A DNA stretch of 30,490 nucleotides, taken from positions 1 to 30,490 of the IMG/VR virus record IMGVR_UViG_3300049825_000707. The stretch is one strand, 5' to 3'. Source of the stretch: a virus. The notes beneath the pieces were generated by a model. The model made no database searches, was not told the origin of the DNA, and saw only the letters and a list, made by a program, of their open reading frames with translations. Position numbers and translations under genes: made by a program. Below, piece by piece: positions 1-30,490 of this stretch. Every line of letters begins with the position of its first letter. The stretch's first letter is position 1.

Positions 1-293
1 ACGCGTGGGTCACCGGCGACGCGGTGGTCACCGACAACGCGTGGGTCACCGGGCACGCGTTGGTCGACGGCAACGCGTGGGTCACCGGCAACGCGAGGGT
101 CGACGGCAACGCGTGGGTCACCGGCGACGCGAGGGTCAGTGGCCGCGCGCGGGTCACCGGGCACGCGGGGGTCACCAGCAACGCGGTGGTCACCGGCGAC
201 GCGCAGGTCACCGGCAACGCGAGGGTCGACGGCAACGCGTGGGTCGGCGGTAACGCGGTGGTCACCGGCGACAACGAGAAGAGGGACAAATGA
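1..293 (+). CDS. hexapeptide-repeat (left-handed beta-helix) protein, 3' end only
   Basis: This is the C-terminal end of a gene that starts before the window; the frame is open from base 3. What is visible is fifteen consecutive six-residue repeats of the form V-T/D-G-N/D-A-x (for example [12 protein letters not shown]), followed by a short charged tail (KRDK) and a stop. A hydrophobic residue every sixth position with a small Ala four residues later is the signature of left-handed parallel beta-helices. Similar repeats occur in phage proteins of unknown role and in acyltransferases, but no catalytic part is visible here. The stop codon overlaps the start of the ribonucleotide reductase gene (ATGA at 290-293), so the two are probably co-translated. 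The function is unknown; a structural or scaffold role is inference. Confidence 0.75.
9..278 (+). repeat. fifteen 18-bp tandem repeats encoding hexapeptides
   Basis: The units are degenerate around GTCACCGGCAACGCGTGG, with the first codon GTC/GTG and the fifth GCG nearly constant. The 18-bp period equals six codons, and variation falls mainly at codons 2, 4 and 6. The repeat is therefore under protein-level constraint and is not a non-coding satellite. High identity between units makes the tract prone to slippage and copy-number change. Confidence 0.85.
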
Positions 294-3004
294 TCAAGAT
301 TCAAAGAGCTTTCACGACTGCCGGAGTAGATCCTCTTGGGATTCAATATGAAAGTCGAAGTTGCACTATAAAAGATCCAGACGGGAACGTAGTAACCCAG
401 TTTGACGACGTATGGGTGCCGAAAGATTGGAGTCAACTGGCCGGAGACATCTTAGCTTCAAAATATTTGCGTAAGGCGGGAGTGCCCAACGAGACAGGGG
501 CAGAGACAAGCGTATGGCAAGTCATCCGGCGCATAGCCCGTACGATAAGACAGGAAGGAGTCAGCGGAGGCTATTTCAACGAGGAGAACGCGGACAACTT
601 CGAGGCGGAGCTTTCGTTTCTCCTCGTGAACCAATACGGCGCGTTCAACTCACCTGTTTGGTTCAACTGCGGCTTGTGGGCTCAATACGGCATCAAAGGT
701 TCCGGCGGAAACTGGGCGTGGAACTTCGAGGAGGCCACGGTCACAGAGACCTCCAACGCATACGAGCGTCCGCAGTGCTCCGCCTGTTTCATCCAAAAAG
801 CGGACGACGATCTGATGGGGATCTTCAGCCTCCTCCAGAAAGAGGCTCGCCTGTTCAAATACGGGTCGGGCACCGGCTCGAACTTCAGCGCCATCCGAAG
901 TCGTTACGAAAAGCTGTCCGGTGGTGGGACGTCGAGCGGACTGATGTCCTTCCTGGAGGTGTTTGACCGCGCCGCCGGGGCGACGAAGTCCGGCGGAACC
1001 ACGCGGCGGGCGGCAAAGATGGTCTGCCTCGACATGGACCACCCGGAGATCGTCGACTTCATTCAGTGGAAGATGCGTGAGGAGAAAAAGGCCCACGCGC
1101 TGATCGCCGCGGGGTTCTCAAGCGACTTCAACGGCGAGGCCTACCACACGGTGTCGGGCCAAAACTCGAACAACTCCGTCCGGGTCAGTGACGAGTTCAT
1201 GAGGGCCGCGTTGGCCGGCTCCAAGTGGAACACCGTGGCCCGCACGTCCGGCAAAGTTCAAGAGACGTACGAGGCCAAGGGGCTGTGGCGAATGGTCGCC
1301 GAGGCGGCCCATGCATGTGCGGACCCCGGGGTTCAATACGACACCACCATCAACAAGTGGCACACGTGCCCGCAGGCGGGCCGGATCAACGCCTCCAACC
1401 CGTGTTCCGAATACATGTTTCTCGACGACACGGCGTGCAACCTGGCGAGCGTCAACCTGGCCAAGTTCTGGGATTCCACAAAAGGGGTTTTCGACGTCAG
1501 GAGCTACCGGCACGCCTGCCGCATCTTCTTCATTGCCCAGGACATTCTGGTCGATCTTTCGTCCTACCCTACAGCCCAGGTAGCGCAAAACAGCCACGAC
1601 TACCGTCCTCTTGGTCTCGGTTACGCGAACCTCGGGGCCGTTCTGATGCAGAAAGGCCTCCCCTACGACAGCGAAGAGGGGCGTCAGTTCGCGGCCACGG
1701 TCACGTCCATCATGGGTGCCGTGGCGTACACGACCAGTGCGGAACTCGCGAGGAGTATGGGGCCCTTCGCGGGATACGAGCAGAACAAGGCGCACATGAT
1801 GAAAGTGCTCCGTATGCACGCGGAGGCAGGTAAAGATCTCCACGGGCACCTCGATTGGAAGAAGGCTCTCGATCTCGGGGCCAAATATGGGTACCGCAAC
1901 GCCCAAGCAACGGTGTTGGCCCCCACGGGCACGATTGGGCTGCTGATGGACTGCGACACCACGGGGGTGGAGCCGGACTTCGCTCTCGTGAAATACAAGA
2001 AGTTGGCGGGGGGTGGGCACTTCAAGATCGTGAATCAGAGCGTGGGAGAGGGGCTCCGTAATCTGGGCTACTCTCCCGAACAAATAGTCAAGATCGAAGC
2101 CTACCTCCTCGAGGAGGAGACGATCGAAGGCGCGCCCTACCTCGACGAGAAACATTACGTGGTCTTCGACTGCGCTAATCGGTGCGGCAAGAAAGGCAAG
2201 CGGTACCTGGCGCCCATGGCCCATGTCAAGATGATGGCTGCGGTGCAGCCGTTCCTGTCGGGGGCAATCTCCAAAACAGTCAACCTCCCCCCGGAGGCCA
2301 CGGTGGAGGACATCCAACACGTCTACGAAGAGGGCTGGCGCTTGGGTTTGAAGGCCTTGGCCGTGTACCGAGACGGGTGCAAAGCCTCCCAGCCGCTCAC
2401 CTCGGCCAAGGCGGTGGAAGCCCCCGCCCAGGCCCAGGAGGTGCCCCCCGGTCCTTTGGTGGCCGAGAGGCGCAAGCTGCCCGCCCGTCGGCAGGGGTGC
2501 ACGCAGTCCGCTCGCATCGGCGGGCACAAGGTGTTCCTGCGCACTGGCCAGTACGAGGATGGCACGCTCGGGGAGATCTTCGTCGACATGCACAAAGAGG
2601 GCGCCTCGTTCCGCTCCCTGATGAATTGCTTCGCGCAGGCCGTTTCCCTGGGTTTGCAGTACGGAGTCCCTCTCGAGAAATACGTCGACCACTTCACGTT
2701 TACCCGCTTCGAGCCTCAAGGGGCCGTGCAGGGGCACCCATACGTCAAATTCTCAACGTCTATTGTTGACTACATCTTCCGGTCTCTGGGAGTCGATTAC
2801 CTGCGACGGTATGACTTGGCCCACGTTCCGCCGGACACATTGCATGAAGATGTCCAGGTGACATTGCCAGGAGAAATAAAGGAGATTACTATCTCCGCCC
2901 CCCTAGGTGACGCCCCTCTCTGTGACGTCTGCGGGCACACGACAGTGCGCAACGCATCCTGTTACAGGTGCCACAATTGTGGGAATTCTATGGGCTGCAG
3001 CTAG
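290..3004 (+). CDS. nrdJ: class II (adenosylcobalamin-dependent) ribonucleotide reductase
   Basis: The enzyme reduces ribonucleotides to deoxyribonucleotides using a B12-derived radical, supplying precursors for phage DNA synthesis. The 904-residue product has the NrdJ motifs in order: the QCSACFIQ segment (C163/C166, C166 the likely redox partner), the glycine-rich [10 protein letters not shown] loop, the NPCSEY finger-loop with N370, C372 (expected thiyl radical) and E374, and the second redox cysteine C383 in [11 protein letters not shown]. The 11-residue spacing from C372 to C383 matches the Thermotoga maritima enzyme. [16 protein letters not shown] follows. The C-terminus has the shuttle-type CDVCGH…CYRCHNCG…GCS cysteines that pass electrons from thioredoxin or a similar donor. 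A GAGAAGAGGGA ribosome-binding site supports the ATG start. The gene is intact, with no intein. Its two ends are more AT-rich than its middle. It overlaps the preceding gene by 4 bp and ends at a terminator. Confidence 0.96.
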
Positions 3005-3007
3005 GCT

Positions 3008-3040
3008 AAAAGGGCACCTCGACGTCGAGGTGCCCTTTTT
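3008..3040. terminator. bidirectional intrinsic terminator between nrdJ and the late operon
   Basis: A perfect 11-bp inverted repeat (GGGCACCTCGA and TCGAGGTGCCC separated by CG) is flanked by AAAA on the left and TTTTT on the right. It therefore works as a stem plus U-tract for both strands. It lies 3 bases after the nrdJ stop codon region and 3 bases from the stop of the convergent tail tube gene, the expected place for a shared terminator. Confidence 0.93.
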
Positions 3041-3043
3041 CGT

Positions 3044-3478
3044 TCAGTTCCCGCCTTCGAAATGCGTCAGGTCTGCCGTACAGATGACCCAATCTCGATG
3101 CGTGGCTTCTCGGCTGAAAGTCGCATTGGGGGGGCCTTCAATCCAGGACTTCGAAGCGAAATACAGGGTCGCACCAGATTTGTCTCTGATCTGCGTAGGA
3201 CCCACTCCTGCCCCGTTTTTGCCCGCTTTGTCAACGTTCAGAATCGCGCTCAGCAGAGCGTTGTACTCGGAGGTCTGCATCAGCGTCAGCGTGATCTTGG
3301 CCACTCCGTTGTAGGTCTTCGACCGGTTCACGTGGCCGTCCGCGCCTTTCTTCATGGTGAAAGCAGGCTCGTCATGCTCAATCTTCACCACCTCCCCCTC
3401 CCCGTAACCCCCTTCAATGGGCACGCCGAGGATGATGGGGGACAGTTGCTCGAGATCCCAGATCTTCAGTGCGCCCAT
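3044..3478 (-). CDS. tail tube protein (DUF3277-type structural protein)
   Basis: This 144-residue protein resembles the DUF3277 family, which sits directly after DUF3383 sheath genes in many contractile-tail phages and is thought to form the inner tail tube. Visible features are the start MGALKIWDLEQLSPIILGVP, a GYGEGEVVKIEHDEP segment and an alternating beta-rich body (ITLTLMQTSEYNALLSAIL). GGAG 8 bases before the ATG supports the start. It follows the sheath gene by 2 bases and is the last gene of the leftward operon, ending at the bidirectional terminator. The family is recognised by pattern; the tube role is inferred from gene order and family knowledge. Confidence 0.82.
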   Translation of the reverse strand: MGALKIWDLEQLSPIILGVPIEGGYGEGEVVKIEHDEPAFTMKKGADGHVNRSKTYNGVAKITLTLMQTSEYNALLSAILNVDKAGKNGAGVGPTQIRDKSGATLYFASKSWIEGPPNATFSREATHRDWVICTADLTHFEGGN

Positions 3479-3480
3479 GA

Positions 3481-4803
3481 TCAGACTCCGATGGTCCCGT
3501 TGATGGTGAGTTCGTGGATTGCACCGGCCAGACGCGCGGTGAAGGTGAAGCCATTATAGGTCCGAGCTGCTCGGTCAGTGCTCGAGACGTTGTCCACCTT
3601 CACCGTAGAGAGGGTGGGCGCGGGGTCGGCGGCCAGCCCTCCCGCCCGAATGCCGTCGGCGAGGGTGCCTCTGATGACAGAGCCGATCGCATCAACCCCT
3701 GTGTCCGTGTAGGAGACCTTTTCAGCCCCCGCGAGATACGCGAAGACGCGCACCTGCATCGTGGCCTCGAGCCAGTCTCGGAAGCGCACAACGTCCATGT
3801 ATTCGCCTGCAGGGGAGATGCCCCGACGGGTCTTGTTCAAGCCCGCGAGGACCACGTAAACGTTGCCGTTCTTGGCCCGGATCGCCGACTCCTGGGTCGC
3901 GGTAAGAGTCTTTCGACTCTCTACCGTGATGCCCGAGAGCGTCTTCAGCGCCCAGGTGTCCGAGCCGGGGGTGGAGGGGAGACGAGATCCCAGGATTGCA
4001 GCCCCTGAGTAACCCATCGTGTCATTCCCGTTGTATTGCAGATACGTCCGAGCGTGGGCGAGAGCTTTCTCCGCGTACATCACATCGGTCGTCGAAGACG
4101 GGTCCCCGTTGGCCCAATCGCTGGTGTGCGTAGCGTAAATCTTCTTCTGAGCTTCCGTCCAGGCGGACACCGCTTGGATGCAGACCTTACTGGCCAAGGT
4201 GCCCGTGAGCCCGTACCAATCGTCGTCCTCCACCTGAATGGCGGCCAGGTCGGCAGCCAGTCCGGGGTCTGCCGTGGTCTCGGTCAGCTTCATGTTGTTC
4301 GACCAGGCTTGCACTCGAACAGGGGTGCCCGCTGTGGCGCTGGTCAACGTGATCGTGTCCGCGGTGGATGTGGAGTTGACTCCCGTGACCGCTTCCACAA
4401 GGAGCTCGAGGGCCGTGGCTACCGATGTCGTGGTGGCCGCTGCGAGGACCGTGTAGGTGATGGCCTCCCCGTTGATGGTCAGTGTGTACTTGTCGCCCTC
4501 AACGGCCGAGAGGCATTGCAACGTGAAAGCCCAAGTGGGCGCCGTAGCGCACCGACCGATCTTCAACTTCGGGGGCCGGGGGTTCTGCGACAGAAGAGCC
4601 GTAGCCGCAATGTATGCTGGATGGCTCGTGGTAAAACCATCAGAAACCATAGACGTGAGCGCCGTCGAAGACGAATACTCTCGGACCCTCGCAACCGCGT
4701 CAAGCGTGTGATGTGCGAGAATCAGGGGGGTTCCGAATCCGACCTGAGTAGGCGCGGCGGAATTCGCCGTGATGTTGACTGCAACGATATCGGCCAGTGC
4801 CAT
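3481..4803 (-). CDS. contractile tail sheath protein (DUF3383-type)
   Basis: The 440-residue product has the N-terminal ALADIVAVNITANSAAPT and FGTPLILAH pattern of DUF3383 proteins. A variable insert domain rich in Thr and Ala (about residues 110-190) follows. The conserved C-terminal half contains SGAAILGSRLPSTPGSDTWALKTLSGI and a C-terminal strand region ending ELTINGTIGV. DUF3383 proteins are tail sheath subunits of myoviruses that lack a T4-type sheath. The neighbour downstream is the tube gene. No strong Shine-Dalgarno sequence precedes the ATG; a 7-bp inverted repeat lies just upstream instead. Confidence 0.88.
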   Translation of the reverse strand: MALADIVAVNITANSAAPTQVGFGTPLILAHHTLDAVARVREYSSSTALTSMVSDGFTTSHPAYIAATALLSQNPRPPKLKIGRCATAPTWAFTLQCLSAVEGDKYTLTINGEAITYTVLAAATTTSVATALELLVEAVTGVNSTSTADTITLTSATAGTPVRVQAWSNNMKLTETTADPGLAADLAAIQVEDDDWYGLTGTLASKVCIQAVSAWTEAQKKIYATHTSDWANGDPSSTTDVMYAEKALAHARTYLQYNGNDTMGYSGAAILGSRLPSTPGSDTWALKTLSGITVESRKTLTATQESAIRAKNGNVYVVLAGLNKTRRGISPAGEYMDVVRFRDWLEATMQVRVFAYLAGAEKVSYTDTGVDAIGSVIRGTLADGIRAGGLAADPAPTLSTVKVDNVSSTDRAARTYNGFTFTARLAGAIHELTINGTIGV

Positions 4804-4811
4804 ACACGAAG

Positions 4812-4826
4812 AGTAGGAATCCTACT
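4812..4826. repeat. short inverted repeat in the sheath leader
   Basis: AGTAGGA and TCCTACT are separated by a single base, 8 bases upstream of the sheath ATG on the minus strand. A one-base loop is too tight for an ideal RNA hairpin, so a dimeric protein-binding site or chance are both possible. It overlaps the usual ribosome-binding window of the sheath gene only at its edge. Confidence 0.3.
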
Positions 4827-4832
4827 TATATG

Positions 4833-5057
4833 TCATGCCTTGCGGTACAGATCCGAGACGCGGAGGCCTCGGTAGAAGTGGCTTTGCTTGAAAGACGCGG
4901 CCATGCCGACACAGAATTTGCACGGGCATCGGTCGGCCTCTCCTACGTTTTGGCACTTGCACCCTCTGAGCCAGAGGATTTGTTGGCCTAGCTTCATGTC
5001 GATCTCTGTAGAGACGCAGCAGGTGCATTTACACCTTTTCCGAGACCTCTTGGCCAT
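4833..5057 (-). CDS. cysteine-rich small protein, possibly zinc-binding
   Basis: A 74-residue basic protein has nine cysteines in three clusters: C9-x-C11-x-C13-C14, C33-x-C35, and C44-x-C46-x-x-C49. The paired CxC/CxxC spacing suggests metal binding. It starts 23 bases after the endolysin stop and ends 29 bases before the sheath start, filling what would otherwise be an uncharacteristically long gap. There is no good ribosome-binding site before the ATG. A different frame on the same strand (4822-5028) is also open but is merely Arg/Pro-rich. No family was recognised. It could be a phage regulator or a structural metal-binding protein; this is inference. Confidence 0.55.
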   Translation of the reverse strand: MAKRSRKRCKCTCCVSTEIDMKLGQQILWLRGCKCQNVGEADRCPCKFCVGMAASFKQSHFYRGLRVSDLYRKA

Positions 5058-5080
5058 GAGGAAAGCGTACGCGCCAGAGA

Positions 5081-5512
5081 CTACGGACGAGAGAACAGAC
5101 CAGCCTCTCGGCGACGTCTCGCGACCAGGACGGGCAAGACCTGCCCCCCTCCCTTGCGCCAGACGTGGAATTGCTGCTCCACCGCGGCCATATCCCCCTC
5201 GTTCAGCTTGCGGAGGAGGGTGGAGCCCTTGAACGCAGCTACGCCGATGTTGAACACCAGAGAAACCAGCGCATCAAACTGATTCTGCCTCAGGGTCGCG
5301 GTGGTCGTGTTGACCGCAGCCTCTGCCCCCTCCACATCTTGGCGCAGGAGATCGAAAGCCTTCTCCCTGGAGATCCCCTGAGGGTAGCGTTCTCCAGGAC
5401 GCAGAAGATGCCCCACGCCAATGGTCAGCAGACCTACCTGGTCTCGGTACTCGTGGAGGACCACGCCCTCCTCCTTGGCCAAGAAGTCCAAGCCCTCTTG
5501 AGATGTCTTCAT
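5081..5512 (-). CDS. endolysin, GH24 T4-type lysozyme (muramidase)
   Basis: The 143-residue enzyme would cleave the MurNAc-GlcNAc bond of peptidoglycan at the end of infection. The catalytic E-8x-D-5x-T arrangement is visible as E15, D24 and T30, followed by IGVGHLL. This is the same spacing as T4 lysozyme E11/D20/T26. Further family features are the QFDALVSLVFNIG segment and AFKGSTLLRKLN. There is no signal peptide, so release would need a holin. GAGGG lies 8 bases upstream of the ATG. The start overlaps the preceding membrane-protein gene as ATGA (5509-5512), placing it in a lysis cassette. Confidence 0.93.
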   Translation of the reverse strand: MKTSQEGLDFLAKEEGVVLHEYRDQVGLLTIGVGHLLRPGERYPQGISREKAFDLLRQDVEGAEAAVNTTTATLRQNQFDALVSLVFNIGVAAFKGSTLLRKLNEGDMAAVEQQFHVWRKGGGQVLPVLVARRRREAGLFSRP

Positions 5513-5766
5513 TTGCCGGCCCTCTGGTGCAAAGACGCTCGAGCGGCTCGGAGTGCGTCAGGCCTAACGTCCTTCAAGATGCTCTGCACGACCAGGACCG
5601 TAGACGTGTCTCTGTCCCGCAACCCTCTACACACGTCGGCGAGATCTGCGATGTGAGCACACCAAGCACCCTCGTCCCTGTGCACGTCTCCCCCCAGGGC
5701 CGTGGAGACAACGTCGATGAGCGCCGGCAACCATTGCAGCAGCACGGGGAGGGCGGAGAGGATCAT
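5509..5766 (-). CDS. small membrane protein of the lysis cassette
   Basis: An 85-residue protein has one hydrophobic N-terminal segment (about residues 1-24, MILSALPVLLQWLPALIDVV) and then a charged region with two cysteines. The start chosen is the ATG that overlaps the upstream stop (5763-5766) and has GGGAG ahead of it; the longer open frame upstream is an Arg-rich shadow. A single N-terminal membrane anchor with a soluble tail next to the endolysin fits an inner-membrane spanin or pinholin partner. No family is recognised, so the lysis role rests on position. Confidence 0.65.
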   Translation of the reverse strand: MILSALPVLLQWLPALIDVVSTALGGDVHRDEGAWCAHIADLADVCRGLRDRDTSTVLVVQSILKDVRPDALRAARASLHQRAGK

Positions 5767-6221
5767 TTGCAATACGCTCCCGCCACGTCTCCCACTCGCA
5801 TGGCTTGAGATACCGACCAGGGGATCACGGCGCCGTAATTGCGCAACGCCACGACCACAGCTGTAAGGGCGGCAGACGCCCGGAGAGAGCTGCAAGCGGC
5901 CCCTTTGACGATGTTTTGGTCGACAGCCGCTGCCCCCTCCTCCAGAGCTTCGAGGGCGGTGGAGATGCCGTCGTCGCAGGTGTCCGCCAGCGCAACGGCC
6001 TGAAGGACTTCAGCTTCTGTCAGCTCGGGGTTGTCCCGAGCCTCGAAGACTTTGGCTTCGCAGACCTTGTAGATCACTCGAGTTGCGCCGGCCAGACTGA
6101 TGACTCCGGCGCGTGTCGCGTCGTTCGCTACCCTGGCCGGGACACAGCCGCTCATGCAACTGGCCAGTCCGATGATGCACGCGACTAGGACGGAGAGAAC
6201 GAGATCTCGGAGGAACCTCAT
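5763..6221 (-). CDS. putative lipoprotein of the lysis cassette (outer-membrane spanin candidate)
   Basis: The 152-residue product begins MRFLRDLVLSVLVACIIG and then has a lipobox, LASC (C22), with a second possible one at SGC26. It should be exported and lipidated. The mature part is Ala-rich and helical (ELTEAEVLQAVALADTCDDG) with several Cys. The start is the ATG overlapping the stop of the previous gene (6218-6221). Lipoproteins beside endolysins are often o-spanins that fuse the inner and outer membranes, but this one is longer than most. An exclusion lipoprotein is an alternative. The lipoprotein call is firmer than the spanin call. Confidence 0.65.
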   Translation of the reverse strand: MRFLRDLVLSVLVACIIGLASCMSGCVPARVANDATRAGVISLAGATRVIYKVCEAKVFEARDNPELTEAEVLQAVALADTCDDGISTALEALEEGAAAVDQNIVKGAACSSLRASAALTAVVVALRNYGAVIPWSVSQAMRVGDVAGAYCK

Positions 6222-6388
6222 GGCGCACTCGGGGGCGATTGGAAGAGAGCCCAAAGAGCCACGGCACCGCTGCTCACGGCCGTGATGGCCGCCTTCACGT
6301 CTCCCAGGCCCGTTTTGACCCACGCGAAAATGAACACCATGGCCGCCACAAGGACGACCGTCTGCTGCCAGGAGACGGAGAGCTTCAT
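6218..6388 (-). CDS. small two-helix membrane protein, holin candidate
   Basis: A 56-residue protein starts MKLSVSWQQTVVLVAAMV and has two hydrophobic segments, at about residues 9-24 and 35-50, separated by a short polar turn (WVKTGLGDVKA). This is the size and topology of class II holins. The start lies 16 bases after the upstream stop, and no clear Shine-Dalgarno is present. The following lipoprotein gene overlaps it by 4 bp. The holin call rests on size, topology and distance to the endolysin, not on family recognition. Confidence 0.6.
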   Translation of the reverse strand: MKLSVSWQQTVVLVAAMVFIFAWVKTGLGDVKAAITAVSSGAVALWALFQSPPSAP

Positions 6389-6404
6389 AGGAGAAGTGTA
6401 CGAG

Positions 6405-6677
6405 TCAGGTCGTAGGGGAGCCCTTGCTGAGCAGGTGAGCGCCCGCGATCCAAAGACCAATACAGAGAGCCATCCCCGCCGACGTGGATACAACACCGGG
6501 GGGCCCGGGAGGCCCGGGGGGTTTGCGCAACATGGCCACTCGTGCGCCGGCCATCGAGCAGAGAACCCCGATGAAGATGTGCTGCAGACTGGCGTCAATC
6601 CTCCAGGCCAAGAAGGCGATGACCAAAATCGTGCAGTCCACCAGGGCCCCCGCGATGTAGGATTTATCGGGCATCAT
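6405..6677 (-). CDS. membrane protein with three hydrophobic segments and a GPP linker, holin candidate
   Basis: The 90-residue protein has hydrophobic segments at about residues 7-24 (AGALVDCTILVIAFLAW), 31-49 (LQHIFIGVLCSMAGARVAML) and 65-83 (SAGMALCIGLWIAGAHLL). Between the second and third is a short collagen-like stretch, KPPGPPGPPG. Three helices at under 100 residues match class I holin topology, but the Gly-Pro-Pro linker is not typical. The start overlaps the stop of the LamG-like fibre gene (6674-6677). Together with the next four genes it forms an uninterrupted chain ending in the endolysin. Confidence 0.6.
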   Translation of the reverse strand: MMPDKSYIAGALVDCTILVIAFLAWRIDASLQHIFIGVLCSMAGARVAMLRKPPGPPGPPGVVSTSAGMALCIGLWIAGAHLLSKGSPTT

Positions 6678-7960
6678 AGGAACACAATCGGGGCTTCGCC
6701 CGGCTTGAAGGTTGCAAACCTAGTGTCCATGAAGTCGAACGACTCGGTTGGAGTGGCGCCGAGATTCGTACCGTTGGACATCTGGGGGAGAGTACTGGGA
6801 AAAGACCCCAGCGCACCACTGGCCCCACAATTTACGACGGCGTTGTTGTTGACCCTCGCTTTTAGCGTTGACACCCCTGAGGAATTTGTCCCGAGGAACA
6901 CAGAGAGTTTATCTCCTCTCAAAGTGTCTGGAAGGGCCGTAGGGAAGGAGAAAGATCCACCGCCCCCTCCAATAGTCAACGTAACAATCCGAGTAGTCAC
7001 GTTCATGGTGAGTTTGGAGTGGACACCCCCACTAGAAACCCAGTCCCAAAGGCAAACAATCCCTGCCGTGCCTGTCATTTTTGACAGAGGGCCAAGGCAT
7101 ACCCCCTCCTTGAGGACGGAGAGCCGACCGCCGGCTCCTAGCATTCCGGCTGCCGTTCCAACGGTAGTCGAGAGCCCGTCAACACCCCGCGTCGCCGACG
7201 TACCTGTGGTGGCTCCGACGAAAGACGTCGGGATTCGTCCCGGCTCCAGCTGCACAGCGTCGACGTAGACGTCTTGGGCAATGTTGGCGTCGCCGACGCC
7301 GAAGCTGCCAGCCAAAGCGGGCGCGAGATACCAAGCAGTGGCGCCGTCGTGGGCGTCTTCAATGCTTCGGAATTCCCACGCCGTGCTGGCTATGGATGAA
7401 TCAAGGGCGTAAGGAGCGACAGGGCTTTGTCCCCCTCCCCATTGATGGGTAAACGTTCCCGTGTTCGACCGGCGCCAAAGAGAGCCACACAAGAAGCCAG
7501 CCGCTGCGAGCGTAGTCACGTTCGCGTAAAACGAATATCCACCGCTTGGCACTACGATACGTCTCGCGTCCGAGAGACTCACAATAGGGCTAGAGCCGCT
7601 GTCGGAGTAAACAGGGGGGCCGCTTCCCGGAGAGAGCCACTGCATCTGACCCGTAGACGTGGTGGCCAAAGCCCTGGAACGCGCGATATACGTGGTCGTC
7701 GCGCGCTCTTGCAGCAGCCCGCGCTGCGTCGAAGAGAACTCCTGCATTCGGGCCTGGACCGCCGAGATACCCCCTTGGATGGTCGACGGCCCCGTCTGCA
7801 CGTACGCGCCTCCGTAGGAGTAGCCGTCTCCGCCAACACGCACCGAGCCCCATCCCAGCGCGTTGAGTTGCGCTTGCGACACCGCTCCCGTGGCCAAGGT
7901 TGTGAAATCCGAGTCGAACAGAGGCACGGGCTCACCGACCCGTCGTCGAGCGGTGTACAT
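6674..7960 (-). CDS. tail fibre or adhesin with CBM-like and LamG-like domains
   Basis: The 428-residue protein probably binds a surface glycan or acts as a virion appendage. Its middle part (about residues 130-260) carries the pattern VYVDAVQLEPGRIPTSFVGAT, then a T-x-R-x-x-D turn, common in phage carbohydrate-binding jelly-roll domains. The C-terminal part (about 280-428) reads like a concanavalin A/LamG beta-sandwich (GGRLSVLKEG, FPTALPDTLRGDKLSVFL, FMDTRFATFKPGEAP). Its start shares one base with the stop of the collagen-like gene (TGATG). The region encoding residues 300-428 is visibly more AT-rich than the rest. Domain assignments are by pattern only. Confidence 0.65.
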   Translation of the reverse strand: MYTARRRVGEPVPLFDSDFTTLATGAVSQAQLNALGWGSVRVGGDGYSYGGAYVQTGPSTIQGGISAVQARMQEFSSTQRGLLQERATTTYIARSRALATTSTGQMQWLSPGSGPPVYSDSGSSPIVSLSDARRIVVPSGGYSFYANVTTLAAAGFLCGSLWRRSNTGTFTHQWGGGQSPVAPYALDSSIASTAWEFRSIEDAHDGATAWYLAPALAGSFGVGDANIAQDVYVDAVQLEPGRIPTSFVGATTGTSATRGVDGLSTTVGTAAGMLGAGGRLSVLKEGVCLGPLSKMTGTAGIVCLWDWVSSGGVHSKLTMNVTTRIVTLTIGGGGGSFSFPTALPDTLRGDKLSVFLGTNSSGVSTLKARVNNNAVVNCGASGALGSFPSTLPQMSNGTNLGATPTESFDFMDTRFATFKPGEAPIVFL

Positions 7961-8595
7961 CAGATGCTCGCCAGGTTGAAGCCCACCACGTGTGAGGTGA
8001 GGACGGGAGCCGTGGTTACTGTGCCGGCAGCTGTCATTCGCAGGTTCACGGTTGATCCCGCATCCAACATAGCCACGTATCCGTCGCTTGCGACCATCGA
8101 CGTCCCCAGATGGGAGAACGTCAGGCCCACGATGGTCCCTACGGCCACCCCCGAATTGATCACGAAGTCCAAGAGAATCTCTTGGCCTCCCACCGTGATT
8201 CCCACTCTCGCCGTGACGCTCCCCGCCCCCACGAGTGCAGTGTCCACACGGAGGAGCATGCTCGTCAGCACGCAGCGCTTGGGGCCGGAGGGGCTAGCGG
8301 GCACCGTGTACAAGACCGTGTCCGTAGAGCCGCTGACAGGGGCCGTGTACTGGGCCCTCGCCAGTCCGAGACCCACGCCCGCGGGTCCGGTGGCCCCTGT
8401 AGCCCCCGTCGCGCCAGTTGCCCCGGCTGCCCCAGCTGCGCCCGTCGCGCCGGCGGGTCCCGTCGCGCCTGTGGCTCCCGTGGGCCCCGTAGGTCCCGTT
8501 GCGCCGGTTGCTCCTGTCGCGCCAGCGGGTCCCGTAGGGCCCGTGGGTCCAGTGGGCCCGGGAGCCCCTCGGACGGCGATCCTCTCTTGAATCAT
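7960..8595 (-). CDS. collagen-like fibre protein with a C-terminal beta domain
   Basis: The 211-residue product has a 9-residue leader, then 21 uninterrupted Gly-X-Y triplets (residues 10-72, mostly GPT, GAT and GPA), then a beta-rich domain of about 135 residues beginning [20 protein letters not shown]. The triplets should trimerise into a stalk carrying the C-terminal head, as in many phage fibres. The TDTVLYT-x-PA motif at the start of the head also occurs in the 111-residue protein at 11806-12141, so the two heads may be homologous. The gene is coupled to the LamG-like gene downstream. Confidence 0.8.
8380..8568 (-). repeat. collagen-type Gly-X-Y repeat tract (21 triplets)
   Basis: Twenty-one nine-base units of the GGN-CCN/GCN-ACN type encode Gly-Pro/Ala-Thr/Ala triplets. 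Codons are varied at third positions, so the repeat is maintained at protein level while direct DNA identity is limited. Confidence 0.9.
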
Positions 8596-8604
8596 ATCGA
8601 AAGT

Positions 8605-9180
8605 TTACGGATAGAGCCCCGTAACACGGGCCCTCTCGATGAAGTCCTCGGGAGGGAGAGCATCATTCATAGCCCAGGCGAGTTTCATATCAAGCACAGC
8701 CTGTCTCCCCGCCTCCAGGACACGCGAGCCCGCGATGGGTACGTCCACAATCCCCAGCATGTCCACTATGGCCACGTTGATTGCTCTCATCGACTTTCGA
8801 AAGTTGGACCTCTGGAGCCGGGTCCTCAGGAGTTCTAGAGTCTCCGACGGGGGCGTAGGGCCGTAGCTAACACATGTTATTGATAGCGAATACATCCTAA
8901 TCCCGCTCTGCGTCACATCGTTCTGATGGTGCGCGGCGTTATACATCCGTCGAGGTTCATCGGCCCCCAGGTCCGAGCTCGACAGCACACGCAAAACGAG
9001 CCTCGTCTTCCCTGCCAAGCCCGCCATCGTCGGCGCAACAATTGAGGGGTTGAAAGCCGCTCCGACCGTGGCCGTTTCCCCCGGGGGGGTGAAAGGCACG
9101 GCGTCCACGGACCACTGCGCCACCACGCCCGCGGCGTTTTGGATCACCTCCCGCAAGATCTCTCGGCTGTCCCCAATCAT
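8605..9180 (-). CDS. neck or tail-terminator protein (gp12-like / LIC_12616-type)
   Basis: The 191-residue protein reads like the phage neck-terminator family found between the HK97-gp10-like gene and the sheath gene in DUF3383-type phages. Features are an N-terminal helix (REILREVIQNAAGVV), a beta-rich central part with RLVLRVLSSSDLGADEPRRMY, a strand MYSLSITCVSYG, a helix ETLELLRTRLQRSNF and a proline-rich end. It probably caps the tail tube and joins it to the head. Start and upstream stop overlap as ATGA (9177-9180). Family assignment is moderate; the position strongly supports it. Confidence 0.68.
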   Translation of the reverse strand: MIGDSREILREVIQNAAGVVAQWSVDAVPFTPPGETATVGAAFNPSIVAPTMAGLAGKTRLVLRVLSSSDLGADEPRRMYNAAHHQNDVTQSGIRMYSLSITCVSYGPTPPSETLELLRTRLQRSNFRKSMRAINVAIVDMLGIVDVPIAGSRVLEAGRQAVLDMKLAWAMNDALPPEDFIERARVTGLYP

Positions 9181-9668
9181 CGCAATTTCACCTTGTAAGA
9201 GATGGAGGAACGCAACTGGCCAGTGTCCACGAGAGGTGTCGAACTCCCCTTCCTATCAATAGTGTTCTGCGCGTTCTCGGGGTAGGCCCCAAAGAAGCCC
9301 ACTTTGATACCCTGCTGAATCTCCCCCGAGAGCTTCAGCCCGATGCGGTGGAGGGCCTGCGTCTTCGTGTACTGCCCCTTGACCACGCCCTTCATCGTCG
9401 ACAGCACAATCCCAGTGATGCGCGGCTGTTGCCCGTCGAAGTACGTCCTAATGAACGGCCGGGGAGGGATGTGCCAACCGTTGGCCCCGATGGTCCCGAA
9501 CTCTTGCCAGATGGCCACGTCGAGTACCGACACCCCCTGGTTGCCGTACGTGGCTCCCCCGGCCTGTTGGAACACCCCCACCTCGACCTTGGAGCCCTTG
9601 ATGGATAGCTCCCGGCGGAGCTTTTGGTACCCCTTGTCCGTGTCTTTGATGGAGGAACGGACCCTCAT
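9177..9668 (-). CDS. HK97-gp10-like tail completion protein
   Basis: A 163-residue protein contains VEVGVFQQAGGA…VAIWQEFGTIG…HIPPRPFIRTYFD and ends LVDTGQLRSSISYKVKLR. This is the characteristic order of HK97 gp10/minor tail proteins: a conserved EFG near 'IPARPFLR', then 'DTGxLxxSI' at the C-terminus. These proteins act at the head-tail interface. The start chosen is the ATG overlapping the DUF4054 stop (9665-9668). A longer open frame upstream overlaps DUF4054 and is rejected. It sits between DUF4054 and the neck gene, as in related phages. Confidence 0.83.
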   Translation of the reverse strand: MRVRSSIKDTDKGYQKLRRELSIKGSKVEVGVFQQAGGATYGNQGVSVLDVAIWQEFGTIGANGWHIPPRPFIRTYFDGQQPRITGIVLSTMKGVVKGQYTKTQALHRIGLKLSGEIQQGIKVGFFGAYPENAQNTIDRKGSSTPLVDTGQLRSSISYKVKLR

Positions 9669-9940
9669 ATCACCTGCGGGCCTCCCGCCACGATCCTGCA
9701 AAGGTTGTCGTATTCTCGGCCGTAGGTGGACATGCCCTGGCTCGACATGCCCGCCGTGTGTCCCGCGGGAGTGAGAGCCATCAGATGCGCGGCGAGGTAC
9801 CCAATGCCTTCCACCAGCATGTCCGCTGGCCAAGCTGTGGCGTCCAGCCGAGCGATCGCCGCCGTCAGGAAAGACTGCACGTAGGCATTCTCTGCGAGAG
9901 AGAACTCCGGGAAACGCGCACGGAATTGGACCAGGGTCAT
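9665..9940 (-). CDS. head-tail connector protein, DUF4054 family
   Basis: The 91-residue product reads MTLVQFRARFPEFS, then AENAYVQSFLTAAIARLDATAW, then YLAAHLMAL. This matches the helical adaptor proteins of DUF4054, which are thought to bind below the portal. It starts at the ATG overlapping the hydrolase stop (9937-9940). The extreme C-terminus, with GMSTYGREYDNLCRIV, is typical of the family. The downstream neighbour is the HK97-gp10-like gene, the standard order. Confidence 0.85.
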   Translation of the reverse strand: MTLVQFRARFPEFSLAENAYVQSFLTAAIARLDATAWPADMLVEGIGYLAAHLMALTPAGHTAGMSSQGMSTYGREYDNLCRIVAGGPQVI

Positions 9941-10410
9941 AGTCGAAGGGTATCTGTGCAGAACCTCAGGAGCCTCTGAGGGTCGTAGAACTCGGGATCC
10001 AGATCCAAGCACTGGCCCCGTTGCTGCATCCCTCGAATCAGGAACTCAGAACAGACCATGTGAGTCGGGGAGGCCCAGGGGTTTTGGATCTTTCGCCCCA
10101 GCCATCGTGCCAAAAACACGGGAAGATACCCGAGCATCCCCGAGTAGTCGTAGCCCACTCCGAGGTGCTCGAGCACGTAAGAGTCCTCGGGAGCCAAGAC
10201 CGAGGGCACTTCTACTTCGGCGAGGAGAATCTTTCCCTTGAGCCATTGGCGCCTCTCCACCATCTCGATACCCAGCAAAGAAGCGTCCGCGACCATCTGC
10301 ACTCCGGCCAAGGTCTTCCCGATTCCACAATGGCTCACGGAGCCCTTCGTGGCGGCTCGAATGACCCGGGAGAGGGGAGCGGACGTGGTGGAAAACAAGA
10401 AGGTCGTCAT
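9937..10410 (-). CDS. permuted NlpC/P60-like (YiiX-type) cysteine hydrolase
   Basis: The 157-residue protein shows the circularly permuted papain-like layout: a histidine first (H27 in SVSHCGIG) and the candidate nucleophile later (C120 in MVCSEFL), with GYDYSGMLGY at about 86-95 between them. Proteins of this fold cleave peptidoglycan peptides, amides or thioesters. No signal peptide is seen. It sits between a virion-gene island and the DUF4054 connector gene with ATGA overlaps on both sides, so it may be a virion-associated lysin helping DNA entry. That role is inference. The start is the ATG overlapping the upstream stop. Confidence 0.68.
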   Translation of the reverse strand: MTTFLFSTTSAPLSRVIRAATKGSVSHCGIGKTLAGVQMVADASLLGIEMVERRQWLKGKILLAEVEVPSVLAPEDSYVLEHLGVGYDYSGMLGYLPVFLARWLGRKIQNPWASPTHMVCSEFLIRGMQQRGQCLDLDPEFYDPQRLLRFCTDTLRL

Positions 10411-11129
10411 GCTGTCCTCGCGCGTCCGGTCTTCAAGGACCAAACCAAATCAAGAGTGCCGCTCTGTCGGCCCGCAGAATGAACGCTCACCCGGAACTTC
10501 CAGTGGGGGAGAATCTTCTTCGGCTTGATGGGGGGATCGATATCCACACGCCCGTCTCCCAGCAAAAGGAAACGGTTCATGAACCTCACGGGGGGTGGAG
10601 CAAAGTCAAGCAGGTTCCAAGGAGCATCCCCGGGAGCTTTGCTTGCGGAAATAGCGCCCCTCCCTGTGTCCGGACTGGACCAGTCCCAGAACCCGGAGAG
10701 GTCCCCCGTCTCTTCGTTCACAGCCGGCACGGGAACGGCCGTGGCCAGGTCTACCGTGTGCGATCCATTGCCAGGCGCTGGAACGATCAGGTTTCCTGCT
10801 CCGACGAACACGAGGTTGCAATTACCCGTTCCAGGCGTGCTGCTGGGGGCGGGTGTCGCGGGGATAACGGTCTCCAAGGTCACGTGGTCCCCAAAGACAG
10901 CGTTCGTCCAGAGTATCGCCCCTCCCGATACGTAAACAGGATCGACGAAATCGAATTCCACGGGCTCTACCGATCGGGGCTCCGACCCTTCGGCCCTCAA
11001 ACCGAACGTCTCCCCGTCTCCCCTTGTCTTCTCCCCGTCGCCCGCACCCGTCACGTAATAGAAGACGTTTCCCGGAAAGGAAGACGACATGACGATGGGT
11101 TTGCCATCTGAGGTCCTGGGAGTTCCCAT
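10407..11129 (-). CDS. virion-associated protein of unknown function
   Basis: A 240-residue protein of beta-rich, Gly/Pro/Asp-rich composition (VEFDFVDPVYVSGGAILW, GNCNLVFVGAGNLIVP) ends with a basic segment. No transmembrane or signal segment is seen and no family was recognised. The C-terminal third (FRVSVHSAGRQSGTLDLVWS) has the alternating pattern of a beta-sandwich. It lies between decoration-like genes and the hydrolase gene in an uninterrupted late operon, so it is probably a virion component. Confidence 0.62.
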   Translation of the reverse strand: MGTPRTSDGKPIVMSSSFPGNVFYYVTGAGDGEKTRGDGETFGLRAEGSEPRSVEPVEFDFVDPVYVSGGAILWTNAVFGDHVTLETVIPATPAPSSTPGTGNCNLVFVGAGNLIVPAPGNGSHTVDLATAVPVPAVNEETGDLSGFWDWSSPDTGRGAISASKAPGDAPWNLLDFAPPPVRFMNRFLLLGDGRVDIDPPIKPKKILPHWKFRVSVHSAGRQSGTLDLVWSLKTGRARTA

Positions 11130-11134
11130 TTGTG

Positions 11135-11809
11135 TCAGGCCTGCGTGAATACGAAGATGATATCGGCTGCCCCCGCCGTGGAGTTCGTAGCGAATTTCAT
11201 ATGCAACCCTTGGCCAGGTCTCGCCGTGAAGGCCTTTAGAATGGCGTCCCTTTTAGCCCTCGCGGGCATGTAGTTAGCAATGGTTTGCTGAGCGCCTTCT
11301 TGGTCCAACGTGCCGGGACCCCATTCGTCGGTGGAGATCCTCATGAGGTCAAGAGGGTCGGCCTCTTCGGTGCCGCCCAAAGTTCCCCCTGTTCGGACGT
11401 CTATCCCCGCCCCCAGAATGTCGTTCGTATCGTGGGCTCTCGCAACAATCACCGTCCCTGCCGTGGGGGCGCTCGTGTGAGACCACCTGTAGAGACGGAA
11501 GTCCCCGGCCACGCCGGTCACGGCCGCTGTTTGAGGGTTCCGGATGTAGAACTCCCGGAGTTTCAGAGCCCGTCCAGAGCCTACGGGGTTGTACAGACTC
11601 AGAAGGGACTTGTTGTTGCCTACAACAACGTTGATAGCAATAGCCGTAAAGGTTGCCTCTTCTGCGTTGGCTTGTGTCACCCCAATGGGGGTTTGATTGC
11701 TCGCCACTACGACGGGCAAAGAGGCGGCCATGGGCGCCTGTCCCAGGACTATAGGGATCTCGTTGGCGTCGTAAAGCAGGACCGGCTGCAAAAGACCCGT
11801 GGCGCTCAT
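11135..11809 (-). CDS. virion decoration-like protein of unknown function
   Basis: The 224-residue protein has an N-terminal extended segment (LLQPVLLYDANEIPIVLG) and then a beta-rich domain with FTAIAINVVVGNNKSLLSLYN and LREFYIRNP. The C-terminal strand ends MKFATNSTAGAADIIFVF. The 'response of a sandwich domain to an extended tail' layout resembles decoration or fibre-head proteins, but no family was recognised. GGAAG precedes the ATG by about 5 bases. The start overlaps the previous stop (11806-11809). Confidence 0.65.
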   Translation of the reverse strand: MSATGLLQPVLLYDANEIPIVLGQAPMAASLPVVVASNQTPIGVTQANAEEATFTAIAINVVVGNNKSLLSLYNPVGSGRALKLREFYIRNPQTAAVTGVAGDFRLYRWSHTSAPTAGTVIVARAHDTNDILGAGIDVRTGGTLGGTEEADPLDLMRISTDEWGPGTLDQEGAQQTIANYMPARAKRDAILKAFTARPGQGLHMKFATNSTAGAADIIFVFTQA

Positions 11810-12141
11810 GTGACTTCCAGTCCGAAGAGGTTGAAGCTCACCGTACCGTTAGCCCCCGAGTGTCTCACTCGGACTACGTCGGTGGGGGCGAGAGAGATGC
11901 CAATCGTCAGCGTGACCAGATTGTTCTTCGAGAGAGTCACGTCATATGCGAGATATTGAGGGGCGGAAGTCGCAGCCCCCGCCACGGCTACCCAGACTCG
12001 AAAGGTCGCATTGACCGCTGCCTGATTGCAAATGACCAACGTAGAACAGACTGCGCGAGTGGCCGCCGGAGCCGTGTAAAGCACCGTGTCCGTGTTCTGA
12101 TTGGGCGCTACTTGGCCAAGGACTTTTGCCGTCTGTGCCAT
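11806..12141 (-). CDS. small beta-rich virion protein related to the collagen-like protein's head domain
   Basis: A 111-residue protein opens MAQTAKVLGQVAPNQNTDTV and continues LYTAPAATRAVCSTLVICN. Its TDTVLYT-x-PA motif followed by a strand with conserved Leu/Val is shared with the C-terminal domain of the collagen-like protein at 7960-8595. It looks like the same beta-sandwich encoded as a free-standing subunit. GGGAGGGTGAC provides a strong ribosome-binding site. Its function is probably decoration or fibre-tip; this is inferred from the relative and the position. Confidence 0.65.
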   Translation of the reverse strand: MAQTAKVLGQVAPNQNTDTVLYTAPAATRAVCSTLVICNQAAVNATFRVWVAVAGAATSAPQYLAYDVTLSKNNLVTLTIGISLAPTDVVRVRHSGANGTVSFNLFGLEVT

Positions 12142-12142
12142 G

Positions 12143-12442
12143 TCACCCTCCCATCAAAAGAAACGAGACCGTGAGGTCTGGATCTGTAGCCACGCCCCCC
12201 AGAAGTTGAGTGAGCGTTAGGGGTGTAGTCTGCACTTGATCTCTGAAACGCAGCTGCCCCGCGTCCCTCTCGATGTACACCGTCTCGTCTCTCGCGCCCG
12301 CGTCCTGGACGTACAGCCCCGCGGCCTCGAGGACGTCCTCCTGGGGATCCAGCGTCTTCAGGTAGTCGAAGTCCTCAGCCCCATCGCCCCCTCCGGCTGA
12401 GGACTCCCTCTTGACGACCTGGATCCTGTCAGGCCCTATCAT
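12143..12442 (-). CDS. small protein of unknown function in the decoration island
   Basis: A 99-residue acidic protein (AEDFDYLKTLDPQEDVLEAAGLYVQD) has a C-terminal strand-rich end (LTVSFLLMGG). No family is recognised. It starts at the ATG overlapping the fibre gene stop (12439-12442) with AAGAAGG upstream, and ends one base before the next ATG. It may be an adaptor or chaperone for the fibre encoded before it; this is inferred from coupling only. Confidence 0.62.
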   Translation of the reverse strand: MIGPDRIQVVKRESSAGGGDGAEDFDYLKTLDPQEDVLEAAGLYVQDAGARDETVYIERDAGQLRFRDQVQTTPLTLTQLLGGVATDPDLTVSFLLMGG

Positions 12443-13776
12443 GCGGCCTTCTTGCCGTAGTCGATGATGTTGGTCCAGAGGTCCGTGGGACTCTTAGCCA
12501 CGCCGACCAGAATCACACGCATGCCCGCGCCAGGGGGCGTGTTGGCTGCTGTGAGACCCCCTGTCGCGCCAAGGTAGTACCTCGCGCCCACAGTGGCCCC
12601 CGAGAGAACGCCCGAGGCCACACCCCGAAGGACCATGCGCGTCGAGCTCCCCACGGAGGCCTGCGCCGTCTCTGCCACCCCGAGCACGTAGGACTTAGCG
12701 TCTGTGTCCGCTCGTCCCTTCTGCACGCGATCGTTGGTCGTCCCTGCAACAAGGGGGTCGGCCACGGCCACGGCCTCGTCCACGGGCACATCCGTCTTTT
12801 GGTCCCGGTGGAAATGGAGCCCGGTGATAGGGTTCCCGTCGAGCAGAGAATTTACGTTTGTCGCGGTGGCGTTGGCCGAAGTGGCCACGCCGTTGATTTC
12901 GAACAGAGACGGCAAACCTTTCACCGACAGCCCCGCCGCTGCGCTCTGCAACGTTGTCCCGTTGAGACGCGCACCGAGCCCACTTGCCGTGCGCTCGAGG
13001 CCCGCCGTCGCATTCACGGCCGCCCGGAGCTTGCCCCCTACGCCCGAAGCATCGAACTCGAGGCCAGAGCTACCCCCTCCACTACCCGCCGTCTGGGCCG
13101 CGGCTGCGGTGTCCACCTCAACGTCGAGGACGTTGCCGGTCTTGAGGAGGCCCGCCCCCGCCGACACTGCGCCTGTGCCGGTGAACTGGGAGAACGAGAG
13201 CGTAGTGGTGTCAACCGTGACCGGATCGTCCGTCTGCAGCACCCAGCCAGTGTCCGCCCAGACCGTGCCCTCTGAGACGAACGTGAACATCCCCGCGGTG
13301 ACCTCGGCATTCGAGTCCGCGTCCGTAGACCGTGTGAGGACGAATGCGGAACCCGCGCTACCCGCGGCCGTCACGTCGTAGATCCCGTGATCCACGTGAG
13401 ACGCGCCTTGGTCGGCCACCAACACGCGATTACCCACGGCGACTGCCACACCGTCAACCGTGAGTGCGCCGTTAGCATTGGCCGTGAGAGTCTTACCCAC
13501 GCCCGAGCCAGCAGCAGTGTAGGCCGGAAGCGCCGTAGCCGTCTTGACCCGAACGGAATTTTTGAAATCCAGGCCAGTGGTGAGAGCGTCGACGTACGTC
13601 TTCGTGGCTGCATCGGAAGCCGACACGGGAGCCCCGAGGTTCGTGACCCGAAACCCTCCCATGTCAATACCGGCCGAAGAGGTGATAATCAGACCTCCGA
13701 AGCGGGCACTGTCGGAGGTAGCCATCTCCTCGGAATATCCCTGAGAAGACATAAACATAGGTTTTCGTTCGGGCAT
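12439..13776 (-). CDS. fibre or appendage protein
   Basis: The 445-residue protein begins with a short leader and then IDMGGFRVTNLGAPVSASDA and ATKTYVDALT, a motif of phage fibres that precedes the shaft. The middle is Gly/Ala/Thr-rich with repeated short strands (GAGLLKTGNVLDVEVDTAAA, GLGARLNGTTLQSAAAGLSV). The last 110 residues form a compact domain (VLGVAETAQA, GVASGVLSGATVGARYYLG) that resembles the C-terminal domain of the protein at 14142-14783. AGAGGA 8 bases before the ATG supports the start. It lies inside the head-gene region, so a head fibre is as likely as a tail fibre. Confidence 0.68.
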   Translation of the reverse strand: MPERKPMFMSSQGYSEEMATSDSARFGGLIITSSAGIDMGGFRVTNLGAPVSASDAATKTYVDALTTGLDFKNSVRVKTATALPAYTAAGSGVGKTLTANANGALTVDGVAVAVGNRVLVADQGASHVDHGIYDVTAAGSAGSAFVLTRSTDADSNAEVTAGMFTFVSEGTVWADTGWVLQTDDPVTVDTTTLSFSQFTGTGAVSAGAGLLKTGNVLDVEVDTAAAAQTAGSGGGSSGLEFDASGVGGKLRAAVNATAGLERTASGLGARLNGTTLQSAAAGLSVKGLPSLFEINGVATSANATATNVNSLLDGNPITGLHFHRDQKTDVPVDEAVAVADPLVAGTTNDRVQKGRADTDAKSYVLGVAETAQASVGSSTRMVLRGVASGVLSGATVGARYYLGATGGLTAANTPPGAGMRVILVGVAKSPTDLWTNIIDYGKKAA

Positions 13777-13779
13777 AGC

Positions 13780-14145
13780 TCAGGTCCTCTCGTGAACTGT
13801 AAGCCGGCCCGTTTCATCATCGTAGGATACGATGTGGAAGTCCAAACCGTAGACGTCTCCCATCTCCGTCCATACCGAGGCTGTCTTGGTTTCCAGCTCC
13901 TGGGCTTGGGCTTTGAGAGTCGCGATAGTGGATTGGGAAGCTCTAATCTCCTCCGCATGCCGAAGGAGCATGGCTTCGTGCTCTCTTTTCTGGAGTGCCA
14001 AGCCCTGGAAAGCGACAAAAGTCTTGGCTTGGAGGAGTTCAACATAGAGCAAATCCTCTCGGTGCAAATGGGTTGCACCGTCTCTTTCGACGGGACCTCG
14101 AACGTTGCTGGAGGGGGCGGGCTTCTTCTTTTTCGTTGACATCAT
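13780..14145 (-). CDS. coiled-coil protein of unknown function
   Basis: A 121-residue protein has a Lys-rich N-terminus (STKKKKPAP) and a long predicted helix at about residues 35-90 (FVAFQGLALQKREHEAMLL, EEIRASQSTIATLKAQAQEL) with heptad-like spacing of Leu, Ala and Ile. A short acidic beta end (SYDDETGRLTVHER) follows. Two adjacent ATG codons (14143-14145 and 14140-14142) could start it; the first overlaps the upstream stop. No family is recognised. A short base composition shift towards AT is visible compared with the fibre gene. Confidence 0.62.
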   Translation of the reverse strand: MMSTKKKKPAPSSNVRGPVERDGATHLHREDLLYVELLQAKTFVAFQGLALQKREHEAMLLRHAEEIRASQSTIATLKAQAQELETKTASVWTEMGDVYGLDFHIVSYDDETGRLTVHERT

Positions 14146-14783
14146 ATCACCTTTGTTAGATCGACTGAGGGCCTTAGCCAGGCCTCAGAGGCATCGAGCG
14201 CCTGGGCCATGATTTGCAAAAACGCTGGGGCGTCAGGGCGTGTCCCTACGAGAGTGCCCGTTGCGCCCACCCAGAGCCTTGCTCCAGGGGTCAGAGGCCC
14301 TCCGGGCGTCAACGCCCCCGACAATTGCACAACGCCAGAGGTGGGGCCGCTCTTGGACACCAGGACCCCGATGGCGGGCATCTTCGAGAAGGTAGAAATG
14401 TCGGCTTTGGCCACCTGTACGCGCCCCAGAACAGCCGGGCCAGAGACGTACACGCAATGACCTACTGCATCGGAGGACAGGCAATCCACGGACAAATATG
14501 CAGCCTCGGCCGAGCCGGGTACACCCTGGGGACCCTGCGGCCCCGCAGGCCCTATGGCCACGTCGAGAACGGTGGCCGAAGACGTGCCTATAGTCGTTTC
14601 GACTACCGTTTTGTGGAGCGTCTCCAGGAGTACGAGCCCCGGCTCCAAGTTGATGACGGTGACCTGCTCGACGTCCCCCGCCAGCACAGTCAAGTGCTCC
14701 GTCGTCACCGACCCTGTGGAGAACTGTCCCCCTCCCTCAATAGAAGTGGAGTGGACCTCCCCGTTGGAGACCTCCGTTGTCAT
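14142..14783 (-). CDS. short-collagen fibre or decoration protein
   Basis: The 213-residue protein has an N-terminal beta-rich region (about 1-75) and a short collagen-like stretch GPAGPQGPQGVPG at about 79-91. A C-terminal domain with VYVSGPAVLGRVQVAKADI, MPAIGVLVSKSG and GARLWVGATGTLVG follows. That last domain aligns by eye with the C-terminal domain of the fibre at 12439-13776 (GARYYLGATGGLT). The start overlaps the stop of the upstream gene (14780-14783). It is probably a trimeric virion decoration or head fibre. Confidence 0.67.
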   Translation of the reverse strand: MTTEVSNGEVHSTSIEGGGQFSTGSVTTEHLTVLAGDVEQVTVINLEPGLVLLETLHKTVVETTIGTSSATVLDVAIGPAGPQGPQGVPGSAEAAYLSVDCLSSDAVGHCVYVSGPAVLGRVQVAKADISTFSKMPAIGVLVSKSGPTSGVVQLSGALTPGGPLTPGARLWVGATGTLVGTRPDAPAFLQIMAQALDASEAWLRPSVDLTKVI

Positions 14784-15109
14784 CGCGTCTGATCGGTATT
14801 GACCACCAAGGAGATCGTGTCCGTTGTGATACGAGACCCGTCAGGAAAGGTATACTCGATATCAAAAAGGTGGGAGCCAACTGGCCAAAGGGTCGTGGCC
14901 GCGTGAGGCTTGGAAAGCTTGAACTGCCCTAGAGTTGCGCCGCTTTGCGCAAGAAGGGTCACGTCCAGCTCTTCGATCAGCAGGTCCGAATCTGAACGGA
15001 GAGACGCCCGGATAGTGGTCCCAGTGAGATTGAAAAGGGCACCATTTCTCGAATAGGTGCAAGTCCTCGAGAAAGTATCCCCTCTCTTCATGTTCACGGT
15101 GGCAGACAT
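14780..15109 (-). CDS. small beta-sandwich virion protein (BppU-N/Ig-like candidate)
   Basis: A 109-residue protein (SATVNMKRGDTFSRTC, LTGTTIRASLRSDSD, FDIEYTFPDGSRITTDTIS) has the strand order of N-terminal domains of phage baseplate upper proteins and related Ig-like modules. GGAGG sits 5 bases before the ATG at 15107-15109. The ATG 12 bases further upstream overlaps that same GGAGG and is rejected. It is the first gene after the capsid terminator. A head-decoration or fibre-anchoring role is inferred from its position. Confidence 0.65.
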   Translation of the reverse strand: MSATVNMKRGDTFSRTCTYSRNGALFNLTGTTIRASLRSDSDLLIEELDVTLLAQSGATLGQFKLSKPHAATTLWPVGSHLFDIEYTFPDGSRITTDTISLVVNTDQTR

Positions 15110-15126
15110 GGAATCCTCCAAAACTC

Positions 15127-15157
15127 AAAAGGCGCCCACCCCAGTGGGATGGACGCC
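15127..15157 (-). terminator. intrinsic terminator downstream of the major capsid gene
   Basis: Read on the minus strand, the 12-base arms GGCGTCCATCCC and GGGGTGGGCGCC pair around loop ACT. The only non-Watson-Crick positions are two G-U wobbles, and TTTT follows. It is strand-specific: on the plus strand the same two positions are mismatches. It lies 22-52 bases after the capsid stop and 18 bases before the next gene. Confidence 0.8.
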
Positions 15158-15178
15158 CTGAATGTCCTCGGCCGGGGC

Positions 15179-16213
15179 TCAGGCGTCAGTTCCGCCGCAG
15201 CCGTCGAGGTAGATCATTGACTTGGGATATCGGACAGCCACGGTGCCAGGGCGGGCGTGGCAATCCACGGTGAACGTGCGGCTCTTGACCTCCGGAGGGA
15301 AAGACTCAAAGTCCGTGGCCATGTACATCTGCACCAGCTCCGGGTTTGCCGTGTACAGAACGATCCGACCCTTGAGGTCCGCACCCGCTGCGTCGAGTCG
15401 GTTCCAGGTGTCAATCACGCTGATACCGTCAATCTCCTTGATCGCCTGGAGAACCGTCTTCGTGTTGAAAGTCGGTTGGAAAAGTGTCGAGTTCAGGTAG
15501 TTGGAGATTTTCGTCGGGAGCAGAAGCGTGTAAGGGCCCTGGAAAACGTTCTTCGAGTCGTCGCGAATCTTTCGAACCGCGAAGGCCACGTCGTTGTAAA
15601 TGTCCAGAGCCGTCGCCGTGATGCCACCCCCCGTAGGGAGCCACACCTTCAAGGAAAGCCCTACCGTGCCGCCCGCCCCGTTCGTCAAGACGGTGACGTT
15701 CGGCGCGTTCGCCAGTCCCGTGAGGTTGTGAGCCGCGTCGCCGACGGCCGCAATCTTATCGAGCTTGCGCTCCATGATCTCCCGGACAGCCCGGGCCTTC
15801 ATCGCGTCAAGAGGCCGCTTGGCCAGTTGCGCCGCGCGCCACTCCCCGATCGAGTACCCGTAGCTGGCCCCGATGCTGGCGAACTTGCAGCTGAACTCCG
15901 CGCCCTTGATTTCCACTCGAGGAAACGCGTTGGAATCCAGGTCTACGAACTCCGCCTCTCCAACCATATCATATTGCTGATATGTGACGCGTTCCGTTCC
16001 GGGATCGACAGTGTCCGTGGGGACGAACTTCCGCCAAGACGTTTCGGCGTACTTGACGTCAAAGGTCGCAGCGATGATGTGTTCCAGTTCTCGGCCGAAG
16101 ACGATGGTCTCTCCCGCGTCTGCCTTGCCCGTACCGTCCACGTGGCCACAGTGCTCGAGGAAGCGCGCGGCAAACAGGCCGATGTTGAGATTCTCGATGG
16201 TCTGCTTACGCAT
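15179..16213 (-). CDS. major capsid protein (DUF2184 / HK97-fold type)
   Basis: The 344-residue product resembles DUF2184 capsid proteins: an N-terminal arm (about 1-90, without a clear cleavable delta domain), FPRVEIKGAEFSCKFASIG, a long helix SIGEWRAAQLAKRPLDAMKA, ALDIYNDVAFAVRKIRDDSK, PYTLLLPTKISNYL, and an end with HARPGTVAVRYPKSM. It follows the protease/scaffold and cement genes, the usual order. The strong terminator right after it suggests it is the most highly expressed part of a separable transcript. Confidence 0.87.
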   Translation of the reverse strand: MRKQTIENLNIGLFAARFLEHCGHVDGTGKADAGETIVFGRELEHIIAATFDVKYAETSWRKFVPTDTVDPGTERVTYQQYDMVGEAEFVDLDSNAFPRVEIKGAEFSCKFASIGASYGYSIGEWRAAQLAKRPLDAMKARAVREIMERKLDKIAAVGDAAHNLTGLANAPNVTVLTNGAGGTVGLSLKVWLPTGGGITATALDIYNDVAFAVRKIRDDSKNVFQGPYTLLLPTKISNYLNSTLFQPTFNTKTVLQAIKEIDGISVIDTWNRLDAAGADLKGRIVLYTANPELVQMYMATDFESFPPEVKSRTFTVDCHARPGTVAVRYPKSMIYLDGCGGTDA

Positions 16214-16232
16214 GATCAGGGGTCCTTAGGTC

Positions 16233-16748
16233 TCAGGCGGGAAGGTTGAGTTCAACGACGCAGACAACATCCGTCGCCGCGACTGACTTGTAGAAGAGCA
16301 TTCCGGTCATTGCAGTGACCTCTTCTCCGGCGTCCACGTCCACCACTCGTGAAGTGGCGAAGCCCCGTTTGGCCGCGTTAGACAGACCGTCCGTAGACGG
16401 TCCCCACATATTGGGGGCTGCAAGCCGGACGCCGACAGCGTTCGATTCGAATTGCATCCAGACGCGGCCCTTACGGACGCACGGGACCTCTTCGTAGAGC
16501 TTCCAATCCGCGGAAGCACCCTCCGCGTACAGGCCACTCTCACGAGTGGAGCGCCGCTTGGAGATGCCAAGGACTTTGTCGCCCGTGCGCCATCGACGCG
16601 CTTTGCCATCTGTGTGGAGGCCTACGAGGACACCGAAGGGGATAGTCTCGGACGCCGGAGCACTCACGCACTCCTGAAGGCACGAGGTGTCGTAGAAATC
16701 GCCCGCAAGGCCAGCGACGGAAGGGTCAAGTGAGTGCGAGGTCTGCAT
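16233..16748 (-). CDS. capsid cement/decoration-like protein
   Basis: A 171-residue protein lies between the prohead protease and the capsid gene, where DUF2190-like or gp24-like 'structural cement' proteins are found in related phages. Visible features are a PSVAGLAGDFYDTSC start, SETIPFGVLVGLHTDGKARR, EEVPCVRKGRVWMQFES, and an end LFYKSVAATDVVCVVELNLP. This matches the small beta-barrel pattern of cement proteins. GGAGAG 4 bases upstream fixes the ATG at 16746-16748; the TTG four codons earlier is rejected. Confidence 0.72.
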   Translation of the reverse strand: MQTSHSLDPSVAGLAGDFYDTSCLQECVSAPASETIPFGVLVGLHTDGKARRWRTGDKVLGISKRRSTRESGLYAEGASADWKLYEEVPCVRKGRVWMQFESNAVGVRLAAPNMWGPSTDGLSNAAKRGFATSRVVDVDAGEEVTAMTGMLFYKSVAATDVVCVVELNLPA

Positions 16749-16772
16749 GGTTCTCTCCAAAGAGTATGAGGA

Positions 16773-17882
16773 TCAGGCCTTGTCCCAAGGGCGGATTACT
16801 TTCCTAGACGCCTCGGCATTTTTTTGAATCGCGTTCTTCTCCACGTCACCTGGAGCATCTGCCACGTCTCGGCGAAGTTTCTCGAGGCTTTCATCGGCGA
16901 CTTTTTCAGACCGGACGATGGAGGTGAACACACCTCGAACGTAATCCTCTGACTGGCCTGTTGCATCAAAAGCACTGTCGACCTTTTTCACGGCCGCCAC
17001 TCGGAGATCGTGGTCTCGCAGACCATCACACTTGAAACCCGCGCCCAGCACTACAAGGGCGTCTCGCTCCAAGGTCACTCGCGCAGCAACCCTCTCAGGG
17101 AGAGACTGCTCCAGAGCGTCCGCACGCTTGACAGCCGCATCCCTCTCCCCCCGAGCAACATCTCTTTCCGCGAGGACTGAAGCCTGATCGTTTCTGGAGG
17201 CTGTCAACGTGGCCACCTGGGCTTCTGCCGCATCCGCTCGAGCTGTTTCGGCGGCCAGTTTGGCATTCAATTCTGCAAGCTGTTCCGGGGTCATGGTTGA
17301 ATCATACGTGTTCTCAACACACACCCCCGGCTCGATGTCCACCCCGTCTACTCGCAACCTCACTTCATTGCCAGCACGGCCCCAGTTTACAGGGCCCATC
17401 CCAACGTGGTTATAACGAATGTTCCTCTGGATACCGTCGTACTTGATCCCTTCGTGCACACCGGGGGTCAGCTCCACGTCACAGGTGTATCCACAGGAGA
17501 ACTCGACGAGCCTTTCCGCTTTGATGTCCGCGACAGCTGTCCCATCTTGAATGCGAACATTGGCAGCGACATACCGGTCTTGATCCACCTTCAACGAGTC
17601 CCCGACATGGCCAATCGCCAGGAGATTCCAATTATCCGTGTTCACCGGGTCCGAAGGGTGACCTCGTGTCACGGGGGCGCACGCCAATGTGTCAAGGGAA
17701 TCCTGAGAAAAAACTTCGCTGCTCGGTCGCAGTTCCCTAAAAGGCTTCGTACCCCCCTGCCCATCCGAGATCTGATATGTGAAAACCCCCGTTCGAGTCA
17801 GATAGGCCGGCGCGAGAATGCCCCCTTGAGGGGTCCCCTTGAAAGACTTGACGCGGCCATTGATGTCAAGACGGTATGCCAT
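16773..17882 (-). CDS. prohead protease fused to scaffold (DUF2213 family)
   Basis: The 369-residue protein has a protease-like N-terminal domain (about 1-185) with candidate catalytic residues H75 (RGHPSD), S129 (EFSCGY) and H159 (YNHVGMGP, followed by WGRAGNEVRLRVD). This is the DUF2213 pattern. A coiled-coil segment follows (about 198-265: AELNAKLAAETARADAAEAQ), then a C-terminal helical region. In this family the C-terminal part acts as the internal scaffold and is degraded after assembly. It is the first gene of the leftward capsid operon and is divergent from the baseplate plug gene across 38 bases. Confidence 0.83.
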   Translation of the reverse strand: MAYRLDINGRVKSFKGTPQGGILAPAYLTRTGVFTYQISDGQGGTKPFRELRPSSEVFSQDSLDTLACAPVTRGHPSDPVNTDNWNLLAIGHVGDSLKVDQDRYVAANVRIQDGTAVADIKAERLVEFSCGYTCDVELTPGVHEGIKYDGIQRNIRYNHVGMGPVNWGRAGNEVRLRVDGVDIEPGVCVENTYDSTMTPEQLAELNAKLAAETARADAAEAQVATLTASRNDQASVLAERDVARGERDAAVKRADALEQSLPERVAARVTLERDALVVLGAGFKCDGLRDHDLRVAAVKKVDSAFDATGQSEDYVRGVFTSIVRSEKVADESLEKLRRDVADAPGDVEKNAIQKNAEASRKVIRPWDKA

Positions 17883-17920
17883 AATCGAATGGTAGTAGCC
17901 CGGGCTCCTACAATCCTGTT
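17883..17920. promoter_or_regulatory. divergent intergenic region with a 10-bp palindrome
   Basis: These 38 bases are the only non-coding DNA between the leftward capsid operon and the rightward baseplate island. They contain the perfect palindrome AGCCCGGGCT (17897-17906) and a -10-like TACAAT (17909-17914) oriented towards the plus-strand gene. No convincing -35 box or Shine-Dalgarno is seen for either gene. The region must hold, or be close to, the signals for both directions unless promoters lie within the genes. Confidence 0.4.
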
Positions 17921-18277
17921 ATGGCCCAGTGGCTAATTCCAACTTTTCCCGACCCTTTTTACACGCAGACCACGACACTGGAAGGCGTTGCCTACGTCCT
18001 GCATTTTGCCTACAATGCGAGGGAGAGGTGTTGGTACCTGACGATTCGGACTCCCAACGGGGTTGACCTGGCCAGGGGCATCAAGGTCAAAGCCAATTCC
18101 TTCCTGCTAGGGGATCGCACGGAGGAAGGCCTACCCCCGGGGGAGCTGGTTGCCTTCACCAACTCTGCGGACGATTCTCCCCCGGACCTCGAGGAGCTGG
18201 GGGAGGGGCTTCGATGCGAACTGCTCTACCTTGACACGGCCGAATTGGCGGAGATGAACAGCGAGGCAAGCACATGA
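17921..18277 (+). CDS. baseplate plug protein (Pam3 gp18-like)
   Basis: A 118-residue protein resembles the small baseplate plug family known from cyanophage Pam3: IPTFPDPFYTQTTTLEGVAY, VLHFAYNARERCWYLTIRTP and ELVAFTNSADDSPP. The conserved order is a beta hairpin, the aromatic 'W-Y-L-x-I' strand and a C-terminal 'E-L-L-Y-L-D' strand. It would sit at the tip of the tail tube inside the hub. There is no Shine-Dalgarno before the ATG, which starts 39 bases from the divergent protease start. Its stop overlaps the hub gene as ATGA. Confidence 0.75.
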   Translation: MAQWLIPTFPDPFYTQTTTLEGVAYVLHFAYNARERCWYLTIRTPNGVDLARGIKVKANSFLLGDRTEEGLPPGELVAFTNSADDSPPDLEELGEGLRCELLYLDTAELAEMNSEAST

Positions 18278-19104
18278 GGCTTTTCGATCGCCGCTGGCGC
18301 CTGGTCATTGGCGTGGGCTCGGAGGGTTTGGATGTGTCCGACCTGGACATAACTTTCGACGTCAAGAAGACCCTCAAACCCATCCCTAACGTCGCAACCA
18401 TCCACGTGATGAATCTCACGGCCAGCCACAGGAAAGCCTTGGAGACCGCGACGACTCTGGGCGTAGAGCTTCACGCAGGGTACAAGGACGGAATGTCCCT
18501 GCTGTACCTGGGAGAGATGGCTGCGGCCGTGACCCACCGAGAAGGCCCTGATTTTGTCACTGTGATCTCGAGTGGAGACAAGCACGGAGTTTTCGCGGGG
18601 AGAACTCTCCGTGTCCCTGTAGGTGAGCAGACGAACGCAGCCGCGGCCATACGCCAGCTTGTCAAATCTCTGACGGACGCAGGGGTTGGAGAGGGTAACA
18701 TCACTGCGCTCAATGATCCTTCCGTAGGGTCAAAGATGCTCTACCCCGCGGGGGGTGTGCTCTCGGGCAACACCTCCGCTCTCCTAAGTTCTCTCTGTAA
18801 ATCCGCAGGGCTCGAGTGGTCCATCCAAGACGGTAAGCTGCAAATTCTGAAGCTCAAACAGGCTCTCGCTTCGGAGGCTTTCGAGCTCGGTCCCGACACG
18901 GGCCTCGTGGGCAAAGTGGAGAAGTCCAACAAGGGGTATGTGAAAGCCACAACCCTTTTGATCCCGGGCCTGCAATGCGGATCTATCGTAAAATTCGACA
19001 CCGAGACGGCCCTCGTCGGAGGGTATCGCATTGAAAAAATTCGATACCACGGCGCGACACGCACGCAACCTTGGTATGCCTCGATCGAAGCCCGGCAATA
19101 TTGA
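18274..19104 (+). CDS. baseplate hub protein (Mu gp44 / T4 gp27-like)
   Basis: The 276-residue product reads like a contractile-tail hub. It has an N-terminal beta barrel (WRLVIGVGSEGLDVSDLDIT, TIHVMNLTASHRKALETATT), a lower segment with LYLGEMAAAVTHREGPDFVT, and a helix AAAAIRQLVKSLTDAG followed by SALLSSLCKSAGLEWSIQDG. The C-terminal barrel contains TTLLIPGLQCGSIVKFDTET and GGYRIEKIRYHGATR. This layout is shared by phage late-control D/gp44-type hubs. GAGG 7 bases upstream supports the start. It follows the plug gene directly, as in related phages. Confidence 0.78.
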   Translation: MRLFDRRWRLVIGVGSEGLDVSDLDITFDVKKTLKPIPNVATIHVMNLTASHRKALETATTLGVELHAGYKDGMSLLYLGEMAAAVTHREGPDFVTVISSGDKHGVFAGRTLRVPVGEQTNAAAAIRQLVKSLTDAGVGEGNITALNDPSVGSKMLYPAGGVLSGNTSALLSSLCKSAGLEWSIQDGKLQILKLKQALASEAFELGPDTGLVGKVEKSNKGYVKATTLLIPGLQCGSIVKFDTETALVGGYRIEKIRYHGATRTQPWYASIEARQY

Positions 19105-19119
19105 AGCCCTGCTTACCCT

Positions 19120-19635
19120 TTGAGAGTGAGAATCTTCGGATTATTGGGGTTCGTTTTAGCCGCTTGCACGCCGATGTGGTTGCCCCCGGCTTCCAATGTG
19201 GACGGTATCGCGGGCATCGTAGACGTGTGCCTTGCTCTCCCGCAGGATCAACTTCGAGAGGCCAGCGAGGCCGTGGCCATGTGGGATAAGGCCCTCCACC
19301 AATGGAATAGGATCGTGGCTCACAGGGGGGCTAACCCACCGTGTGACATCACGGTGAGAGAAGTGACCACGCCGAATAGAACCCCCGGAGCGCTGGCTTG
19401 GGTGAACGGCATCGGAGGGAACCAGGTCTCCATGTACAAGGGTCATTACGAGCAAGACACGAAAGGCATCTTGCTGCACGAGCTGGGGCACGCATTCGGC
19501 GCGCAACACGTCCCCGGAACGCTCATGCACCCCGAGTGGTCCCCGGGGAGCTTCGTGTGCCCCGACCACACCACGGTTGCGCAAGTGGCTGCAAGGTATC
19601 AGATCGATCTTTCCATATTGACTTGGTGCTGGTAG
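19120..19635 (+). CDS. lipoprotein metzincin-type zinc metalloprotease
   Basis: The 171-residue product begins with a signal peptide ending in a lipobox (L13-A-A-C16). In its C-terminal half it carries the complete metzincin zinc motif H120-E-L-G-H124-A-F-G-A-Q-H130, followed by a Met-turn candidate M136 (GTLMHP). At about 155 mature residues it is a minimal catalytic domain, with two more cysteines near the end. It is expected to act outside the cytoplasmic membrane. The start is TTG at 19120 or GTG at 19126; neither has a strong ribosome-binding site. It is the last gene of the three-gene plus-strand island and its stop abuts the tape-measure stop. The target protein is unknown. Confidence 0.8.
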   Translation: MRVRIFGLLGFVLAACTPMWLPPASNVDGIAGIVDVCLALPQDQLREASEAVAMWDKALHQWNRIVAHRGANPPCDITVREVTTPNRTPGALAWVNGIGGNQVSMYKGHYEQDTKGILLHELGHAFGAQHVPGTLMHPEWSPGSFVCPDHTTVAQVAARYQIDLSILTWCW

Positions 19636-21285
19636 CTACTCGTCCCCCACGGACATCATTGTCTCGTGGTTTTCAGAGACGAGCCCTGTTATGCGCTCGG
19701 CCACCTCTTTACCCACTTTCTTAGGGTCCTGCGCATCGTTGATCACGATGTGGGTTTCAACGTGGGATTGCATCTGAGGCCCCTGCCATGGCCCTGGAGC
19801 CGACTGCGGGACCCCCTGGTAGACCTGATTGTGGAAGGCCTGAGGATCCGTGCGAGCCAGCCAAGCGTCTTTCTCCTCGTTCAACTTGGCCCACGCAGGC
19901 GTACCCGGAGCCACTGGCGCGCCTGATGCGTCAAAGAGAGTTCCTTCAGGATTGGTGCCTGTCAACTTTGCCAACTTGGAGTTCTTGAAAACAGAAAGAA
20001 GCTTATCCCCCGTCTTATCAATGATCTCTCCCGCAGCCTTGAAATCTCCTATCAGCACATTACCCAAAGCCCTGAAACCCGCCAATAACAAATCCACGGC
20101 AACCATAATTAGCTCGAGCGTAGTGATCAGACCTTTCGCGGCCCAGCCCATATTGCTAAGGCCCTTGGACCCCTCCTCCGTAGAGAGCTTGATCGGATCT
20201 ACCAAAGCCCTCCAAGTCCCTAGAAGTTCCGTCAGAATCTTGTCCGTCTCCTCAATGCCGAAGGAGTCATCTAGCCATTTGCGGAGAAGACTGTCGCCCC
20301 CCTCTATGGCGACTGAGAGATCCTCGATAACGAGGTAGAGACCTACGAACGCGGCTATCAGGGCACCCCATCCCAACAAGCTCCCAATGCTCGCAGCCGC
20401 CTTCAGAAAGCCCATAGCTCGGGCCAATGCAATCACAGCCTGGGCGCCTTTGACCATCTGATAAACGACGACAACCCCCGCCGTCGCGGCCAGAAAACGC
20501 AACGCTACTTGCACCGCATTGGATTGTCGAATCACCACACCCATGTGCCCTACAAATTCCGCCAGTCTCTTTTGAGACCTCTCGAACATGGGCATCAACC
20601 CCTGAGCGATACCCGCCTTCAAAGTGATCATGGCCAGGTGGAGTCTGCGCGTCTGCCTAGCGGCTTTGGCCGCCGACTCCACGTACTCGTGGGACATGCC
20701 CCCTCCGAGGGCCTCGTAGTCCGCAAGCTGCGCCTTGATGGCATCCGAGCCCTGTTGCAGCCAGGGGAGCACTTGAGCGCCCGCGACACCGAAAGTCTGA
20801 ATGGCCATGGCCGTTCGCTTCGCCTGGGAGGGCATGGCCTTGAGCAGGTCGGAGAACTCGAAGAGCAGATCCCCAACAGGCTTGACCTTCTTCGTGCCGG
20901 CCTCGTAAATGTCGATGCCCCAGCGCCGCATTTGCTTCCCCGCCGCGGTCATGCCCAGCTCCGCTGAGCCCACGTTTTTCAGGACGAAGCGCATCGCACG
21001 ATCAAACTTCGCCGTGGACTCCCCGGCCAGGTCTGCCGAGTGCCGCCACCGTTGCAAAGCCTCCGTGGACAACCCCACCATCTCGGCCGTCCTGCCCAGC
21101 TGGAACCCCGCCTCGGCCTGATCTTCCAGGAAGCCTTTGAAGGCTTTGGCCAGCCCTCTTGCAACGAAAGCCCCCGTGAGGCGTTTCAACTTGTCGACGA
21201 CACCGGACAGACGCACTTCAAACGCGTCCAGTTGCCGATCGTCCACCTCCACGCCAAGAGAGGCCAATATCTCACGGAGTGCCAC
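19636..21285 (-). CDS. tail tape measure protein
   Basis: The 549-residue protein has an N-terminal helical region with FLEDQAEAGFQLGRTAEMVG and STEALQRWRHSADLAGES, a pattern frequent in tape measures. Hydrophobic segments at about residues 260-325 and 390-420 (LITTLELIMVAVDLLLAGFR) and a Gln/Pro-rich C-terminus follow. It sets tail length and passes into the host membrane on contraction. The GTG at 21283-21285, preceded by AAGGA at 6 bases, is preferred over the ATG 17 codons upstream, which lacks a ribosome-binding site. It overlaps the chaperone extension by 14 bases. At about 1.5 Å per residue the tail would be near 80 nm (rule-of-thumb inference). Confidence 0.85.
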   Translation of the reverse strand: MALREILASLGVEVDDRQLDAFEVRLSGVVDKLKRLTGAFVARGLAKAFKGFLEDQAEAGFQLGRTAEMVGLSTEALQRWRHSADLAGESTAKFDRAMRFVLKNVGSAELGMTAAGKQMRRWGIDIYEAGTKKVKPVGDLLFEFSDLLKAMPSQAKRTAMAIQTFGVAGAQVLPWLQQGSDAIKAQLADYEALGGGMSHEYVESAAKAARQTRRLHLAMITLKAGIAQGLMPMFERSQKRLAEFVGHMGVVIRQSNAVQVALRFLAATAGVVVVYQMVKGAQAVIALARAMGFLKAAASIGSLLGWGALIAAFVGLYLVIEDLSVAIEGGDSLLRKWLDDSFGIEETDKILTELLGTWRALVDPIKLSTEEGSKGLSNMGWAAKGLITTLELIMVAVDLLLAGFRALGNVLIGDFKAAGEIIDKTGDKLLSVFKNSKLAKLTGTNPEGTLFDASGAPVAPGTPAWAKLNEEKDAWLARTDPQAFHNQVYQGVPQSAPGPWQGPQMQSHVETHIVINDAQDPKKVGKEVAERITGLVSENHETMMSVGDE

Positions 21286-21900
21286 GGTTGTTCCTTGCTG
21301 CCTCTTCGGCTCGTGCTTCTGCGTCCTCGAACGCATCTAATACCGCATTCATGCGGGTCAGATCGTCGACGTTCCAGAACTCTTCCATCTCCCGAAGAGT
21401 AGTGGCCGGGCAGCGAGGATGCGTCAAAACACGGTAAACAGCCCAGTCCACATCGTCAGGGATGTTCAGACGGACGGAGCCGGGGCGGCCGGTATTGCGC
21501 TGACGAGTTTCGCCAGCGCTCCGGAGAAAAAACCACGGTAGTTCACCTCGAAGCAAAACACGAGCCATTCAATCATCTCGTAATAATTGCCTGCAAAGTG
21601 GACATCAAAGATGTCTTTGAGGTTCGGACTTTTACCGTCCTCGAGACGAACGGTCGACTTCGGCGCGAAGGTGTCGCAGAAGTACGCCAGGTCCTCGGCC
21701 CCCAGACCCTCCAGAAGGGCCGACAACCCCGCGGCCAAGGCCTCCGGCCCCGCATCTCGAAACATTGCAGCCAGGCTAGGCAGCGCCGGGCTAATCAGCC
21801 GTGTGAGTCTTCGCAGACCCTCCCTACCTGTGATGGCGCCCAGCTGGTAAACCGTGTACTCATGGGCACCGATGACTTTCGTTTCGCTCTTGAGAGGCAT
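21272..21900 (-). CDS. tail assembly chaperone, -1 frameshift fusion (gpGT-like)
   Basis: A -1 shift at codons 124-125 of the chaperone gene (TTT TTC, 21531-21526) joins its first 125 residues to 84 residues of a second open frame ending at 21272, giving a 209-residue protein. The extension continues with LRSAGETRQRNTGRPGS and then RLNIPDDVDWAVYRVLTH, a helical domain with EEFWNVDDLTRMNAVLDAFE. The G/GT scheme is standard for long-tailed phages: the extended form recruits the tape measure or tube while the short form is in excess. The second frame has an ATG at 21568 without a good ribosome-binding site, so independent expression is less likely. Confidence 0.75.
21466..21900 (-). CDS. tail assembly chaperone, unshifted product (gpG-like)
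   Basis: The 144-residue product (MPLKSETKVIGAHEYTVYQL, GREGLRRLTRLISPALPSLA, FAGNYYEMIEWLVFCFEVNY) reads like phage tail assembly chaperones that coat the tape measure before tube assembly. Ribosomes that do not shift end at 21466. The position between TerL and the tape measure, and the frameshift site near its 3' end, support this. The Shine-Dalgarno before 21900 is weak (GAG). A start 23 codons earlier would overlap TerL and is less likely. Confidence 0.75.
   Translation of the reverse strand: MPLKSETKVIGAHEYTVYQLGAITGREGLRRLTRLISPALPSLAAMFRDAGPEALAAGLSALLEGLGAEDLAYFCDTFAPKSTVRLEDGKSPNLKDIFDVHFAGNYYEMIEWLVFCFEVNYRGFFSGALAKLVSAIPAAPAPSV
21497..21532 (-). other. programmed -1 ribosomal frameshift site
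   Basis: On the minus strand the heptamer T TTT TTC (21532-21526) is exactly in the X XXY YYZ phase of the chaperone frame. A 6-base spacer, TCCGGA, follows. Then comes a hairpin of 10 bp with arms GCGCTGGCGA (21519-21510) and TCGTCAGCGC (21506-21497) around loop AAC, with one G-U pair. A slippery heptamer, a 5-8 base spacer and a stable stem are the three classic elements of bacterial -1 frameshifting. Confidence 0.82.
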
Positions 21901-21919
21901 GCTCGAAGTGTAAGAGCAA

Positions 21920-23392
21920 TCATCTACTGAAGGGATTCGATCGGTCCCGGAGAGTTTCCATGGCGGCAATCATCGCGGAACGCCTTTCGGCCAGCCAGAT
22001 GAGAGCTTGCGTGCAAGCATCCACGCGATCGTCGTAGGTGCCCGTCGGAAAATTGGCGAGTTCCTCCCTGTGCTCTTCCACCCAAGCATCTGCAGCCGCG
22101 GAGGGGTTAGGATGAAACACATTCTTGGCCTCGAAGAAGGGGCTCGCGGCATTGGCCCGCGACTCCTTGCCGCCCTGAGGGTTGATCATGACGATGCCAG
22201 GAATCTCTTTGCAGAGCACACTTTCCACCGCCGGCCCGTTAGCCTTGTCCTCGATGAGAATCGCGGAGACCTTGGGCCACTTAGCCCGCATAGCTCGAAT
22301 CGCTGCACACGTGTCGGAGAACGTCATGCGAGCTCGGACCTCATCGAGCAGATAAAACTGACCCCCTTTTCGCCCCCACACCTGGCCAACAACGTAGTCG
22401 GACGAGTCGATGGCCTTGAAAGCACAGTCCCAAGACTGGCACATGGCGTCGAATTTAGGGGTTTCTGCCCTCGAGTAGGTTTGAAACCACTCTCGGAGAA
22501 AGACAAGACCTCCCTCCGGCGCGGGCCTCTGCTGATTTTGAGCCGCCACAACGGCGGGAGTCATCTCGATCTCATTGGCTCTCAGTTCGGGATCGCGGTG
22601 CCGACTCGGCCACATCAACTCTCCGTCCTCTGTCCGAGGGTCCTCCCACAGGGAGGTGACGCATTTAGCGTGAGGCTCGAACCTCATGGGGATGCAAAGA
22701 TGCTCCCAACCCCCCTCCTCAATGAAAACCCCGGCCAGGTCTCTTTGATGAAGGCGTTGCATTATGCAAATACGGCGCACCGTCATCGGATCCCTTGCTC
22801 GGGAGAGCATAGTGCTGCGCCACCAGTTGATTGTGGCCTCCAGAGTGATCTTCGTGACCTCCTTCGGCTTTATGGGGTCGTCCACCACAACAATGTCGGG
22901 GTGGCGACCTGTAGCCTTCCCGGCCACGGATGTGGCAAATCGAAAGCCTCCTTGAAGGGTCACGTACTCAGTGATAGCCGCCTCGTCGCTGACCGACACG
23001 ACGTTGCCCCAACGGGACTTGAACCAGTCGCTTTGAAGGAGCCTCAGTGTCTTCTCAGCATCTCGAGCGGTCAACTTGGCATCGAATGACGCAAAGATCC
23101 ATGCGAGCCCCGGTTGTTGAGTCCAAGCGTAAGCAGGACCGAACACGCATGTCAGAAGACTCTTCATGCAACCCGGCGGAATGTTTATCAAAAGCTTCTT
23201 GATCTCCCCCCTGTAAGCGGCCTCCAGGTGCTCGGATATCGCGTCAATGTGCCAATTGTGGTTGTAGACGCTGGCAGGTTCTACCAAAGGCCACGCCAAT
23301 TTTGTGAAAGCACGGAGGCCTCCTCTCCGGACCTTTTCGCGATCCAGATCGATCAGCCGACGCTCTGTGGAACTCGGCTTTTTAGGTCTCAT
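21920..23392 (-). CDS. terL: terminase large subunit
   Basis: The 490-residue motor packages DNA into the prohead and cuts it. Visible are the Walker A-like loop NIPPGCMKS (70-78), the Walker B strand DIVVVDD (166-172), the coupling region CIMQRLHQRD, and a C-terminal RNase H-like nuclease with D322 (SWDCAFK), E381/D382 (LIEDKANG) and D454/D455/D458 (YDDRVDA). These are the normal motifs in the normal order. The start overlaps the sigma factor stop (23389-23392), where a small terminase gene would be expected. The tail chaperone follows after 19 bases; no portal gene follows. Confidence 0.94.
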   Translation of the reverse strand: MRPKKPSSTERRLIDLDREKVRRGGLRAFTKLAWPLVEPASVYNHNWHIDAISEHLEAAYRGEIKKLLINIPPGCMKSLLTCVFGPAYAWTQQPGLAWIFASFDAKLTARDAEKTLRLLQSDWFKSRWGNVVSVSDEAAITEYVTLQGGFRFATSVAGKATGRHPDIVVVDDPIKPKEVTKITLEATINWWRSTMLSRARDPMTVRRICIMQRLHQRDLAGVFIEEGGWEHLCIPMRFEPHAKCVTSLWEDPRTEDGELMWPSRHRDPELRANEIEMTPAVVAAQNQQRPAPEGGLVFLREWFQTYSRAETPKFDAMCQSWDCAFKAIDSSDYVVGQVWGRKGGQFYLLDEVRARMTFSDTCAAIRAMRAKWPKVSAILIEDKANGPAVESVLCKEIPGIVMINPQGGKESRANAASPFFEAKNVFHPNPSAAADAWVEEHREELANFPTGTYDDRVDACTQALIWLAERRSAMIAAMETLRDRSNPFSR

Positions 23393-24240
23393 CGGAGGAT
23401 GGGCTTCAGGGCCGCATTCAATTTGCCCAAGGCCCGCTCTTTCAGCGCCCAGGCGTGACCGAAGGTGTAGCCCAGGGACTTGGCCACGTCCCTCAGGGTC
23501 TCCCCTCCGAGCAGTGCCCGGCGTACCATCTGCCCCTCCACGTGCGTGAGGACCCTGTCGAGAGACAGTTCCAAAACCCTGAGAGCCTCATCGTGAAGCA
23601 ATTCCTGTTCCGCCGTCTTCTGGTCGGGGTAGGTGGCAGAATCCCCCAAAAGACGCTCGCCTCCCGCATCCCCCGGCCCTCTCGCGGGCTCGTCCAGGCT
23701 CAGCACAGCCTTAGACACCCTTTCATGCTGCAATTTGGAAGGCGCCAGTTTCATCTCTTTGGCCGTGGGCATCTGCCCCGTTCTCGCGTAAATTGCAGCG
23801 GCCTTTCTGTCGTCCTGTGTGTAACCCCCCACGTCCGCCTTGCCCCCAGAAGAAAGAGCCTTTTGCACAGCCGCTCGGATCCAGATGATCGCGAAAGTGG
23901 AGAAGGCCGCCCGAGAGGGGTCGTACTCCTCCAACGCACGTATCAGCCCCAGAACCCCCGCTTGCTCCATGTCCTCGTGGGGGACCTGAGGGTTCTTGTG
24001 CCGAATGGCCACCCGGCCCACTAGGCCCATGTTCTTCACGATGAGGACGTTTCTCACCGAGAGGGCTTTCTGCACGGACTTGGGCAGTTGCGCCCGCGGA
24101 TGCGCCTCCCTGAAATTCTCTATAAGCTGCGTCAGGGGGAGGGGCTTGCCGTCCTCCTGCATCGTAGGGACCCCTTGGGTCATCAGGTCGAAACGGACGT
24201 CTTGGAGACATGCTCGGAACTCGAGGAACTTCTCTTTCAC
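23389..24240 (-). CDS. phage-encoded RNA polymerase sigma-70 family factor
   Basis: The 283-residue protein has sigma region 2 at about residues 60-130 (RNVLIVKNMGLVGRVAIRH, then DMEQAGVLGLIRALEEYDPS and FSTFAIIWIRAAVQKAL), where the FSTFAxxWIR helix is the -10-recognition signature. A region 3-like part lies at about 146-181 (ARTGQMPTAKEMKL), and a region 4 helix-turn-helix is at the C-terminus (GETLRDVAKSLGYTFGHAWA). The GTG start at 24238-24240 is chosen because AAGGAG lies 5 bases upstream, overlapping the previous stop. It is translationally coupled to TerL, which fits a late-gene regulator that turns on packaging and structural genes. Its target promoters are not identified. Confidence 0.9.
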   Translation of the reverse strand: MKEKFLEFRACLQDVRFDLMTQGVPTMQEDGKPLPLTQLIENFREAHPRAQLPKSVQKALSVRNVLIVKNMGLVGRVAIRHKNPQVPHEDMEQAGVLGLIRALEEYDPSRAAFSTFAIIWIRAAVQKALSSGGKADVGGYTQDDRKAAAIYARTGQMPTAKEMKLAPSKLQHERVSKAVLSLDEPARGPGDAGGERLLGDSATYPDQKTAEQELLHDEALRVLELSLDRVLTHVEGQMVRRALLGGETLRDVAKSLGYTFGHAWALKERALGKLNAALKPILR

Positions 24241-24242
24241 GG

Positions 24243-25280
24243 TTACTCCTTTTTGATGTCTGACGGCTTTTGCACCCATAGGGGGGTAGATTGGCATCTC
24301 CCCATCTTCGAGTCAATGAAATACATGCCCTGCTGGGCCAACTCGAAACGTGCACCAATGCTCTGAGAAAAAGGACCGTAGCCTATCAGCGAACCGTTGA
24401 CCACAGCATTTCCAAAATCTCTCAACTGATGGAAATGCCCTACGTGGTGGATGTGCGCAGTCCTCACGGAGTCCCAGGACGCCACCCTCTTCAATAGAGG
24501 GATTGCAACGCCTCCCACTCCGCCTTGGTACTTGACCTCGTCTCCGTGGTGGAAATGTAAGATTTTGTCGTACACCTGGACATACTGATGGGGGCTATTT
24601 GTGATCTCAAATTGCACCCTCTTATCCGAGGTGAATGCATCGGACAGATTGTGGTACATGAGCCACTCGAAAGAGTTGGCGTAACCTGTACTCACTCTGC
24701 GTTTTTCTGTCGTCCTCCCGTGATTCCCGTAAGAGCAGGGGACAACGATTCTGTCCAACTTGCATCTTTCTAAAAGGGTCGCGAGCCCATCCCTGAGTCT
24801 TGTTTGGATCCATCTCGTGGCCACGGTAGGGGACAATTCGTTGGACTCCACAAGCTCAGGGTGGATAAAGCCCGTGATAAGATCTCCCCCGAGCCAAAGA
24901 ACCAAGTCCCTTATCATCAGCCTTTTGGAGGCTCTTTGGTGCTCGATGTTCCAGATTATTCCATTGAAAAACCTCCGGATCCGAAGGTCTGCAACAGTCA
25001 GATTGTACTCATTGCAATGTGCTACAGATTCTGCCTCGACAGGTTCTTCAACGTGCCAATCCGAAGCCAGCACCACAGCGGTCATCTCTCTGAGTCCCGA
25101 CGTACGTTCCCCGGCCAGGATTCTAGGAGGCCTATGAAAGGGTTTCACCTTGTCCAGGAACTCTTGCCGCGCTGCCAACTCTCTCACTTGAGCAACAAGT
25201 TGCGCGACCTCCTTCTTATGTCGAGCCTCTTCCTCTTTTTTCAACTGCTCACGGACAAGTGCCAATTTTTTGGAAATCAT
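24243..25280 (-). CDS. calcineurin-like metallophosphoesterase
   Basis: The 345-residue protein has a charged N-terminal coiled coil (about 1-45: QLKKEEEARHKKEVAQLVAQ) and then the metallophosphoesterase motif set: D74-W-H76, G-G-D133, G-N186-H187, H245-G-D, and a His-rich segment with H276, H278, H279, H282 and H284. These bind two metal ions and hydrolyse phosphoester bonds. Such phage enzymes are usually of unknown substrate; DNA repair-type nuclease or phosphatase activity is possible. The ATG overlapping the HAD gene stop (25277-25280) is taken as the start. It is in the replication/nucleotide block, just before the sigma factor. Confidence 0.85.
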   Translation of the reverse strand: MISKKLALVREQLKKEEEARHKKEVAQLVAQVRELAARQEFLDKVKPFHRPPRILAGERTSGLREMTAVVLASDWHVEEPVEAESVAHCNEYNLTVADLRIRRFFNGIIWNIEHQRASKRLMIRDLVLWLGGDLITGFIHPELVESNELSPTVATRWIQTRLRDGLATLLERCKLDRIVVPCSYGNHGRTTEKRRVSTGYANSFEWLMYHNLSDAFTSDKRVQFEITNSPHQYVQVYDKILHFHHGDEVKYQGGVGGVAIPLLKRVASWDSVRTAHIHHVGHFHQLRDFGNAVVNGSLIGYGPFSQSIGARFELAQQGMYFIDSKMGRCQSTPLWVQKPSDIKKE

Positions 25281-25855
25281 CGCAAGCCCTCCAGCAAGAG
25301 ACGGACTTCTGCGTAGTCCTTGGCTCGAAGGACTCGAGGACCTACAGCGGCAGTACGATTCCAAGGCCTATCAATAAGGATTGCGAATCTTTTTTGGCTT
25401 AGTGCCCAGGCCGTAGCTGTATCCGGCCTGTCCTCTATTAGAGTCAGCCCCTCTACATCCGATTTCTTGTCCGGGGCAGAGAAACGCAACTCCAAACTCT
25501 TTGAGCTGAGGGCAATCAGATGTTTGGTCTGTTTGTTCCAGTCATTCGGCCCCCCCGCCGTGAGTATGACCACGGGAGCTGTCTTCTGCACGTGAGCCAA
25601 GAATGACCGGGATCCGGGATACCACCGCCTCGCTTTTGCGAGGGTGCCGTCGTCCATCCATTGATGAAAAAGCTTCATTTCATGAGGAGAAAGCGTCTCT
25701 TCCATTCCGTAATTCTGGAACTGGGAGGGCGTCCTAAGGCCCCCTGGCCATCGGGCCTCTAAAACCTCGGGGGCATTGAGGAGATCACATAGAGGCCCGA
25801 TAAAATCCAGAAGAACTCCGTCAAGGTCTATCAAGAGGGGGTTTGGTTTTTTCAC
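25277..25855 (-). CDS. HAD-family 5'-nucleotidase-like phosphatase
   Basis: The 192-residue protein has HAD motif I D10-L-D12-G-V near the N-terminus, motif II T99 (VVILTAGG), a Lys at about 131 (SAPDKKSD) and motif III/IV D142 (LIEDRPDTA). The pattern is close to 5'(3')-deoxyribonucleotidases, which dephosphorylate dNMPs. The start is GTG at 25853-25855, with AAGGAG 6 bases upstream and a GTGA overlap with the preceding stop; a longer frame inside the previous gene is rejected. Next to dCMP deaminase and a DUF5664 gene, a role in shaping nucleotide pools is plausible. Confidence 0.83.
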   Translation of the reverse strand: MKKPNPLLIDLDGVLLDFIGPLCDLLNAPEVLEARWPGGLRTPSQFQNYGMEETLSPHEMKLFHQWMDDGTLAKARRWYPGSRSFLAHVQKTAPVVILTAGGPNDWNKQTKHLIALSSKSLELRFSAPDKKSDVEGLTLIEDRPDTATAWALSQKRFAILIDRPWNRTAAVGPRVLRAKDYAEVRLLLEGLR

Positions 25856-26217
25856 GTCGCTCTCCTTGTCCTGGATTTGCCGATTGTTTTGGGCTCCCTC
25901 CATCCAGCAGACTTCAAAGCCCCCCTGAGGGCGGGGGTAAGCGTTGTCACGATGTCCTCCTCAAGCACATCCGCATCCAGGCCGCACGCTTCTTCCAGCT
26001 TGTGAACTAGCCCCGAGCACGTGATGACCGCATGTAGAATCTCGTGCAAAAGCCTGTCTATCTTCACGGTGTCGGCCAGTCCCGAAAAAACCACTATGGT
26101 TGCCGACTCATTGTCGCAAACAGCCTCTGCTGTCTCCAAGTCTGGGTATTTGGGAGGCGTCGACTCAAAGACTCGGTACTCCCGACCGCAAACATCTATC
26201 CGCCTCAACAGTCTCAT
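25852..26217 (-). CDS. small HExxH metallopeptidase-like protein
   Basis: A 121-residue protein has H58-E-I-L-H62 in a hydrophobic helix (DRLLHEILHAVI) and a downstream acidic helix with E86/E87 (DVLEEDIVTTLTPAL) that may give the third zinc ligand. This minimal layout is common in phage 'metallopeptidase' genes of unknown target, sometimes compared with SprT or ImmA/IrrE. No signal peptide is present, so it should act in the cytoplasm. Its ATG lacks a clear ribosome-binding site after a 33-base gap. It is coupled by GTGA overlap to the HAD gene. Confidence 0.75.
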   Translation of the reverse strand: MRLLRRIDVCGREYRVFESTPPKYPDLETAEAVCDNESATIVVFSGLADTVKIDRLLHEILHAVITCSGLVHKLEEACGLDADVLEEDIVTTLTPALRGALKSAGWREPKTIGKSRTRRAT

Positions 26218-26250
26218 AAAAGAAAGCGTAGAGGGGGCCCGTCGAAAAAC

Positions 26251-26682
26251 TTACTCCGAGTCTGCGATAGTGTAATGCCTCGGGGCCGAGGATTCATATT
26301 GCTTCCTCAGCCTCTCCATGAGCCCCTCTTGTTCCGCGTAGATTGGCCTCACACTGACACTGGGAGGCCTGTCATCTATGAGCTTTCCCGCCGCCTGAGC
26401 ATCCATCAGAATAGCCATACAGGCCATGATGTTGGCTCGGTGGTCTGTGCCGTCTAGGGGGTCCACTTCCTCTCCACTGAGGTAAGCGTCTAGGTGCCGT
26501 TGTGCTGCGGACAGGTAGACACTCGAACGTACCCCTGCTGCGCGCCAATTCCAAGCTCCGTACTTGATCATACCGGAGAATTGGGCTAGCGCCCATTTGG
26601 CTTTTGCTATAGGGGACAGAAGCCAAAGGGGTATCTTAGTGCCAGCTACTGCATCTTTTGGGTTGGTGTCTTTTCCTATCAC
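26251..26682 (-). CDS. DUF5664 protein (dATP/dGTP diphosphohydrolase N-terminal-domain type)
   Basis: The 143-residue product contains the conserved GKDTNPKDAVAGTKIPLWLL, then AQFSGMIKYGAWNWRAAGV, SSVYLSAAQRHLDAYLSGEE, DGTDHRANIMACMAILMDAQ. This is the DUF5664 family, to which MazZ of Vibrio phage phiVC8 (dGTP/dATP to dNMP plus pyrophosphate) is related. Many phages without base modification also carry it. The GTG at 26680-26682 with AAGGGA upstream is taken as the start because it leaves 13 bases after the polymerase stop. The longer open frame would overlap the polymerase by 131 bases and has a different composition. Confidence 0.8.
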   Translation of the reverse strand: MIGKDTNPKDAVAGTKIPLWLLSPIAKAKWALAQFSGMIKYGAWNWRAAGVRSSVYLSAAQRHLDAYLSGEEVDPLDGTDHRANIMACMAILMDAQAAGKLIDDRPPSVSVRPIYAEQEGLMERLRKQYESSAPRHYTIADSE

Positions 26683-26695
26683 TGGGACTTCCCTT

Positions 26696-27613
26696 TCAGA
26701 CGTGAGAACCACATAGCCAAACCCCCGAGAGTCTGCGATTGGCCCGTTTAGAGCAATTTTCGGCTGCGCATAAAACGCCTTCCCAAGGTACCAAACGATC
26801 TTGCTCATCGAAACAGGCCTCGGCATTCTTGCTCCAATACCGCATCAGAAGAGGAGGGGCTTTTCCCTTCACGTCCGTCAGATACTTGTCCGCCCCCACC
26901 ACCATCAGCCTCTCCAAGGCCTTGGCCACGTCGTGCGCCCGGGGGTCGTCAGGAACCTCCAGAATCAATTCATCGTGGATCATGTTGACGATCCTAGAGC
27001 CCAACATCACGGGCTCCTTCTGCCCGATGTAGCACGCTTTGGAAACCAACCATGTGGCCTCTTTAGCGACCGCCGCCCCGAGGCTTTGAAAGCCGTCGTT
27101 GCACCCATTGGTGTACTGCACGCCCCCTCTGACTCTCCCCGTGAAGGGGTCCACGAGAGTGCAAGTCCCCTCCGGGGTACTCGTCAGGGTTGCAATCCGA
27201 TCGAAGTAGAGGGCCAATTCAGGCCAGCGGCGAAGCCATGCAGCCTTGATTTTCTGCGCGAGCGCCATCGTGGCGCCCTCAATACCCGCTTGCACTAACG
27301 CCGCTAGAAATCTCTTGGCCCCCATCCCCCCGGGCAGACCGAAGTTTGCAATTTTGGCCAGCTGCCGGGCGCCATCAAACTCTTTATCGTTTTTGTCCTT
27401 TCTTCGTTTGCGCCCCTGCTCCGGGGCTATTCCAAGAATCTCGGATGCGAGTTCCGTATGGGGGTCTAGGCCCTCGTTGAGGACATCCCCTAAGACGGAA
27501 TACCCATAAAGGCGGAAGCACACTTGCGCCAGTGTGTGCAACTCCAGTTGCTCGTAGTCCGCCTGGGCATATACATACCCCTTCCGGGGTGTGAAACACT
27601 CTCGGACATTCAT
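26696..27613 (-). CDS. family A DNA polymerase, C-terminal (palm/fingers) half of a split enzyme
   Basis: The 305-residue product begins MNVRECFTPRKGYVYA and contains the three catalytic motifs: motif A with D19 (QADYEQLELHTLAQV), motif B with R83, K87 and N90-F-G (RQLAKIANFGLPGGMG), and motif C H213-D214-E215. It lacks exonuclease and thumb, which are in the gene at 27905-28960. The two halves together total 656 residues, a normal length for phage family A enzymes. The C-terminus has an added C282-x4-C287 … C301-x2-H304 zinc-knuckle-like segment. Its ATG overlaps the DUF6197 stop (27610-27613), so it is translated by coupling to the inserted gene. Confidence 0.9.
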   Translation of the reverse strand: MNVRECFTPRKGYVYAQADYEQLELHTLAQVCFRLYGYSVLGDVLNEGLDPHTELASEILGIAPEQGRKRRKDKNDKEFDGARQLAKIANFGLPGGMGAKRFLAALVQAGIEGATMALAQKIKAAWLRRWPELALYFDRIATLTSTPEGTCTLVDPFTGRVRGGVQYTNGCNDGFQSLGAAVAKEATWLVSKACYIGQKEPVMLGSRIVNMIHDELILEVPDDPRAHDVAKALERLMVVGADKYLTDVKGKAPPLLMRYWSKNAEACFDEQDRLVPWEGVLCAAENCSKRANRRLSGVWLCGSHV

Positions 27614-27903
27614 TTCTTGATTGCTCTCTCAAAAATCTCTAGGACGACCTTGAGTCCTTGGGTGTCATTGACCTGAGGGATATCCTGACAAACTTTAGCA
27701 AGCAGGCCAAAAGCCTTGTTGACTGCATCCGACCCTCCGGCCACTCTATAGATAGCCCCTGCCGCACACCAACGCACAGCACGGGAGGATAGACAATTTA
27801 CAGGACGCCCTTGCTCGTCACGTGCTAATTCTCCCTGAGTCCACCTTGTAGGGTTTTCAATCAACGCTCGAGCTTCCATCAACACCTGACTGCCCGTTTT
27901 CAT
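27610..27903 (-). CDS. DUF6197-like small protein inserted between the polymerase halves
   Basis: A 97-residue protein has an MKTGSQVLMEARALIENP start, TRWTQGELARDEQGRPVNCL and RWCAAGAIYRVAGGSDA. The 'W-x-Q-G … A-x-D-x-x-G … W-C-x-x-G-A' pattern matches DUF6197, a family of unknown function seen in phages and actinobacteria. The ATG at 27901-27903 has AAGGAG 8 bases upstream, lying inside the end of the polymerase N-terminal gene, and starts one base after that gene's TAA. It shows no intein, intron or homing-endonuclease motif. Its insertion at this exact place is unexplained. Confidence 0.75.
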   Translation of the reverse strand: MKTGSQVLMEARALIENPTRWTQGELARDEQGRPVNCLSSRAVRWCAAGAIYRVAGGSDAVNKAFGLLAKVCQDIPQVNDTQGLKVVLEIFERAIKK

Positions 27904-27904
27904 C

Positions 27905-28960
27905 TTACGCACTCCTTGAAAAATTCTGAACGTTAGGGGACGAACTAGTGACTCTGTCTGATTCCGCAAACCCGAAACGGGTGTGGATAGGGGCCACTGT
28001 GCCCTCACGGAGTAATTTCACATCCTTGTTCAGAAGGGCCTTCAGAGTAACGTACTCTGCGTAATCGTTCAGGAGATCGTCGTCTACCCGATCGCAAGCC
28101 TCCGAATCCAGAGAGATGCCTCCCGCAGGCGTGCGAAGAACAAGAAGTCCTTTTTGCGCACACACCTCGGCCATGTAGGCCGCCACCCTCTTCATATCCC
28201 GAGTCCCCGCGGGTCTGACGAAACCTGCCTCCTTCAGGCGAGCCTCCAGGACATCCACAGCCCGGACAGTCTGCGTCTCTAGCGCAGACACCTTAGCAGC
28301 ATCTGTACGAAGCCCCCAGACGGAGGCCAAGTGCAGGGCCAGATACGCCCGAGTCTCCCGGAACTGACTCGACAAAAGATCTACACCATGCTCTGCAATA
28401 GCCAGCCTATTCAACTCTTCTTGGGCCTCGTAAACATCCAAGGTGTGCACAGCGTCGTCTTTAGCGTATCTCACGTGATCTTCCGACCATTGGGATATGG
28501 GCACCCCCCGAAGAGGTCCGTAGGTAGTACGAGGCCCCCCCTTCTTACCCCAGAGAACTCGGCCAAGGTGGCGATGTGCCAGGTCCGCGAGACCGTAGTT
28601 GACTTTCGTGACTTTTCCGTCTGGAGCAGTGCGAAACCTGTAGCGGCCGCACGCCGTGTCGATGAGAATCTCTCTCCACATCGTGTCCGTGACCCTGTCC
28701 GCGTCGTAAGCCTCGAACCACAGAGGGAGAAGGCTCGGCCACTCAGCGCAAGTGACCGCTACGTCGTAAGCTACGTGATGCCCTACAATACGGATTTCAG
28801 GGTCTCTCAGCCAGCTTTCCAGCTCCGGAAGAAGGTCCGTGTGCAAAGCCAGTTGAGGTTCCTTTTCAGAAAACCTCCACTGACCGCACACAATCTCGGG
28901 GGCCATGACACCAGGGCGAAAAAGTTGTGTTTCCGTGTCAAAAGCTACCACTCTCATCAT
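27905..28960 (-). CDS. family A DNA polymerase, N-terminal (3'-5' exonuclease and thumb) half of a split enzyme
   Basis: The 351-residue product has the DEDDy proofreading exonuclease motifs: Exo I D8/E10 (VAFDTETQ), Exo II H61-H-x-x-x-D66 (VGHHVAYDV) and Exo III Y165-x-x-x-D169 (RYAKDDA). A thumb-like region follows (about 200-310). The end is the first part of the polymerase domain, R336-V-T-S-S-S-P-N-V-Q-N346, equivalent to the 'RLSSSDPNLQN' segment of Pol I. It stops five residues later at 27905, just where motif A should follow; motif A begins the other half. Two adjacent ATGs are possible starts; GAGG 5 bases before the first supports it. Its start overlaps the dCMP deaminase stop. Confidence 0.9.
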   Translation of the reverse strand: MMRVVAFDTETQLFRPGVMAPEIVCGQWRFSEKEPQLALHTDLLPELESWLRDPEIRIVGHHVAYDVAVTCAEWPSLLPLWFEAYDADRVTDTMWREILIDTACGRYRFRTAPDGKVTKVNYGLADLAHRHLGRVLWGKKGGPRTTYGPLRGVPISQWSEDHVRYAKDDAVHTLDVYEAQEELNRLAIAEHGVDLLSSQFRETRAYLALHLASVWGLRTDAAKVSALETQTVRAVDVLEARLKEAGFVRPAGTRDMKRVAAYMAEVCAQKGLLVLRTPAGGISLDSEACDRVDDDLLNDYAEYVTLKALLNKDVKLLREGTVAPIHTRFGFAESDRVTSSSPNVQNFSRSA

Positions 28961-29466
28961 GCAGACCTCGGAAGTACCGATCCTCGGATGTTCAAGCCGT
29001 CAACAAGATCTTCAGATAGACCCATATCTTTTGGGCGAATCAGAGAGCTTTCCAGAGACTTGACTTTTACGCCCGCCTCTAAAGCCATCTGAGAAATGGC
29101 TTCATTCCTATAGCTCTCTGCATAAATGATCTCTCTCACGCCCGCATTGGCCAATAGCTGAAAGCAGCCTCTGCAAGGACAGCACGTCACATACGCCGTA
29201 CCCCCCTCCAGACTGACCCCCCTCTTGGCAGCCTGAGCTACCGCGTTGGCCTCGGCGTGGACCGTCCTAACGCAATGCCCGTCTTCCATAATGTGTCCGT
29301 GGGAATCACAGTGGGGCGTGCCTTTTACAGATCCGTTGTACCCTGTGGCAAGAATGCTCTGGTCTCTTACAATAACAGCTCCTACGTGTTTCCGGTTGCA
29401 AGTGGCTCGAGTGGCCACGGCTTTTGCAATTTGCACGTAATATTCTTCCCATTCAGGTCTTGCCAT
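28957..29466 (-). CDS. dCMP deaminase (cytidine/deoxycytidylate deaminase family)
   Basis: The 169-residue enzyme converts dCMP to dUMP, feeding dTTP synthesis. Zinc-binding and catalytic residues are H70-A-E72 (RTVHAEANA) and P97-C98-R-G-C101 (TCCPCRGC). A second cysteine/histidine group upstream (PHCDSHGH … DGHC) matches the structural zinc site of phage dCMP deaminases. The start is ATG 29464-29466, with GAGGG 8 bases upstream; upstream in-frame sequence crosses the terminator and is rejected. The stop overlaps the polymerase start by ATGA. Confidence 0.9.
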   Translation of the reverse strand: MARPEWEEYYVQIAKAVATRATCNRKHVGAVIVRDQSILATGYNGSVKGTPHCDSHGHIMEDGHCVRTVHAEANAVAQAAKRGVSLEGGTAYVTCCPCRGCFQLLANAGVREIIYAESYRNEAISQMALEAGVKVKSLESSLIRPKDMGLSEDLVDGLNIRGSVLPRSA

Positions 29467-29488
29467 CTGCCATGCCCTCGAGGTTCCG

Positions 29489-29523
29489 AAAAAAGAGGCC
29501 GGGAAGCTAAGAAGCCCCCGGCC
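29489..29523 (-). terminator. intrinsic terminator after the ssDNA-binding-like gene
   Basis: On the minus strand, arms GGCCGGG and CCCGGCC enclose a 13-base loop and are followed by TC then TTTTTT. It lies 8 bases after the stop of the gene at 29531-29980 and 23 bases before the dCMP deaminase start. Reading from the right, this separates the helicase/ssDNA-binding transcript from the deaminase-polymerase transcript, or attenuates it. Confidence 0.82.
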
Positions 29524-29530
29524 AAAAGTA

Positions 29531-29980
29531 TCAGTATTTCGACCAGCTGTGAACAGTGAAGGGTTTCTGTTTGGCCTTCGTGATTTTGTGTTTTGTGGTG
29601 CACCGAACGACGGTGCCATTGAATTTACCCTCCAGCCCGGCCTGCATGAGCTCTGGGGACTCACTTTGAACTTGCGCCGCGAGGTCTTGGTCCTGCTTGT
29701 AGTCCACTTTCAAAACTGCATAAAGAAACTCCAGAACGGCCCCTCCAAAACTCGCATTCTTAGCTTGGAACCAATTACGCTTGGAGCCCGGGGGATCTTT
29801 AGGATTCGTGCTCTCGATGACTTCCAGGTCCACAATCATGGCCTGCCCACCACTCTGTAGCTCCTCCTTGAACATGATGTTTTCAATCTTGAGGACGTAT
29901 TCACCTCCCGCCGGATCCAGATAGCTCCCCGACCCTGAGATGCTCGCCGTCTTCAACCCTGCAAACGGATTCGCTGCCAT
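29531..29980 (-). CDS. OB-fold ssDNA-binding-like replication protein
   Basis: The 149-residue protein begins MAANPFAGLKTASISGSGSY, followed by LDPAGGEYVLKIENIMF. It then has beta strands (QAMIVDLEVIEST), a helix FGGAVLEFLYAVL and a basic C-terminus (TTKHKITKAKQKP). The pattern 'NPFxGxxxAxxxGxGxYxxxGxYxLxI' recurs in small phage proteins encoded near helicases and thought to bind ssDNA. The ATG is supported by AAGGAG at 7 bases. It lies between a SNF2-like helicase gene and the dCMP deaminase, consistent with replication. Its family is unproven by eye. Confidence 0.62.
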   Translation of the reverse strand: MAANPFAGLKTASISGSGSYLDPAGGEYVLKIENIMFKEELQSGGQAMIVDLEVIESTNPKDPPGSKRNWFQAKNASFGGAVLEFLYAVLKVDYKQDQDLAAQVQSESPELMQAGLEGKFNGTVVRCTTKHKITKAKQKPFTVHSWSKY

Positions 29981-30048
29981 CTTACTTCTCCTTCTTTCTG
30001 AGGCCTTGTGGCCTGCAATTGAATCCTAAAGCGGACTGAGGGGATTAC

Positions 30049-30490
30049 TTACCTCTCATCTTCATTTTCTTCTTTCTGCTTCCCCCAGCGCCAATCCGTG
30101 CGCTCGAGCACCTCGTCCTCGTCGGGGAACCCGTCCACCTGGCACGTCAACAGTTTTTGTGACATGCCCGTCGTGTCCAAAGCGGCTTGTGCCCCTGACA
30201 AGGCTCCGTACCACGCATCCAGGTGCTCTTTGCAACCCAGCAGAACGTCCACAGTGACCTCCTCGGCCAGTTGGCCGTCTCTGTGTGTACGGCCTAGCAA
30301 CTGCTCCCATATGAGGGCTCCTGGAGGCACCATCGTGATGAGATTCCGATCCCAGACCTGGAGGTTCCTCCCCTCTCCGTTGGCGGGGATGCTCGCCACC
30401 ATACCCCCCGGGTCCGTCGTAGGGTTGACCTGAGAGACGTCGTCAATGGCTCTGCCGCGTCGATCCCTCCCCTGCCCCCCAAAGTACGCC
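30049..30490 (-). CDS. SNF2/superfamily 2 helicase, C-terminal part (truncated by window edge)
   Basis: The frame is open to the end of the window, so the start lies beyond it; visible are 146 residues. The segment ALIWEQLLGRTHRDGQ carries helicase motif VI (R-T-H-R-D-G-Q) typical of the SNF2 family, in which the arginines contact ATP. Before it, NGEGRNLQVWDRNLITMVPP corresponds to motif V and the region between. After it comes an acidic helical tail (DEDEVLERTDWRWGKQKEEN). Such proteins are phage replication or recombination helicases. Motifs I-III would be outside the window. Confidence 0.8.
   Translation of the reverse strand, partial: AYFGGQGRDRRGRAIDDVSQVNPTTDPGGMVASIPANGEGRNLQVWDRNLITMVPPGALIWEQLLGRTHRDGQLAEEVTVDVLLGCKEHLDAWYGALSGAQAALDTTGMSQKLLTCQVDGFPDEDEVLERTDWRWGKQKEENEDER

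Follow-up and report, generated by a model that had tools for sequence, protein, structure and literature searches.

Phages in which an essential replication gene lies in pieces have been described before. In phage Aeh1 (nrdA/mobE) and in phage 25 (gene 43A/43B), the pieces form active enzymes after a split by a homing endonuclease (PMC2988022). In the OM43 phages MEP401 and MEP402, a family A DNA polymerase is interrupted immediately ahead of motif A, and the junction holds a small ORF that does not encode a nuclease (PMC10580990). A sequence-only reading of the locus studied here had named as precedents split polymerases that often lie next to a homing endonuclease; that list has to be corrected, since the split of a family A polymerase around a non-nuclease ORF was already published. 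We analyzed a 30,490-nucleotide stretch of viral DNA (IMG/VR record IMGVR_UViG_3300049825_000707), referred to here as the window. It carries a family A polymerase that is split at a hot-spot loop and has a non-nuclease gene, probably a passenger, in the junction. The small-ORF split is known from MEP401 and MEP402, and what is new is a split at this loop with a DUF6197 gene in the junction.

The window shares with Aeh1 and phage 25 an essential replication gene in pieces, but the enzymes concerned there are a ribonucleotide reductase and a family B polymerase, and the endonuclease present in those phages is absent from the window. In MEP401 and MEP402, as in the window, the cut directly precedes motif A and neighboring genes lie 1 base apart or overlap; their N half ends ...QNFDGEIKTLFLSRYGE and a stop, followed by a 77-aa uncharacterized ORF and then by MILNADAKALE. 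Unlike the window, they belong to another polymerase clade (Zobellviridae), their break lies about 12 residues later, and their 77-aa insert is unrelated. In Alcaligenes phage QDWS535 the polymerase halves abut directly, and those of MW202697 flank an R67-DHFR-like gene. In MW202796 (L033, MW202796.1) about 3.6 kb separates the OM43-type halves, and this interval holds several genes, among them one for a cytosine methyltransferase; such a separation is hard to explain unless the halves work in trans.

The three genes of the window lie at 26696-28960, with the coordinates and ORFs given in the sequence-only reading (Table 1). PolA-N ends ...SSSPNVQNFSRSA (QNFSRSA, then the stop) and PolA-C begins MNVRECFTPRKGYVYAQADYEQLEL.... 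The AAGGAG ribosome-binding site belonging to the DUF6197 gene sits within the last codons of PolA-N, and the spacing from the PolA-N stop to the DUF6197 start is 1 base. The ATGA overlap of DUF6197 with PolA-C suggests translational coupling, so the coupled layout with a separate ribosome-binding site for the insert was found as the sequence-only reading had described it.

Table 1. Genes and junctions of the split polymerase locus in the window
Feature	Coordinates	Strand	Description
PolA-N	27905..28960	-	351 aa; DEDDy 3'-5' exonuclease, thumb, first part of the palm
DUF6197 gene	27610..27903	-	97 aa; ATG at 27903, stop at 27610
PolA-C	26696..27613	-	305 aa; remaining palm and fingers; motifs A, B, and C; Cys-rich tail
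Junction 1	27901..27920	-	AAGGAG, PolA-N stop, one base, DUF6197 start (sequence)
Junction 2	27610..27613	-	ATGA: DUF6197 stop overlaps PolA-C start (sequence)

Across the three genes, Pfam gave matches to PF01612 (E = 1.7e-7), PF19698 (E = 5.5e-13), and PF00476 (E = 6e-18). In the PHROG family phrog_17, PolA-N matched positions 669-988 and PolA-C matched positions 996-1209, which are consecutive. In an alignment with 27 unsplit relatives, PolA-N kept the exonuclease residues D8, E10, D66, Y165, and D169, and PolA-C kept the polymerase residues D19, E24, R83, K87, F91, and H213-D214-E215. The two halves together thus have the 3'-5' exonuclease and motifs A (D, E), B (R, K, F), and C (HDE) of a family A DNA polymerase, and the claim that all catalytic motifs and start signals are intact held for both genes.

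We located the break on the intact polymerase of a relative, L057. The last residue of PolA-N corresponds to L057 residue 410 and the first residue of PolA-C to residue 411, which are consecutive, so that nothing was lost at the break. The junction was likewise gap free against more than 20 intact relatives, bearing out the earlier impression that almost no residues were missing and that the cut fell just before motif A. The two ORFs therefore cover the intact protein without loss while the relatives have one ORF, as in genes-in-pieces enzymes. At this place the intact relatives have QNxxR or a similar motif, a loop whose length ranges from 2 to about 40 residues, and then G-V/I-RECF; the window has QNFSRSA, a stop, and then M-NVRECF. 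In an AlphaFold2 model of intact L057 (pLDDT 87.7, pTM 0.85), residues 407-413 form a coil that contains the break, and the motif A strand comprises residues 425-431. By sequence alignment the break falls at approximately residues 683-688 of E. coli Pol I (numbering counted by hand), in a coil of variable length that follows the QN motif and precedes the motif A strand. Intact relatives carry insertions at this very position, of 3 residues (L062), 9 residues (L106), and about 30 Cys-rich residues (L104), which indicates that the loop is permissive.

Scanning viral contigs with PolA-N or PolA-C as a single protein did not find the sister of the window, and a two-sequence profile that included MW202816 did not recover the family either. 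A three-sequence family profile that included G002 (L087, IMGVR_UViG_3300027857_000027) yielded 44 viral loci; 3 new contigs came from two additional scans. Two of the 46 related viral contigs, L054 and G002, also have a split polymerase. Nearly all of the related loci with both parts identified were single ORFs, with seven having no recognized N match in that test. Scans of a genome collection gave nothing at first and 24 loci the second time, and among these 24 loci all of the Myxococcus polymerases with both N and C matches were unsplit. The polymerase of MW202816.1 (UOF82274.1) belongs to the same family and is about 30% identical in both halves, but it is an intact single protein of 729 aa without a DUF6197 match. 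We dropped phrog_2573 as a candidate family of C halves because intact polymerases match it too. A different phage polA, in L002, is interrupted by a GIY-YIG endonuclease gene after motif A, which is another site.

The closest relative of the window is L054 (IMGVR_UViG_3300050821_015552, 79.8 kb), 52% identical in PolA-C and 45% identical in PolA-N. Its polymerase has coupled halves and is cut at the same point as that of the window, but in place of DUF6197 it has a 199-aa ORF that overlaps both polymerase halves, and its PolA-C lacks the Cys-rich tail. By its family matches, to phrog_3322 endonuclease (E = 6.7e-36) and phrog_1035 endonuclease VII (E = 2.6e-23), the 199-aa ORF is endonuclease-VII/HNH-like. 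The window and L054 were sisters in trees of the concatenated halves (UFBoot 98) and of PolA-C alone (UFBoot 99), and the intact L106 branched next to the pair (UFBoot 100). In the tree of the N half alone the three grouped together (96), yet L106 and L054 paired first. The break in the G002 polymerase comes about 10 residues later, and its two genes overlap by ATGA with nothing inserted; the protein was placed among intact proteins elsewhere in the tree, and its split therefore looks independent.

The insert of the window belongs to DUF6197 (PF19698; 49.6 bits against a cutoff of 24.6) and retains the conserved columns of the family. Its AlphaFold2 model is a compact helical domain (pLDDT 96.9), and fold searches returned only uncharacterized phage proteins and no convincing PDB match. 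As the sequence-only reading had stated, the insert lacks a nuclease motif: DUF6197 was the only family that it matched. The window itself thereby lacks the junction endonuclease that defines a gene split by a homing endonuclease, and its junction showed no trace of a former one. Among 10 contigs tested, DUF6197 was present in the window only. Free-standing copies, away from polymerases, occur in Mx1, pf16, BUCT-ZZ01, and others, and L113 has a copy that precedes an unsplit polA-type ORF by about 0.9 kb. In the unrelated phages Mx1 and BUCT-ZZ01 (L099, L102), DUF6197 lies beside NAD-salvage genes (nicotinamide phosphoribosyltransferase, NadM), and BUCT-ZZ01 has three tandem copies. The earlier hint of a particular link between DUF6197 and the split found no support, given the endonuclease at this place in L054, the lack of an insert in G002, and the solitary copies in unrelated phages. 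GC3 was 0.47 in the window DUF6197 gene versus 0.60 and 0.67 in the polymerase halves, and 0.68 in the L054 endonuclease gene versus 0.86 and 0.80 in its polymerase halves. The low GC3 of both inserts would fit a later arrival, although the deaminase gene of the window is equally low (0.50). The DUF6197 gene probably entered a split that was already old, as a passenger and not as a part of the polymerase.

Several features of the polymerase family and of the neighboring genes were also observed. In helix O, the IYG of Pol I is replaced throughout the family by PGG or a similar sequence; the residue equivalent to Tyr766 is Gly, and once Ala, in the window and all of the family members examined, with Tyr found only in two outgroups. 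Tyr766 is a known fidelity residue, so its replacement may mean that fidelity is unusual in this polymerase family. The Cys-rich tail that distinguishes the window PolA-C from that of L054 (26696..26790; CAAENCSKRANRRLSGVWLCGSH) resembles a small zinc-binding motif, and G002 has a Cys-rich tail too, but a different one. The gene directly downstream of PolA-C (26826..26251) encodes a dATP/dGTP diphosphohydrolase N-terminal domain (PF18909, E = 5.6e-24), which is present in 4 of 15 relatives. This neighbor raised the idea of a diaminopurine (Z-genome) polymerase, which we rejected because a search of the window and the 15 relatives, many of them possibly fragments, gave no PurZ-type gene. An open-ended ORF at 3..293, just before a class II ribonucleotide reductase gene, consists of VTGxAxVxGNA repeats that match a beta-solenoid repeat (PF18836).

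The two halves look functional, judging from their normal evolutionary rate, their conserved active sites, and their stability through deep divergence. The root-to-tip length of the window in the tree was 4.07, within the 3.40 to 4.48 of intact family members. Differences between the window and L054 at the first, second, and third codon positions were 0.41, 0.32, and 0.68 in PolA-N and 0.39, 0.32, and 0.64 in PolA-C; third positions were thus far more divergent than second positions, which together with the normal branch length points to purifying selection on both genes. The halves might still be decaying remnants in a phage replicated by another polymerase, which could lie outside the window, an incomplete contig of 30 kb. 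We consider this very unlikely: every catalytic residue is kept, the branch length and codon-position pattern are normal, the starts and the coupling are intact, and the split is also kept in L054, only 52% identical, with no second PF00476 gene found in the L054 contig (79.8 kb) or the G002 contig (46 kb). On the kept residues, branch length, and codon pattern, a functional two-subunit layout, as the sequence-only reading proposed, appears likelier than decay. That the halves yield one polypeptide, by RNA splicing, an intein, or programmed frameshifting, would suit their shared reading frame and the T run at the end of PolA-N. The 291 nt between the halves, though, are filled with DUF6197 coding sequence, leaving no room for an intron, and hold 7 stops in the frame common to PolA-N and PolA-C, which makes splicing or read-through very unlikely. 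There was no Rfam match at the gathering threshold and there were no tRNA genes, which speaks against an intron of group I or II; Pfam found DUF6197 alone in the insert and no intein family; and by eye there was no canonical slippery heptamer for a return shift into PolA-C. A single polypeptide is thus extremely improbable.

Other readings concern the part played by DUF6197. It could itself have split an intact polA, with the endonuclease gene of L054 having entered this permissive loop independently. The loop is indeed a hot spot. Splits close to it arose separately in G002 and in the OM43-type phages, the chance that three breaks placed at random would all lie within 20 aa of one another is only about 0.3%, and intact relatives bear insertions there. 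The window and L054, however, are sisters with a common break point, so that one split is simpler, and we regard a split by DUF6197 as unlikely. Tight coupling in one operon would give cotranslation, as might suit a functional third subunit or an assembly factor that helps the halves join, but L054 and G002 are also split and both lack DUF6197, and free-standing copies in Mx1, pf16, and BUCT-ZZ01, as well as the L113 copy near an unsplit polA-type ORF, make such a role highly doubtful. We hold just as little confidence in a family A polymerase of three parts in which DUF6197 would bind to the palm loop where the chain is broken and would assemble or regulate the enzyme.

We therefore favor, as the probable history, a two-subunit family A polymerase split by a homing-type endonuclease and later occupied by a DUF6197 passenger that replaced the endonuclease. 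The window and L054 probably inherited the split from their common ancestor. A homing-type endonuclease gene would have split the polymerase gene, an order of events suggested by one comparison, with L054, the only relative that has an endonuclease at the site. The halves would have kept working in trans, and on the branch leading to the window the DUF6197 gene would have taken the place of the endonuclease. PolA-N and PolA-C would be made from one coupled mRNA, with the palm completed by both chains, and they most likely associate noncovalently into one active enzyme. By analogy, the window may be likened to the homing-endonuclease genes-in-pieces enzymes, with the junction endonuclease found in its sister L054 only.

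At least three phage lineages have cut their family A polymerase within about 20 residues before motif A, and the genes in the gap differ by lineage: an endonuclease, DUF6197, an R67-DHFR-like gene, uncharacterized ORFs, or nothing. Repeated cuts before motif A with differing gap genes point to one place in the palm that permits working as two chains. They also suggest a route by which a selfish endonuclease leaves a lasting slot for passenger genes. These polymerases can serve as natural templates for designing split Pol I enzymes, and the reassembly of split polymerases becomes a directly testable question.
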